From contig NZ_CP054877.1 of NCBI RefSeq assembly GCF_014706615.1, forward strand, positions 310,001 to 374,000: a stretch of DNA of 64,000 nucleotides, in the 5' to 3' direction. The notes beneath the pieces are model-generated. The model searched no databases. It was not told where the DNA came from and saw only the letters and a list, made by a program, of their open reading frames with translations. This DNA comes from Candidatus Vesicomyosocius sp. SY067_SCS001. GTDB taxonomy: Bacteria; Pseudomonadota; Gammaproteobacteria; PS1; Pseudothioglobaceae. This document shows, in pieces, positions 1-64,000 of the stretch; positions within the stretch are counted from its first letter, which is position 1; each line of letters begins with the position of its first letter. The translations under genes were made by a program, and so were the position numbers.

Positions 1-429
1 GCCAGCAATAATATGTCTATCTAATAAATAACAAATACCACCAGCACTATGTCCTGGTGTATTAATAATTTTAGCTGTTGTATTGCCAATAAGAATAGTG
101 TCGTTGTTTTCAACTGTCTCAGGTAAATTATTAATCTGTAAATAAGGAATTTCATTAATACCTACTGTTATTCTAGCGCCCGTTGCTTCTACAATTTCAT
201 CAACGGCATTGGTATGGTCAAAATGCCAATGAGTTAGCCAAATATCAGTGAGTGTATAGCCTTTATCGTGTATTCTTTGAATAAACAATGGTGCATTCCA
301 TGCTGGATCAACAATGGCACAGGTTTTTGTACTATGATCAAAGATAAAGTGAATAGAATCTTTTAAAATACCAATATGATAGAGAATTTCTAGTGTATAA
401 GTTTTTTCTTTAAAAGTTTGTATATTCAT
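1..429 (-). CDS. MBL-fold metallo-hydrolase (glyoxalase II-like), 3' end outside window
   Basis: An open frame runs from an ATG at 429 on the minus strand to the window edge (143 codons visible, no stop). The metallo-beta-lactamase zinc motif is clear: T-H-W-H-F-D-H at residues 66-72 (HxHxDH), preceded by the VDPAW segment at 40-44. A second metal-binding histidine lies in NTPGHSAGG near residue 130. Such proteins are cytoplasmic hydrolases, often of glutathione thioesters (GloB-like) or persulfides. The C-terminal part that would separate GloB from other MBL hydrolases is missing, so no symbol is given. No strong Shine-Dalgarno is visible. It is divergent from the tRNA genes that follow. Confidence 0.85.
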   Translation of the reverse strand, partial: MNIQTFKEKTYTLEILYHIGILKDSIHFIFDHSTKTCAIVDPAWNAPLFIQRIHDKGYTLTDIWLTHWHFDHTNAVDEIVEATGARITVGINEIPYLQINNLPETVENNDTILIGNTTAKIINTPGHSAGGICYLLDRHIIAG

Positions 430-453
430 ATTATTATTTTAACAAAAAATGTC

Positions 454-481
454 TTGACTATTCTAACTTAGAGATTATAAT
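454..481 (+). promoter_or_regulatory. sigma70 promoter of the tRNA-Ala/tRNA-Glu unit
   Basis: A TTGACT -35 box (454-459) and a perfect TATAAT -10 box (476-481) are separated by 16 bases. They lie about 43 bases before the first tRNA nucleotide. This is the best sigma70-like promoter seen in the window and fits a stable RNA operon. Confidence 0.75.
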
Positions 482-524
482 TTAAATTTTTTGCTGATAG
501 GTTAGTAATTTAATAATGTTTTGT

Positions 525-600
525 GGGGCTATAGCTCAGTTGGGAGAGCACGATACTGGCAGTGTCGGGGTCAGCGGTTCGATTCCGCTTAGCTCCACCA
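525..600 (+). tRNA. tRNA-Ala (anticodon GGC)
   Basis: This is a 76-nt cloverleaf with encoded CCA. The acceptor stem pairs 525-531 with 590-596, including the G3-U70 wobble pair that is the alanine identity element. The anticodon stem CGATA/TGTCG closes a loop CTGGCAG, giving anticodon GGC, which reads GCC and GCU. The T-arm carries the GTTCGAT loop. It is followed 16 bases later by tRNA-Glu and is probably co-transcribed with it. Confidence 0.96.
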
Positions 601-616
601 TAAGCAAAAATATTAT

Positions 617-691
617 GTCGCCTTCGTCTATCGGTTAGGACACAAGGTTTTCATCCTTGTAAGAGGAGTTCGATTCTCCTAGGCGATGCCA
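617..691 (+). tRNA. tRNA-Glu (anticodon TTC), copy 1
   Basis: This is a 75-nt cloverleaf with encoded CCA. The acceptor arms GTCGCCT/AGGCGAT pair with a G-U at position 1-72, and the discriminator base is G. The anticodon stem CAAGG/CCTTG encloses loop TTTTCAT, giving anticodon TTC. The D-arm core TCGTCTATCGG is typical of glutamate tRNAs. A second, sequence-divergent tRNA-Glu lies at 2247-2324. Confidence 0.96.
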
Positions 692-1335
692 TATTTTAAG
701 TAAGTTTTGATAGATTGTGGGTTACTACTAAAGTAGTACTTATAAATTCTTGACTGGTATAGAACAATTATAATATCCATACTATTTAGTAGACATTGAA
801 AGTTTAGTTATACTACTTTAAATATGTAGTTACTGAAGTATTACTTGTGATAAATAATCAAATAGATTTTAGAAGTTAGAGACTTTCTCAAATAAAGCTC
901 AAAACTTATTTGTGATTGAATAGAATGAGCTATTTAAAGTTATTTTATAATAGGTATATATAATCTTAAATTATAAAAGACTTCTATTAAATAAGCACTA
1001 AATCGGTCAAGACATTATGTATAGATTAATGTTCAGATATTATCTTTTCAGTATTTATGTGATAAATTAAATTAAGAGAGATAATTATTTAGAAAGTAAT
1101 TAACTGTGTATGATAGAATCATTCTTTTGTATACCTATTATTTGTTATGTGTCTATAGTAAATAGGATCGTTGCTAATAATCGACATCAAACAAGAAAAT
1201 AACATCTAGTATTTTGATATTAATTATTGGGAGATATAGTTATCAAAATAGTAGACTGTGATATTTTAGAGGCCATAGATAAAAGTTAATAGACAAGGTA
1301 ATGGATGATATTAATCTAGTATGATGAAATAAAAT
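692..1335. other. Gene-free AT-rich stretch (~640 bp)
   Basis: No open frame of credible length, no codon bias and no convincing RNA structure are visible. Stop codons are frequent in all frames. A TTGACT at 750-755 is followed by a TATAAT-like motif, but the spacing is only 13 bases. The stretch looks like eroded former coding DNA, but I recognise no parent gene. Confidence 0.6.
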
Positions 1336-1665
1336 TTATAGGTTTGTTAAAATTATTATTGTAAATGTGATAGCCATAATACCTAAAGCAACTGTTATTT
1401 TAGCTAATACAGTCCAAATTTTTGAACCGGTGTAACGATTAGCAGCGTTCCATGTACCTATCATTTGACATACGTTATATGTTAAAGCCACTAATATCGT
1501 AATAATAACCAGTGCTATAGATTCAGACATCTCAACTACTAGCATTACTATTTGTCCAATAAGTCCTACTAATACACCATAGAACCAATATGTTTTAGCT
1601 AGACCAAAATCACCATCAATTAACTTCTTAAAAAAAACTTTTTGTATTTCTTGAACATCATCCAT
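1336..1665 (-). CDS. Small hypothetical membrane protein (3 predicted TM segments)
   Basis: A 109-residue protein with a short polar N-terminus (residues 1-23) and three hydrophobic segments at about 26-46, 48-68 and 84-107. There is no signal peptide and no recognised catalytic motif. The start is supported by AGGAA nine bases upstream of the ATG on the minus strand. The segment around FGLAKTYWFYGVL recalls small, unnamed inner-membrane proteins of gammaproteobacteria, but I cannot assign a function. It is an island between two gene-free stretches, which suggests it is kept by selection while its surroundings decayed. Confidence 0.7.
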   Translation of the reverse strand: MDDVQEIQKVFFKKLIDGDFGLAKTYWFYGVLVGLIGQIVMLVVEMSESIALVIITILVALTYNVCQMIGTWNAANRYTGSKIWTVLAKITVALGIMAITFTIIILTNL

Positions 1666-2102
1666 ATATTATATTCCTATTATTTCATATTAAATAGTTG
1701 TTCCAAACTAATAAAGCTTAATTGTAGACTAAATTGAATAATACTTTACAAGGTTTTAATAAAGTATTAGGTAGTATAACTTATTTAATATAACTCAAAT
1801 CACAGCAATAATTATCACTATATCTAGATTTAATTTAAGAATAATAATATAAAAAATTTTAAGAGTATTACAGAACTTTATTTATTTTTCTTATAGTGTA
1901 TATGAATTATAACAAGATTAATCGTTATTAGCATAACTAGTAAATATAGATTGTATAATAGAGAATAATTACTAGATTTATACTCGTAATAGTAGGAGTT
2001 ATAATTTTGTCGTATAGTATGGTTCTTTAGTAGAAAGAATGGTTGATTAAAGTACGGTATTTGTAATCTATTTTACTTTATCAAAAGTAAAGAAAGTGTA
2101 TA

Positions 2103-2155
2103 TTACCTTTGTTTATTGGTTAGCATCCTAGATTTTTATCTTATATTGAAAGAAT
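2103..2155 (+). pseudogene. Degenerate tRNA-Glu-like relic
   Basis: From CCTTTGTTTATTGGTTAG onward the sequence follows the D-arm and anticodon arm of the tRNA-Glu at 617-691. About two thirds of positions match over some 36 bases, and most mismatches are C to T or G to A. The anticodon-arm part also resembles the tRNA-Glu at 2247 (shared CCTAG). The acceptor stem, anticodon-stem pairing and T-arm are lost, so it cannot fold as a tRNA. It is probably a decayed third glutamate tRNA or a partial duplication. The identity was judged by eye. Confidence 0.5.
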
Positions 2156-2186
2156 AGCATGGTTTTTATAAAAACCATGCTATTCT
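2151..2186. repeat. Perfect 17-bp inverted repeat (hairpin)
   Basis: Arms 2151-2167 and 2170-2186 are exact reverse complements with only two bases between them. On the + strand a T-rich TTTTG follows, so it could work as an intrinsic terminator. However, the nearest upstream + strand transcript would be the relic just before it. Confidence 0.8.
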
Positions 2187-2246
2187 TTTGTCTGATTTGT
2201 AAAATATTTAGTCTATTTCTCTAGATTTATCTATTAAAATACCTCT

Positions 2247-2324
2247 GTCGCGTTCGTCTAGTCTGGCCCAGGACCCTAGGATTTCATCCTAGTAACAGGA
2301 GTTCAAATCTCTTACGTGACGCCA
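2247..2324 (+). tRNA. tRNA-Glu (anticodon TTC), copy 2
   Basis: This is a 78-nt cloverleaf with encoded CCA and discriminator G. Acceptor arms GTCGCGT/ACGTGAC pair fully, counting one G-U. The anticodon stem CTAGG/CCTAG encloses loop ATTTCAT, giving TTC. The D-loop is eleven bases long (AGTCTGGCCCA), two more than in E. coli tRNA-Glu. The T-arm AGGAG/CTCTT has one G-U pair. The sequence differs clearly from copy 1. It ends 29 bases before rluD. Confidence 0.92.
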
Positions 2325-2353
2325 TTTTATATCTACGTGAGTGGTGTACCAAC

Positions 2354-3298
2354 ATGAGCTTATTAAGCATTATTATTCCAAATCGATTTATTAGTCAGCG
2401 AGTTGATGTTGCAATGGCACAAATGTTGCCTAATTATTCACGTACTAAAATTATCTACTGGATAAAGTCTGGTAATGCTTTAATTCATCGCAAAACTTTT
2501 AAACCTAAAGAAAAAGTTACAGGCGGTGAGATAGTTAATTTATCAATTAAAACTAAAAAAACGAATGTGTGGTTAGCAGAAGATGTCATCATTGATGTGG
2601 TATATGAAGATTCAGAGATTATTGTTGTTAACAAACCAGTAGGTTTAGTAACACATCCTGGCGCAAACAATTGGATAGGAACACTTGCTAATGCATTGTT
2701 ATATTATGATTCATCTTTAGCCAATCTTGATCGAGCTGGTATTGTTCATCGTTTGGATAAAAATACCTCAGGATTAATGGTGATTGCACGTAGTGAATAT
2801 GCACAAAAATATTTAACTGAGCAGTTACAAACTCATAGTATTTCACGAGAATATTCAGCCATTGTATATGGTTATATGATTTCTGGAGGTAGTGTTGATG
2901 CACCAATAGGGCGTGATCCTAAAGATAGAATTAAACAAGCAGTGGTTAAATATGGTAAAGATGCTCTTACTCATTATCGTATTATTGAACGTTTCACACA
3001 TCATACCCATGTTAAAGCAATTTTAGAAACAGGGCGTACTCATCAAATTCGAGTACACTTATCATTTATTGGACATCCACTTATTGCTGATCCAATATAT
3101 GGTGGTAAAGTTCATTTTCCAAAAAAAGCAGATAAACAACTAACAAAGGCACTTAAAAATTTTAATCGTCAAACTCTTCATGCTAGAAAGCTCACACTTA
3201 TTCATCCAATATCTGGTAAATTAATGTCGTGGAAAGTACCATTACCACAAGATATGCAAGATTTATTACAAGTATTGGCTAAATTTGATGCGTGCTGA
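2354..3298 (+). CDS. rluD: 23S rRNA pseudouridine synthase RluD
   Basis: A 314-residue RluA-family pseudouridine synthase. The N-terminal S4 RNA-binding domain covers roughly residues 15-75. The catalytic motif HRLDKNTSG at 132-140 contains the nucleophilic Asp135. HPGANNWIGT at 101-110 and the RTHQIRVHL segment match RluD rather than RluC. RluD modifies U1911, U1915 and U1917 in helix 69 of 23S rRNA, at the ribosomal subunit interface. E. coli RluD has 326 residues, so this one is full length. It starts just after tRNA-Glu copy 2 and converges on the S24-like gene. Confidence 0.93.
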   Translation: MSLLSIIIPNRFISQRVDVAMAQMLPNYSRTKIIYWIKSGNALIHRKTFKPKEKVTGGEIVNLSIKTKKTNVWLAEDVIIDVVYEDSEIIVVNKPVGLVTHPGANNWIGTLANALLYYDSSLANLDRAGIVHRLDKNTSGLMVIARSEYAQKYLTEQLQTHSISREYSAIVYGYMISGGSVDAPIGRDPKDRIKQAVVKYGKDALTHYRIIERFTHHTHVKAILETGRTHQIRVHLSFIGHPLIADPIYGGKVHFPKKADKQLTKALKNFNRQTLHARKLTLIHPISGKLMSWKVPLPQDMQDLLQVLAKFDAC

Positions 3299-3356
3299 TT
3301 AGAAGAATTGTAAATCAGATATTAACTAAACAAAATATTGAGCATATTATCTTTTG

Positions 3357-3773
3357 TTACAGTTGTTTTTCTTTATTATTTTTAAACGTGCCACTAGCGC
3401 TAAAGCTCATTTCTTTAGTGGATGTATTAAGATGATAATAATGTAGTGGCTTTTGTTTGCGTTGTTTTTGTTGTACTACACATCCTACAATTGTAAATTC
3501 ACCTTTAAGCTCAATGTCATCATATTGTGTATTTAAGCAGATCAAAAATTTTCTTGAACCACGTTCAATATATTGGCGAAAATATATCTCCATATCATAC
3601 CGTACAACAGCGTAAGCATGATTATGAATTTTCATACTAGGGTCAATAATAACAATACAGTTCTCACTAAACTCTGGCGTCATGTATTTACCTAAATTTT
3701 GCAATGCAAATGGCTCAGAATTGGTTGAACAATTTGTTTTAAATATCTCTTGTGGTGTGTCTAAGTCTGACAT
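3357..3773 (-). CDS. LexA/S24-like fold protein lacking the catalytic serine
   Basis: A 138-residue protein without a DNA-binding domain. EPFALQNLGKYMTPEF (residues 20-35) aligns with the S24 peptidase active-site region, normally EPFALQxLGDSMxPEF. The catalytic Ser is Tyr30 here, and the basic position in FRQY is Arg66 rather than Lys. The protein is therefore probably not an autopeptidase and may keep only the fold as a binding or sensing module. It overlaps the mutM stop region by 13 bases and is likely translated with mutM on a minus-strand unit. Its actual role is unknown. Confidence 0.75.
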   Translation of the reverse strand: MSDLDTPQEIFKTNCSTNSEPFALQNLGKYMTPEFSENCIVIIDPSMKIHNHAYAVVRYDMEIYFRQYIERGSRKFLICLNTQYDDIELKGEFTIVGCVVQQKQRKQKPLHYYHLNTSTKEMSFSASGTFKNNKEKQL

Positions 3774-4570
3774 TTTTTACAATAAAATGTTGATCGTTGG
3801 TTTTGCACAAACCTAGTTATTATACCTTTGCAACGATAACATTTTTTGTTTTTAAATCCATATACGGATAAATTTTGTGTGAAATATCCAGGATTACCAT
3901 TAACTTGAACAAAATCTTGTAAAGTTGTACCGCCTGCTTCAATAGCCTGAGTTAAGATATTTTTAATACTTTGTGTTAAAATATTATATCTAGTTTTAGA
4001 TATAATGCCAGCTTTTAGTTTTGGGTTAATACCTGCCATAAATAAACTTTCGCAAGCATATATATTACCCACACCAACCACTATTTTGTTATCCATAATA
4101 AAAGCTTTTATGTTTTGTTGTTTGTTTCTTGATTTTTGATATAAATACCCATTATAGAATGATGTTTTTAACGGCTCAACCCCTAATGAGTCTAGTAGTT
4201 TATGTGAGCCATCTTTTGAAAATAATACTGCACCAAAACGTCTTGGGTCTTTTAAGCGCATACTTGTTCCATTTTGCAATTGTAATTCAAAATGTTCATG
4301 TTTTAATAGTGGTGTGTTTATATCAACCACTTTAATTGAACCGCTCATACCTAAATGGATTATTAAGGTACCTATTTTAAACTTAATTAATAAGTATTTA
4401 CCACGACGATCAATTGTATTGATCGATTGATTAGTGAGTGTTGTTGATAAGTGTTTAGGAATAACCCAACGTAAATTCTTTCGATGTAGTATCACTTTGT
4501 TTACTTTTTGATTGATAATCAAAGATGTAAGCCCACGCTTAATGGTTTCAATTTCAGGAAGTTCTGGCAT
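3761..4570 (-). CDS. mutM: Formamidopyrimidine-DNA glycosylase (Fpg/MutM)
   Basis: A 269-residue base-excision repair enzyme that removes 8-oxoguanine and formamidopyrimidines and cuts the abasic site. The mature N-terminus PELPEIET (Pro2 nucleophile, Glu3) is intact. The catalytic lysine lies in RRGKYLL near residue 57. The C-terminal zinc finger has C-x2-C-x16-C-x2-C spacing (CYRC ... CKKC). The length matches the family. The gene overlaps the downstream S24-like gene. Its start lies 67 bases from the start of the divergent PuuD-like gene. Confidence 0.97.
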   Translation of the reverse strand: MPELPEIETIKRGLTSLIINQKVNKVILHRKNLRWVIPKHLSTTLTNQSINTIDRRGKYLLIKFKIGTLIIHLGMSGSIKVVDINTPLLKHEHFELQLQNGTSMRLKDPRRFGAVLFSKDGSHKLLDSLGVEPLKTSFYNGYLYQKSRNKQQNIKAFIMDNKIVVGVGNIYACESLFMAGINPKLKAGIISKTRYNILTQSIKNILTQAIEAGGTTLQDFVQVNGNPGYFTQNLSVYGFKNKKCYRCKGIITRFVQNQRSTFYCKKCQT

Positions 4571-4637
4571 AAAATGATTTTAAATTAAATAGAATAACCT
4601 ATTATAATTATCAACTTTAACAACTATGGAGAAAAAT

Positions 4638-5222
4638 ATGTTTGATCGTATCAATTTAGTTCAGTGTAAAATCCTTTTAGGATTTATTCTATCAGTTATT
4701 GTATTTTTTAGTTTTAATTATAATATAGCTGAGGCTCAGAACCTAACACATTATGGCTTAATAGTATGGTTACACGTTCTAGCAGGTATTGTTTGGATTG
4801 GGTTGCTTTATTACTTTAATTTTGTGCAAGTTCCAGCCATGGGTCAAGCATTATCAGATACTGACGGTCCTGGTCCAGCAGCTATTGGTAAGTATATTGC
4901 TCCTCGTGCTTTATTATGGTTTCGTATGGCGGCAATAACTACTTGGATTTTAGGTTTAGTATTGTTAGCAACAAAAGATGCTATCCTTAGTGCATTTATG
5001 TTAGAACCTACTTTTCAAATTATTGGTATTGGTGCATGGATGGGAACTATCATGGTATTTAATGTTTGGTTTATTATTTGGCCAAATCAACAAAAGATTT
5101 TAGGTATGAAATCTGCAAGTGATACAGACATTGTAATAGCAAAAAAAAATGCAGCATTAGCATCAAGTGTTAATGTGATTTTATCTATTCCAATGTTATT
5201 AACTATGCTTGCATGGCACTAA
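4638..5222 (+). CDS. PuuD/Urate_ox_N-type membrane protein without cytochrome domain
   Basis: The start is taken at the ATG at 4638 because GGAG at 4628-4631 sits six bases before it; an upstream in-frame ATG at 4626 overlaps that Shine-Dalgarno. The 194-residue product has about five hydrophobic segments. It carries WLHVLAGIVWIG and FNVWFIIWPNQQKIL, typical of the N-terminal membrane domain of PuuD-type urate hydroxylases (DUF989/Urate_ox_N). The C-terminal cytochrome c domain of full PuuD is absent and no purine-degradation genes are nearby. A haem- or electron-linked membrane role is more likely than urate oxidation, but this is inference. Confidence 0.75.
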   Translation: MFDRINLVQCKILLGFILSVIVFFSFNYNIAEAQNLTHYGLIVWLHVLAGIVWIGLLYYFNFVQVPAMGQALSDTDGPGPAAIGKYIAPRALLWFRMAAITTWILGLVLLATKDAILSAFMLEPTFQIIGIGAWMGTIMVFNVWFIIWPNQQKILGMKSASDTDIVIAKKNAALASSVNVILSIPMLLTMLAWH

Positions 5223-5342
5223 AGTAAGGAGTTGTGTATTTTAAAAGTATTTGGCTTACATTAGTGCTCTATTATTATTTTAATAATGCATATATTTGTT
5301 TTATATTCACATAATATGTTCTAATTTTACCATTGAAGATGA

Positions 5343-5390
5343 TTTGTATATTTTTGTAGTAAATTTGTATATTTTGTATCTTTTTTGTAG
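5343..5390 (+). promoter_or_regulatory. Phased TTTGTA repeats upstream of the porin
   Basis: TTTGTA occurs at 5343, 5364 and 5384, spaced 21 and 20 bases, about two helical turns. The first two lie in longer near-identical copies (TTTGTATATTTT). They end about 30 bases before the likely porin -10 box. The phasing on one DNA face would suit a dimeric activator, but no regulator is identified. Confidence 0.4.
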
Positions 5391-5419
5391 AAAAATATTT
5401 ATTACTTAAAACACATGTG

Positions 5420-5425
5420 TATAAT
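5420..5425 (+). promoter_or_regulatory. Probable porin -10 box
   Basis: A perfect TATAAT at 5420-5425 is immediately preceded by TG. No good -35 box lies 16-18 bases upstream (ATTTAT), which fits an activator-dependent promoter. The 5' untranslated region would be about 85 bases. Confidence 0.45.
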
Positions 5426-5517
5426 TTACAACATCTTTGTGTTACTTGCAAAGTAAGTTAATGCCACAGATTACAAGATTTCTTTTGGCGTATTTTTTAA
5501 ATTTTTGGAGATAAAAT

Positions 5518-6570
5518 ATGAGAAAACAGTTATTAATTACTGCTGTTGCAGCAACAATGTCAGTAGCTGCTACAGCGGATATTTCGATCACGGGTGATGC
5601 TTATATAAATGTTGCTAAACAAAAAATTGGAGCAGCTGATACTGCGAATACCAATCACGATAGTCAGCGTATTCGTCTAAAAGTAGTTGGTTCTGCAGGT
5701 GATACTAAGGTGACTGCCGTTGTACGTAACGATGGTGCAACTCGTGTAAATGATAATGATATTGATATTAGTAAAAAAAGTCTCCATATGGATAGTTTAT
5801 ATTTAACTACCAAAGTAGGGCCTGTTGATGTCAAAGTGGGGGATTATTGGGGTACAATCGGTTTAGGTGCTCGTTCTCTAGATGCTGCTAGGTCAAACGC
5901 ATTATCTGCATCAACTAAAGTAGGCGATTGGAAGTTAGGTTTATTTACTGCTGACGGTTCTAGTAATGATGGTTCTGATACAACTAATGTAAGTGCTTCT
6001 GGTCTATTAGGTCCAGTTTCTGTTGGATTAGTGCATAACCCTGGTGGGTTTACAAATTTTACTGCTAAAACTACATTTAATGGTATTTTGTTTGCTATTG
6101 ACAAATGGAATGATAAAAGAAGAAATATTATTCATAACGATACAACTCTTATTCACATTGGCGGTAAAGTTAATCACTTTACGTGGGATTTAGCGCAGAT
6201 AAAAAATGATCGAGCTTCTGATATGACTGATGCCAATATTGTTACTAATGGTAAGTTTGCGCCATTAGGCTCTATGTTGATAGGTAGATCTGCTCGAGGT
6301 GGTACAGCAACTGCTGTTGCTGATGTTAGTCATTTTAGTGAAATATTAGGTGTTGCAGTTAGTACTAAATTAGCAGGTAATACAGTTAAAGCTATTTATA
6401 CTAAAAATACTATGTTTGGTGATGATAAAGTAACAGGTACAGAGTTAATAGTTAGTCGTCCTTTAGGTGGTACTACTTTAACAGCTAATATTGCTAAACT
6501 TTCTGATGTGAATACTATTGTGAATGGCAATGCTACTAATACAGGTCTTAGACTTGATGTTAAGTTCTAG
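5518..6570 (+). CDS. Gram-negative porin (outer-membrane beta-barrel)
   Basis: A 350-residue protein with a Sec signal peptide (MRKQLLITAVAATMSVAATA, cleavage likely after residue 20). The mature part opens with DISITGDAY, as in OmpC-like general porins (Porin_4). Alternating polar/apolar strands and glycine-rich turns follow, and the chain ends in ...GLRLDVKF. The terminal Phe is the recognition signal for BAM-mediated insertion. Translation starts behind GGAG nine bases upstream. A stand-alone terminator follows, so it is a monocistronic and probably abundant protein. Substrate specificity cannot be read from the sequence. Confidence 0.9.
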   Translation: MRKQLLITAVAATMSVAATADISITGDAYINVAKQKIGAADTANTNHDSQRIRLKVVGSAGDTKVTAVVRNDGATRVNDNDIDISKKSLHMDSLYLTTKVGPVDVKVGDYWGTIGLGARSLDAARSNALSASTKVGDWKLGLFTADGSSNDGSDTTNVSASGLLGPVSVGLVHNPGGFTNFTAKTTFNGILFAIDKWNDKRRNIIHNDTTLIHIGGKVNHFTWDLAQIKNDRASDMTDANIVTNGKFAPLGSMLIGRSARGGTATAVADVSHFSEILGVAVSTKLAGNTVKAIYTKNTMFGDDKVTGTELIVSRPLGGTTLTANIAKLSDVNTIVNGNATNTGLRLDVKF

Positions 6571-6627
6571 ATTATACAGTAGTATAAAAACTAGATTTAA
6601 TTTTAAAAGTCTAATCTAGTTAGTTCT

Positions 6628-6670
6628 AAAACCCCTAGTCTTATTTTAAGGCTAGGGGTTTTTATTTATT
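6628..6670 (+). terminator. Rho-independent terminator of the porin gene
   Basis: An 11-bp stem, AAAACCCCTAG (6628-6638) with CTAGGGGTTTT (6652-6662), encloses a 13-base loop and runs into a T-rich tail. It sits 58 bases after the porin stop codon. Confidence 0.88.
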
Positions 6671-6675
6671 GTATT

Positions 6676-6738
6676 TGTTTTAAATTGAAAACCTTTCTGT
6701 CTGATAAAATTCAACAGAAAGGTTTTCAATTTAAAACA
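6676..6738. repeat. Perfect 25-bp inverted repeat before the ygfZ-like gene
   Basis: Arms 6676-6700 and 6714-6738 are exact reverse complements around a 13-base loop (6701-6713). The right arm ends nine bases before the likely start codon at 6748. In RNA it would form a very stable hairpin, next to the porin terminator. It could act as a second terminator, an attenuator or a structure covering the ribosome-binding region. Confidence 0.9.
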
Positions 6739-6747
6739 TATAAAAAT

Positions 6748-7419
6748 ATGAAGGTTAGAATAACTTTAAAAGTAAGTGGTGTAGATGCACAAAGTTTTTT
6801 GCAGGGACAATTGAGCAATGATATTGCTGCCATTAGAGAAAATGAGTGGCAATTAAATGCGTATTGTCAGCATCAGGGAAAAGTGATTGCTCTGTTTTGG
6901 GTTACTAAATATAAAAATGATTTTTACTTGAATTTTCCTAAAAGTTTACAAGATAAAGTCTTCAAACATCTGCATATGTTTGTATTAATGTCGGATGTTG
7001 AAATAGTACAAACCTCTTTTAATACTTATCCACCTATTAATGTAATGAAACATCCTGAAGTGTATTTAATAACTAGTGAAAAATTTGTACCACAAGAGTT
7101 AAATTTAGATATTAATGAGGTTGGGGTTAATTTTTCTAAAGGCTGTTATCCTGGACAAGAAGTAGTTGCGCGTTTACATTATTTAGGTAAATCTAAGCGT
7201 CGTATGCGACTATTTAGATGTGAACAAATACTGAAAGTAGGCGATAAATTAATTGCACTTGATTCAAAATCAGTAAAGGCATCAGGCATAGTAGTTCGTT
7301 GTATAAAATCATTTGGTAAATTATTGTATTTGGCAACGATTGAGGTTAAATATCAAGATAGCGATATTATATTGAATAATTCTAATGACGCCAAATTCAC
7401 AAGGATTAAAAATGATTAA
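6748..7419 (+). CDS. ygfZ: YgfZ/GcvT-like tetrahydrofolate-binding Fe-S maintenance protein (short form)
   Basis: The ATG at 6748 is chosen because the protein then begins with a family-like start (MKVRITLKVSG). The longer frame from TTG at 6685 would be encoded inside the inverted repeat. The 223-residue product has VSGVDAQSFLQGQLSNDI at the N-terminus and the signature K-G-C-Y-P-G-Q-E near residue 131. YgfZ helps assembly or repair of some iron-sulfur enzymes using folate. E. coli YgfZ has 326 residues, so about 100 residues, mainly central and C-terminal, are missing. The last bases overlap the nhaD start. Confidence 0.8.
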   Translation: MKVRITLKVSGVDAQSFLQGQLSNDIAAIRENEWQLNAYCQHQGKVIALFWVTKYKNDFYLNFPKSLQDKVFKHLHMFVLMSDVEIVQTSFNTYPPINVMKHPEVYLITSEKFVPQELNLDINEVGVNFSKGCYPGQEVVARLHYLGKSKRRMRLFRCEQILKVGDKLIALDSKSVKASGIVVRCIKSFGKLLYLATIEVKYQDSDIILNNSNDAKFTRIKND

Positions 7420-8782
7420 ATTATGTACATTTTTGTCCATGCTTTTATCTATGAATGTTTTTGCAACTAGCGAGCCGCCGCTAGATCTAACCATTCATTG
7501 GGTGGGCTATACGTCACTTATTTTATTTGTATTGGCTTATATTTTAGTAATGGTAGAGGAATTTACTCATTTTAGAAAATCTAAACCTGTGATTCTAGTG
7601 GCGGGCGTTATTTGGGGGTTAATTGGTTGGATGTATACTAGCCAAGGATTACCATACTTTGCTGAAGTAGCACTTAGGCATAATATATTAGAATATACAG
7701 AACTATTCTTATTCTTATTAGTGGCAATGACTTACATTGAGGCCATGCGAGAAAGGCATGTATTTGAAGCGCTTAAAGTTTGGTTAATTAATAAAGGCTT
7801 AACTTTTAGACAACTTTTCTGGTTAACAGGATTTTTAGCTTTTTTTATTTCTCCAATTGCTGATAATTTAACTACAGCACTTATTATGGGCGCTGTGGTA
7901 TTAGCAGTAGGTGCAGGTAATCCTCGTTTTGTTACTATTTCTTTTATTAATATTGTTGTAGCTGCTAATGCAGGCGGTGTATTTAGTCCGTTTGGCGATA
8001 TTACTACGCTAATGGTATGGCAAAATGGCATTGTTGGGTTTACTCAATTTTTTAGTTTGTTTGTACCGTCTCTGATTAATTTCGTTGTACCTGCATCTAT
8101 TATGCATTTTTCTATTAAAAATGAAATGACTACAAGTAATCAAAGTAAAGTCAATATTAAATTAGGTGGTATTATTATTCTTCTTCTTTTTATTGTTACT
8201 ATTATTACAGCAGTTAGTTTTCATAATTTTTTACATTTACCACCAGCAATGGGAATGATGACAGGTTTGAGTTATCTTATGATTGCTGCTTATTTTATTC
8301 GTCAATCTGAGTGCAAGTCACAACAAGAAGGATTTGATGTATTTAGAAAAGTTGCAAATGCAGAATGGGATACCCTGTTGTTTTTCTTTGGAGTAATTGT
8401 AAGTGTTGGTGGATTAGGGTTTATAGGTTATTTAACATTAGCTTCTGAAGCGATGTATTTATCTTTAGGAGCAACTTATGCTAACATTTTAATAGGTGTT
8501 TTGTCTGCTATTGTAGATAATATTCCAGTTATGTTTGCAGTATTAACCATGAATCCTGATATGTCATTAGGACAGTGGTTATTAGTAACTCTCACAACAG
8601 GGGTGGGTGGTAGCTTATTTTCAATTGGCTCTGCTGCAGGTGTGGCATTAATGGGTCAATCAAATGGGCTTTATACATTTGTATCACATCTTAGGTGGAC
8701 AGGTGTGATTGTACTAGGCTATGGTTTAAGTATTGGTGCACATATATTAATGAATGCCGCTTTATTTGATGTACCAGTTTGA
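7412..8782 (+). CDS. nhaD: Na+/H+ antiporter NhaD
   Basis: Start at ATG 7412, six bases after AAGGA (7401-7405); an ATG at 7385 in frame lacks such a signal. The 456-residue protein begins with a signal-like hydrophobic segment followed by about a dozen membrane spans. NhaD hallmarks are ISPIADNLTTAL (the conserved DN) and SPFGDITTLMVWQ. It exchanges sodium or lithium for protons across the inner membrane and supports salt and pH homeostasis in a marine setting. It overlaps ygfZ by eight bases and coaX by about fourteen, indicating one transcript. Confidence 0.94.
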   Translation: MIKLCTFLSMLLSMNVFATSEPPLDLTIHWVGYTSLILFVLAYILVMVEEFTHFRKSKPVILVAGVIWGLIGWMYTSQGLPYFAEVALRHNILEYTELFLFLLVAMTYIEAMRERHVFEALKVWLINKGLTFRQLFWLTGFLAFFISPIADNLTTALIMGAVVLAVGAGNPRFVTISFINIVVAANAGGVFSPFGDITTLMVWQNGIVGFTQFFSLFVPSLINFVVPASIMHFSIKNEMTTSNQSKVNIKLGGIIILLLFIVTIITAVSFHNFLHLPPAMGMMTGLSYLMIAAYFIRQSECKSQQEGFDVFRKVANAEWDTLLFFFGVIVSVGGLGFIGYLTLASEAMYLSLGATYANILIGVLSAIVDNIPVMFAVLTMNPDMSLGQWLLVTLTTGVGGSLFSIGSAAGVALMGQSNGLYTFVSHLRWTGVIVLGYGLSIGAHILMNAALFDVPV

Positions 8783-9473
8783 GTCTTATTTATTGGTTGA
8801 TATTGGTAATACTAGTATTAAGTGGTGTTTAAATGGTAAAATTAATTCAGCTTTTATTACAAAATTTAACATAACTCAATTACCAAAAGTAGATAAAATT
8901 TTTGCTAGTTGCGTGGGTGATTGTTATATATTAGACGATCTAAATAATACTCATTTTGTTAAAACTGAACGTGTATTCAATTCTGTAGAATGTGGTTATC
9001 AAATTCCATCTACATTAGGCTCTGATCGTTGGTTAGCAATGTTAGCTAGTATAGAACATTATCCTAAACAAAATTTGCTTATTATTGATGCGGGTAGCGC
9101 ACTCACTTTTGACTTATTATTAGCTAATGGTAAACACCAAGGAGGGCTTATTATGCCTGGTTTGAGTGTATTAAGACGTAGCTTTACTCAGTTTTCTAAT
9201 AATATCCAACAGTTATCTTTAGGCCTTACTGCAAACAACACTCAAGAAGGTTGGTTAATTGGTACTAGCCAGATGTTGATGAGTGTTATTAACACACAAA
9301 TTGAACAACATTTGAATAATTATAGTAATTTAGTTGTTGTGTTGACAGGTGGTGATGCTAAGATAATTGCATTAAAGCTTCATTGTCAAGTTAAACTTCA
9401 TCAAAACTTAGTGTTAGAAGGTTTATCTAGCTATGTGCAAGCATATAAAACGTTGCACTCAGTCTTGGTATAA
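8769..9473 (+). CDS. coaX: Type III pantothenate kinase
   Basis: CoaX phosphorylates pantothenate, the first step of coenzyme A synthesis. The ASKHA-fold phosphate motif VDIGNTSIKW lies near the N-terminus. LGSDRWLAMLA, IIDAGSALTFDLL (catalytic Asp region) and HQGGLIMPGL follow in family order. The start is uncertain: ATG 8769 is preferred over ATG 8754, and both lie inside nhaD. The length is about 234 residues. Together with coaD at 29318 it shows CoA synthesis is kept. Confidence 0.92.
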   Translation: MYQFESYLLVDIGNTSIKWCLNGKINSAFITKFNITQLPKVDKIFASCVGDCYILDDLNNTHFVKTERVFNSVECGYQIPSTLGSDRWLAMLASIEHYPKQNLLIIDAGSALTFDLLLANGKHQGGLIMPGLSVLRRSFTQFSNNIQQLSLGLTANNTQEGWLIGTSQMLMSVINTQIEQHLNNYSNLVVVLTGGDAKIIALKLHCQVKLHQNLVLEGLSSYVQAYKTLHSVLV

Positions 9474-9474
9474 T
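9466..9474 (+). promoter_or_regulatory. Extended -10 promoter for trpS
   Basis: TGGTATAAT at 9466-9474 is a complete extended -10 element. It overlaps the coaX stop codon and lies 31 bases before the trpS start. A -35 box is not obvious. Confidence 0.5.
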
Positions 9475-9504
9475 TTACTTATTTAATTTAAGTAAAGATA
9501 AATA

Positions 9505-10701
9505 ATGCAAGACAGACGGGTTTTATCAGGCATGCGACCTACAGGACAGCTTCATTTAGGTCATTATCATGGCGTTTTGAAAAATTGGCTAGTGCTTCAA
9601 AATGAATACGATTCTTATTTTTTTGTGGCTGATTGGCATGCATTTACTACGCATTATGCAGACAATATGAATTTAAATGTCAATGTTATAGAAATGGTAG
9701 TTGATTGGCTTGCTACTGGTATTAACCCAAACACTTCAACAATTTTTGTACAATCCAAGGTACCTGAACATTCAGAACTACATTTATTGCTTTCTATGTC
9801 AACACCTTTGAGTTGGTTGGAACGAGTGCCTTCATATAAGGACCAACAACTTAAATTACATATTAAAGATTTAGCAACTTATGGATTTTTGGGTTATCCA
9901 TTATTGCAAAGCGCAGATATTTTAATTTATAAAGCTGGACTTGTACCAGTTGGCGAAGACCAAGTGGCTCATATTGAATTCACACGTGAGGTAGCTAGAC
10001 GCTTTAATCATCTTTATGGTCGTGAAGTTGATTTTGAAAAAAAAGCTGAAATTAGTATTAATAAAATGGGTAAAAAACAGGCTAAAACATACCGGTTACT
10101 ACGTAAAACATATCAAGAAACAGGTGATGATGAGGCTTTGATAAAAGCTCATGCTTTGTTACAACAACAAAATATTACTCTTGGCGATAGAGAAAGACTT
10201 TCAGGTTATATTGAAGGTGTAGGTAGAATTATATTACCTGAGCCTGAATTATTATTAACTAAAGCCTCAAAAATGCCTGGATTAGATGGTCAAAAAATGA
10301 GTAAATCTTATTGCAATACAATTTCCTTGCGAGATACCCCTAAACAAATACAAGTTAAAATTAAACGTATGCCAACTGATCCTGCTAGAATTAAAATAAT
10401 TAATACAGGCAACCCACAAAAGTGTCCAGTGTGGAAACTACATGAAGTGTATTCAAATAAATCAATCTGTGATTGGGTAGTTGAAGGTTGTACTAAAGCC
10501 AAATTTGGTTGTATAGAATGTAAGCAGCCTATTATTAATGCTATTGAAGAAGAGTTAACCCCTATGCAAGAACGTATTGCTAAGTATCAGTCAGATCCAG
10601 AACTTATTAAACAAATTATTTTTGAAGGTTCTGAGAAAGCTAGAAGTATTGCTAAGGAAACTATGATAGAAGTGCGGGAAGCAATGGGTATTAATTACTA
10701 A
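9505..10701 (+). CDS. trpS: Tryptophanyl-tRNA synthetase
   Basis: A class I aminoacyl-tRNA synthetase charging tRNA-Trp. The HIGH-like motif is HLGHYHG near residue 17, and the KMSKS motif is in GQKMSKSYCN near residue 265. At 398 residues it is longer than the 334 residues of E. coli TrpS. The extra length is in the segment between the catalytic half and KMSKS (about 165-225), as in the longer beta/gamma-proteobacterial form. Two bases separate it from rluB. Confidence 0.95.
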   Translation: MQDRRVLSGMRPTGQLHLGHYHGVLKNWLVLQNEYDSYFFVADWHAFTTHYADNMNLNVNVIEMVVDWLATGINPNTSTIFVQSKVPEHSELHLLLSMSTPLSWLERVPSYKDQQLKLHIKDLATYGFLGYPLLQSADILIYKAGLVPVGEDQVAHIEFTREVARRFNHLYGREVDFEKKAEISINKMGKKQAKTYRLLRKTYQETGDDEALIKAHALLQQQNITLGDRERLSGYIEGVGRIILPEPELLLTKASKMPGLDGQKMSKSYCNTISLRDTPKQIQVKIKRMPTDPARIKIINTGNPQKCPVWKLHEVYSNKSICDWVVEGCTKAKFGCIECKQPIINAIEEELTPMQERIAKYQSDPELIKQIIFEGSEKARSIAKETMIEVREAMGINY

Positions 10702-10703
10702 TC

Positions 10704-11429
10704 ATGGTTAACAGGCTACAAAAACTTATTGCAAATGCTGGTTATGGTTCTCGTCGTTGGGTGGAATGTTTAATTGAGCAAGGACGTATTGAGGTTAATA
10801 ATAAAATTGCCATTATTGGTGATAAGGCTGAAATAACCAGTCGTGTTAAAATTGATGGACGGAAGATTGATTTAAGTCGCTACGTTGAACAAGAAACAAA
10901 AGTTATTATTTTGAATAAGCAAGCAGGGGTTATTTGTTCAAACAGAGACGATAAAGGACGTAAGAGTGTTTATAGTTTTTTACCTAAAGAGTCACGCTGG
11001 ATTATGGTGGGACGTCTTGATTTAAATACATCTGGTTTGTTATTTTTTACTAATAATGGTGATTTAGCTAATAAACTTATGCATCCTAGCTCAGAAATTG
11101 ACAGAGAGTATGCTGTTAGGGTTTTAGGTCAAGTTAAGAATAAGGATTTAAAAAAACTCACTCAAGGTATTGAATTTGATGGTGGATTTGCTAAATTTAA
11201 CCAAATAACACTTGGTGGGGGTGGAGGTGCTAATCGATGGTATAAAGTTGTACTTAGAGAAGGTAAGAAACGTGAAGTAAGGCGTTTGTGGGAGGTTTTA
11301 GGATTTAAGGTATCACGTCTTATCCGTATTCGTTTTGGAGAAATTTGGTTGCCTGATAATCTTAAGGCTAATCAATATGATTACTTAAAACCTGTACAAA
11401 TAAAGTTATTGTTTAATGCTGTGGAGTGA
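10704..11429 (+). CDS. rluB: 23S rRNA pseudouridine synthase RluB (RsuA family)
   Basis: A 241-residue enzyme with an N-terminal S4 domain (about residues 3-60) and the RsuA-family catalytic motif GRLDLNTSGLL near residue 109. KKREVRRLWEVLGF and VSRLIRIRFG are typical of RluB/RluE. RluB modifies U2605 of 23S rRNA. It is translated immediately after trpS. In many gammaproteobacteria scpA and scpB lie between these genes; here they are absent. Confidence 0.88.
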   Translation: MVNRLQKLIANAGYGSRRWVECLIEQGRIEVNNKIAIIGDKAEITSRVKIDGRKIDLSRYVEQETKVIILNKQAGVICSNRDDKGRKSVYSFLPKESRWIMVGRLDLNTSGLLFFTNNGDLANKLMHPSSEIDREYAVRVLGQVKNKDLKKLTQGIEFDGGFAKFNQITLGGGGGANRWYKVVLREGKKREVRRLWEVLGFKVSRLIRIRFGEIWLPDNLKANQYDYLKPVQIKLLFNAVE

Positions 11430-11476
11430 TATTTTAATTCTTAATATTATTTTAATTCTTAATATTATTTTAATTT
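11429..11476. repeat. 18-bp tandem repeat, about 2.7 copies
   Basis: The unit TTAATATTATTTTAATTC occurs at 11441-11458 and again at 11459-11476 with one change at the last base. A partial copy precedes it at 11429-11440. It lies in the 154-bp gap between rluB and ileS and probably arose by slippage. Confidence 0.85.
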
Positions 11477-11547
11477 TTATAGGTTTGTAAAAAATCTATT
11501 TTATTTTAGTAGTGGATTATCTGTTTTTAAAATTTAGTACTATCACG

Positions 11548-11553
11548 TATAAT
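11548..11553 (+). promoter_or_regulatory. Possible -10 box for ileS
   Basis: A perfect TATAAT lies 31 bases before the ileS start, at a suitable distance. The upstream TTTTAA/TGTTTT region is a poor -35 match, so the call is tentative. Confidence 0.35.
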
Positions 11554-11583
11554 TGTGCTTCTAATCTTTATTTTTAAGAGTTA

Positions 11584-14433
11584 ATGTCTGATTATAAATC
11601 TAGTTTAAATCTTCCATATACCCAGTTTTCTATGAAGGCAAATCTTGCTAATCGAGAAGGTAAGTTTTTAAAAAAATGGCAAAATGATAGGCTTTATGAT
11701 CAAATTCGCAAACAAAATGACGGTAAACCAAAATTTGTTTTACATGATGGTCCTATTTATGCAAATGGCGATATTCATATTGGTCATGCGGTTAATAAAG
11801 TTTTAAAAGATATGGTTGTTAAATCAAAATCTTTATCAGGATTTGATGCGCCATATGTTCCAGGTTGGGACTGTCATGGATTGCCGATTGAGCTTAATGT
11901 TGAAAAAGAATATGGTAAAGTAGGTATTAATATTGATGTCAATACTTTTAGATACAAATGTAGAGAATATGCTGATAAACAAGTAACAAGGCAGAGTCAA
12001 GATTTTCAACGTTTAGGTATTCTAAGTGATTGGGATAATCCATATTTAACTAAAGATTTTAAATATGAGGCTGATATTGTACGTGCTTTAGGTCAAGTTG
12101 TTAAAAATAGACATGTTTATAAAGGTCATAAGCCTTTACATTGGTGCACCGAATGTGGTTCTGCTTTAGCAGAGGCAGAGGTTGAATACAAAAATAAACA
12201 ATCAGAAGCAATTGATGTTAAATTTAGAATTATTGAGGATTGGGTCTTTAATGTAAAAAAACCAGTTTCAGTTGTAATTTGGACAACAACGCCTTGGACG
12301 TTATCTGCTAATGAAGCCGTAGCACTTCATTCAGAGTTGAATTATGTGTTGGTTGATGTCGGCAGTGAATATTTATTACTTTCTCAATCCTTAGTAGTGG
12401 ATTCAATTAGTCGTTATGATATTGAAGTTACCATCGGTGAACGGATGTTTTCTAGTAGTGAATTAGAAGGATTAAAAGTACAACATCCGTTCTACGATAA
12501 GCAAATACCTATTATTTTGAGTGATCATGTAACCGATGATTCTGGTACAGGTGCGGTGCATATTGCACCTGCACATGGTCAAGAAGATTTTATTGTTGGG
12601 TTAAAATATAATTTACCTGTTGATTGTCTAGTAGATGCTAAAGGGGTATTTTTTAAAGAAGTTTTACTTTTAGGTGGTCAGTTTATTTTTAAAGCCAATG
12701 CCAGTGTGATTAGAATTCTTAAACAGACTAACACATTAGTTAAGCATGAGTCATTAACGCATTCTTATCCACATTGTTGGCGACACAAAATTCCTATTAT
12801 TTTTAGAGTAACGTCTCAGTGGTTTATTTCTATGCAACAAAATGGTCTTAAAGATGTCGTTAATAGTGAAATCCAAAAAGTACAGTGGATACCCCATTGG
12901 AGTAAGAAACGTATTGAACTGATGGTGGGTAATCGTCCCGATTGGTGTATTTCTCGTCAAAGATTTTGGGGTGTTCCAATTACTTTATTTGTACATAAAA
13001 AAACAGGAGAGTTACATCCAAATACTCAAATGTTGTTTGTTTATATTGCAAATAGAATCGAACAAGAAGGTGTTGAAGCTTGGTTTAAATCTGACACTAA
13101 AGATTTTATTGGTGATGATGTTAATGATTATGACAAAATTACAGATATACTTGATGTTTGGTTTGATTCAGGCATGAGTCATTTTGCAGTATTAAAAGTA
13201 AGAAAGGAATTATCTAATGTGGCTGATTTATATTTAGAAGGTTCAGATCAGCATCGAGGTTGGTTTCAATCATCACTAATATCTTCAGTTGCTATTAATA
13301 AAAAAGCACCTTATAAAAACGTATTAACCCACGGTTTTGTTGTTGATAAAGACGGTAAGAAGATGTCTAAGTCTCTTGGTAATATTATAAGCCCTCAAAA
13401 AATAGTTAATAACGTAGGGGCGGATATTTTACGCTTATGGATTGCTAGCACCGATTATACGGGGGAAATGACTGTATCCGATGAAATTCTATCACGTTCT
13501 GCTGATTCATATCGCCGTATTCGTAATACTATGCGTTTTATGCTAGCAAATATGAATGGTTTTACTCAAAAGAATTTAGTAGATATGAAAGCAATGTTAG
13601 ATTTGGATCGTTGGATTGTTGCTAAAACGCAAAAAATACAAGAAGAAATTATTAAAAATTACGACACTTACCAATTTCATTATATTGTTAAGTCTATTAA
13701 TAATTTTTGTTCTAATGATTTGGGCGGTTTTTACTTGGATATTATTAAAGATCGTCAGTATACCACGCAAAAAAATTCACCAGCAAGGCATAGTGCTCAA
13801 ACTGCTCTGTATCATATTACTCAAATGATGGTACGCTGGTTGAGTCCTATTTTAAGTTTTACTTCTGAGGAAATTTGGCAAGAATTAGCACCAAATAATA
13901 AGAGTATTTTTTTGCAAGAGTGGTATCTACAAGGAGATACTATTGATAATATTATTTATGGAACTATGATGATTTCAGATATTTCTCAAGAACAAGATGA
14001 AGGATTTGAGAAATCTAATGATATTTTTACAAGTATTAATATAGCAAGGGTAATTTCTCCTACTATTCGTCAAGCAATTGAAAAACTTAGAAAAGATAAA
14101 GTTTTGGGTTCTTCATTAGAAGCGGAAGTAGATATATATTGTAATCTTAAGGTTAAAGAAAAATTATCGAAGTTTGGTGAAGAACTTAGATTTATGTTTA
14201 TTACTTCTGATGTTCGTTTACATTCTTTTGAAGAAAAGCCTAATAATGCAATTGAAGTAAATAGCGATGTATTACAACAAGCGGCTATTGTTGTTGTAAA
14301 AAGTGAGCATTTGAAGTGTGTGCGTTGTTGGCATCATAGAAAAGATGTAGGAAGTAATATTAAGCATTCAGAACTTTGTTGTCGTTGTGTTGAGAATGTA
14401 GATGGAGATGGTGAAGTAAGGAAATTTGCTTAA
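11584..14433 (+). CDS. ileS: Isoleucyl-tRNA synthetase
   Basis: A 949-residue class I synthetase of normal bacterial length. It has the HIGH motif in [11 protein letters not shown] near residue 63, the editing (CP1) domain with [11 protein letters not shown], and KMSKS in [11 protein letters not shown] near residue 598. The C-terminal zinc-binding module has four cysteines (CVRCWHHR ... CCRC). It charges tRNA-Ile and edits misactivated valine. The stop codon is directly followed by the aroB ATG, so the two genes are probably translationally coupled. Confidence 0.97.
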
Positions 14434-15516
14434 ATGAAAATACTTAATCTTGACTTGGGAAATAAATCCTATCCAATATATATTGGTCAGAACTTATTGT
14501 TAAAAGGTGAGTTACTGACAAAATATATTAGTGGTAAGCAAGTTATGATTGTTACTAATACGACAGTAGCGCCTTTGTATCTTAAAAAGGTACAAAATTT
14601 AGTTTCATCGTTTGAACTTGCACAAGTAATTTTGCCAGATGGTGAAAAATATAAGACACTTGGTACGATTAATTGTATTTTCAGTGCACTACTTGAAAAT
14701 AGATTTGATCGTAGTTGTACATTAATTGCTCTTGGTGGTGGTGTAGTAGGTGATATGACTGGATTTGTAGCTGCCAGCTATCAACGTGGTGTTAATTTTA
14801 TTCAAATTCCAACGACGTTATTATCCCAAGTAGATTCTAGTGTAGGTGGAAAAACAGGTGTTAATCATAGGCTTGGCAAGAATATGATTGGAGCTTTTCA
14901 TCAGCCAAAATGTGTACTGATTGATATAGATACGCTTGACACCTTGGATAATCAACAATACTCATCAGGTATGGCTGAAGTAATCAAGTATGGTTTATTA
15001 ATAGAATATTTAAATTTTTTCAACTTCTTGCAAGAAAATATTAAAGATTTAATGGATAGAAAAAAGTCTTTAATAATTGAAATGATTTATCAGTCGTGTC
15101 AACATAAAATCAATATTGTTGCTCAAGATGAGTTAGAAACGGGTAAACGTACTTTATTAAATCTTGGACATACTTTTGGTCATGCAATTGAAAATACGCT
15201 TGGTTATGGTACTTTTTTGCATGGTGAGGCAATTTCAGTGGGTATATTAATGGCAACAAAGCTGTCTCAGTTTGAAGGATATTTGTCTAGTAAACAAGTC
15301 GCTAAGATTCAAGATTTATTAGAAAAAGCCAATTTGCCTATCTCTATTGTTGGTAAAATAGACGCTTCTGCTTTTATGAAAGCAATGCTAGTTGATAAGA
15401 AGGTAATTAATGGCAATATTCGTCTGATTTTATTGAAAAGATTAGGTCAAGCATTTATCTGTGATAATTATAATAATCATCTCTTAGATCAAGTGGTTGA
15501 TGAATTTTGCCAGTAG
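14434..15516 (+). CDS. aroB: 3-dehydroquinate synthase
   Basis: A 360-residue NAD- and zinc-dependent enzyme converting DAHP to 3-dehydroquinate in the shikimate pathway. NAD-binding features include DGEKYKT and GGGVVGDMTGF. Metal ligands are present in GMAEVIKYG, LGHTFGHAIE and LHGEAISVG, and the substrate lysine is in SSVGGKTGVN. It is full length. Gene order ileS-aroB-unknown-gatCAB on one strand with minimal gaps suggests a long transcript. Its presence shows that chorismate synthesis is retained. Confidence 0.97.
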   Translation: MKILNLDLGNKSYPIYIGQNLLLKGELLTKYISGKQVMIVTNTTVAPLYLKKVQNLVSSFELAQVILPDGEKYKTLGTINCIFSALLENRFDRSCTLIALGGGVVGDMTGFVAASYQRGVNFIQIPTTLLSQVDSSVGGKTGVNHRLGKNMIGAFHQPKCVLIDIDTLDTLDNQQYSSGMAEVIKYGLLIEYLNFFNFLQENIKDLMDRKKSLIIEMIYQSCQHKINIVAQDELETGKRTLLNLGHTFGHAIENTLGYGTFLHGEAISVGILMATKLSQFEGYLSSKQVAKIQDLLEKANLPISIVGKIDASAFMKAMLVDKKVINGNIRLILLKRLGQAFICDNYNNHLLDQVVDEFCQ

Positions 15517-15522
15517 GATAAT

Positions 15523-16113
15523 ATGATGGATAAAAATAAACTAAAGGTTGGAGATGATGAGGTAATGATTACTTCTAGTATTTCAGATTTAGAAAAGATG
15601 CTTGAAAGTGTTGAAAAACATGCAGATCAACGCACTGACACTAAGTTTGAAAAGTTTTTTTTGCCAGCACTTGCAGTATTTAGCGCTATTATTATGGGGT
15701 TCTTTGTTGTGATTTATTCAATTACTTCGGATATGACACGTTTAGCCAACTCAATGGATCCAGATATGGGTGATAATATGTCATCTATGGTCAAAAGTAT
15801 TGATAGCCTGTCATATACTGTTGGGAAAATGACTACTTCTGTAGCTTATATGCAAAAAGATTTTCAACAAGTCAATAAAAATATGAATATTATTGCTAGC
15901 AAGCTTGATAATTTAGATTCTATTGCAGCAGATTTAACGCAAGTAAGTTTGAAGATGGATGTTTTAGAGCCAATGCTTATCAATATGGAGAAGATGAACA
16001 AAAATATGGCAATCATGCAAAATTCTATGCAATGGATGCGGCGTGATTTAAATATTTTACGCTCCTCATTTTCTAAACCGCTTAGAATTTTTAATAGTAT
16101 TCCGATGTTGTAG
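15523..16113 (+). CDS. Hypothetical single-pass membrane protein with coiled coil
   Basis: A 196-residue protein of unknown function. A charged N-terminus (1-42) is followed by one membrane span at about 46-68. A long periplasmic or cytoplasmic tail rich in Met, Ser, Asn and Asp then looks like a heptad coiled coil (about 80-180). AGGA overlaps the aroB stop and serves as Shine-Dalgarno. An ATG-ATG pair marks the start. It lies between aroB and gatC. The topology recalls methyl-accepting or septum-associated coiled-coil proteins, but no known domain is visible. Confidence 0.8.
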   Translation: MMDKNKLKVGDDEVMITSSISDLEKMLESVEKHADQRTDTKFEKFFLPALAVFSAIIMGFFVVIYSITSDMTRLANSMDPDMGDNMSSMVKSIDSLSYTVGKMTTSVAYMQKDFQQVNKNMNIIASKLDNLDSIAADLTQVSLKMDVLEPMLINMEKMNKNMAIMQNSMQWMRRDLNILRSSFSKPLRIFNSIPML

Positions 16114-16115
16114 TT

Positions 16116-16403
16116 GTGTTATTATCTGAAAATCAGGTAAGTCAAATTGCTAATCTAGCATGTTTATCATTAAATAAGGCACAACTTAAGGATAACACAC
16201 AAAACTTAAATGCTATTTCTAGTTTAGTTGAGCAATTGGCTAATGTTGAGACTAATGGTGTTGAACCAATGTCGCATCCATTACATACGTTCCAACGTCT
16301 TAGAGAAGATGTTGTTTCTGAGGAAGAGCAGTTAGCATTGTTTCAATCAATTGCACCAGAAATTAGAAATGGCTATTATTTAGTGCCTACTGTTATTAAA
16401 TAA
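16116..16403 (+). CDS. gatC: Asp-tRNA(Asn)/Glu-tRNA(Gln) amidotransferase subunit C
   Basis: A 95-residue GatC that stabilises the GatAB amidotransferase. [18 protein letters not shown] at the N-terminus and the EPMSHPL motif are typical. The start is GTG, two bases after the preceding stop codon; there is no ATG option. With gatA and gatB following directly it forms the complete gatCAB operon. GatCAB makes Gln-tRNA and/or Asn-tRNA by transamidation when glnS or asnS is missing. Confidence 0.94.
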
Positions 16404-16404
16404 T

Positions 16405-17847
16405 ATGCATACAAAAACTATTGTTGAACTCTGTAAAGGCCTTAAAAATAAAGATTTTTCTTGTGTTGAATTAACACAATATTATTTAAATCGTATTAAC
16501 CAATCAAGGCTGAATGCTTTTATTACAGTAACTGATGAATTGGCATTAGAACAAGCTCAAGTAGCAGATGATAAAATTGCATTAGGTAATGCAAGTATAT
16601 TAACAGGTATTCCATATGCCCATAAGGATATTTTTTGCACTAAGGGGGTTAAAACCTCAGCGGGTTCTAAAATGTTAGATACCTTTATAGCACCTTATGA
16701 TGCAACTGTGAGTCAGAAGCTTAATCAAGTAAATTTAGTAATGTTAGGTAAGACTAATATGGATGAGTTTGCAATGGGTTCTAGTAATGAGAATTCGTTT
16801 TATAATGCGGTTAAAAACCCGTGGAATTATTCAAAAATACCAGGTGGTTCATCAGGTGGTTCAGCAGCTAGTGTTGCGGGCGGATTAAGTTGTTTTGCTA
16901 CAGGAACAGATACAGGTGGTTCTATTCGACAACCTGCAAGCTTATGTGGTATCACAGGATTAAAACCTACTTATGGTCGGATATCAAGATATGGCATAAT
17001 TGCTTATGCATCAAGTTTTGATCAAGCGGGGGTAATGACTAAAACATCACAAGATGCAGCTATTGTATTAAATGTTATGGCTGGGTTTGACGAAAAAGAT
17101 TCAACCAGTGCTGAACAAAAAGTTCCAGATTATACGACTAATCTTAATACTTCGCTTCAAGGGTTAACTATCGGATTACCAAAAGAATTCTTTTTATCTG
17201 GCTTGGATAATGAAGTGGCTAATAATATTATGGCTGCTGTTAAAGAGTTTGAGTCTATGGGTGCAACTGTTAAAGAAGTATCGTTACCAAATTCAGTCTA
17301 TGCTATTCCTACTTATTATATTATTGCGTCTTGTGAATGTTCATCAAATTTATCACGTTTAGACGGTGTTAGGTACGGACATCGCTCTAAGGAGTCGAAA
17401 AACTTAGAAGATTTATATTTTAATTCTCGCTCAGAAGGGTTTGGTGAAGAGGTTAAACGTCGTATTATGATTGGTACTTATGCTTTGTCAACAAGTTATT
17501 ATGATGCTTATTATCTGAAAGCACAGAAAGTACGTCATTTAATTAGTAATGATTTTAAAAAAGTATTTGAAAAAGTTGATGTAATTATGGGGCCAGTATC
17601 TCCTACAACTGCATTTGATTTAGGCTCAGTGAAAGACCCATTTTCTATGTATCTAGCAGATATTTATACACTTAGTGTCAATTTAGCAGGATTACCAGGT
17701 ATGAGTATTCCAGTAGGCTTTGCACAAGATTTACCAGTAGGGTTACAATTAATTGGTAATTATTGGTCAGAATCTAAACTACTGAATATAGCGCATCAAT
17801 TTCAATTACAAACTGACTGGCATTTAAGAATACCACAGGAGTGTTAA
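16405..17847 (+). CDS. gatA: Asp-tRNA(Asn)/Glu-tRNA(Gln) amidotransferase subunit A
   Basis: A 480-residue amidase-signature protein that hydrolyses glutamine to supply ammonia to GatB. The catalytic triad regions are visible: Lys74 in YAHKDIF, the cis-Ser in the glycine/serine loop [11 protein letters not shown], and the nucleophilic Ser in [12 protein letters not shown]. One base separates it from gatC and one from gatB. Confidence 0.97.
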
Positions 17848-17848
17848 T

Positions 17849-19279
17849 ATGGAGTGGGAAACAGTTATTGGTTTAGAAATTCATGTGCAATTAAATACTA
17901 AATCTAAGATTTTTTCATCTGCTTTAACTAAGTATGGTGAAAAGCCTAATTCACAGGCTTGTGCTGTTGATTTGGGGTTGCCAGGTGTTTTGCCTGTTCT
18001 TAATGTTGAAGCTGTTAATAAGGCGATTAGATTTGGTGTGGCGATTAATGCACATATTAATAAGTGTAATATATTTGATAGAAAAAATTATTTCTATCCA
18101 GATTTACCTAAAGGATATCAAATTTCACAAATGGACTGGCCTATTGTAGGTAAGGGTAAGATTGAAATAATTCTTGGTAATCAAATCAAAGTAATCGGTA
18201 TCACACGAGCACATTTAGAGGAAGATGCAGGAAAATCCATACATAATATGTTTAATGATAATACTGCGATTGATTTAAACCGTGCAGGAATACCACTACT
18301 TGAAATTGTTTCTGAACCTGATATGCGTAGTGCTAAGGAGGCAGTATCCTATACTAAAAAAATTCATACTCTAGTTCAGTATATTGATATTTGTGATGGC
18401 AATATGCAAGAAGGTTCATTTCGTTGTGATGCAAATATTTCTATTCGTCCTAAGGGACAAAAAGAACTTGGCACACGTGCAGAATTAAAAAATATTAATT
18501 CATTTAAATTTTTAGAACGTGCAATTAATTTTGAAGTTAAGCGCCAGAAGGATATTCTTGAAGAGGGTGATAAAGTTGTGCAAGAAACTCGTTTGTATGA
18601 TTCGGTAAAAAATGAAACTCGTTCTATGCGCTTAAAAGAAGAAACAAATGATTATCGTTATTTTCCAGATCCAGATTTACTACCTGTTGAGATTTCTAAT
18701 GAATTATTAGAAAAAGTTAAACAAACCTTACCAGAATTGCCTGATCAGAAAAAAATAAGGTTTGTTGCAGAATTAGGTTTAAGTGAATACGATGCAGATG
18801 TACTTACTTCCCAAAAATCTTTGGCTGATTATTTTGAAGTAATGCTTGAAAATAATATTGTTAATGCTAAGCTTTGTGCTAATTGGATTATGGGTGAATT
18901 ATCAGCTGCTTTAAATAAGCATCAAATTGACATTCAAAACTCACCTATTACCGCACAATCTCTATCATTATTAATAAGCCGTATTAGTGATGACACCATT
19001 TCTGTAAAGACTGCTAAAGATGTGTTTAAATATATGTGGGATAGTAAAAATAGTGCAGATGAGATTATTCGAGTCAAAGGTCTAAAACAGATGACTAATA
19101 TAGGCGAAATTGAGGTAATTATAGAACAAGTTATTGCTAATAGCGCATTACAAGTATCCCAATTTAAATTGGGTAATAACAAGATTTTAGGATTCTTTGT
19201 AGGTAAAATTATTAACCTTACTAATGGTAAGGTTAATCCTAAACAAGTTAATGAATTACTTAGAAAGAAGTTACTTTAA
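17849..19279 (+). CDS. gatB: Asp-tRNA(Asn)/Glu-tRNA(Gln) amidotransferase subunit B
   Basis: A 476-residue GatB, which activates the carboxyl group of misacylated tRNA with ATP and transfers ammonia. It has the N-terminal [18 protein letters not shown], the cradle-domain motifs [10 protein letters not shown] and [11 protein letters not shown], and a C-terminal YqeY-like tail ending in LLRKKLL. This is full family length. It ends the gatCAB operon before a 460-bp non-coding stretch. Confidence 0.97.
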
Positions 19280-19743
19280 AAAAAGTCATATTTATTTTGG
19301 TTATTTTAGATTATTTGTTGTGTGTGGTTAAATTCTTCAAATAAGGTAAATGTAATTGGCTAATTTTATGATTTGAGTATTATTAGTTCATCTAAAATGA
19401 AGACATTAATATGTTGATTTTTAATGAATTGGCACAAGAAATGGCAATGATTATTTCTCATTATCCTGGTTAATTTTTTTAGAAGTTTACAACTTATAGT
19501 TTGTTAGTTGAGTTATATTTTGAATTGATTAAGAGAAATTTAGTTTGTGTGAAAAGATAAGCAAGATAATGTAATAATTACACAATTTCTTATGTAATTA
19601 TTAATTCGTAAGTCAGAAGATGCTGATATATAAATTTTATTTGATTTGTTAAGTAATCTTTTTGAAATTCGATAAGGTATGGAGTCTTATACTTATGGAG
19701 TACCATATTGGTTATAAATGTGTTGAAGTAAGTTTGTTTTTTA
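19280..19743. other. Gene-free stretch after gatB (~460 bp)
   Basis: It contains only an isolated 20-codon frame starting at 19410 and a perfect 11-bp inverted repeat at 19572-19603. I see no credible gene. AT-rich decayed sequence between the + strand gat operon and the - strand protease gene is the best description. Confidence 0.55.
19572..19603. repeat. Perfect 11-bp inverted repeat
   Basis: Arms TAATAATTACA (19572-19582) and TGTAATTATTA (19593-19603) flank a 10-base loop. There is no clear T-tail on either strand. It could be a weak bidirectional terminator between gatB and the convergent protease gene. Confidence 0.6.
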
Positions 19744-20373
19744 TTAAATGAGACCAGTTATATTAAACATAAATTGTTGAATAATTTTCACAACAGGAAA
19801 GACAATCCATTGAAATATACCTAAGAATAATAATCCTAATAAAATATATAAACCATAAGGTTCTAACTGATTGTATTGATAAGATAATTTTCTTGGTAGT
19901 AATGAGCTTATTACACGAGCTCCGTCGAGTGGCGGTAATGGCAATAGATTAAACACTGCTAATATCAAGTTAATTTGAATGCCCACTTGCCCCATTTCAA
20001 TTAGAATTTGAGAGTTAATTGTGATTGCTAGTAAAATTATCATTAGCCATATAATTGCCATGATTAAATTTGACACAGGTCCAGCAATTGCTACCCAAAG
20101 CATGTCTTTTTTGGGTGATCTAAGTGCATTAAAATTAATAGGTACAGGTTTAGCCCAACCAAAAATAAATCCTGAAGTAACATATAAAAAAGCAGGTATT
20201 AAAATAGTACCAATTAGGGATACATGTTTGATAGGATTAAGCGTTAGTCTGCCCATTATTTTAGCGCTATGATCCCCTAGTCTTGAGGCAATCCAACCAT
20301 GCGCCGTTTCATGTACAGTAATTGCAAATAGTATTGGAATTGCCCAAATTAAAAGTGTTTGAATATCGATCAT
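19744..20373 (-). CDS. Site-2 protease family zinc metalloprotease (M50)
   Basis: A 209-residue polytopic inner-membrane protein. The zinc motif HETAH (HExxH) is in the first span near residue 21, and the third ligand region is in FNLLPLPPLDGARV near residue 150. GWAKPVPIN is typical of the small YwhC/YdgD-like S2P group rather than RseP, as no PDZ domain is present. These proteases cut within membranes; the substrate is unknown. The gene diverges from proS with only 33 bases between the two starts. Confidence 0.88.
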   Translation of the reverse strand: MIDIQTLLIWAIPILFAITVHETAHGWIASRLGDHSAKIMGRLTLNPIKHVSLIGTILIPAFLYVTSGFIFGWAKPVPINFNALRSPKKDMLWVAIAGPVSNLIMAIIWLMIILLAITINSQILIEMGQVGIQINLILAVFNLLPLPPLDGARVISSLLPRKLSYQYNQLEPYGLYILLGLLFLGIFQWIVFPVVKIIQQFMFNITGLI

Positions 20374-20406
20374 ATGTAAAATTGAATGTTTTTCTCGTCA
20401 TTATAG

Positions 20407-22089
20407 ATGAAAACAACGAAGCTTTTAATCCCGACTCAAAAAGAAGTGCCTAATGATGCAAAAATTATATCGCATCAATTAATGATTCGTGCAGGACTTA
20501 TTTCTAAATTAGCATTGGGCTTGTATTCATATTTACCAATAGGGATAAGAGTATTACAAAAAGTTGAGAATGTTATTCGACAAGAAATGAATAAATCAGG
20601 TGCTCAAGAGATATTAATGCCAATTGTGCAACCAGCAGAGCTTTGGCAAGAATCTGGTAGGTGGGATAAATATGGTGCTGAATTATTTCGTTTTACCGAT
20701 CGTCACCAACGTGAATTTTGTTTGGGACCAACACACGAAGAAGTGATTACGCATTTGGCAATGCAATATTTGCGTAGTTATAAGCAATTTCCAATGAATT
20801 TTTATCAAATTCAAACTAAATTTAGAGATGAAATTCGTCCTCGTTTTGGAGTAATTCGTATGCGTGAATTTATCATGAAAGATGCGTATTCATTTCATCT
20901 TGACGAGGCCTCTTTACAAGAAACTTATGAGGTTATGTATAAAGCTTATTGTAATATTTTTGATCGGTTAGGCCTTGATTATCGTACAGTTTTGGCAGAT
21001 TCTGGCTCAATTGGGGGGAATATTTCACATGAATTTCATGTATTGGCAGACAGCGGAGAGGATACTATTTGTTTTTCAGATGAGTCAGATTATGCAGCTA
21101 ATATTGAAAAAGTAACTTTTTCTAAACAAGAAAAAACTTGTCAGTCTACAATGATTGAATCAAAAGTTCTAACTAAGGAAAAAACTAGTATTGAAGATGT
21201 TTCTAAGTTTTTGAATGTTAAAGAGGTAAATTGCGTTAAAATTTTGATTATTAAAACTAAAGATGGCTTTAAGGCCTTAGCGTTACGTGGTGATCATGAG
21301 TTAAATGAAATTAAGATACATAATTTATTTGGTGATTTTGAATTTTCAACAAATAATGAAATTAAGAATTTAGGCTTAAAGAAAGGCTTTATAGGTATTA
21401 ATAATTTAGATATTGATTTGATTGTTGATTATTCAGCTAGTGTGTTGTGTGATTTTGTTTGTGGTGCAAACGAGTGTGATTATCATCTAATAGGTGCTAA
21501 TTGGCAAGGTATTAAATTTATTAATGCTGATTTACGTAATGCTGTAGATGGGGATTATTCTCCAGATGGAAAAGGAAAGTTGATGATTAAGCGTGGTATT
21601 GAGGTAGGACATATTTTCCAGCTAGGTACTAAGTATTCTAGTGTTATGAAAGCTAATGTTATTGGTAAATCTGGTAAAGCAGTCACAACCACAATGGGAT
21701 GTTATGGTATTGGTGTAACTCGTATTATTGCAGCTTTTATTGAACAAAATCATGACGATAAAGGGATTGTTTTCTCTCAAGCGATTGCACCTTTTCAAAT
21801 TGTTATTGTACCGATTAATTATAATAAATCTACTCGTGTAAAAGCCTTGGCTGATAAGCTTTATCAGCAGTTTATTAAGGCAAGTATTGATGTTTTGTTG
21901 GATGATAGAAAAGAGCATGTTGGTATTATGTTTGCTGATTCTGAATTACTTGGTATCCCACACAGAATGGTGATTAGTGATACTCATGCTGACAATGGAA
22001 ATGTGGAATATAAAGCTAGAAATAAGATAAATAAAATAGAAGTAAAATTTGATGATGCTTTGTCATTTATTCAATCTAAGATGATGTAA
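20407..22089 (+). CDS. proS: Prolyl-tRNA synthetase
   Basis: A 560-residue class II synthetase of the bacterial type. Motif 1 lies in the QEMNKSGAQEILMP region and motif 2 in FRDEIRPRFGVIRMREF. The YbaK-like editing domain (about 225-380) is present between motifs 2 and 3. GCYGIGVTRIIAAF is motif 3, followed by the anticodon-binding domain. It charges tRNA-Pro and hydrolyses Ala-tRNA-Pro. Six bases separate it from psd. Confidence 0.96.
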   Translation: MKTTKLLIPTQKEVPNDAKIISHQLMIRAGLISKLALGLYSYLPIGIRVLQKVENVIRQEMNKSGAQEILMPIVQPAELWQESGRWDKYGAELFRFTDRHQREFCLGPTHEEVITHLAMQYLRSYKQFPMNFYQIQTKFRDEIRPRFGVIRMREFIMKDAYSFHLDEASLQETYEVMYKAYCNIFDRLGLDYRTVLADSGSIGGNISHEFHVLADSGEDTICFSDESDYAANIEKVTFSKQEKTCQSTMIESKVLTKEKTSIEDVSKFLNVKEVNCVKILIIKTKDGFKALALRGDHELNEIKIHNLFGDFEFSTNNEIKNLGLKKGFIGINNLDIDLIVDYSASVLCDFVCGANECDYHLIGANWQGIKFINADLRNAVDGDYSPDGKGKLMIKRGIEVGHIFQLGTKYSSVMKANVIGKSGKAVTTTMGCYGIGVTRIIAAFIEQNHDDKGIVFSQAIAPFQIVIVPINYNKSTRVKALADKLYQQFIKASIDVLLDDRKEHVGIMFADSELLGIPHRMVISDTHADNGNVEYKARNKINKIEVKFDDALSFIQSKMM

Positions 22090-22094
22090 AAATT

Positions 22095-22907
22095 ATGATT
22101 TGGTGGCAATATGTTATTCCTCAGCATTGGCTATCAAAGTTAATGTTTTATTTTGCACGCATTAAAAATAGTTGGTTCAAAAATAGCTTTATTACTTGGT
22201 TTGTTAAGTATTATCAGGTCAATCTATCCGAAGCAGTACGTGAAAATATTAAAGATTATCAGAGTTTTAATGATTTTTTTACCAGAGAATTAAAACCAGA
22301 TGCTAGAAAGATTGCTGAAAGTTTGATTATTTGCCCTGTTGATGGTAGAGTATCGAAGGTTGGAAATATTAATAACACTCAGATTATCCAGGCTAAAAAT
22401 CATAGATATAATGTTGAACAATTATTGTGTAATGATATTAGAAGTGTTGAGTTTAAAGTAGGATTTTTTGCTACTATTTATTTATCTCCTAAAGACTATC
22501 ATCGTATTCATATGCCTTATGATGGCAAATTAATTTCAATGAGCTATATTTTAGGTGATTTGTTTTCAGTGAATCAAGTTACTACTGAAAATATAGATGG
22601 ATTATTCGCTAGGAATGAACGTGTTGTATGTTATTTTGAGACTAAATTTGGTTTGTGTGCATTTATTTTAGTAGGTGCTATTTTTGTAGGTTCAATGGAA
22701 ACTGTTTGGCATGGTCAAATTAATCCACCTTTCCAAAAACGGATACAGCATTTTTCTTATTTAAATCAAGCTATTGAACTTAAAAAAGGCGAAGAAATGG
22801 GTCGGTTTAATATGGGTTCAACTGTAATTATGTTGATGTCAAACCAAATTAATAAATTTATTTTAAAAGAAACTGAAATAGTTAAAATGGGACAGGCTCT
22901 AATTTAG
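22095..22907 (+). CDS. psd: Phosphatidylserine decarboxylase proenzyme
   Basis: A 270-residue membrane-associated enzyme that makes phosphatidylethanolamine. FNDFFTRELKPDAR and the YLSPKDYHRIHMP segment (catalytic His/Asp) match the family. Self-cleavage before the Ser of FNMGSTVIML would create the pyruvoyl group on the small alpha chain. The usual LGST is MGST here. Its last 26 bases overlap the end of the convergent corB-like gene. Confidence 0.95.
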   Translation: MIWWQYVIPQHWLSKLMFYFARIKNSWFKNSFITWFVKYYQVNLSEAVRENIKDYQSFNDFFTRELKPDARKIAESLIICPVDGRVSKVGNINNTQIIQAKNHRYNVEQLLCNDIRSVEFKVGFFATIYLSPKDYHRIHMPYDGKLISMSYILGDLFSVNQVTTENIDGLFARNERVVCYFETKFGLCAFILVGAIFVGSMETVWHGQINPPFQKRIQHFSYLNQAIELKKGEEMGRFNMGSTVIMLMSNQINKFILKETEIVKMGQALI

Positions 22908-24141
22908 TTATTTTAACTAATTTAATAGTTTGGTTAGAAATTTGTATAATTTCAATTAGTATGTTGTTAATTTTTAAACTAACATCACGTTTTGGAATGC
23001 TTTGTAATGTTTCTAAAATTAAGCCATTTAAGGTTTTTGCGTTAGTAACGGATAAGTTTAATCGTAATAAATTATTTAACTCTCGTATATTAATTCTAGG
23101 ATCAACTAAGTAACTACCATCTTTCTGTTTGGTAATTTCATCAATACTCTCATTTTGGTTTGAAGTGAACTGTCCTACAATTTCTTCTAAAATATCTTCC
23201 AATACGATCATGCCACGTACCTCTCCATATTCATCTACAATTAAACCTAGTCGTCTTTTTTGTTGTTGAAAATGTGCCAATTGTTGAGCAAGGCTAGTCC
23301 CTTCTGGTACAAAATAAGGCTTGTGAATCAATGCTAACGCATTGTCAATACTGAATTTGCCCTTAGCATATAGATTTACAATATCGCGCATATGCAATAC
23401 ACCAGTAATATTGTCACTTGATGTGTCGTAAGTGATAAGCCTAGTATGTTGTATACGTTGTAATTGTTTTAAAATTTTATCAGGTTTGTTAATATCAATA
23501 CTAATTAACTCGTGTCTAGGAATCATAATATCTTCGACTTTAACTTTTTCTAGGTCAATAATATTTAGTAACATTTTTTGATAATTAGAAGCAATAACAG
23601 GTTTAGCATCGCTAACCACCATTTTTAACTCTTCTGAGCTAACAAGATTATTGTTTGTTTCACTTTGTATACTAAATATTGTCAATATTATTTTGGATAA
23701 TTGAGCAATTATCCAAACAAAAGGTTTAAATATTTTGATTAACGACTCAATGATAATGGAAACTGGTAAAGCAATTTTTTCAGGGTTTTTAGCGGCAAAT
23801 GTTTTTGGTGTTGTTTCTGCAAAAACTAAGATAATAAAAGTTAATGTTAAAGAGGTTAATACAATTGAGCCTTCGCCCCATAGTTTAATGGCTAGTATTG
23901 TAGTAATACTAGAGGCAAAAATATTAACTAAGTTATTTCCTAATAGGATTGTTCCAATTAGACTGTCTAAGTTATTAAGTAAATGTTCGGTACGTTTTGC
24001 GTTTTTATTGTTTCTACTTAAGACTTTAAGTCGATAGCGATTAATTGCCATCATTGATGTTTCAGTACTAGAGAAAAATGCAGAACTTAGTATCAATCCA
24101 AAAAGTATAATACTAAGCCAAAAAGTTGAGAGTGATTCCAA
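22882..24141 (-). CDS. CNNM/CorB-type transporter-associated protein (DUF21 + CBS pair + CorC_HlyC)
   Basis: A 419-residue protein resembling E. coli YfjD (CorB). The N-terminal DUF21 membrane domain (about 1-190) has SSTETSMMAINRYRLK and GNNLVNIFAS. Two CBS domains (about 205-335) follow, with VDEYGEVRGMIVLEDILEEIVG, and then a C-terminal CorC_HlyC domain. CNNM/CorB proteins are linked to magnesium transport or efflux. The 3' end overlaps psd tail to tail. Confidence 0.88.
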   Translation of the reverse strand: MESLSTFWLSIILFGLILSSAFFSSTETSMMAINRYRLKVLSRNNKNAKRTEHLLNNLDSLIGTILLGNNLVNIFASSITTILAIKLWGEGSIVLTSLTLTFIILVFAETTPKTFAAKNPEKIALPVSIIIESLIKIFKPFVWIIAQLSKIILTIFSIQSETNNNLVSSEELKMVVSDAKPVIASNYQKMLLNIIDLEKVKVEDIMIPRHELISIDINKPDKILKQLQRIQHTRLITYDTSSDNITGVLHMRDIVNLYAKGKFSIDNALALIHKPYFVPEGTSLAQQLAHFQQQKRRLGLIVDEYGEVRGMIVLEDILEEIVGQFTSNQNESIDEITKQKDGSYLVDPRINIRELNNLLRLNLSVTNAKTLNGLILETLQSIPKRDVSLKINNILIEIIQISNQTIKLVKITKLEPVPF

Positions 24142-24178
24142 TCCAATTGTACTAATTTGCTATATTAAAATAACAAGT

Positions 24179-25468
<1,290 letters not shown>

Positions 25469-25488
25469 TTATGTGTATTAAAATAATT

Positions 25489-25536
25489 GGTTATATGGTT
25501 ATATGATTATATGGTTATATGGTTATATGTTTATAA
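25489..25536. repeat. Octamer tandem array in front of eno
   Basis: Six consecutive 8-bp units: GGTTATAT at 25489, 25497, 25513 and 25521, GATTATAT at 25505 and a diverged GTTTATAA at 25529. On the eno strand the unit reads ATATAACC. The array begins 24 bases upstream of the start codon, where promoter or leader signals are expected, so copy-number change could alter expression. Confidence 0.92.
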
Positions 25537-25854
25537 GTGTGTTTAATTTCATTCAAAATAATTGATTTTTAATGCTAGTAACTTAGGCATTGTTTATATT
25601 ATATAATTTTAAAGTATTCTCCTGTTATTTGACTTTAGTATTTTTATAATTAGGTTAATTTTCCTTTTATTATTTATTTTGGAACTAGACAACTTATTAG
25701 TGAATTTTACCAAAATAAAAACTTATATTGATAAGTGCAGTTAAATATTTATTTAAACTCGTTAGCAATAGATTAAGGTTTTTTAGTAAATAAATTTAAG
25801 AATACTTTGGATGCCTTTTTAATTAGCTACAGTAAAAACTTACAGATATGAAGG

Positions 25855-25879
25855 TCATAAATGTATTATACATTTATGA
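25855..25879. repeat. Perfect 11-bp hairpin
   Basis: Arms TCATAAATGTA (25855-25865) and TACATTTATGA (25869-25879) enclose a three-base loop. No T-run follows directly on either strand. It could be an operator-like palindrome or an RNA hairpin. Confidence 0.7.
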
Positions 25880-26003
25880 GTGATTATACAGTATTAAGGT
25901 AATAAGAACTTAATATGGTAAAAAATTAAAGAATTCAGTTACTGGCTTTACTTGTAATGTTTAACACGATAGCATTAATAATGGTGATGTAATTATTAGA
26001 GTG

Positions 26004-26040
26004 ATTTATAAAAATTTTTCCCAGAAAAATTTTTATAAAT
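26004..26040 (-). terminator. Perfect 17-bp hairpin, possible dnaJ terminator
   Basis: Arms 26004-26020 and 26024-26040 are exact reverse complements with a CCA loop. It lies about 130 bases after the dnaJ stop on the dnaJ strand. The arm itself holds a T5 run, but no separate T-tail follows, so termination is only probable. Confidence 0.5.
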
Positions 26041-26049
26041 TTTACACTG

Positions 26050-26073
26050 TTGTAAGTTACATTGTAAGTTACA
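26050..26073. repeat. Tandem palindromic 12-mer (2 copies)
   Basis: TTGTAAGTTACA occurs twice in direct tandem (26050-26061, 26062-26073). The core TGTAAGTTACA is itself a palindrome around its central base. Paired palindromes resemble a regulator operator. It is about 95 bases downstream of dnaJ, far from any start codon. Confidence 0.6.
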
Positions 26074-26167
26074 ACAAAGTTGGTTATGATATAAATAAAA
26101 TTTTTTGTATGAAAATGAGTCTATAACAAAGCATTTTTTAAAAAATAAAGAGGTTGAACTATCTAAT

Positions 26168-27265
26168 TTATTCAAAAAATGATTTCATTTTACCAAAGAA
26201 AGAGTTTGATTCAGGGTGATGTTTTTTACCACATGAGTTTGAAAATTTTTGTAGTAAGTCTTGTTGTTTTTTGCTAAGATTGATAGGTGTTTCAAGCTTA
26301 ACTTTACAGATAACATCGCCAGAACCACCATGTTGAAGATGGGTGATTCCTTTATTACGTAATCGAAATAGTTTTCCAGTTTGTGTACCTGCTGGGACTT
26401 TTATGTTTAATTTATTGTCAAGTGTAGGGACCTCAACTTGTCCTCCTAATACCGCAGTTGCAAAGTCAATAGGTACTTCGCAATATAAATCACTATCTTG
26501 GCGTTCAAAAATAGCGTGTTTTTTAACATGAATTTGTACGTATAAATCACCACTAAGACCACTTCTAACACCCGCCTCACCTTCGCCGCTTAAACGAATT
26601 CGATTACCTGTATCTACCCCTGCAGGTATTTTGACAGATAGTGTTTTTTGTTTATGTACTACACCTTTTCCATGGCAATTACTACAAGTTGATTCGATTC
26701 TTTGACCTGTACCAGAACAAGTACTACAAGGACGTTGAACGGCAAAAAATCCTTGTTGTATTTGTATTTGTCCTGCACCACCACAAGTTAAGCATGTTTT
26801 AACATTAGTGCCAGGTTTTGCACCAGTACCTGAGCAAGTATCGCAAGTTTCATTTTTTGGAATACGAATTTTAACAGTAGTACCTTGTGCTGCCTCTTTT
26901 AAATCGATTTCTAAATCATAACGTAAATCTGATCCACGATTATTTGACTGTTGAGAACCACCACCAAAAATATCTCCAAAAATATCTCCAAATCCGCTGC
27001 TACTGAATGATGCGCCACTAGTGGCGTTTGCATTACCATTAATACCAGCATGTCCAAATTGATCATATGCTTGACGTTTTTGGGTATCAGATAAAATAGC
27101 GTATGCTTTTTGAATTTCTTTAAATTTTTTTTCAGCTAACTCTTTGTTATCTTTAACTCGATCAGGATGGTGTTTCATTGCTAAGCGTTTATAAGCTTTT
27201 TTAATTTGCTTAACGTCTGTATTTTTTGCAATACCTAGTATTTCGTAAAAATCTCTTTGTGACAT
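26168..27265 (-). CDS. dnaJ: Chaperone DnaJ
   Basis: A 365-residue Hsp40 co-chaperone. The J domain (1-70) has the HPD motif in KHHPDRV. A Gly/Phe-rich linker (about 76-105) follows. The zinc-binding domain has four CxxCxGxG-type repeats (CDTCSGTG, CLTCGGAG, CSTCSGTG, CSNCHGKG). The C-terminal substrate-binding domains complete the protein. It stimulates the DnaK ATPase. It lies 71 bases after dnaK on the same strand; grpE is not in the window. Confidence 0.97.
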   Translation of the reverse strand: MSQRDFYEILGIAKNTDVKQIKKAYKRLAMKHHPDRVKDNKELAEKKFKEIQKAYAILSDTQKRQAYDQFGHAGINGNANATSGASFSSSGFGDIFGDIFGGGSQQSNNRGSDLRYDLEIDLKEAAQGTTVKIRIPKNETCDTCSGTGAKPGTNVKTCLTCGGAGQIQIQQGFFAVQRPCSTCSGTGQRIESTCSNCHGKGVVHKQKTLSVKIPAGVDTGNRIRLSGEGEAGVRSGLSGDLYVQIHVKKHAIFERQDSDLYCEVPIDFATAVLGGQVEVPTLDNKLNIKVPAGTQTGKLFRLRNKGITHLQHGGSGDVICKVKLETPINLSKKQQDLLQKFSNSCGKKHHPESNSFFGKMKSFFE

Positions 27266-27336
27266 ATTTGCCTTATTATTAAAATAACCTTCTTCAAGTG
27301 TTGTTTATTAGTGAAGATTTTTAGGTGTTAAATTTT

Positions 27337-29241
27337 TTATTTATCGTCTTTAACCTCTTCAAAATCAGCATCAACTACATCATCAGCATTTTTCTCTTCT
27401 TGAGGAGTGTTTTTAACACCTGCTTTAGTCTGTGTTTTTTCAGCTAATAGTTGTGCTTTTTCACTTAATGTTTTAACTTTAAGATCAATAGCTTCTTTAT
27501 CATTACCTTTAATGACTTTTTCAAGATCTGTAATAGATGTTTCAATCACTGATTTTTCATCAGTAGAGATCTCATCTTTGAGTTCATTTAAAGTTTGTTT
27601 GGTTGAATGTATCAAAGCATCCGCCATGTTCTTGCTGGTTACTAGTTTTTGGAACTTTTGATCCTCATCAGCATGAGCTTCAGCATCTTTAACCATTTTT
27701 TCGACTTCTTCATCGCTCAATCCAGATGATGCTTTAATCGTAATTGATTGCTTTTTACCGGTATTCTTATCTTTTGCAGATACATTTAAAATACCATCAG
27801 AATCAATATCAAGTGTTACTTCAATTTGAGGCTGACCTTTAGGGGCTGAATTAATCCCTTCTAAGTTAAATTGACCTAATGATTTATTGGCACTTGATAC
27901 TTCACGTTCACCCTGTAATACATGTACGGTTACAGCAGATTGATTATCAGCTGCTGTCGAGAAAATTTGTGATGCATTAGTAGGAATGGTTGTATTCTTT
28001 TCAATTAATTTAGTCATAACTCCACCCATTGTCTCAATACCTAAAGATAATGGTGTTACATCTAGCAATAATACATCTTTAACATCACCACCTAATACGC
28101 CTGCTTGAATGGCAGCCCCCATAGCTACTGCTTCATCAGGATTAACATCTTTTTTAGGTTCTTTATCAAAGAAGTTTTGTACCATTTTTGTGACTTTAGG
28201 CATACGTGTTTGACCACCTACTAAGATAACTTCGTCAATATCACCTGTAGATAAATCTGCATCTTTAAGTGCAGTTTTACATGGCTCAATAGTACGTTTA
28301 AGCAAGTCCTCAACCAATGATTCTAATTTAGCACGAGTGATTTTAATATTAAGATGTTTAGGGCCTGAAGCATCTGCAGTTACGTAAGGTAAATTGACCT
28401 CAGTTTGTTCGGAAGAAGATAGCTCAATTTTAGCTTTTTCAGCTGCTTCTTTTAGACGTTGCAGTGCCATAGGATCATTGGTTAGATCAACACCTTGTTC
28501 TTTTTTAAACTCATCTACTAAATAGCCAATCATGCGTTGATCAAAATCTTCGCCACCTAAGAAAGTATCACCATTAGTAGAAAGTACTTCAAAGTGTTTT
28601 TCACCATCAATATCTTCCATTTCAATAATAGAAACGTCAAATGTACCACCACCTAAGTCATATACAACAACGGTTTTATCACCTTTTACTTTGTCAACAC
28701 CATAAGCTAAAGCTGCTGCAGTTGGTTCATTGATAATGCGTTTAACATTAAGACCTGCAATCTTACCAGCATCTTTGGTTGCTTGACGTTGTGAGTCGTT
28801 AAAGTAAGCAGGAACTGTTATAACTGCTTCGGTTACTTCTTCTCCTAAATAATCTTCAGCAGTCTTTTTCATCTTACCAATGACTTTTGCTGAAATTTCA
28901 GGAGCAGCCATTTTTTTGTTTTTAACTTTAACCCAAGCATCACCGTTATCAGCTTTAACAATTTTATAAGGTACGAGATCAATGTCTTTTTGTACAGCAT
29001 CTTCTTCAAAACGACGACCAATTAAACGCTTAATTGCGTATAGTGTATTTTCAGGATTGGTAACTGCTTGACGTTTTGCTGCTTGACCAACTAGAACCTC
29101 TTCAGAATCTTTAGGATAAGCAATAATAGATGGAGTGGTACGATCACCCTCAGAATTTTCAATAATTTTAACGCTTCCACTATCCATAATAGCTACACAT
29201 GAATTAGTTGTACCTAAGTCAATACCGATAATCTTTGACAT
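27337..29241 (-). CDS. dnaK: Chaperone DnaK (Hsp70)
   Basis: A 634-residue Hsp70. The ATPase domain begins with [13 protein letters not shown] and contains [13 protein letters not shown] and the [10 protein letters not shown] motif. The hydrophobic linker [15 protein letters not shown] leads to the substrate-binding domain and an alpha-helical lid. The tail is acidic and ends EEVKDDK. An AAGGAG Shine-Dalgarno lies seven bases before the start. A sigma32-like promoter is present upstream. It is followed by dnaJ in the usual dnaK-dnaJ order. Confidence 0.98.
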
Positions 29242-29273
29242 TTTTTACTCCTTAAGTTTAATATACGTCCTAT

Positions 29274-29300
29274 ATATGGATGGGCGTTTTTTTTTTCAAG
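29274..29300 (-). promoter_or_regulatory. Sigma32-type heat-shock promoter of dnaK
   Basis: On the minus strand CTTGAAA (29300-29294) is followed after 13 bases by TCCATAT (29280-29274). Compare the sigma32 consensus CTTGAAA, spacer of about 13-14, then CCCATnT; only the first -10 base differs. It lies 33-59 bases before the dnaK start, at the expected place. Confidence 0.65.
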
Positions 29301-29317
29301 GATTAAGGTTAAAAAAA

Positions 29318-29794
29318 TTATAAGCGATGTTTAAGTAGTGTTTTTACTGATGCAGGTACAAAAACATTAATATCGCCTTTTAATGCTATAATTTCTTTTA
29401 TTAAAGAAGAAGAAACATTAGCGTATTGCTCGGTAGGGGTGATAAATAGAGTTTCAATGTTAGGATTGAGATGTTTATTAATACCTGAGAGTTGATATTC
29501 GTATTCAAAATCGCTAATAGTACGTAATCCACGTAAGATTACTTGCGCGTTTTGCAAACTTGCAAAGTCAACTAATAATGTGTCAAAACTTAATATTCTA
29601 ATATTGTTAATATCTTCAAGTGCAGTAGTGATTGTATCAATTCTATCATTAATACTTAAAAAAGCTTTTTTTTTACTATTTTGAGCAACGCCAATGATAA
29701 TCTTGTCGAATAATTTACTAGCTCGTTTAATTAAATCAACATGGCCATTAGTAATTGGATCAAATGAGCCTGGATAAATTGCGATTTTTTTCAT
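29318..29794 (-). CDS. coaD: Phosphopantetheine adenylyltransferase
   Basis: A 158-residue nucleotidyltransferase making dephospho-CoA, the penultimate step of CoA synthesis. The YPGSFDPITNGHVDLI motif (T/HxGH nucleotide-binding) is at residues 7-22. VILRGLRTISDFEYE and the ISSSLIKEI-like segment (VSSSLIKEI) follow. It is full length and lies 24 bases after rsmD on the same strand, a common gammaproteobacterial pairing. Confidence 0.96.
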   Translation of the reverse strand: MKKIAIYPGSFDPITNGHVDLIKRASKLFDKIIIGVAQNSKKKAFLSINDRIDTITTALEDINNIRILSFDTLLVDFASLQNAQVILRGLRTISDFEYEYQLSGINKHLNPNIETLFITPTEQYANVSSSLIKEIIALKGDINVFVPASVKTLLKHRL

Positions 29795-29818
29795 AATAAT
29801 GTAAATTTAATCAAAGTT

Positions 29819-30448
29819 TTATAATAAAGTTATTAAGCAATAGTGTACTTTCCCTGCGTGGTTTTGTTTATTAATTTGAATATTTGTTGATAACCATTTG
29901 GCCACTATATTTTCTGAAATTTTAAATTCAGATTCTATATAGATTTTCGTATTTAAGGTAATATAATTACCATTTATAAGCGCTTTTAAGGTTTTTGGTA
30001 GATAATTTTTATTAAAAGGAGGGTCTAAAAAAATAAAATCAAAGGTTTGTGTGCTTTTATGGGATAAGAAGTTTAGTGCATCTTGATTAAAAATATTTAT
30101 TTTATTTGTTTTTAATAGTGCTTTATTTTTCTGTAAATTTTGATATGTGTAGTAGTCTTTTTCAAAGCTAATAACTTGTTTAGCTCCACGTGATAATGCT
30201 TCAAAACTTAACGCACCACTACCAGTAAATAAATCCAAATAGGTTTTGTTGTATGACTCGAATTGAATCCAATTAAATAAGGTTTCTCGTATCCTTCCTA
30301 ATGTGGGTCTTAAAACAGGAGAGTAAGGAAAATTAATTTTTTTACCTCGATATTTACCTGATCCAATTTGGAAAAAATTATTGATAGTAATAGTTAAAAG
30401 AAGCTTGAAGCTCTTTTTTGGCTTTAATAGAATTACCCCAACCATCAA
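29819..30448 (-). CDS. rsmD: 16S rRNA (guanine966-N2)-methyltransferase RsmD
   Basis: A class I SAM methyltransferase acting on G966 of 16S r[29 protein letters not shown], the SAM motif [19 protein letters not shown] and the catalytic LDPPF are present. The start is a problem. The only ATGs (30448, 30445) lie 71 bases inside ppa, and the codons between there and the conserved region offer no ATG, GTG or TTG. Either the protein has a roughly 25-residue unconserved extension, or it starts at a rare codon such as ATT near the ppa stop. Confidence 0.88.
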
Positions 30449-30908
30449 TTTTCACCCATTTCCCTTCTTCAAGATCTTTGTAGTAAGTAAAGAAATGTTC
30501 AATTTGTTTTTTAAGAGTAATGCCTACATCATTAATACATTTAATATCATGATAAGATTTGCATAATTTATCAATAGGCACGGCTAATATTTTTGAATCT
30601 TTTCCTGCTTCATCAGTCATATATAAAATTCCAATTGGGCGTGCTTTAATGACACTATCATGAATTAATGGATAAGGTGTAATTACTAAAATATCAGTTG
30701 GGTCACCATCATCTGATAATGTTTCTGGTACAAAACCATAATTACAAGGGTAGAACATAGGTGTTGAAATGAAACGATCTACAAACATTGCACCTGTCTC
30801 TTTATCAATTTCATACTTAATGGGTGATGAATTTGCTGGAATCTCAATAATAACATTTACTTCATCAGGAATATTACCTGCTGAAACTGGTTTTAAACTA
30901 TTTTGCAT
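30378..30908 (-). CDS. ppa: Inorganic pyrophosphatase
   Basis: A 176-residue family I soluble pyrophosphatase. The signature [10 protein letters not shown] (metal-binding aspartates) is intact, with YEIDKETG and YPCNYGFVP before it and [12 protein letters not shown] near the C-terminus. It hydrolyses the pyrophosphate formed in biosynthesis. It is the first gene of the ppa-rsmD-coaD minus-strand group and overlaps rsmD by 71 bases. Confidence 0.97.
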
Positions 30909-31481
30909 TTTTAAGTTTTTCTTTAATAGTAAGATTAAAGTGCTAGTCTGTTAAGAAAATAACTGATCAGTCACCATGAATAAAAATCAATTAATATTTT
31001 GCCATTAGCAATAATTTTATTGTCTATTATTATAATGATTTTATATCAATTTTATTAGTAATATGTGGTTATAAATATCAATGTCAATTTTATTTAGTTG
31101 TGAATATTCATATAAAAATGTGTTTAACGTGAATTATATTGATAACTTTTGTTACTATTTTGGCTAATTTTTAATGTAATAATATGGTTTTTAGTATTTC
31201 TGAAAATATTTTTTGACGTACTTATTAAGTAATAACCTGAATATTATATTTTATTTTGTTAAAAATTAGTTTTTAACACCTTGCATTGTTTCTTGGTTGC
31301 TATTAAAAGAGAATTTATTTAGAATGAAATAAGCTTTCACTATAAACGCACTACAGTAGTGATTTGATAAACTTGGATACATAGATAATAAGTCGAATTA
31401 TTTGAGTTATTTTTAATGAATAACTTTTGTAGTTGTATGCGATAATTATTTAAGAAAATATGATTGTTTGCACTATTTTGT
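30909..31481. other. Gene-free divergent region between ppa and ntrY (~570 bp)
   Basis: It must hold the ppa and ntrY promoters, but I cannot fix either with confidence. No coding frame, tRNA or strong hairpin is visible. The length suggests eroded former coding sequence. Confidence 0.5.
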
Positions 31482-33644
31482 ATGGTCCTTAACCAATATT
31501 TGAGTTTAAAAAAGACGCCGCCAGCATGGATTTGGGTGCTTATTTTTTTACTGTCTATTTCTGGCACTTTTTATTTAGGACTCAACCCTGATTTTATTGC
31601 ACACTGGTGGGGATATTTAGTTGGATTTAATATCATTATGAGTTTGGTTGCTGTTTATTATGTTTATGTAGATGTATTGCGTCTTAAACGTGATGTTAAA
31701 GGTGATGTTGTAGGCTCCAAGTTTACTTGGTCATTTGTTAAAATTGTGCCAGTTTTGGTTATTGTGCCAGTCTTATCTTTTTATATGTTTTCATTTCAAA
31801 CGATTCAAAATAATGTGAAAGATTCAGAGAAAGCTTTTAATGTTTTCAGTCAAAATTTTATTCAACAGGTTAATGGTTTGTATAGTGGTGTGCAAAAAAT
31901 TAGAGATGAACGTTATACTGAGCAAACAAAAAGATTGTTAACTTTAATTACTTCCTTTGGAAGCTTCCAAAAAGATGTTAAAAATTATGCACAAAGTATG
32001 CAAATATTTCTTGATGGTTTGATTGATAAAGGTTGGGCCTGTCAAATTACATTATTAAACGCTCAAGAAGAAATGGTTGCCAAAACAGCAAATGTTACTA
32101 ATTGTATGGCGATTAAAGAGCAGCCGTTGTTAGGTGCGCAACCACGTATGATTAATGAAGATGAAACTGCAAATGTTATTCAAGTGAAAATGTCAACACG
32201 TTATCTCTTCAATGTATCAAGTCAAGATATATTTGTGATTGATGTGGTGTATGCGACTGATCCAGGACTTTTGGGATTTTTGTCTCAAGTTAGAGGATTT
32301 GCTAGTGCAGCACAAAATATTAAGTTTGAAATTAACACCTCAATTACTCAAAAACGTTTTATGATTGATTTTTCATCTACAATATTGTTGGCAATACTTA
32401 GTGCGATTATGGTGGTTTTTCGTATGATTGAACGGTTGATGAAGCCACTTAATAATTTATCCATTGCTGCTCAAGAAATCGCCAAAGGTAATTATGATGT
32501 ACGTATTGTTAAACAAGAAGAAAGTGAAGATGTACGTAGTTTACTTGAACAATTTAATACTATGTCTAGACAAATAAAAGCTTCTCGTGAAGACTTAGAT
32601 ACGCATAATTTGTATTTAGAGACAATTCTAAAATATTCTTATGGTGTAATTGCGCTTGATCAGAATAGGAAAATACGTCTTATTAATCCAGTAGTTGGTG
32701 CCATGTTAGGCATTAAAGATGAGAAGCTATTTATAGGTAAAAAATGTAATATTATTGTTGAGTGTTGTTCAAATTTAAAACCTTTATTTTCAATGACACA
32801 AGATAAATTTAAACAAGGTGAAAGCGAGTGGAGCGAAGAGATTGAAATTACTTTAGTTGATCGACATTTGTTATTATCGTGCCAAGGGGCGGCACTTAAA
32901 AATAATAATGAAACTTTGGGTTTTGTGATTATAATTAAGGATATTTCGAAATTAAATAGAGCTCAAAAAAAAGCTGCTTGGGGAGAGGTGGCGAAGCGTA
33001 TGGCACACGAAATTAAGAATCCATTAACTCCAATTTTATTATCTGCTCAACGTCTTAGGAATCGATTTTTAATGTCTTTAGAAGGTAAAGATTTAGATGT
33101 TATTAATAAGACTACAAATACTATTATTCATCAAGTTCAGTCTATGGATGTCATGTTGAGTGCATTTGCTGATTATGCTAATACACCACAGGTTGAAAGA
33201 ATGCCTTGTAATCTCAATGCATTAATTAACCAATCTATTTCACTTTATGATGACATAAGTAAAATGAATATTGATTTAGACTTGAATAATAATATCCCGC
33301 TATTGTTCTTAGATAGTAACAGTATTTCTAGGGTATTGATTAATTTAGTGAAAAATGCTAGTGAAGCTATGATTGACGGACGTGATTTAAACGTTAAAAT
33401 TATAACAGAGTATTTACCAAAACAGGCTATTGTGCGTTTAAGTATCATAGATAATGGTGATGGTTTTGATAAACATGTGCTTGATAGAGTGTTTGAACCT
33501 TATGTTACGACTAAAGCTCAAGGTGGTGGTCTTGGGATGACGATCGTGCAGAATATCATTAAACAACACAAAGCAAAAATATTTGCTAGTAATATTAATC
33601 CAAACGGTGCTATGATTACCATTGAATTTGATTGTAAGGGATAA
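31482..33644 (+). CDS. ntrY: NtrY-type membrane sensor histidine kinase
   Basis: Start taken at ATG 31482, because the longer frame begins at a TTG (31464). The 720-residue protein has N-terminal membrane spans (about 15-85), a periplasmic region and a further span near 290-310. A HAMP domain (IERLMKPLNNL onward), a PAS domain, and the HisKA box RMAHEIKNPLTPI with phospho-His near 509 follow. The HATPase domain has NLVKNASEA, DNGDGFD and GGGLGMTIV. NtrY responds to nitrogen or redox state in other bacteria. Its partner ntrX follows at once. Confidence 0.9.
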   Translation: MVLNQYLSLKKTPPAWIWVLIFLLSISGTFYLGLNPDFIAHWWGYLVGFNIIMSLVAVYYVYVDVLRLKRDVKGDVVGSKFTWSFVKIVPVLVIVPVLSFYMFSFQTIQNNVKDSEKAFNVFSQNFIQQVNGLYSGVQKIRDERYTEQTKRLLTLITSFGSFQKDVKNYAQSMQIFLDGLIDKGWACQITLLNAQEEMVAKTANVTNCMAIKEQPLLGAQPRMINEDETANVIQVKMSTRYLFNVSSQDIFVIDVVYATDPGLLGFLSQVRGFASAAQNIKFEINTSITQKRFMIDFSSTILLAILSAIMVVFRMIERLMKPLNNLSIAAQEIAKGNYDVRIVKQEESEDVRSLLEQFNTMSRQIKASREDLDTHNLYLETILKYSYGVIALDQNRKIRLINPVVGAMLGIKDEKLFIGKKCNIIVECCSNLKPLFSMTQDKFKQGESEWSEEIEITLVDRHLLLSCQGAALKNNNETLGFVIIIKDISKLNRAQKKAAWGEVAKRMAHEIKNPLTPILLSAQRLRNRFLMSLEGKDLDVINKTTNTIIHQVQSMDVMLSAFADYANTPQVERMPCNLNALINQSISLYDDISKMNIDLDLNNNIPLLFLDSNSISRVLINLVKNASEAMIDGRDLNVKIITEYLPKQAIVRLSIIDNGDGFDKHVLDRVFEPYVTTKAQGGGLGMTIVQNIIKQHKAKIFASNINPNGAMITIEFDCKG

Positions 33645-33660
33645 ACAAAAAGGAAAAGTT

Positions 33661-34236
33661 ATGGATAATGTATTAGTCATTGGTAGTATTCTTATTATTG
33701 ATGATGAAAATATTAATGCTGAAACAATGATGGATATATTGGAAGATGTTAATTATCACGTGGTTCTTGCAGCTAATGCTAATCAAGCTAAAACTATTAT
33801 AAAAGACCAGTCTTTTGACTTGGTCATGATGGATGTTTGGATGCCTGGTCAGGATGGTATGTCATTATTAGAAGAATGGACTCAAGCTGATTTTTCTACA
33901 CCGATTGTGATGATGTCTGGGCATGCAGAACATCAAGATGTGGTTAAAGCAATTAAATTTGGTGCAGTTGATTTTTTGAAAAAACCATTGCATGATTTTT
34001 TGCCATTGATACGTAAAATTCTATCTGAGCAAGTACTAGAAAAATCTAGATATAATGTTAATAACATTGAGTTTAATGTACCTCTTAAAGAGGCAAGAAA
34101 TATTTTTGAAGTACAGTATTTCAATCATCATTTAAAAGAGAATAATCATAACATTGCTAAGGTTGCAGCATTTGCAGGGTTAGAAAGAACCACTTTATAT
34201 CGCAAGTTAAAAGATTTAGGCATTGATAAAAAATAA
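33661..34236 (+). CDS. ntrX: NtrX-like response regulator lacking the AAA+ sigma54 domain
   Basis: ATG 33661 follows AGGAAAAG; the longer frame from TTG at 33622 overlaps ntrY. The 191-residue protein has a receiver domain (1-122) with acidic Asp14/Asp15, phospho-acceptor Asp58 in MMDVWMP, and the KKP lysine. A short linker (about 130-145) then leads into a Fis-type helix-turn-helix (about 162-188, NIAKVAAFAGLERTTLYRKL). True NtrX proteins are about 450 residues with a central AAA+ domain carrying GAFTGA, which is entirely absent. The layout equals that of RegA/PrrA regulators, yet flanking sequence and the ntrY neighbour are NtrX-like. Confidence 0.88.
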   Translation: MDNVLVIGSILIIDDENINAETMMDILEDVNYHVVLAANANQAKTIIKDQSFDLVMMDVWMPGQDGMSLLEEWTQADFSTPIVMMSGHAEHQDVVKAIKFGAVDFLKKPLHDFLPLIRKILSEQVLEKSRYNVNNIEFNVPLKEARNIFEVQYFNHHLKENNHNIAKVAAFAGLERTTLYRKLKDLGIDKK

Positions 34237-34242
34237 AATAAT

Positions 34243-35616
34243 ATGAAAATCTTAATTTTAGGTGCAGGGCAAGTTGGAACAACACTTGCTAAATATTTAG
34301 CTTTAGATAATGATAATGATATTTCTATTATTGATAAAGATGAGTCTAATTTATTGAATTTACAACGTCATTTGGACATTAAAACTGTGTGTGGCCATGC
34401 CTCGTACCCTAATATTCTAGAAGAGGCAGATATTAAAAATATGGATATGGTTATTGCAGTTACTCATTCTGATGAGGGTAATATGCTGGCTTGCCAGATG
34501 GCACATACTTTATATCAAGTCGAGAAGAAAGTTGCACGTGTACGTACTGCTGAATATTTGCATAGAAAAGAGTTATTTTCACCTAATGCTATTCCAATTG
34601 ATTTTGTTATTACACCTGAAGAGTTGGTGACTAATTATATTAAACGTATGGTTGAGGAACCTGGTGCTGAACAAGTATTTGAGTTTGAAAATGGATTGGT
34701 TCAATTGGTTGAAACTAGAGCTTATAAAGGAACTCCAATTGTAGGACATCCGATTAAGGATTTACATGAGCATTTACCAAAAACATGGGTACGAATTGTA
34801 AGTTTGTATCGTAATAGTAGGGCAATTCCAGCATCAGGTGAGACGGTCATTCGTGATGGTGATCGAGTTTATTTTATGACTAAAAAAGCTAGTATTTCTA
34901 AAGTGATTAAACAATTTAGACGTGAAGATAGAACTTATAAAAATATTATTATTGCAGGTGGTGGACGTATTGGTCTTAATTTAGCAAAGTTTTTAGAAAA
35001 AGATCATCGTATTCGTGTTATTGAGATGAATAAGCAGCGTGTTAATGAAATTGCTGATGAGCTTGAAAATACATTAGTGCTTTTAGGGAATGCTTCTGAT
35101 GAAGAATTATTATTAGAAGAAGGTATTGAAAATACAGATTTATTTTTAGCTTTAACAGATTCTGATGAAATTAATGTTATTGTTTCAATTTTAGCCAAGC
35201 GTTTAGGCGCTTATAAAACAGTTGCTTTGGTTAAGCGTAATGTGTATGAAGACTTAGCCGAACAAAGTGAAGATGTGGATATGGTCATATCACCTGATCA
35301 AATTACTGTTGGCGGTATTTTGGCACATATTCGTAAAGGTGATACTATGACGGCGTATTCATTACGCCAAGGTAAAGCGGAGGCAATTGAGATAATTGTA
35401 CATGGCGATAAGTATCATTCAGATGTTGTAGGTAAAACAATTGAACAAATTAATTTACCAAATGGCGTGGTTGTAGGATCAGTTGTTAGAAACCATGAAG
35501 TAATTATGGGGTCACGGAGACTGATCATTAAAGAAGGCGATCATGTATTACTAGTATTGACTGATGTGAGTAAAATTCATGAAGTTGAAAAGTTATTTGA
35601 AGGGTATTTTGATTAA
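34243..35616 (+). CDS. trkA: Trk potassium uptake regulator TrkA
   Basis: A 457-residue cytoplasmic NAD-binding regulator of the TrkH channel. It contains two tandem RCK modules. Each starts with a Rossmann glycine motif (ILGAGQVGTTLAKYLA at residue 4 and IIAGGGRIGLNLAKFLE near 229) and ends in a TrkA_C domain. It is full length. It lies six bases after ntrX and before trkH; ntrYX-trkAH order is conserved in many gammaproteobacteria. Confidence 0.96.
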   Translation: MKILILGAGQVGTTLAKYLALDNDNDISIIDKDESNLLNLQRHLDIKTVCGHASYPNILEEADIKNMDMVIAVTHSDEGNMLACQMAHTLYQVEKKVARVRTAEYLHRKELFSPNAIPIDFVITPEELVTNYIKRMVEEPGAEQVFEFENGLVQLVETRAYKGTPIVGHPIKDLHEHLPKTWVRIVSLYRNSRAIPASGETVIRDGDRVYFMTKKASISKVIKQFRREDRTYKNIIIAGGGRIGLNLAKFLEKDHRIRVIEMNKQRVNEIADELENTLVLLGNASDEELLLEEGIENTDLFLALTDSDEINVIVSILAKRLGAYKTVALVKRNVYEDLAEQSEDVDMVISPDQITVGGILAHIRKGDTMTAYSLRQGKAEAIEIIVHGDKYHSDVVGKTIEQINLPNGVVVGSVVRNHEVIMGSRRLIIKEGDHVLLVLTDVSKIHEVEKLFEGYFD

Positions 35617-35628
35617 TGATTGTTAAAA

Positions 35629-37077
35629 ATGCAGTTTAGTATTGTTTTTAAAACTGTTGGTTTATTGCTAATGTTGTTTAGTTTAACTCAATTACCACCT
35701 ATTATTGTTGATTATATTTACGCTCAGAATGAAACCTCATATTTTATAACTGCTTTTTCTTTAACACTATTAAGTGGTTTTGTTTTATGGTTGCCTTTTA
35801 AAAATTCAACTAAATATTTCAGAATTCGTGAAGGTGTGTTAGTAGTAGTGAGTTTTTGGTTGGTATTATCTTTATTTGCTACCACACCATTTTTATTATC
35901 AACGTCTTTAGAAATGTCCTTTAGTGATGCATTTTTTGAATCTATGTCAGGGCTAACAACTACAGGTGCAACAGTGCTTTCTGGATTAGATGGTTTGCCT
36001 AAAGCACTTTTGTATTATCGTCAGCAGTTGCAGTGGCTTGGTGGTATGGGTATTATTGTTTTAGCGGTTGCAATTTTACCAATGTTAGGCGTTGGTGGTA
36101 TGGAACTTTATCATGCAGAATCAAGCGGCATCTCTAAAGAAAGACTTACGCCAAAACTAACTCAAACAGCTAAAGCATTATGGAAAATTTATATCAGTCT
36201 TACTGTTGCTTGTGCATTTAGTTATTACTTTGCAGGTATGGATGTATTTAATGCAATTGGGTATAGTTATTCGACTATTGCTATTGGTGGTTTTTCTACT
36301 CATGATGTGTCAATTGGTTATTTTAATTCTTATGCAATTGAATTAGTAGCAATAATATTTATGTTATTAGCAGGTATTAATTTTTCACTGCATTTTCTTG
36401 TTTGGCGTAAAAATAATATTTTTATTTATTTGAAAGATTCTGAGTTTAAAACTTATTTGTTAATTTTAGGTATATCAATTATGTTAATATCAAGTTATTT
36501 GTTTGATGCAGGTTATTATAAAACCATTGAGGAGTCAATTAGATATGGTGTATTTCAAAGTGTTTCTATGGTAACTACGACAGGGTTTGTTAGTACAGAT
36601 TTTTCATTATGGCCATTTGTGTTGCCAGTATTTTTAATCTTTGTTAGTTTTATTGGTGCTTGCGCTGGTTCTACTGGAGGCGGCATTAAAGTTGTTAGAA
36701 TATTGCTAATGTTTAAATTAGCCATGCAGGAAATTAAAAAATTTATACACCCTAATGCACAAATTAATATTAAACTTAATCAAAAAAGTGTTTCTGAGAA
36801 TACTTTAGTATCGGTTTGGGGATTTCTTTCTTTATATGTGATTGCCTTTGTTATGATTATGTTAATGCTTATGTTTTCTGGCCTTGAACAAGTTAGTGCA
36901 TTTTCAGCAGCAGCGGCTTCTATTAATAATTTAGGTCCAGGCTTGGGTGATGTTTCTGCTAATTATGGTGGTATTAGCAATGCAGCAAAGTGGATTCTAA
37001 GTTTTTCAATGTTGTTAGGACGCTTAGAAGTATTAACCTTAATAGCGTTGTTACACAAATCTTTTTGGCGTTTTTAA
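35629..37077 (+). CDS. trkH: Trk potassium uptake protein TrkH
   Basis: Start at ATG 35629, preferred over an in-frame TTG at 35620. The 482-residue polytopic inner-membrane channel has selectivity-filter segments around ESMSGLTTTGATV and VTTTGFVSTDF and the loop CAGSTGGGIKVVR. It moves K+ with regulation by TrkA, encoded 12 bases upstream. It ends nine bases from the convergent dinG gene. Confidence 0.95.
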   Translation: MQFSIVFKTVGLLLMLFSLTQLPPIIVDYIYAQNETSYFITAFSLTLLSGFVLWLPFKNSTKYFRIREGVLVVVSFWLVLSLFATTPFLLSTSLEMSFSDAFFESMSGLTTTGATVLSGLDGLPKALLYYRQQLQWLGGMGIIVLAVAILPMLGVGGMELYHAESSGISKERLTPKLTQTAKALWKIYISLTVACAFSYYFAGMDVFNAIGYSYSTIAIGGFSTHDVSIGYFNSYAIELVAIIFMLLAGINFSLHFLVWRKNNIFIYLKDSEFKTYLLILGISIMLISSYLFDAGYYKTIEESIRYGVFQSVSMVTTTGFVSTDFSLWPFVLPVFLIFVSFIGACAGSTGGGIKVVRILLMFKLAMQEIKKFIHPNAQINIKLNQKSVSENTLVSVWGFLSLYVIAFVMIMLMLMFSGLEQVSAFSAAAASINNLGPGLGDVSANYGGISNAAKWILSFSMLLGRLEVLTLIALLHKSFWRF

Positions 37078-37086
37078 ATATATAAA

Positions 37087-39147
37087 CTACTCTATAATTA
37101 TATTATAGTTTGGCAAAGAATTGAGTAGTATTTTTCCATAAAATTTAGAGATCAGACGGTTGTCAAAGATTGTTATTTTACCTACATCAGTTTCTGTTCT
37201 AATTAGGCGACCACATGCTTGAATGAGTTTAAGTGATGCATCAGGTAGAGATATTTCCATAAAATGGTTTCTATTTTGTGATTTAAGGTAGGTTGCTAGT
37301 GTTCTATCAATGGGTGAAGTAGGAACACTAAAGCGTAATTTAGTAATGATAACATGAGTAAGGTTATTGCCTTTTAAATCTATTCCTTCGTAAAAACTAT
37401 CTAGTCCAAAAATAATACTTCCTTTACCCTGTTTTCGCAGGTCAATATGTTTTTTTAAAATGTTTTTTTTAGGATATTCTCCTTGTATAAATAAAGTACA
37501 ATTTAGTCTTTTATTTATCAATCCTGCCACCATTTGCATTTGCTTGTTAGAGGTAAATAGTACTAGTGAACCCTCATCATTATCGATTCGTTTAAGTAGT
37601 TGCAATGTTGTTTCTTGTGTATGCTCATACACTTGAGTTGGGCTAGCTTTAAGTTTAGCAATAGTAAGATCTACTTGGTTAAACATAAAAGGCGATGGCA
37701 AACGTAAATATTGGTTTTCATTTTTTAGTAAACCTAATTGTTTATTTAAGCGTTCAAAACTACCTAATGATGTTAAAGTAGCTGAAGTAAGGATGGCACC
37801 TGAAGCTTTTGACCAAATAAAGTGATCTAGATTTTTTGAAATATCAGTTTGTGCACTATTAAGCAAGTAGTTAGTTCTTTTGTTTGTTGTGAGTATACTT
37901 TTTTCAATCCAACGTGAATTTGGTATTTTACTTGGTTCATCTATTTGCAAAAAGGATGAAAATAAAGCTATAATACTGAGTAAGTGCTGTTCGCACTGTC
38001 CAACCATATTGTTAACAGGATCACTGATATTTTTATTTATGATTGTTTTTTTTAAATAATCATTCCAAAATTCTTTTAAAAGTGTGAATTTAGTTTGAAT
38101 AATATTAATGAGTGTTAGAATATTTCTACTTATTTGTTTGATAGACTCATCAATAACACCTTGGTTGAATAAATAAATGTTTTCACTAAATTTTAGTTGT
38201 TCTAATAATTGAATTAAATCTATTATATAATCATCAATTTGTTTGATGTTAATATTGGGTATATTTTGTTTGCTAATTTTACATAATTTTTCACTAACTT
38301 CTTTAGTCTGCCTAACGCTAGTTTTAATAAACTCAGTACTAGTTGTTAATGAGAAGTGTGATAATGCTTTTGAGTTTAAATGATGTGCTTCATCAAATAT
38401 AAAAATTGATCTACTAACATCTGGTAATATAGTATTATTAGTACTAAGATCAGCTAAAACTAAATCATGATTAGCGACAATAACATCTGCTTTTGTAATT
38501 TTTTGTCTAGTTTTAAAGAAAGCGCAATCTTTATAAAACTCACAATTTTTTATTGTGCAAGTAAATCGGTTGCAAGCTATTTGTCGCCAAATAGAATGAT
38601 TTAGTGCTGGTATTAAATCGTCAATTTCTCCATTCCATTTCTTGGTTGAATAGTTATATAGCATTTTACTAAGTTGTTCTAATTGAGACTCTCCTGGTGG
38701 CTTATCAAACAACGGCATTGATTCAAATAAATGGTTATCATTTTTATTATTTTCACATATATTGATTAAATTACGAATACAAACGTAACGTGAGCGCCCT
38801 TTGATTAAAGTATATTCAAAATCAACGCAGCAGTATTGTTGTGCTTGAGGTATGTCTCTAAAGAACAGTTGTTCTTGCAACGCAACATTGGCACTAGAGA
38901 TAATTAATTTCTTTTTATTAGCTTTAGCTATAGGAATGCTACTAAGCAAGTAAGCAAATGTTTTTCCAGTTCCTGTTGGCGCTTCAACACATAAAATATT
39001 ATGGATATTTTTATATTCTCCTGATAAAGTTTTAGAGATTTCAGCAATCATTTTGTTTTGTGCTTGACGTGTAATAAAACCATTCATGTTCTCTTTTAAG
39101 TTTTTAAATGACTGATTGATTTTAGTTTTTAATTCATTTGAAAGCAT
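37087..39147 (-). CDS. dinG: DinG-family Fe-S ATP-dependent DNA helicase
   Basis: A 686-residue superfamily 2 helicase of the XPD/DinG type. Walker A is EAPTGTGKTFAYL and motif II is FDEAHHL. A cysteine-rich insertion between them (VCIR, then CTIKNCEFYKDC) fits a 4Fe-4S cluster. C-terminal motifs FGLDSFYEGIDLKG and QACGRLIRTETD are helicase motifs V and VI. These enzymes unwind 5'-tailed DNA, R-loops or G-quadruplexes. YoaA is an alternative assignment. It lies four bases before ispB on the same strand. Confidence 0.85.
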   Translation of the reverse strand: MLSNELKTKINQSFKNLKENMNGFITRQAQNKMIAEISKTLSGEYKNIHNILCVEAPTGTGKTFAYLLSSIPIAKANKKKLIISSANVALQEQLFFRDIPQAQQYCCVDFEYTLIKGRSRYVCIRNLINICENNKNDNHLFESMPLFDKPPGESQLEQLSKMLYNYSTKKWNGEIDDLIPALNHSIWRQIACNRFTCTIKNCEFYKDCAFFKTRQKITKADVIVANHDLVLADLSTNNTILPDVSRSIFIFDEAHHLNSKALSHFSLTTSTEFIKTSVRQTKEVSEKLCKISKQNIPNINIKQIDDYIIDLIQLLEQLKFSENIYLFNQGVIDESIKQISRNILTLINIIQTKFTLLKEFWNDYLKKTIINKNISDPVNNMVGQCEQHLLSIIALFSSFLQIDEPSKIPNSRWIEKSILTTNKRTNYLLNSAQTDISKNLDHFIWSKASGAILTSATLTSLGSFERLNKQLGLLKNENQYLRLPSPFMFNQVDLTIAKLKASPTQVYEHTQETTLQLLKRIDNDEGSLVLFTSNKQMQMVAGLINKRLNCTLFIQGEYPKKNILKKHIDLRKQGKGSIIFGLDSFYEGIDLKGNNLTHVIITKLRFSVPTSPIDRTLATYLKSQNRNHFMEISLPDASLKLIQACGRLIRTETDVGKITIFDNRLISKFYGKILLNSLPNYNIIIE

Positions 39148-39151
39148 TGTT

Positions 39152-40123
39152 TTATGACTGACGTTGTAAGGAAAGATCGCACAATAAGATTAATGCATCC
39201 TTATAGTCTGAGTTAGGTATTAGATTGAGTGATTGCTTAGCAAGTTGCGCTGATTTATACGCTTGATTGCGAGTATAGTCAAAGGCTTTAACCGATTGTA
39301 AAATTTTAATCACTTGTATTATTTTAGAATTATCTGCTTGATTAATGGAGTCTTTTAGAATTTGTTTATCATTACCAGAAGTATGAGAAAGTGCGTAAAT
39401 CATAGGTAATGTGGTTTTCCCTTCATTTAAATCATCACCCACTTCTTTACCTATAGTCTTCGCATCTGACTCATAATCAAGTACATCATCAATAATCTGA
39501 AAAGCATTTCCAAGATGTAAGCCGTAGTTTTTTAATGCAGTCTCTTGGGTTTTATTAACAGCTGATAATAGTCCGCCAATTTGGGTGGCCGCTTGGAATA
39601 AACATGCTGTTTTTTGTTTGATCACTGCATAGTATTCAACTTCGGTTAGTTCAGCATTTTGACAATTTAATAATTGTAATACTTCACCTTCAGCAATATT
39701 ATTGGTGGTTTTAGAAAGAATACACATAATAGACATTAAATTAGGCTCAACCATTATTTCAAAAGCACGAGAATATAGAAAATCACCTACTAAGATACTA
39801 GGTGCATTACCCCATACTTCATTGACAGTATTTTTTCCTCGGCGTGTGCTAGACTCATCAACAATATCATCGTGTAGTAAAGTAGCAGTATGAATTAATT
39901 CTATCACTACCGCCATAAGGTAATGATGTTTTCCTTGATACCCAGTTGCACGTGCACAAAGTAATAAGAGTAGTGGACGTAAGCGTTTACCTCCAGCATG
40001 GATAATATAATGGCTCATTTGATTAATCAAAGCAACATTTGAACTTAAACGATTAATGAGTATTTCGTCTGTTTTTTGTAAATCTAATTTTATAAGGGAT
40101 TGAATATCACTTAAATTTTTCAT
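39152..40123 (-). CDS. ispB: Polyprenyl (octaprenyl) diphosphate synthase IspB
   Basis: A trans-prenyltransferase making the ubiquinone side chain. The first aspartate-rich motif LLHDDIVDES is near residue 80 and the second, IIDDVLDYE, near residue 205. GGKRLRPLLLLL and the SILVGDFLYSRA segment are typical. Start taken at ATG 40123 (MKNLSD); a longer frame starts at 40141. About 323 residues, normal for IspB. With dxs and ispG in the window it belongs to the isoprenoid route. Confidence 0.93.
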   Translation of the reverse strand: MKNLSDIQSLIKLDLQKTDEILINRLSSNVALINQMSHYIIHAGGKRLRPLLLLLCARATGYQGKHHYLMAVVIELIHTATLLHDDIVDESSTRRGKNTVNEVWGNAPSILVGDFLYSRAFEIMVEPNLMSIMCILSKTTNNIAEGEVLQLLNCQNAELTEVEYYAVIKQKTACLFQAATQIGGLLSAVNKTQETALKNYGLHLGNAFQIIDDVLDYESDAKTIGKEVGDDLNEGKTTLPMIYALSHTSGNDKQILKDSINQADNSKIIQVIKILQSVKAFDYTRNQAYKSAQLAKQSLNLIPNSDYKDALILLCDLSLQRQS

Positions 40124-40173
40124 AGTAGTTATTTTACACATGCGTAGTTATGGATTATTGGCAAAACCAATAC

Positions 40174-40806
40174 TTACATAAACTTAACTGGCTTTAATTT
40201 ATTTGCAAGCAAGTACACTTCTTTAGATCTTGCCCTTGAAGCTTTTGGCTTGTGAATAGTGACATAAGAGAAAGAAGCCCTGCAAGATTTAACAAATCTA
40301 TCAAATCCATCTCCTTGAAAAACTTTGACAAAAAAATAACCTGAAGGTGTTAAGATTTTAATTGCTATGTCTAATGCTAGTTCACATAAGTACATAGATT
40401 TAGGAATGTCAACCGATGGTTGACCACTCATATTTGGCGCTATATCGCTTAAGACAACATTAACTTTTTGTTTCATAGTAAGACTTAAAAGTGCTTCATA
40501 AACACTATTTTTAGTGAAATCACCTTTTAAAAAATCAATTCCATCAATGGGTTTGATGTTCAATATATCGTTGGCAATAACTTGGCCAGATTTACCTACC
40601 GCTTTTATTGCCATTTGACTCCAGCTGCCAGGAGCAGCACCAAGGTCAATTACCTTATTTCCTGGTTTGATAAATTTCTCTTTATTAATTACCTCTATAA
40701 GCTTATAAACAGCACGAGAACGATAGCCCTCTTTTTTTGCATTTTTAACAAATTTATCGTTTATATGCTCTCTCATCCAACGTCTTGAACTGCCTTTCTT
40801 TAACAT
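40174..40806 (-). CDS. rlmE: 23S rRNA (uridine2552-2'-O)-methyltransferase RlmE
   Basis: A 210-residue FtsJ/RrmJ enzyme methylating U2552 of the 23S A-loop. [13 protein letters not shown] and YRSRAVYKL at the N-terminus, the SAM motif [13 protein letters not shown], and the catalytic K-D-K-E positions (including [10 protein letters not shown] and VKVFQG) are intact. It diverges from typA with 69 bases between starts. The usual partner ftsH is not adjacent. Confidence 0.96.
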
Positions 40807-40875
40807 ATTAATAATTCCTAATATTGAAGAGTATTTTACGAGATAATAATATCTTTTTACAGTAACCTACTACAC

Positions 40876-42678
40876 ATGAATACTAAATTAAGGAATATTG
40901 CTATTATTGCTCATGTTGACCATGGTAAGACAACTTTGGTTGATAAATTGCTTGAACAATCTCAAACATTTGACTCTCGTTTTGAGTCAAGCGATCGAAT
41001 GATGGATTCAAATGATCTTGAAAAAGAACGTGGCATTACTATATCTAGTAAAAATACTGCAATTAAATGGTATGATTATCATATTAATATTGTAGATACA
41101 CCGGGTCATGCTGATTTTGGTGGTGAGGTAGAACGTGTTCTGTCTATGGTTGATAGTGTACTTTTACTTGTAGATGCACAAGAAGGTCCAATGCCTCAAA
41201 CACGTTTTGTGACGAGGAAAGCTTTTGAACAAGGTTTGAACCCGATTGTCGTTATTAATAAAATTGACAAAGATGCAGCACGTCCTGATTGGGTAATTGG
41301 TAAAGTATTTGATTTATTTGATCAGCTAGGAGCAACTGATAAGCAATTAGATTTTCCAATTATTTATGCCTCAGGTATTAATGGTTATGCTTCATTAGAA
41401 GATGATACGCGTTCAGGTGACATGACACCTATGTTTGAAACCATTGTGAAACAGGTTAAAGCTCCAGAAGTTGATATTGATGCGCCATTGCAAATGCAAA
41501 TCACTGCTCTTGATTATTCTTCATTTGTAGGCTCTATTAGTATAGGTCGTATTACTCGTGGTACGATTAAAAAGAATATGCAAGTTGTTGTTGTGGATGT
41601 TGATGGTGGTGAGCGTAAGGCAAAAATTGCCAGTTTACAAGGATTTCTGGGATTGAATAAAATTGATACTAATTCTGCACAAGCAGGTAATATTGTATGT
41701 ATTACAGGCATTAAAGACATATCAATTTCAGATACTATCTGTGACCCTGGAACGATTGAATCGTTACCTCCTTTGAATGTAGATAAACCAACTATTTCTA
41801 TGGCATTTCGTGTGAATGATTCGCCATTTGCTGGACAAGATGGTAAATTTATCACCTCACGAAATATTCGTGATCGTCTAGATAAAGAGTTAATGTACAA
41901 TATTTCACTTCGTGTTGAAAACACATCAGATCCATCTGAATTTATTGTTTTAGGTCGTGGTGTATTGCACTTGTCAATTTTAATTGAAACTATGCGTAGA
42001 GAGGGTTTTGAGTTAGCAGTAGGTCGTCCACAAGTTATTTTAAGAAAGATTGATGGCGTTATTTGTGAACCATTCGAAGATTTAAGTCTTGATGTAGAAA
42101 TCCAACATCAAGGCACTATGATGAAAAAATTAGGCGAACGAAGGGCTAAACTAACTAATATGATGCCAGATAGTAATGGCAGAGTGAGGTTAGACTTTAA
42201 TATTCCTGCACGTGGTTTGATTGGTTTTAGAACAGAATTCTTAATAGCGACGACAGGTACAGGCCTAATGAATACAACTTTTGATACTTACAAACTCCAA
42301 AAACCAGGGGAAATTGGTCAGCGTTCTAATGGTTCTTTGATCTCTATGAATCAAGGACAAGCAATTGCTTATGCTATTTTTAATTTACAGAAAAGTGGGA
42401 AATTTTTTATAGAACATAATACTGATATTTACGAAGGTATGGTGGTTGGTATCCATACACGTGATAAAGATTTAATGATTAATGTCATGAAGGGAAAGCA
42501 ATTGACTAATGTACGTGCATCAGGTACTGATGAAGCTGTATCATTAACTCCTGCTATTAAACTTGATCTAGAAAAAGCACTAGAATTTATTGATGATGAT
42601 GAATTAGTAGAAGTAACACCTCATAATATCCGTATTCGCAAACGTTTATTAACAGTAAGTGAACGAAAAGGTGCATGA
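40876..42678 (+). CDS. typA: Translational GTPase TypA/BipA
   Basis: A 600-residue EF-G-like GTPase linked to 50S assembly and stress translation. G1 is AHVDHGKTT at residues 12-20, G3 is DTPGHADF, and G4 is NKIDK. A beta-barrel domain, two alpha/beta domains and the TypA-specific C-terminal domain (ARGLIGFRTEFL) follow. It is full length. A leader of about 60 bases separates it from the rlmE start. Confidence 0.97.
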   Translation: MNTKLRNIAIIAHVDHGKTTLVDKLLEQSQTFDSRFESSDRMMDSNDLEKERGITISSKNTAIKWYDYHINIVDTPGHADFGGEVERVLSMVDSVLLLVDAQEGPMPQTRFVTRKAFEQGLNPIVVINKIDKDAARPDWVIGKVFDLFDQLGATDKQLDFPIIYASGINGYASLEDDTRSGDMTPMFETIVKQVKAPEVDIDAPLQMQITALDYSSFVGSISIGRITRGTIKKNMQVVVVDVDGGERKAKIASLQGFLGLNKIDTNSAQAGNIVCITGIKDISISDTICDPGTIESLPPLNVDKPTISMAFRVNDSPFAGQDGKFITSRNIRDRLDKELMYNISLRVENTSDPSEFIVLGRGVLHLSILIETMRREGFELAVGRPQVILRKIDGVICEPFEDLSLDVEIQHQGTMMKKLGERRAKLTNMMPDSNGRVRLDFNIPARGLIGFRTEFLIATTGTGLMNTTFDTYKLQKPGEIGQRSNGSLISMNQGQAIAYAIFNLQKSGKFFIEHNTDIYEGMVVGIHTRDKDLMINVMKGKQLTNVRASGTDEAVSLTPAIKLDLEKALEFIDDDELVEVTPHNIRIRKRLLTVSERKGA

Positions 42679-42765
42679 AAAATCTAAATAAAATATAACT
42701 TTGCTTGTTTAGTGTTAGTATTAGTGCTAATAGTATACTGCTATTATCTCTTTTATTAAAGGTTT

Positions 42766-45700
42766 ATGGACAATATTCTTATTTTTTTTGTTAAACAGAA
42801 GAAACTAGCATTGGTTTTAACGATCTCTATTATTGTGCTTGGTCTGTTTACTTTAAATAGTATTCAAAGGGATAAATTTCCAGCTGTAGATTTTGAAGTA
42901 ATGACTATTGTAACCGCATATCCTAGCGCTTCTCCTGAAGATGTTGAGCAGAATGTCACCAATCTAATTGAAGACGAGTTGAGAAGTATTTCAGGAATTG
43001 ATAAATTTAGTTCAATCTCTAAAGAGGGGGAATCTAGTATTGTCATAACACTTTCCCAAGATGTAGATGATATTGAGCCATTAAAACAAGAAATTAGAAA
43101 TGTAGTTAATCGTATTAAGTCATTACCTGAAGAGGTTAATGGTTTCCCTTGGATAGTTGACCAGAAAAATTCACTAAAAAGTATTTTAAACATTAATATT
43201 AGTAGCGATAATCTATCCTACCAAGTATTGAGGGATATTATTGATGATATGAGTGATTCTTTAGCGTTAGTTAAAGGTGTTTCAAAAGTTATTAAAGAGG
43301 GTTATCTTGATCGTGAAATTCAAATTAAAGTTAATCCTGATAGCTTATATCAACATAATTTATCCTTGCCTCAAGTAATTAAAGCGATTAAAAATCGTAA
43401 TAAACGCTACACTGTTGGTAATAATAATGATATTAATGAAAAAACCATTGTTATTTTAGCTAATTTTGATGAGGTTGAGGCTGTTAGTAATGTTATTATT
43501 AAATCAACTTTTGATGGACCTGTTATTCGTTTAAAAGATGTTGCAAAAATTACTAGTGGAAACAAGAAAGAGACTTCTATTATTCGTGTGAATGGTACCA
43601 AAGGTTTTATTCTGAGAATCCGTAAACAAGAACATGCGGATATAATTACTACGGTTGATTTAGTTAAAGACAGAGTATTGGAGTTAAAAGCTAAATATCC
43701 AACTAGCTTGAATTTTTTTTATTCATCAGATGAGTCCAAGCATGTTCGTAATAGACTTAATATTGTAACCAATAATGGTTTAATTGGTTTACTATTAGTG
43801 CTAATTATTTTGTCTTTATTTTTATCGTTTAAAACGGCTTTTTGGGTATCAATTGGTTTACCAGTATCTCTTTTAGGTACGGTATCTTTATTAGGTATAA
43901 CAGGTGAGACTATTAATCTTGTTTCGCTGGCTGCAATGATTTTAATACTTGGTATTGTAGTGGATGATAGTATTGTAATAGCAGAAAGTATACATCATTA
44001 TAAACAGTTAGGAAAAGACAGATATCAGTCTACTGTGCTTGGGTTTAAGCGTGTTATTGCACCTGTGATTACGACAATTTTGACCACTATTTTAGCTTTC
44101 TCTTCGATGTTTTTTATGGGAGGAACGATGGGTAAATTTATTTATGTCATTCCTTTAGTAGTTATTTTTTCTTTGACTATTTCTTTTTTAGAAGTTAGTT
44201 TGGCATTGCCAGCACATCTTGCTAATAGTGATGAGAAAAACAAAGGAAAAATATGGTTTATATGTATTGAAGATTGGTTTGAAGGTTTTTTAACAGAAGT
44301 ATTGAAATGGCGTTATAGTGTTGTTTTTATTTTTAGTATTGTTCTTATAGGCTCTTTGTATTTTGCTAAAACTCATATGAAGTATGTACAATTTCCTACA
44401 GTAGGAGCAGATAGTATTGATGCAAGATTAAATATGCCCATTGGTACTTCTTTAGAACGAACAGAGTCTATTTCTAAACAAGTAGAGAAAATGATTATAG
44501 AAGTTGTGGGCGAGGATTTAGATTCATTAACCAATAATGTTGGTCATTATTTTACTAATGTAGCTAAGTTTAGTATTGAACTAGTACCTTCTAGCACAAG
44601 AGTAGAAACATCTAAATCTTTACTTGCTAAGTTAAAAGAACGTGCTAAGGATATAAAATTTTCACAAGAACTAAAGTTTTCAATAAGTAGACCAGGTCCA
44701 TCACAAGGTGAAGATGTGGAAATAAATTTAGTAGGTAGTGATAATATACAACGTCAGAATGCTGCTGATGCTTTAGAGAGAATATTATTAGGTATTGATG
44801 GAATAGATAACATTGAGCGAGATGATAAATCAGGAAAAACACGTATTGAGGTTGTGATTGATTTTGAAAAAATGTCTAGATTTGATGTTGATTTTTCAGT
44901 AGTTGATGATTATTTAAAGGCAGTTTTTACAGGTACTAATGTTACTAGTGTACGTTATGGTGATAATAATGTCTATTTTAGAATTTATTTAGGTAGTGAT
45001 AAACAGTCAAATAATTTTCTAACATTACTAAAAATTAACAATCGCCAAGGTCGTCCTATACCACTTAAACAATTTGTTTTATTGCAAAAAATTAAAGGAG
45101 AGCCAAACTTTAATCATTTTAACGGGCAACGTTCAGTTATGCTTAGCGGTAGTGTTGATGATGAAATAACTACTTCTGGTGAAGTTATTAGTCAAGCGCT
45201 CAAGCAGTTAGATTTAGTTAGTAAGTATCCTGCAATTCAAATGACTAGTGAAGGAGGAAATAAAGATACGAAAAAGGCAATGGATAGTTTTAAAGAGGCA
45301 TTTATCATGGCAATTTTTTCTATATTTTTATTATTAATTTTATTGTTTAACTCTTATTCACAACCGATATTAGTTTTAATTGCTGTGCCTTTTTCTATTA
45401 TTGGTGTTATCTGGGCCTTTTTTTTTCATGGAGAAACACTTAGCTTTTTTGCAATATTGGGCACATTGGCATTAGTAGGGGTTATTGTGAACGATTCTTT
45501 AATAATGGTTGCTCATCTGAACTATTTAAAGACAAAATTTGTATCTACCATGAGTGTTAATAAATGGGTTGTTCAAGGTGCAAAAGACCGATTGCGTGCT
45601 GTTGTGTTAACAACATTAACTACCTTAGCAGGTGTAATACCACTTGCTTACGGCATTGGTGGCACAGATTTTATTTTACAACCTATGGCGCTTTCATTGG

Positions 45701-45810
45701 GTTATGGTTTGTTATTTGGAACGTTGATGACACTCGTTCTATTACCTTGTTTATATTTAATTAACCATGAGTTAATTAATTGGCTAAAGAAACTTTTGGT
45801 AAATAATTAA
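42766..45810 (+). CDS. RND-family efflux transporter (AcrB-like permease)
   Basis: A 1014-residue inner-membrane transporter with a first span at 12-30, a large periplasmic loop, spans around 335-470, a second loop, and spans around 850-1010. The second half repeats the first, as in AcrB and MexF. GIVVDDSIVIAE marks span 4 with the paired aspartates of the proton relay, and LVGVIVNDSLIM is its counterpart. Neither a periplasmic adaptor nor an outer-membrane channel gene is nearby. The start follows AAAGG. Substrate unknown. Confidence 0.9.
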   Translation: MDNILIFFVKQKKLALVLTISIIVLGLFTLNSIQRDKFPAVDFEVMTIVTAYPSASPEDVEQNVTNLIEDELRSISGIDKFSSISKEGESSIVITLSQDVDDIEPLKQEIRNVVNRIKSLPEEVNGFPWIVDQKNSLKSILNINISSDNLSYQVLRDIIDDMSDSLALVKGVSKVIKEGYLDREIQIKVNPDSLYQHNLSLPQVIKAIKNRNKRYTVGNNNDINEKTIVILANFDEVEAVSNVIIKSTFDGPVIRLKDVAKITSGNKKETSIIRVNGTKGFILRIRKQEHADIITTVDLVKDRVLELKAKYPTSLNFFYSSDESKHVRNRLNIVTNNGLIGLLLVLIILSLFLSFKTAFWVSIGLPVSLLGTVSLLGITGETINLVSLAAMILILGIVVDDSIVIAESIHHYKQLGKDRYQSTVLGFKRVIAPVITTILTTILAFSSMFFMGGTMGKFIYVIPLVVIFSLTISFLEVSLALPAHLANSDEKNKGKIWFICIEDWFEGFLTEVLKWRYSVVFIFSIVLIGSLYFAKTHMKYVQFPTVGADSIDARLNMPIGTSLERTESISKQVEKMIIEVVGEDLDSLTNNVGHYFTNVAKFSIELVPSSTRVETSKSLLAKLKERAKDIKFSQELKFSISRPGPSQGEDVEINLVGSDNIQRQNAADALERILLGIDGIDNIERDDKSGKTRIEVVIDFEKMSRFDVDFSVVDDYLKAVFTGTNVTSVRYGDNNVYFRIYLGSDKQSNNFLTLLKINNRQGRPIPLKQFVLLQKIKGEPNFNHFNGQRSVMLSGSVDDEITTSGEVISQALKQLDLVSKYPAIQMTSEGGNKDTKKAMDSFKEAFIMAIFSIFLLLILLFNSYSQPILVLIAVPFSIIGVIWAFFFHGETLSFFAILGTLALVGVIVNDSLIMVAHLNYLKTKFVSTMSVNKWVVQGAKDRLRAVVLTTLTTLAGVIPLAYGIGGTDFILQPMALSLGYGLLFGTLMTLVLLPCLYLINHELINWLKKLLVNN

Positions 45811-46132
45811 AATTTATTTAATAAAGTGCTGTTTGATAAATATTTTACTTGTTTAATTAGCATTTTGTGTTATTTCTTTTTTAAACCGTTATGTGATTAT
45901 AAAAAATAACAGTAAAGTAGCTTTACAAGCCTCAATAGGGACTAACATTAATAAAAGATTATGGGTTTAGTATAGAGGTTTAGTATCTTTTATTTATTGG
46001 ATAGAAGTAGGTATTTTACTATTTTATATGGAGTACAAATAGATAAAAGAAATATCTATGATATATAATATAAATATACAAATGTTAATTTTGTTTACTA
46101 TTTGGATAGTTATGTTAATAATAAAGACTATT
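45811..46132. other. Gene-free region between convergent genes (~320 bp)
   Basis: A small stem GTAAAG/CTTTAC (45912-45926) is followed on the minus strand by a T-run, a possible weak terminator for the DUF255 gene. Nothing else is recognisable. Confidence 0.45.
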
Positions 46133-48385
46133 CTAATTAGGTTGTATGGTAATAGTTTTTGGCGTTAGACATGCCTTGTTACTGCAACCTTGCAAGGTTA
46201 GTTGTAAAGTTGGTGGTCGGTATTGTTTTGTATTATTTGTAAGAGCGACTTGAATTTGTATTTTGCCTCTATAAATAGAAATTTTTTCTTTTGTAAAGTC
46301 TAAATTAATCAGTTCATCTTGTGGATAAATGACATGATTTATTGTCCAATAATCAGTATTAGTATTGATAATCTTAGTAGCAATTAAAGAATCTTGCAAT
46401 GGTTTGTTAGAATTTATATGCCAAAGTGGTTGTAGTTCGAGGTTAATTAATAATTGATTATTATGAAAGCGAGAATGTATACGAATATGTCCTTTATAGA
46501 TTGTTTGAATAGGATTCATTTCTTCATTTAATTGGTTATTAATACCTAATATAAATGAAGTGTAGTTACTTGGGTTTTGATTAATTTGTTTAGCAAATGA
46601 GTTTAATAATTGAGTTGCTTGTTGTTTAAAATCATCAACATGAATTCTGCTGCTTAGTTTTGTCAATACTTTATAGGCTATAGCGTTGGTAGATGGGATC
46701 GCACCATCAAAACCTTCTTTTTGGTTTGTTGTTAAATATTTTGTGTTGTGATTTATATTAAAGCCATGGTATTGTTTATCCCAAAATTTTTCATTCATTA
46801 CATTAACAAGAGTAATAACTCTATCAAGCCATTTTTTGTCATTAGTTTGGTCAAATACAGATAAATAAGCATTAGATAAATAAGCATAGTCTTCGAATAG
46901 TGCTAATGTTCCAAGTTTAGAGTCAATTGATACCCTGTAAAGATGGTTATTTTTATTGAAATGAGTATGTAAGTAATTAGCTAAGTTTATTCCTAGTTTA
47001 GTGTATTTTCCTTCATTAAAAGCTTCGCCTGCTTCAAGCAAGCTTTGAACCATTAGTGCATTCCATGATAATAATATTTTGTTATCCGTAAGAGGCGAAA
47101 GTCTCTTATTTCTAATTTGGTATAATTTATCTAATAAGATATTAATTATTTTGTTGTCTTTTGGGTTAATATTATTTATATTTTTAAAACGGATAATATG
47201 ACCTTTCTTAAAATCGGTATTGCTCGATAAATCAAACCATTGTTTGAATTGCTCTAACTCTTGTTGAGTAAAAATATCGTTTAATTCATCAATTGACCAA
47301 ATAAAGAATACGCCTTCTTCGTTTTGTGAATCAGCGTCAGTAGCAGAGAAAAACCCGTTACTAGTATCTTGCATTTCTGTCAATGTGTAATCTAAAGTTT
47401 TTTTAGAGATGCGTTTATATAAAGGCTTCTTTGTTAATGTATAAGCATGAGTATATACGAGAGAAAGTTGTGCTTGGTTGTACAACATCTTTTCAAAGTG
47501 CGGTACAAGCCAAGAATTATCTGTTGAATAGCGATGAAAACCCCCGCCAATAACATCATATAAACCCCCGCTTGCCATTGTATCTAGTGTTGTTGTGATA
47601 GCATTTAATTTATTTTCACTAGGGTTTCGTCTTTGTTCATTGATAAGTAATAGTAGTGTAGATTCATGTGGAAATTTAGGGGCTTGTCCAAAACCACCTT
47701 TAAGCTCATCAAAGTCATTTAGGATGGCTTCAATAGACTTAATAATAATATGATCATTAACGATCTGGTTGGATGTTGCTTTTGATTGATTTAGCGTTTG
47801 ACTAATTTTATTCGCTTGTTTGTTTAACTCGTTTTCTTTATTTTCCCATAAATTTTGTACTTGTGCTAATATATCTAACAGTTTATTTCTAGGAAAATAA
47901 GTACCTGCAAAAAACGCTTTACCATTAGGTAGTAAAATTGCATTGAGTGGCCAACCGCCAGAGCCATTTAATAATTGCGATACATTCATATAGGCATTAT
48001 CAATATCAGGGCGAATTTCACGATCAACTTTAATGGCAATAAAATATTGATTAAGAAATGTTGCTACTTCAATATTATCAAAACTTTCTTTTTCCATTAC
48101 ATGACACCAATGACAAGTAGCGTAGCCAATAGAGATAAAAATAGGTTTATTTTCATGTTTTGCTTTGTCAAATGCTTCATCTGAAAACTCATACCAATTA
48201 ACAGGATTATGAGCATGTTGTAATAAATAAGGTGAAGATGTTAGAATTAGATGATTAACAAATTTAGCACGCCCTTGCTTATCAAGATATTTTGTTCTGG
48301 GTGTATAATTTTTACCTTTATCAATATAATTTTGCTCTAATTCATTCATAGGATGAGCCCATGTTAGTATGGGTATAAATATCAA
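46133..48385 (-). CDS. DUF255/YyaL-type thioredoxin-domain protein
   Basis: About 750 residues. The N-terminal DsbH-like thioredoxin domain (about 45-175) has [14 protein letters not shown] and the redox motif [13 protein letters not shown] six-hairpin-type alpha-toroid domain follows ([25 protein letters not shown]). A C-terminal disulfide-reductase-like segment ends ...[10 protein letters not shown]. The start is uncertain. The frame opens at TTG 48385 in the middle of a hydrophobic signal-like stretch, and no ATG precedes it in frame; the next ATG is 48349. Function is unproven; redox or sugar-related roles are suggested for the family. Confidence 0.8.
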
Positions 48386-48455
48386 GGATATAAGTATTTT
48401 AGATATACTTTGATTATAGCAAGCTTGTACTTTGTGAGTGTTTATAAATTAAGGA

Positions 48456-49046
48456 TTATTTGTTTTGTAGTGCTTGTCGAATTAATGTCTTAGTTGAAAG
48501 TGAGTTATCTTTAATAACAGATAGCATTTTTTCAGATTCTTTAGCTGTAAATCCAAGTGTTTGTAAAGCAGCTGATGCTTGCTTGATATTAGGATTTTTA
48601 TTGAATTTTATATGAATATTTTTATTATTTTCACTGTTTAGTTTTAGTTTTTCTAAACGGTTTTTAAGTTCTACAATAAGTTTTTGTGCTGTTTTTATGC
48701 CAATTCCTGGGGTTTTTGCTAGTAAAGCATCATTTCCATCTATAATAACTTTTATTAGTGAATTAATGTCAAGATGAGACAAAATAGCTAATGCTACTTT
48801 AGGGCCAATACCATTTATTCTAATCAACTCTCTAAATAAGGTTTTTTCATCTTTAGTGACAAAACCGTATAAAATATGCGCGTTTTCTTTGATTAATAAG
48901 TGGGTGTATAACGAGAGTTGTTTTTTATTACCCATTGCATAAAAACTTGACATTGAGCATAAAATCTCATAGCCAATTTTATTTACTTCAAGTAATATTT
49001 CAGGTGGTTTTTTTTCTAAAATAGTGCCTGATAGTTTACCAATCAT
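48456..49046 (-). CDS. ruvA: Holliday junction DNA helicase subunit RuvA
   Basis: A 196-residue tetrameric junction-binding protein. Start at ATG 49046 (MIGKLSG), which overlaps the leuD stop in an ATGA arrangement; a frame two codons longer exists. An N-terminal OB fold (1-62), helix-hairpin-helix motifs ([12 protein letters not shown] and [15 protein letters not shown]) and a C-terminal RuvB-binding domain are present. ruvB and ruvC are not adjacent. Confidence 0.95.
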
Positions 49047-49657
49047 AACCAATCATACTTATTAAAATAGTGTTTTTCAAATGTTTTAATATCATTTATA
49101 TATTGTAAAGTTAAACTAATATCATCGAGCCCATTGATTAGGCGTATTTTTCGTTCTATATCTATTTCAAAATGGTAAGTTTTATTGTTTACATTGATAC
49201 TTTGAGTGTCAAGACTAATAGTTATTTTATCAGTTGAGGAAAATAATTCATCCATTATATTATTATTTTGTACAATAGGTAGGATGCCATTTTTAAAACA
49301 ATTATTATAAAAAATATCCGCAAAACTAGGTGCAATAATTGTTTTAAAACCATAATCTTCTAATGCCCAAGGTGCATGTTCTCGACTTGATCCGCAGCCA
49401 AAATTCTTCAGTACCAATAGTATTTTTGCATCTTGATATTTTGGTTGATTTAACACAAAATCCATATTAAGAGGACGTTTAGAATTATCCATACCAATTT
49501 TACCGTGGTCTAAATAACGCCATTCATCAAATAAATTAGCACCAAAACCAGAACGTTTAATAGACTTTAAAAACTGTTTAGGAATAATCGCATCAGTATC
49601 GATATTAGCACGTTTAAGTGGTATTGCTATTGAAGTAAATGTAGTAAATTTTTGCAT
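49043..49657 (-). CDS. leuD: 3-isopropylmalate dehydratase small subunit
   Basis: A 204-residue subunit carrying the swivel domain of isopropylmalate isomerase in leucine synthesis. [16 protein letters not shown] and the [14 protein letters not shown] motif are diagnostic. It follows leuC directly and overlaps ruvA by four bases. leuB is not next to it. Confidence 0.97.
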
Positions 49658-51058
49658 TTATTTAACTTCTGACAAATAACCAGCAATAGCGCTTGAAGCT
49701 GCAATAGCAGGGCTAACTAAGTGAGTAAATGAGCCTTGACCTTGACGACCTTCAAAGTTGCGATTTGAAGTACTTGCACATCTTTCACCTACTTCTAACT
49801 TATCAGCGTTCATAGCTAGACACATTGAGCAACCTGCTTCTCTCCATTCAAACCCACTATTTATAAAAATTTTATCTAACTCCTCTTCTTCGGCTTGTTT
49901 TTTAATAATTCCCGAACCAGGTACAACTAAAGCGAGTTTGATATTATTGGCAATTTTATTATCTTTTAAGATACTAGCTGCAATACGTAAATCTTCAATC
50001 CGTGAGTTAGTACATGATCCAATAAAAATTTTATCGATTTTAATATCTGATATTTTTGTATTAGCATTTAGATGCATATAATTAAGTGCATTTTTCCAGC
50101 TATTTTTTTCAGTTTGATTTTTTGCGTTAGCAGGATTTGGTACATACTCATCAGTTGCCACCACCATGTCTGGTGATGTTCCCCAAGTAACTTGTGACTT
50201 AATATCTTTTGCATCAAAACGCATTGTTTTATCAAAGTGTGCGTTTTTGTCAGAATGTAGTGTTTGCCAATATTCTACTGCTTTTCTCCATTTAATTCCT
50301 GAAGGTGCCAATGGGCGATCTTTGACATAGTTAATGGTTTTTTTATCAACAGCAACCATACCAATACGTGCACCTGCTTCAATTGCCATATTGCATAGTG
50401 TCATTCTACCTTCGATTGACATATTCTGAATGGTATTACCGCTAAATTCAATTGCAAAACCCATACCTCCTGCAGTGCCGAGTTGACCAATAATATAAAG
50501 AGCAACATCTTTTGCACTAACATGTTGATTAAGTGAGCCATTAATTTCAATATTAAAATTTTTAGATTTAGATTGCCATAAACAGTTAGTGGCTAATACA
50601 TGTTCAACCTCGCTAGTGCCAATACCAAAGGCTAATGCACCAAGTGCACCATGAGTTGAGGTATGTGAATCACCACAGACAATACTCATACCTGGCAAGG
50701 TAGCACCTTGTTCAGGACCAATCACATGTACAATACCTTGACGGATGTCGTTCATAGGTATTTCATCAATACCAAAAAATTCGCAGTTTTTCCCTAAGGT
50801 TTCAATTTGTATTCTTGAAATAGGATCACTGATGCTACTAACACCTGATGAGCGATTAGTTGTTGGTACATTATGGTCAGGTACTGCTAAGTTGGTACTT
50901 TTACGCCAAAGTTTTCTGCCTGCTATTGACAACCCTTCAAATGCTTGAGGAGAAGTTACTTCGTGAATAAGATGCCTATCAATATAAATCAATGCAGTTG
51001 AAATATTTTCACGTATGACGTGTGCATCCATCAGTTTATTGTAGAGTGTTTTAGCCAT
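49658..51058 (-). CDS. leuC: 3-isopropylmalate dehydratase large subunit
   Basis: Start set at ATG 51058 (MAKTLYNKL), the usual family start; a frame 11 codons longer begins at 51091 with a somewhat better Shine-Dalgarno. The 466-residue protein binds a 4Fe-4S cluster through cysteines in GSCTNSR and [22 protein letters not shown] is intact. With LeuD it converts 2-isopropylmalate to 3-isopropylmalate. It is divergent from the amidotransferase gene at 51113. Confidence 0.96.
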
Positions 51059-51112
51059 TATTGATACACAATACTTGTTAAAATCACTCATTTTACTTCT
51101 TTAATAAATTTT

Positions 51113-52885
51113 ATGTGTGGACTTTGTGGACAGTTAAGATTTGATAGTCAAGTAGTGAGTGACGATAGCCTTAAGAAAATGATGAAAAAGATGGTACATC
51201 GTGGTCCTGATTCTAATGGTTTTTGGATTGATGGTCATATTGGTTTGGGACATCAGAGACTTGCTATTATTGATTTATCTAATCACGCCTATCAGCCAAT
51301 GATTGATAAGAATCTTGGTTTAGTCTTGGTTTTTAATGGCACGATTTATAATTATCAAGCTTTGCGCAAGTATTTAATTAAGCAAGATTATCGATTTTTT
51401 TCACATTCTGATACTGAAGTAATTATCAAGTCCTACCACTATTGGGGTGAGGACTGTGTTATACATTTAGATGGTATGTTTGCTTTTTGTGTTTGGGATA
51501 AGGTTCAAAACCAGTTGTTTGTTGCTCGTGATCGAATGGGTATTAAACCATTTTATTTTAATTTGACAGATAAGGCATTTAGCTTTGCTTCTAATGTTCA
51601 GGCATTGGTAACACAAGAGGTGGATAAAAGTATTAACTCTGTTGCCTTACAGCAGCAACTTTCATTACATGGGGTTGTACCAGCGCCTAATACTATTATT
51701 AATGGAGTCAATAAAATCAAACCAGCAACCACGTTAACCATTAGTGCTAAAGGTAAAGTTGTCGAAAAAACTTATTGGCATCCAAAGTCTATTCGTCTAA
51801 AAGAAGCATGTACAAATGATCAATCTATTCAGCGTACGCATGAACTTTTAAGAGATAGTGTTTTAAAACGTATGAATGCTACAGATGTACCAATTGGAGT
51901 GTTGCTTTCTGGTGGGTTAGATTCATCACTTTTAGTAGCGTTGATTAGAGAGATAGGGTATAATAACGTACGCACGTTTTCAATTGGTTTTGAAGATATT
52001 AATGGTGAAAATGGATCTGAGTTTGAATATTCTGATCAAATTGTTACTCGGTTTAAAACTCAGCATAAAAAATATATGGTTAGTAATTCACAAGTACTAA
52101 CACGTCTTGGTGAAGCAGTTACAAATATGAGCGAGCCAATGGTAGCCCAAGATGCAGTGGCATTTTACTTATTATCTGAACAAGTATCCAAGCATATTAA
52201 GGTGGTTCTTTCTGGACAAGGTGCAGATGAGGTTTTTGCAGGTTATTTTTGGTATGAACGTATGAAAGCTCAGACAGGTTCTGATATTGAGCGTTTTACT
52301 AAGCATTATGTGGATAGGCCATATGAAGAATATTTGCAAACGGTTGATCTAAAATATCACAGCGGAAACCATACAGAAACTTGGCTTAATCACGAATTTA
52401 CTAAGGAAAATACAGATACGTTTATGGATAAAGTCTTTCGCACTGATGTTACCCGTTTAGTAGTAGACGATCCTGTAAAAAGGGTAGATAATATGACTAT
52501 GGCTTGGAGTTTAGAGGCACGCATGCCGTTTATGGATTATAAGCTTGTAGAATATGCTTTGAGTATGTCGCCAAGTTTGAAGATGTTTAATAAAGGAAAA
52601 TATCCACTTAAACAAATTGCTAGGGGTTTGTTACCTAACAGTGTGATTGATCGCAAGAAAAGCTATTTTCCAATGCCAGCACTAAAATATATTCAAGGTG
52701 AATTCTTAGATTTTATGTCAGATATACTAACTTCAAGTAAATGTATTAATCGTGGTATTTTTAGTCAGATATTTATTGCTAAAGTAATCAATAAACCTCA
52801 TAATTATATGACCCCACTTAATGGTTCACGTTTATGGCATTTGGCGTTATTAGAATTTTGGTTACAAATTAATATTGATGAATAG
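51113..52885 (+). CDS. Asparagine-synthetase-family amidotransferase (NAGGN type)
   Basis: A 590-residue two-domain protein. The glutaminase domain starts with catalytic Cys2 ([10 protein letters not shown]) and includes HRGPDSNG and [12 protein letters not shown]. The synthetase domain has the PPi-loop [11 protein letters not shown] near residue 265. The pattern ([28 protein letters not shown]) resembles the N-acetylglutaminylglutamine-amide amidotransferase group more than AsnB of asparagine synthesis. That group normally sits beside a GNAT/ATP-grasp ligase; none is here, so plain asparagine synthesis cannot be excluded. Confidence 0.8.
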
Positions 52886-53321
52886 AATAGTTATTTACAC
52901 AGATGGTGGTTGTCGTGGCAATCCCGGTATTGGTGGCTGGGGCGTATGGTTGAAATATGGTGATTATGATAAAAAACTTAAAGGTAGTGAAAAAAAAACC
53001 ACTAACAATCGTATGGAGTTGATTGCAACTATTAAAGCATTAGAAGAGATTAAATCTTATCAAATTGGTATTGATTTATTTACAGATTCTAAATATGTAA
53101 TAACTGGTATTAATGAGTGGATGAAGGCTTGGAAAGCCAAAAATTGGGAAACTTCTAAAAAAAGACCAGTTAAAAATATAGACTTATGGCAACGCTTAGA
53201 TGTGTTGAACAAGAAGTACGATGTTATTTGGTATTGGGTCAAGAGTCATAGTAGCAATAAAGGCAATGACATTGTGGATGGATTGGCAAACTTAGCCATG
53301 GATAAGATTAGCTTGAGTTGA
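52878..53321 (+). CDS. rnhA: Ribonuclease HI
   Basis: A 147-residue enzyme degrading RNA in RNA-DNA hybrids. Start at ATG 52878, overlapping the amidotransferase end by eight bases; the longer frame starts at TTG. The catalytic D-E-D-D residues lie in [27 protein letters not shown] and [10 protein letters not shown]. It is full length for the bacterial type 1 enzyme. Confidence 0.97.
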
Positions 53322-53359
53322 AATATTATTTCTTTTCTGAATAAAGAAATGAAAATATT
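53322..53359 (+). terminator. Probable terminator after rnhA
   Basis: An 8-bp stem ATTTCTTT/AAAGAAAT (53328-53335 with 53343-53350) is extended by AATATT/AATATT with a three-base bulge. It begins right at the rnhA stop and is followed by a T-rich stretch. Confidence 0.45.
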
Positions 53360-53548
53360 TTGATTAAACTCCTTTTTATATGTATATAAAGGTATATGAA
53401 GCGGTGATTAATTTTGTTAGCAGAATTAGCATCTAAATTTTAACTTTTTAAGTATTATGTTTGACTTATAATTATTAATAGTAATATTTATTTTGAATAT
53501 TAAAATTCATTCACTAGTATATCATATAGTTTGTTAAATAAACATGTT

Positions 53549-53980
53549 TTAACCATATATTGTTTTAGCTCTTACTATAAATGCATCTAGTTGAGAATTG
53601 GCAATTGAGGTAAAAATATGTGATATAGAAATATCTACAAGTTTTGATGAAAAACTAAATGCTAAATTTAGCTCAATCTTACAGGCAGTGCTATTTAAAG
53701 CAACAAATACCCATGATCCGTTTAGTTGTTTAAATAGTCCTTTTTTAAGTTGCATGTCAATTCTTTGATAGGGAATTAAAGTGTTTGTTGTTGTAAAAGT
53801 TTGATTAAAAGCTCCTTTGTTAATCTTAATTGAGGCTATGATTTGATTAGCAGATTGCTCTAAAATAGAAGAATCTGAACACCAATTAAGAAATTCAGGG
53901 TATTGATTAACTTGATTAATCAATTGATACATTTGTTTACAAGAATAGGAAACAATGGCATTTTTAGAAATATGATGCAT
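53549..53980 (-). CDS. ratA: RatA/COQ10-like START-domain protein
   Basis: A 143-residue protein of the SRPBCC fold (YfjG/RatA, Coq10-like). [23 protein letters not shown] and the C-terminal helix region match. The family binds ubiquinone-like lipids (Coq10) or is reported as a ribosome-associating toxin (RatA). The divergent smpB gene starts only 14 bases away, the same pairing as in E. coli. Confidence 0.9.
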
Positions 53981-53994
53981 GGATAAAAATAATA

Positions 53995-54477
53995 ATGGTT
54001 AAAAAAAATAAAAAAATAAGTTTAAATACCATTGCATTTAATAAAAAAGCAAGGTATGTCTATTTTATCGAACAAACCTTGGAAGCTGGTTTAAGTTTAG
54101 AAGGTTGGGAAGTAAAAAGTTTAAGAGATTCTAAAGTTCAAATTAAGGAAAGTTATGTCATTTTAAGGAGTAATGAGGTATTTTTATATGGTGCACATAT
54201 TTCACCACTGAAAAGCGTATCAACGCATGTTAATTCTAATCCTATCCGTACACGAAAATTATTACTTAATCGTTTAGAGATTAATCGTATTAAGGAGAAG
54301 ATCAATCAGAAAGGTGCTACTATTGTACCGCTTAAGCTTTATTGGATTAGAGGTAGGGTGAAGTTAGAAATTGGTCTGGCTAAAGGTAAAAAATCTTATG
54401 ATAAGCGTCAAGATAATAAATTAAGAGATTGGCAAAGAGATAAACAAAGGGCGCTAAAACAAATAAATTATAGGTAA
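53995..54477 (+). CDS. smpB: SsrA-binding protein SmpB
   Basis: A 160-residue tmRNA partner for rescuing stalled ribosomes. [20 protein letters not shown] (OB-fold start), [19 protein letters not shown] and the basic tail [19 protein letters not shown] are characteristic. The ssrA RNA gene is not directly downstream. Promoter signals must lie inside ratA because the intergenic gap is 14 bases. Confidence 0.97.
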
Positions 54478-54497
54478 TAGCTTTGATTGATGATTAT

Positions 54498-54532
54498 TTT
54501 TTCTTTGTAAATTTTTAATTTACTAAGAAAAA
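54498..54532 (+). terminator. Terminator of smpB
   Basis: A 16-bp stem with one mismatch (54498-54513 with 54517-54532) has a three-base loop and is followed by TGTTTTTA. It begins 21 bases after the smpB stop. Confidence 0.75.
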
Positions 54533-54633
54533 TGTTTTTATAGTAGAGTAATAGCTAAAATTTTTATTTTTATTACCTACTATTCTTATATGATTAATAT
54601 TTCTTTTAGAAATTAATTTTTTGAAGAGAAAAA

Positions 54634-54900
54634 ATGAACAAATTAGAATTAATCGATGTAATTACGTCAGTAGTAAATTTATCTAAAGTAGACGTCTATC
54701 GATTGTGTATTAAAAGCAACAATAGATGATGCTATTACTGGCTTGATGACTAGTGTGCTTTACTGATCTTGGTAACTTTATTACTAGAAATCATACATGC
54801 TTATAAGTTGTAAATTTATTAATAGGAGTAATGGTTTAAATTAAAGAAATCAAAAGTGACTGACTTTAAAGTAAGTGATTATAAGAAAAATATTCATTGA
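54634..54900 (+). pseudogene. hup: Frame-broken HU (hup) gene
   Basis: From ATG 54634 the frame reads MNKLELIDVITSVVNLSKVDVYR, an HU N-terminus, then hits TGA at 54727. One extra base in the A-run near 54712 restores HU-like ATIDDAITGLM in the +1 frame, with TGA at 54764. In the third frame LGNFITRN matches HU LVGFGTFxxR. Back in the original frame, KSKVTDFKVSDYKKN resembles the HU C-terminus and ends in TGA at 54898-54900. The span (267 bases) nearly equals an intact HU gene (about 273). The disruptions are multiple, so this is a decayed gene, not programmed frameshifting. Confidence 0.85.
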
Positions 54901-54987
54901 TAAACTGTAAAAAGAGTATTTTGGGGGTTCTTTCTATGTCTTAAATTTGGTAAAATTTTAACTCTATTTATGATTAGAGGAGATGTT

Positions 54988-55413
54988 ATGGAACGTACTT
55001 TATCAATTATCAAGCCAGATGCGGTTGCAAAAAATATCATTGGTCAAATTTATTCTCGTTTTGAAGAGGCTGGTTTTAGAATTATTGCTAGTAAAATGAT
55101 TCATCTTGATAATGATGAGGCAGGTGGTTTTTATGTAGTACATAAAGATCGTCAATTTTATGCTGAGCTACTTAAGTTTATGACTTCTGGTCCAATTATG
55201 GTTCAGGTTTTGGAGGGAGAAAATGTTGTTGCTAAACATCGAGAAATTATGGGTTACACTAATCCTAAAGAGGCTAATTCTGGTACTATTCGTGCAGATT
55301 TTGCTAGGTCTTTAGATGAAAATGCAGTGCATGGTTCTGACTCTTTGGAAAATGCTGTTATTGAAATCAAATATTTTTTTAGTAAAGATGATGTTTGTCC
55401 AAGAACTCGTTAG
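54988..55413 (+). CDS. ndk: Nucleoside diphosphate kinase
   Basis: ATG 54988 follows AGAGGAG closely and gives the usual [13 protein letters not shown] start; an ATG 18 bases upstream is less likely. The 141-residue enzyme balances nucleoside triphosphates. The active-site histidine is in [12 protein letters not shown], and the nucleotide-binding IRADFA and [10 protein letters not shown] segments are intact. It precedes rlmN by 49 bases. Confidence 0.97.
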
Positions 55414-55462
55414 GATTAATAATACCTTCTCATGTTAAGAGAAGACCTGATATAAAAAGTGT

Positions 55463-56533
55463 ATGAATAAACAAAATCTTTTAAGTCTTAACCAAGATGC
55501 GCTGAATGATTTCTTTGTGTGTTTAGGTGAGAAGCATTATCGAACCAAACAAATTATGCAGTGGATTTATAAAGTTCATGAGTTTGATTTTGATAAAATG
55601 TTTAATTTTAGTAAGTCTTTGAGAGAAGAATTAAATAAAATAGCTTGTATTGAATTTCCTAGGGTTGTCAAACAAAAGTTTGCCTTAGATAAAGTAATTA
55701 AATGGGTTCTAGGATTGAGTAAAGACAACTATATTGAAATGGTTTATATTCCTGAGAAAGATCGTGGTACGCTTTGTATATCTTCACAGGTTGGTTGTGC
55801 TTTGGCTTGTACTTTTTGCTCAACTGGTATGCAAGGGTTTAACAAAAATCTCACAACAGCTGAGATTATTGCCCAAGTATTGATTGCCAATAAGTATCTT
55901 AATTATAAAACCAAGCGTATTTCTAATGTTGTATTTATGGGTATGGGTGAGCCTTTGTTAAATGAGCAAGCAGTGTATAACGCTTGTGATTTATTGCTTG
56001 ATGATTCGGCATTTGGTTTGTCTAGACGTAAGGTGACTATTTCTACTTCTGGTATAGTACCAGCTATATTGCGTATGAGTAAGCGAACGCCAGTGAGTTT
56101 AGCTGTTTCCTTGCATGCACCTAATAATCAATTACGAAATAAATTAGTACCTGTTAATCAAAAATATTCGATTGAAGAATTGTTAAAAGCTTGTAAAGTA
56201 TATTTAAACGCTGGTACTCAGGAGCGTCATATTCTGTTTGAATATGTTATGCTTGAAGATGTGAATGACTCTACCGAACATGCTAATAAATTAGCAAAAT
56301 TATTAAAGTCTATCTCAGCTAAAGTAAATTTAATTCCTTTTAACTATTTTGAAAGAACTCAATATAAATCATCAAATGCTCAGACTATTAAGAAGTTTCA
56401 AGATATTTTATACAAGCAAGGTATTCGTACTATGATGCGCCGCACTCGTGGTGAAGATATTGATGGTGCTTGTGGACAATTGGCTGGAAGAGTACTAAAT
56501 AAAACCAAAAAACTTCATGCTAGAAAGAATTAA
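55463..56533 (+). CDS. rlmN: Dual-specificity 23S rRNA/tRNA (adenine-C2)-methyltransferase RlmN
   Basis: A 356-residue radical SAM enzyme methylating A2503 of 23S rRNA and A37 of some tRNAs. The radical SAM motif CALACTFCSTG (CxxxCxxC) is near residue 116. The resolving cysteine region GACGQLAG near residue 343 is present, as is VFMGMGEPLLN. It is full length. The next gene starts 17 bases before its end. Confidence 0.97.
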   Translation: MNKQNLLSLNQDALNDFFVCLGEKHYRTKQIMQWIYKVHEFDFDKMFNFSKSLREELNKIACIEFPRVVKQKFALDKVIKWVLGLSKDNYIEMVYIPEKDRGTLCISSQVGCALACTFCSTGMQGFNKNLTTAEIIAQVLIANKYLNYKTKRISNVVFMGMGEPLLNEQAVYNACDLLLDDSAFGLSRRKVTISTSGIVPAILRMSKRTPVSLAVSLHAPNNQLRNKLVPVNQKYSIEELLKACKVYLNAGTQERHILFEYVMLEDVNDSTEHANKLAKLLKSISAKVNLIPFNYFERTQYKSSNAQTIKKFQDILYKQGIRTMMRRTRGEDIDGACGQLAGRVLNKTKKLHARKN

Positions 56534-56834
56534 TTACTATCCAAAAAAGAGTAATAAAAAGTTTAAATTAAAATGCTGGTTGTTACTTATTTTAGTTTCT
56601 AACATAGGTATTTTTTGGTATTTAAATCAAAAATACAATTTTAAAAAAGCAAAAGAAGTACCTGCTTTAATTGTTATTAACCAGGGTGAACAGGGTGAAA
56701 AAGAACAGAAAGAGGTTATAAGCAACGTTATAATCAATGATCATCTATTTCTTAATTATGATTTTAATAAAAACATTATTATTTCAAAAGAATTAGATGA
56801 AATAATTTACAATTATACTAATAAACTTCAATGA
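56517..56834 (+). CDS. Uncharacterised small single-pass membrane protein
   Basis: A 105-residue protein with a strongly basic N-terminus ([10 protein letters not shown], 10-19), one membrane span at about 20-37 and a hydrophilic tail of about 65 residues. It overlaps rlmN by 17 bases and ispG by four (ATGA), so it sits in a tight operon. In many gammaproteobacteria pilF/pilW and rodZ occupy this site. The topology is compatible with a shrunken RodZ-like remnant, but no sequence motif proves this. Confidence 0.7.
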
Positions 56835-57907
56835 AATCAATACATACTATTCACAGAAGAGAATCTAAGCAAATATTTGTAGGTAATGTTGCTATCGGTG
56901 GTGATGCCCCTATTTCAGTACAAAGTATGACTAATACTAAAACAACTGACATCAAGGCGACACTTAAACAAATTAGTGCAATTAAAGAAGCAGGTGCAGA
57001 TCTAGTGCGTGTTTCAATTCCAACTATGGAAGCAGCTCGAGCGTTTAAAGTTGTTAAACAACAAGTTACTATTCCTTTGATTGCTGACATTCATTTTGAT
57101 TATAAGATTGCTTTAGAAGTTGCAAAATATGGTGCTGATTGTTTACGTATTAACCCTGGTAATATTGGTAGAGTAGATTATATTCGTGAAGTGGTAGCAT
57201 CCGCTAAAGATCATAATATTCCTATTCGTATTGGCGTTAATGCGGGCTCATTAGAAAAATATTTACAAAAGAAATATACAAAGCCAACATCTGAAGCAAT
57301 GGTTGAGTCTGCTTTGAAACAAATTGATATTTTAGATAAATTAAATTTTGATAATTTTAAGATTTCACTTAAGGCCAGTGAAATTTTTATGACTGTGTTT
57401 GCCTACCAACAATTATCTTCTCAAATTGATAATCCGTTACATTTAGGCATCACAGAAGCAGGATCATTATCTTTTGGTACGGTTAAGTCTTCGATTGGCT
57501 TGGGTTTATTATTGTCAAAAGGCATTGGTGATACGATTAGAGTTTCTTTAGCTTCTGATCCAGTTGATGAAGTTCGTGTTGCTTTTAATATTTTAAAATC
57601 TTTAAATTTACGTCAAAAAGGAGTTAATTTAATTGCCTGTCCATCCTGTTCTAGGCAAAAATTTGACGTAATTAAAGTGGTTAGTGAGTTGGAGTCTCGC
57701 TTTGAAGATATTATCACACCAATTGATGTGTCAGTAATTGGTTGTGTAGTTAATGGACCTGGTGAAGCAAAATCAGTGTCAGTTGGTTTAACTGGAGGTG
57801 ATCCTAATCTTTTGTATCTTGATGGTAAAATTCATTCCAAAATAATCAATGAAAATTTAGTAAATGAGATTGAAGCTCAGGTTAGGAATAGTCTTAAAAA
57901 CCTTTAA
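56831..57907 (+). CDS. ispG: 4-hydroxy-3-methylbut-2-en-1-yl diphosphate synthase
   Basis: A 358-residue Fe-S enzyme of the MEP isoprenoid pathway, making HMBPP from MEc[13 protein letters not shown] and [13 protein letters not shown] in the TIM barrel are typical. The cluster cysteines are in ACPSCSR and [10 protein letters not shown]. It is full length for the proteobacterial form. Its 3' end overlaps the convergent DUF2062 gene by 14 bases. dxs, the first enzyme of the pathway, is nearby on the other strand. Confidence 0.97.
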
Positions 57908-58388
57908 CCCTTTTGTAAACCTTATAGCGATAAATAAATTGTATAGCGAAGTAACCAAATACTGAGCTAGTGATAGAAATAACTAAACAGCCAAGTAAGA
58001 AAGGTTGCCAAATAATATCAATTACCTGCCAAATATACTCTAATGACATAGCAAAGTCTTGTTTTATATTAACCCCTAAAAGCCACGCACCAAGTTTATA
58101 ACATATATAAAAAATAGCTGGCATAGTAATAGGATTGGTAATCCAAACGAGCGTGATAGATAGCGGTAAGTTTGCACTAAATATAATTGAAATTGGAGCG
58201 GCCAATAGCATTTGAAATGGTATTGGAATAAAAGCACAAAATAGACCGATTGCAAATGCTTTAGAGATAGATCTTCTATTAAAATTCCACAAGCTTGAGT
58301 GGTACAAACGTTTACCAAGCCAACTTAAGTGTTTATGATTTTTTAATTCATCTAGATTAGGACTGTAGCGTTTCAACAGTTTTTTCAT
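57894..58388 (-). CDS. DUF2062 membrane protein
   Basis: A 164-residue protein with basic ends and about three membrane spans. The DUF2062 signature is visible: [21 protein letters not shown] followed by [15 protein letters not shown]. The family is widespread in proteobacteria and of unknown biochemical function. It overlaps dxs by four bases and is probably co-translated with it. Confidence 0.85.
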
Positions 58389-60187
58389 GTACGTGCAGCA
58401 TTAAGAATGCCTGCTTCATTTAACCCATATAAATCATACAACTCTTGTTGTTCACCTTGTTCACTGAATTTATCTGGTAAACCTAAGATGCTTAACGATG
58501 TACTTATATTTTTTTGATGTAAAAGTTCACTAATTGCACTACCTGCACCACCCATTGTGGCATTGTCCTCAATAGAGATAAGCTTGATATGTGAATTGGC
58601 TAATTCAGTAATCAAATCTTTATCAAGTGGCTTAACAAAGCGCATATCAACTACAGTTGCATTTAGCTTCTTGCCTGCACTAAGAGCGCTTTCAACAGTT
58701 GTTCCAAAAGCAAGGATTGCTACATCAGAGCCTTTAAGTATAATTTTAGCTTTACCTAATGAAATTTGTTTATCAGTCACATAATCTTGGATATTTGATA
58801 CACCTCTAGGGTAACGTATACAAATAGTTCTATTAGTTTTGAATGCAGTATTGAACATTTGATACATCTGCATTGCATTGCTTGGTGTCATAATGATTAA
58901 ATTAGGGATACATCTTAAGAAACTCAAATCAAAACTACCTGCATGAGTTGCACCATCAGCACCTACCAATCCAGCTCTATCAATTGCAAAAATAACATTT
59001 AAGTTTTGTAGTGCGATATCGTGAATGAGTTGATCATAACCACGTTGCAAAAAAGTAGAGTAAATAGCTACTATTGGTTTTAAGCCTTGCGTAGCAAGCC
59101 CTCCTGCAAAAGTAATAGCGTGCTGCTCTGCAATGCCTACATCAAAATATTGTTTGGGATAATTTTTTTCAAATTCACTCATTCCAGATCCAGCGCACAT
59201 AGCTGGAGTAATAGCAACTAAGTTCTTATGATTAAGTGCTGTATTATTTAGCCAAGTACCAAATACAGTGCTATAACTAGGAAAACTAGAGGCATTTGAT
59301 GAGGCAGGCGTTACACCATGAAATTTACATGGATCATTTTCTGCTATTTCAAGTCCGTAACCTTTTTTAGTAATAATATGTAAGAGCCTTGGTTTTGTTT
59401 GTTTCTTTAGATTTTGTAGGGTTTGTATTAGAGTAGGCAAGTCATGTCCATCAATAGGTCCAAAATAATCAAGCCCTAACTCTTCAAATAAAGTACTAGG
59501 TAGAACCATACCTTTAAGGTGTTCTTCTGAGCGTTTAGCAAATTTATATATTTGAGGAATTTTTTCTAAAAACCCTAATGATTTTGACTTCATTGTCGAA
59601 TAAACCTTACCAGAGATAAGTCTAGTAAGGTATTTATTCATGGCGCCAACATTTTTTGATATTGACATATCATTGTCATTTAGAATAATAAGTAAGTCTG
59701 CATCGCTATCACCTGCATGGTTAAGCGCTTCAAATGACATACCACCTGTTAGTGCACCATCTCCAATTACAGCAATAGACTTACCTTTGCTATTATTAAT
59801 ACTATTACCAATAGCAATGCCTAAAGCGGCACTAATTGAAGTTGATGAATGACCAGCACCAAAACTATCATGTTCACTTTCACTGTGTTTTGTAAAACCA
59901 GATAATCCTCCTTTTTGACGTAATGTATGCATTTTATCGAAACGACCTGTGAGTATTTTGTGGGTATAAGCCTGATGTCCAACATCAAAGACAAGGCTAT
60001 CATAAGGAGTATCAAATATATAATGTATAGCAATGGTCATTTCAATTATGCCAAGGTTAGGAGCTAGGTGACCACCTGTTCTTTGGATGTTCTCAATTAA
60101 AAATGTACGTATTTTTTCAGCTAAAGACTGTAATTGTACAATATTAAGTTGTTTAATATCTGTAGGCGATGTTATTGAATTTAACAC
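58385..60187 (-). CDS. dxs: 1-deoxy-D-xylulose-5-phosphate synthase
   Basis: A 600-residue thiamine-diphosphate enzyme, first step of the MEP pathway. DVGHQAYTHKILTGR, the TPP motif GDGALTGGMSFEALNHAG, FGPIDGHD, and AEQHAITFAGGLA (catalytic Glu) are in order, with the transketolase C-terminal domain behind. E. coli Dxs has 620 residues, so it is complete. It precedes the DUF2062 gene on the minus strand. Confidence 0.97.
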   Translation of the reverse strand: MLNSITSPTDIKQLNIVQLQSLAEKIRTFLIENIQRTGGHLAPNLGIIEMTIAIHYIFDTPYDSLVFDVGHQAYTHKILTGRFDKMHTLRQKGGLSGFTKHSESEHDSFGAGHSSTSISAALGIAIGNSINNSKGKSIAVIGDGALTGGMSFEALNHAGDSDADLLIILNDNDMSISKNVGAMNKYLTRLISGKVYSTMKSKSLGFLEKIPQIYKFAKRSEEHLKGMVLPSTLFEELGLDYFGPIDGHDLPTLIQTLQNLKKQTKPRLLHIITKKGYGLEIAENDPCKFHGVTPASSNASSFPSYSTVFGTWLNNTALNHKNLVAITPAMCAGSGMSEFEKNYPKQYFDVGIAEQHAITFAGGLATQGLKPIVAIYSTFLQRGYDQLIHDIALQNLNVIFAIDRAGLVGADGATHAGSFDLSFLRCIPNLIIMTPSNAMQMYQMFNTAFKTNRTICIRYPRGVSNIQDYVTDKQISLGKAKIILKGSDVAILAFGTTVESALSAGKKLNATVVDMRFVKPLDKDLITELANSHIKLISIEDNATMGGAGSAISELLHQKNISTSLSILGLPDKFSEQGEQQELYDLYGLNEAGILNAART

Positions 60188-60249
60188 TAAAATAAAGGCT
60201 CAACTTAAAAAAGACATTATATACTTGTAATAGTAAGGTTATTTTACAA

Positions 60250-61605
60250 CTACCAAGAAGGACGGCGAATTTTTAGAGAATGGTCTTTTTTAATGTTTTT
60301 GTTTTTAATTTTAATTCTTTCATTAAAATTTTTAGCGATAAAGCCAAGTTTTGGTTTGATTTCTTGCATCGGAATCCACACTTGATAACCACTACCTTTT
60401 GCAACATCTAACTTCTCATTATGCTCGGTTAGTATATATTCAATCGTGGTATTAAAACAGCGATCAGGTAGGATAACCTCAATAGAATTTCCTATGCTAA
60501 ATTTGTTTTTAACTTTAATAAAAGCTTTTCCATCTTTATAATCTAGAATTTCCCCTACCACTTGTTGTTTGTTTGAACGTGAATAATTATCAAAATAATT
60601 TTGTAATTCTTCCGGTTGATGTCTTTGATAAAATCCATCGGTATAACCTCGATTAGCAAGGTTTTCTAGTACACCAAAGGCGTCTTTATCAAATTCACGT
60701 CCAGCAACAGCATCATCAATAGCTTGCCGATACACTTGTGTTGTACGTGCAACGTAGTAATGTGATTTAGTTCTACCCTCTATTTTAAGTGAATCAATAC
60801 CCATAGTTGTGAGTGTGTGTACATGTTCAATAGCGCGTAAATCTTTGGAATTCATGATATAAGTACCGTGTTCATCCTCAAAAGTGGGCATTAATTCACC
60901 AAGTCTAGTTTGTTCTTCAAGTAATATAACTTGATTTTCAGGAGTTTTAACTTTAACTGCTTTAACATCACCATCAAAAGTTTCCTTAGCTTTTTTAACG
61001 TCATATTTCCAGCGACAAGAATTAGTACATGAACCTTGGTTTGGGTCGCGATGATTAAAATATCCTGACAATAAACAGCGGCCAGAATAGGCAATACACA
61101 ATGAACCATGTACAAATACTTCCAGTTCAACGTCTGGGCATTCTTGGCGAATATCTTTTATTTCATCTAATGATAACTCTCGTGAAAGAATGATACGACT
61201 AACTCCTGTATTTTTCCAAAATTTTACTGTTGCGTAGTTAATTGAATTTGCTTGAACTGATAGATGAATAACTTGATTTGGAAATTTTTCTTTTACCATC
61301 ATAATTAAACCAGGATCTGCCATAATTAAAGCGTCAGGACCAAGATTAATAATAGGTTCAATATCCTTTATATACGTTTTAATCTTGCTATTATGTGGAA
61401 TGATGTTTGAGGCAACAAAGAATTTTTTATTATTTGCATGTGCTTCAAGTATGCCTTGTTCTAAGGTTTTAGTATCAAATAAGTTATTACGCACTCTAAG
61501 ACTGTATCTTGGTTGTCCTGCATAGACAGCATCTGCACCATAAGCATAAGCATAGCGCATGTGGTTAAGACTACCAGCAGGGGAAAGTAATTCTGGTTTA
61601 TTCAT
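60250..61605 (-). CDS. trhP: U32-family tRNA hydroxylation protein YegQ/TrhP
   Basis: A 451-residue peptidase-U32-like protein. KPELLSPAGSLNHMRYAYAYGADAVY, the YSGRCLLSGYFNHRDPNQG segment and NSKDLRAIEHV closely follow E. coli YegQ. That protein (TrhP) is required for prephenate-dependent 5-hydroxyuridine formation at position 34 of tRNAs. Cysteines in CTNSC and GRC may bind Fe-S. The gene is divergent from the methyltransferase gene. Confidence 0.93.
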   Translation of the reverse strand: MNKPELLSPAGSLNHMRYAYAYGADAVYAGQPRYSLRVRNNLFDTKTLEQGILEAHANNKKFFVASNIIPHNSKIKTYIKDIEPIINLGPDALIMADPGLIMMVKEKFPNQVIHLSVQANSINYATVKFWKNTGVSRIILSRELSLDEIKDIRQECPDVELEVFVHGSLCIAYSGRCLLSGYFNHRDPNQGSCTNSCRWKYDVKKAKETFDGDVKAVKVKTPENQVILLEEQTRLGELMPTFEDEHGTYIMNSKDLRAIEHVHTLTTMGIDSLKIEGRTKSHYYVARTTQVYRQAIDDAVAGREFDKDAFGVLENLANRGYTDGFYQRHQPEELQNYFDNYSRSNKQQVVGEILDYKDGKAFIKVKNKFSIGNSIEVILPDRCFNTTIEYILTEHNEKLDVAKGSGYQVWIPMQEIKPKLGFIAKNFNERIKIKNKNIKKDHSLKIRRPSW

Positions 61606-61663
61606 ATGTTCATTTTATCATTAACAGTTTATTAAAAACCCTTATTGTATAATAAGAAACGAC

Positions 61664-62251
61664 ATGTTTACAAAAAAAGATATTTTAAGGTTAAAGCAAG
61701 ATTTAACTATTCAAACAAATTTACTTGGAGTTAATTTGACTCTAAAAACGCGTTGGGGTGTATTTAGTCCTCGTTCTATTGATGACGGTACTAAATTATT
61801 CATGAAGCATTTGAAAATTATTAATGATGACAAGTGCCTTGATTTAGGATGTGGTTATGGTCCTATCGGTTTAGCAGTTGCTAAGTCTTGTCCAAAAACA
61901 GAGGTTCATATGGTGGATAAAGATTTTATTGCTGTTGAATTATCAAATATCAATGCTAAACTTAATCGTATCGATAATGTACAGATTTATTTGTCAGATG
62001 CATTTTTAAGTGTTAATAAAACAAACTATTTTGATCAAGTATTGTCAAATGTGCCTGCTAAAGTAGGCAGAGAACAGCTAAGTATTATTCTATATGATGC
62101 TTATGATGTGTTAAAAACAGGCGGTAAAATAACATTTGTAACCATTAATGGCTTAAGATATTTCATTAAAAATAATTTAAAATTTGTATTTGGTAATTAT
62201 AAAAAACTCAAACAGGGGCAGAAGTATACAGTTTCTCAGGCAATTAAATAA
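61664..62251 (+). CDS. Class I SAM methyltransferase, RsmC-like (MTS domain)
   Basis: A 195-residue protein with SAM motif I LDLGCGYGPIGLAVA (about 58-72) and WGVFSPRSIDDGTKLF before it, as in the RsmC/RlmG C-terminal domain. The motif IV position, usually NPP, reads SNVPAKVG. It is therefore related to, but not a canonical, base-N methyltransferase. Only the catalytic domain is present. The target is unknown. Confidence 0.75.
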   Translation: MFTKKDILRLKQDLTIQTNLLGVNLTLKTRWGVFSPRSIDDGTKLFMKHLKIINDDKCLDLGCGYGPIGLAVAKSCPKTEVHMVDKDFIAVELSNINAKLNRIDNVQIYLSDAFLSVNKTNYFDQVLSNVPAKVGREQLSIILYDAYDVLKTGGKITFVTINGLRYFIKNNLKFVFGNYKKLKQGQKYTVSQAIK

Positions 62252-62300
62252 TATATGAGTAAAATACTCAGTAATTAAACATGAAATAGGAGTAAGTAGA

Positions 62301-62630
62301 ATGAATGTAATGGATAGAATTCAACATCAAGTAGATAGCGCTGCAGTTGTACTTTATATGAAAGGTACGCCACAATTTCCTCAGTGCGGATTTTCTGCTA
62401 AAGCAGCACAAACACTAACTTCAACAGGTGTTGAGTTTGCCTATGTGAATATTTTTGAAGATCAAGAAGTATTCCAAAACTTGCCAACTTTTGCAAATTG
62501 GCCGACATTCCCTCAAATTTATTTTAATTCAGAATTAGTTGGGGGCGGAGATATTATTGTTGAAATGGCTGAAATGGGTACTTTAAAAGATGAGATGAAA
62601 AAAGCCTCTGAAAAGTTTGATATTAAATAA
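62301..62630 (+). CDS. grxD: Monothiol glutaredoxin (Grx4/GrxD)
   Basis: A 109-residue protein with the CGFS motif (PQCGFSAKA, near residue 29) and glutathione-binding NWPTFPQIY and LVGGGDI segments. Such proteins carry and deliver 2Fe-2S clusters with glutathione and BolA. AGGAG precedes the start by nine bases. It converges on purL. Confidence 0.96.
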   Translation: MNVMDRIQHQVDSAAVVLYMKGTPQFPQCGFSAKAAQTLTSTGVEFAYVNIFEDQEVFQNLPTFANWPTFPQIYFNSELVGGGDIIVEMAEMGTLKDEMKKASEKFDIK

Positions 62631-62701
62631 TATGTTTACATATGTTAGTATAATCACAATAGTCAATCTTTATCTTGTCTTATTAAATACCATAGTTTGT
62701 A

Positions 62702-64000
62702 TTAATCAACCCAAGCTCTAGCGTTTTCAAACATTCTTATCCATGGGCCACGTTCACGCCAATATTTTGGATAATAAGAGTTTTGTACGCTTCTAATAAC
62801 ACGCTCTGGGTGTGGCATCATAATAGTGACTTGCCCAGATTTATTTGTAACGCCTGCTGTAGCAAAATCTGAACCGTTTGGATTATGCGGATAATTTTGT
62901 GTTGGCTTTCCATCATGGTCAACATATTGCATAATTGAATAGTTTTTATTCATTTGAAGTGCAAAGCTTGCACGACCTTCGCCATGAGCAATACTAATTG
63001 GTATAATTGATCCTTCCATTTCTTTGAAGAAAATTGAGTTTGATGGTTTGATTTTAACCGAGGAAAAACGTGCTTCAAATTGTTCAGAAGCGTTACGTTT
63101 AAAAGTTGGGAAATGCTTACTATCAGGGATAATTTGTGTTAAATTAGACATCATTTGACAGCCATTACAAACACCAAGTGCAAAACTATCATTTCGATTA
63201 AAAAAAACTTCAAATTCGTTTTTAGCACGTTCATTATATAGAATAGAACTTGCCCAACCGCGCCCTGCGCCAAGCACATCGCCATAGGAAAAACCACCAC
63301 AAGCTACTAAGCCTTTAAAATCAACTAGGGATACTTTTCCAGATAAAATGTCACTCATGTGTACATCAATCGCACTGAATTGTGCTTTGGTAAATGCTAC
63401 ACCCATTTCAATTTGACCATGAATGCCTTGTTCTCTCAAGATGGCAATTTTTGGCTTTGTTGGTATTTTGATATAAGGTGCTGATATGGATTTGTTAATA
63501 TTAAAATTTAAATCAATTTTAATTCCTGATGTGCACTCACTAATATTGCTAAACTCTTCTTTAGCACAATTTGGATTGTCTCTTAATTTAGCAATTTTAT
63601 AAGAAGTTGATGACCAAAGTTTTTGTAATTCAGCTCTTGGTTTGTTGTAAATTAAATTATCATTTGAACTAATTTGAATCATGTCAGTATTATTAATTAA
63701 AGCAATAGTACGTGTGAAATTAGAGAGTCCTATCTTATCAAGAGCCTTCATCACTGTTTGTTTGTTATCATTTTTAACTTGAATGACACAACCTAACTCT
63801 TCATTAAATAACTCTTCAATTTGACCATTAAAAGTTATATCTAGACCACAATGTGAGGCAAATGCTATCTCTAATAAAGTTACAATTACACCACCATCAC
63901 TACGATCATGATAGGCACTAATCAGCCCGCTCTTATTAAATTGGTTAATGACAGTGAAGAATTTTTTAAATGTAGTTTCTTTGTCGAGATTAGGTGCAAT
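62702..64000 (-). CDS. purL: Phosphoribosylformylglycinamidine synthase, C-terminal part (runs off window)
   Basis: The frame stays open from the stop at 62702 to the window edge (about 432 codons visible), although a GTG at 63754 could mimic a start. Upstream of it the frame continues as ELFNEELGCVIQV, clearly PurL. The C-terminal glutaminase domain has the nucleophile in ALGVCNGCQMM and His/Glu in MMPHPERV. The long proteobacterial PurL makes FGAM in purine synthesis. The 5' part lies beyond the window. Confidence 0.96.
   Translation of the reverse strand: MAPNLDKETTFKKFFTVINQFNKSGLISAYHDRSDGGVIVTLLEIAFASHCGLDITFNGQIEELFNEELGCVIQVKNDNKQTVMKALDKIGLSNFTRTIALINNTDMIQISSNDNLIYNKPRAELQKLWSSTSYKIAKLRDNPNCAKEEFSNISECTSGIKIDLNFNINKSISAPYIKIPTKPKIAILREQGIHGQIEMGVAFTKAQFSAIDVHMSDILSGKVSLVDFKGLVACGGFSYGDVLGAGRGWASSILYNERAKNEFEVFFNRNDSFALGVCNGCQMMSNLTQIIPDSKHFPTFKRNASEQFEARFSSVKIKPSNSIFFKEMEGSIIPISIAHGEGRASFALQMNKNYSIMQYVDHDGKPTQNYPHNPNGSDFATAGVTNKSGQVTIMMPHPERVIRSVQNSYYPKYWRERGPWIRMFENARAWVD

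What the first reader, a model, noticed from the sequence alone, without database searches (positions are those of the whole stretch)
54634..54900. Full-length but dead hup (HU) gene between smpB and ndk
HU-like peptide segments occur in order in three frames across 267 bases, with in-frame stops at 54727 and 54764 and a one-base insertion in an A-run. The start and end are in the same frame, so the ancestral gene length is nearly preserved, implying recent inactivation. Loss of a nucleoid protein is notable unless another HU or IHF copy exists elsewhere.
Basis: partly seen in the sequence, partly recalled or inferred. Interest (0 to 1): 0.65.

Follow-up and report, generated by a model that had tools for sequence, protein, structure and literature searches.

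The report
Old HU pseudogene with intact backup
A clam-symbiont bacterium carries the long-dead remains of one of its two HU (DNA-packaging protein) genes, but the second HU gene and both IHF genes are intact, so this is ordinary loss of a redundant copy during genome shrinkage.

Summary
In detail: a decayed HU gene (hup1) lies between smpB and ndk at 54634-54891 (nhmmer E=1.2e-28, the only hit in the window). Eight genus-mates have an intact 91-codon hup at the same smpB-hup-ndk locus.

"Recent inactivation" is wrong. Three other ~1.0-Mb genomes of the same clade (Ca. Vesicomyosocius) carry the same corpse. All four share five indels (+4, -1, +1, +1, -11), a CAA-to-TAA nonsense change and a lost stop codon. 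Within the clade the remnant diverges at the neutral rate (0.115-0.134; fourfold sites 0.10-0.12) with no codon-position bias. Its terminator has decayed too. The "A-run insertion" is really a shared 4-bp insertion near 54698, and the true end is about 54891.

The cell has not lost HU. A second HU (beside a ppiD-like gene) and both IHF subunits are intact elsewhere, and HU2 is under strong purifying selection.

Mildly interesting extras: a 1.16-Mb genus-mate did the reverse (HU2 dead, HU1 kept), and one clade member has also lost both IHF genes. Buchnera offers a precedent.

The parts
54634..54891 (+). hup1 pseudogene (decayed HU gene)
   Evidence: nhmmer E=1.2e-28; alignment to eight intact orthologues
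54698..54704 (+). Shared 4-bp frameshifting insertion (present in all four clade genomes, absent from eight relatives)
   Evidence: alignment
54837..54839 (+). Shared nonsense change CAA to TAA at ancestral codon 70
54878..54882 (+). Site of the shared 11-bp deletion near the 3' end
54909..54938 (+). Decayed remains of the hup1 terminator; relatives have a strong GCACC/GGTGC-type stem-loop followed by a T run here
   Evidence: alignment and folding
53995..54477 (+). smpB, intact upstream neighbour
   Evidence: ORF and synteny
54970..55413 (+). ndk, intact downstream neighbour (protein start more likely at 54988)
   Evidence: ORF and synteny

Best explanation
One of two HU genes (hup1) became redundant in an ancestor of the Ca. 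Vesicomyosocius clam symbionts, because a second HU gene (hup2, beside a ppiD-like gene) and IHF remained. It was inactivated by small indels and a nonsense mutation and has since decayed neutrally together with its terminator. It now makes no HU; the nucleoid is served by HU2 and IHF. Shown: homology, synteny, shared lesions, neutral divergence, intact HU2/IHF, selection on HU2. Inferred: redundancy as the reason for the loss, and that the remnant is silent. Which lesion came first is unknown.
For: Intact hup at the same locus in eight genus-mates. The same five indels, nonsense codon and lost stop in four assemblies, plus private lesions in each (G008 -36 and a TGA at codon 6; G005 -19; G001 +2; G000 -9). 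Remnant divergence 0.115-0.134 against 0.102-0.123 at fourfold sites and about 0.047 over whole coding sequence. Variable sites within the clade by codon position 20/15/15 in the remnant, 98/43/180 in neighbouring genes, 1/0/15 in HU2. HU2 protein identical in three of the four genomes, one residue different in the fourth. Intact HU2, IHF-alpha-like (next to pheT) and IHF-beta-like (next to rpsA) genes in the window's genome.
Against: No transcript or protein data: it is not shown that HU2 is expressed or that the remnant is silent. The remnant persists at near full length in three of the four genomes, although a neutral remnant of this size may simply not have been deleted yet.
Confidence: 0.96

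Rival explanations
1. Sequencing or assembly error in an intact hup gene.
For: Frameshifts at homopolymers are a common error type (general knowledge).
Against: The same lesions in four assemblies, plus a nonsense codon, a lost stop, an 11-bp deletion and substitutions at the neutral rate throughout.
Confidence: 0.005
2. The remnant has been kept for a new role: an untranslated leader or regulatory RNA for ndk, now that the terminator between them has decayed.
For: The remnant persists in four genomes and the terminator that separated hup1 from ndk is degraded in all of them.
Against: Divergence equals that of fourfold sites and each genome has private indels inside it, up to 36 bp; no Rfam match beyond chance. 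The short stretch just before ndk is better conserved (0.07-0.096, columns that include the ndk start), which fits a separate ndk promoter or leader.
Confidence: 0.03
3. The N-terminal fragment is still translated as a short peptide with a function.
For: The ATG is kept in all four genomes and G000 has 31 open codons from it.
Against: G008 has a stop at codon 6, the frame after codon 21 is not HU, and the purine-rich stretch before the ATG is weakened relative to relatives.
Confidence: 0.005

Closest known systems
Loss of recA, mutY and uvrB/uvrC in vesicomyid clam symbionts (PMC3202245, PMC5310779)
   Same: Clade-wide pseudogenes and deletions in the same clade I symbionts, interpreted as reductive genome evolution.
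   Different: Those concern DNA repair and recombination genes; a search of the main text of PMC3202245 for hupA, hupB, ihf and nucleoid found nothing.
Loss of HU or IHF in Buchnera strains (PMC3571970)
   Same: DNABII genes lost one by one in reduced symbiont genomes while a paralogue remains; where HU is missing IHF is present and the reverse.
   Different: In Buchnera the paper describes loss of HU itself or of IHF in different strains; here one of two HU paralogues is lost while HU2 and IHF both remain in the window's genome.

Membership tests
HU / DNABII family (PF00216): ancestral identity of the remnant | Sequence similarity to hup over most of the gene | tested here: met
   nhmmer E=1.2e-28 over profile positions 1-244 of 273
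HU / DNABII family (PF00216): ancestral identity of the remnant | Same locus as an intact hup in relatives (smpB-hup-ndk) | tested here: met
   Eight of eight larger-genome genus-mates
Functional HU protein | One open frame of about 90 codons | tested here: not met
   Nine indels, nonsense codon, lost stop
Functional HU protein | Purifying selection on codons | tested here: not met
   Variable sites 20/15/15 by codon position; divergence equals fourfold sites
Pseudogene of reductive genome evolution | Inactivating lesions, neutral rate, intact orthologues in relatives | tested here: met
Pseudogene of reductive genome evolution | No expressed product | not testable with these tools
   No RNA or protein data are held

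The most novel reading that the evidence does not exclude
Different clam-symbiont lineages reached a single HU by reciprocal loss of paralogues (HU1 lost in Ca. Vesicomyosocius, HU2 lost in the 1.16-Mb genome G003), and one Vesicomyosocius genome went on to lose both IHF genes and runs its nucleoid with HU2 as the only DNABII protein: a natural series of steps towards a minimal set.
Probability: 0.8. Interest if true: 0.3.

Novelty: new member of a known kind. Interest (0 to 1): 0.15.

Why it matters
By itself it is one more redundant gene lost in a shrinking symbiont genome. Together with the relatives it gives a clean phylogenetically ordered series of HU and IHF losses, which shows which nucleoid proteins can be dispensed with when a paralogue remains.

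Tried and rejected
Sequencing error (shared lesions). Recent death (shared lesions, neutral divergence). Loss of all HU (HU2 intact). A hidden RNA (Rfam: only a chance-level snoRNA match, E=0.76, far below its gathering score). The consensus promoter/terminator scan was uninformative: it did not report the evident stem-loop of a relative, so alignment and folding were used instead. An iqtree run gave no output and FastTree was used. Searches of the held library found no mention of HU/IHF loss in these symbionts, but subscription papers are not held, so this is not proof that it is unreported.

Full report
Setting. The window is bases 310001-374000 of a single-contig genome of 1,032,764 bp. Eleven other genomes of the same genus are held. 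The window's genome groups with G001, G005 and G008 and is therefore most likely a Ca. Vesicomyosocius, a clade I vesicomyid-clam symbiont.

The observation. Between smpB (53995-54477) and ndk (54970-55413) the window holds a decayed hup gene. A DNA profile of eight intact genus-mate hup genes finds it at E=1.2e-28, the only match in the window. In the eight relatives with larger genomes (about 1.16-1.6 Mb) the same place carries an intact 91-codon HU gene. The 'A-run insertion' is really a 4-bp insertion at about 54698-54704, and the ancestral stop codon lies near 54891, not 54900.

Age. The four ~1.0-Mb genomes (G000, G001, G005, G008) form one clade on a 3.7-kb tree of neighbouring genes, support 1.0. 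All four carry the same +4, -1, +1, +1 and -11 indels, the same CAA-to-TAA change at codon 70 and the lost stop codon; each also has private lesions. Pairwise divergence of the remnant (0.115-0.134) is about that of fourfold-degenerate sites in 17 neighbouring genes (0.102-0.123), while coding sequence as a whole differs by about 0.047. Variable sites within the clade fall evenly over codon positions (20/15/15), unlike in neighbouring genes (98/43/180). Differences fixed between the clade and all relatives fall mostly at positions 1 and 2 (24 of 28); the count is biased against position 3, where variation among the relatives disqualifies sites, but it still indicates that constraint was gone for part of the stem lineage. 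The gene thus died before the clade radiated and has drifted since. The stem-loop terminator between hup and ndk, with a GCACC/GGTGC-type core in the eight relatives, is degraded in all four.

Consequences. The genome keeps three intact DNABII genes. HU2 at C1:631701-631970 lies just upstream of a ppiD-like gene, which recalls the lon-hupB-ppiD order of E. coli; an IHF-alpha-like gene at C1:616394 follows pheT and an IHF-beta-like gene at C1:573632 follows rpsA (neighbours identified from their sequences and general knowledge). NCBIfam ranks them HU-beta, IHF-alpha and IHF-beta first, though only the IHF-alpha one reaches a curated cut-off, and only just. HU2 is under strong purifying selection: variable sites by codon position 1/0/15, and the protein is identical in three of the four genomes with one residue different in the fourth. 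So no HU function need be missing.

Relatives. In G003 the situation is reversed: HU1 is intact and HU2 is dead by indels and stops. The remaining larger genomes have intact copies of both HU genes in the PF00216 search (with HU1 at the ndk locus). In G005 both IHF genes are dead too (frameshift right after the start, TGA and a 19-bp deletion in one; a 2-bp deletion, insertions and stops in the other), so HU2 is the only intact DNABII gene found there. Buchnera strains show comparable alternative losses of HU and IHF, ascribed to mutual compensation (PMC3571970), and loss of recA, mutY and nucleotide-excision-repair genes is known in these clam symbionts (PMC3202245, PMC5310779). The held library gave no paper on HU/IHF loss in them.

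Verdict. A real, old, neutrally decaying hup1 pseudogene; redundancy with HU2 and IHF is the most likely reason for its loss. It is ordinary reductive evolution, with a modestly interesting comparative pattern.

Noticed in passing
L028 5540-5810 and L029 5150-5440 (G005:C1:570563 and 613239): Both IHF subunit genes are dead in G005 (by length CP072535.1, Ca. Vesicomyosocius sp. Pext_18_S21), leaving HU2 as its only intact DNABII gene found.
   Followed up: partly
L039 5640-5950 (G003:C1:708655): The ppiD-linked HU2 gene is a pseudogene in the 1.16-Mb genus-mate G003, which keeps HU1 at the smpB-ndk locus: the reverse of the loss in the window's clade.
   Followed up: partly
window 54909-54938: The terminator between hup1 and ndk has decayed in all four clade I genomes, so read-through into ndk may be possible.
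   Followed up: partly
L076 (JACCHT010000023.1): A second, divergent smpB-like match (44% identity) lies on a small contig of the Ca. Thiodubiliella endoseptemdiera assembly, which also has a normal smpB locus (L058); possibly a contaminant contig.
   Followed up: no
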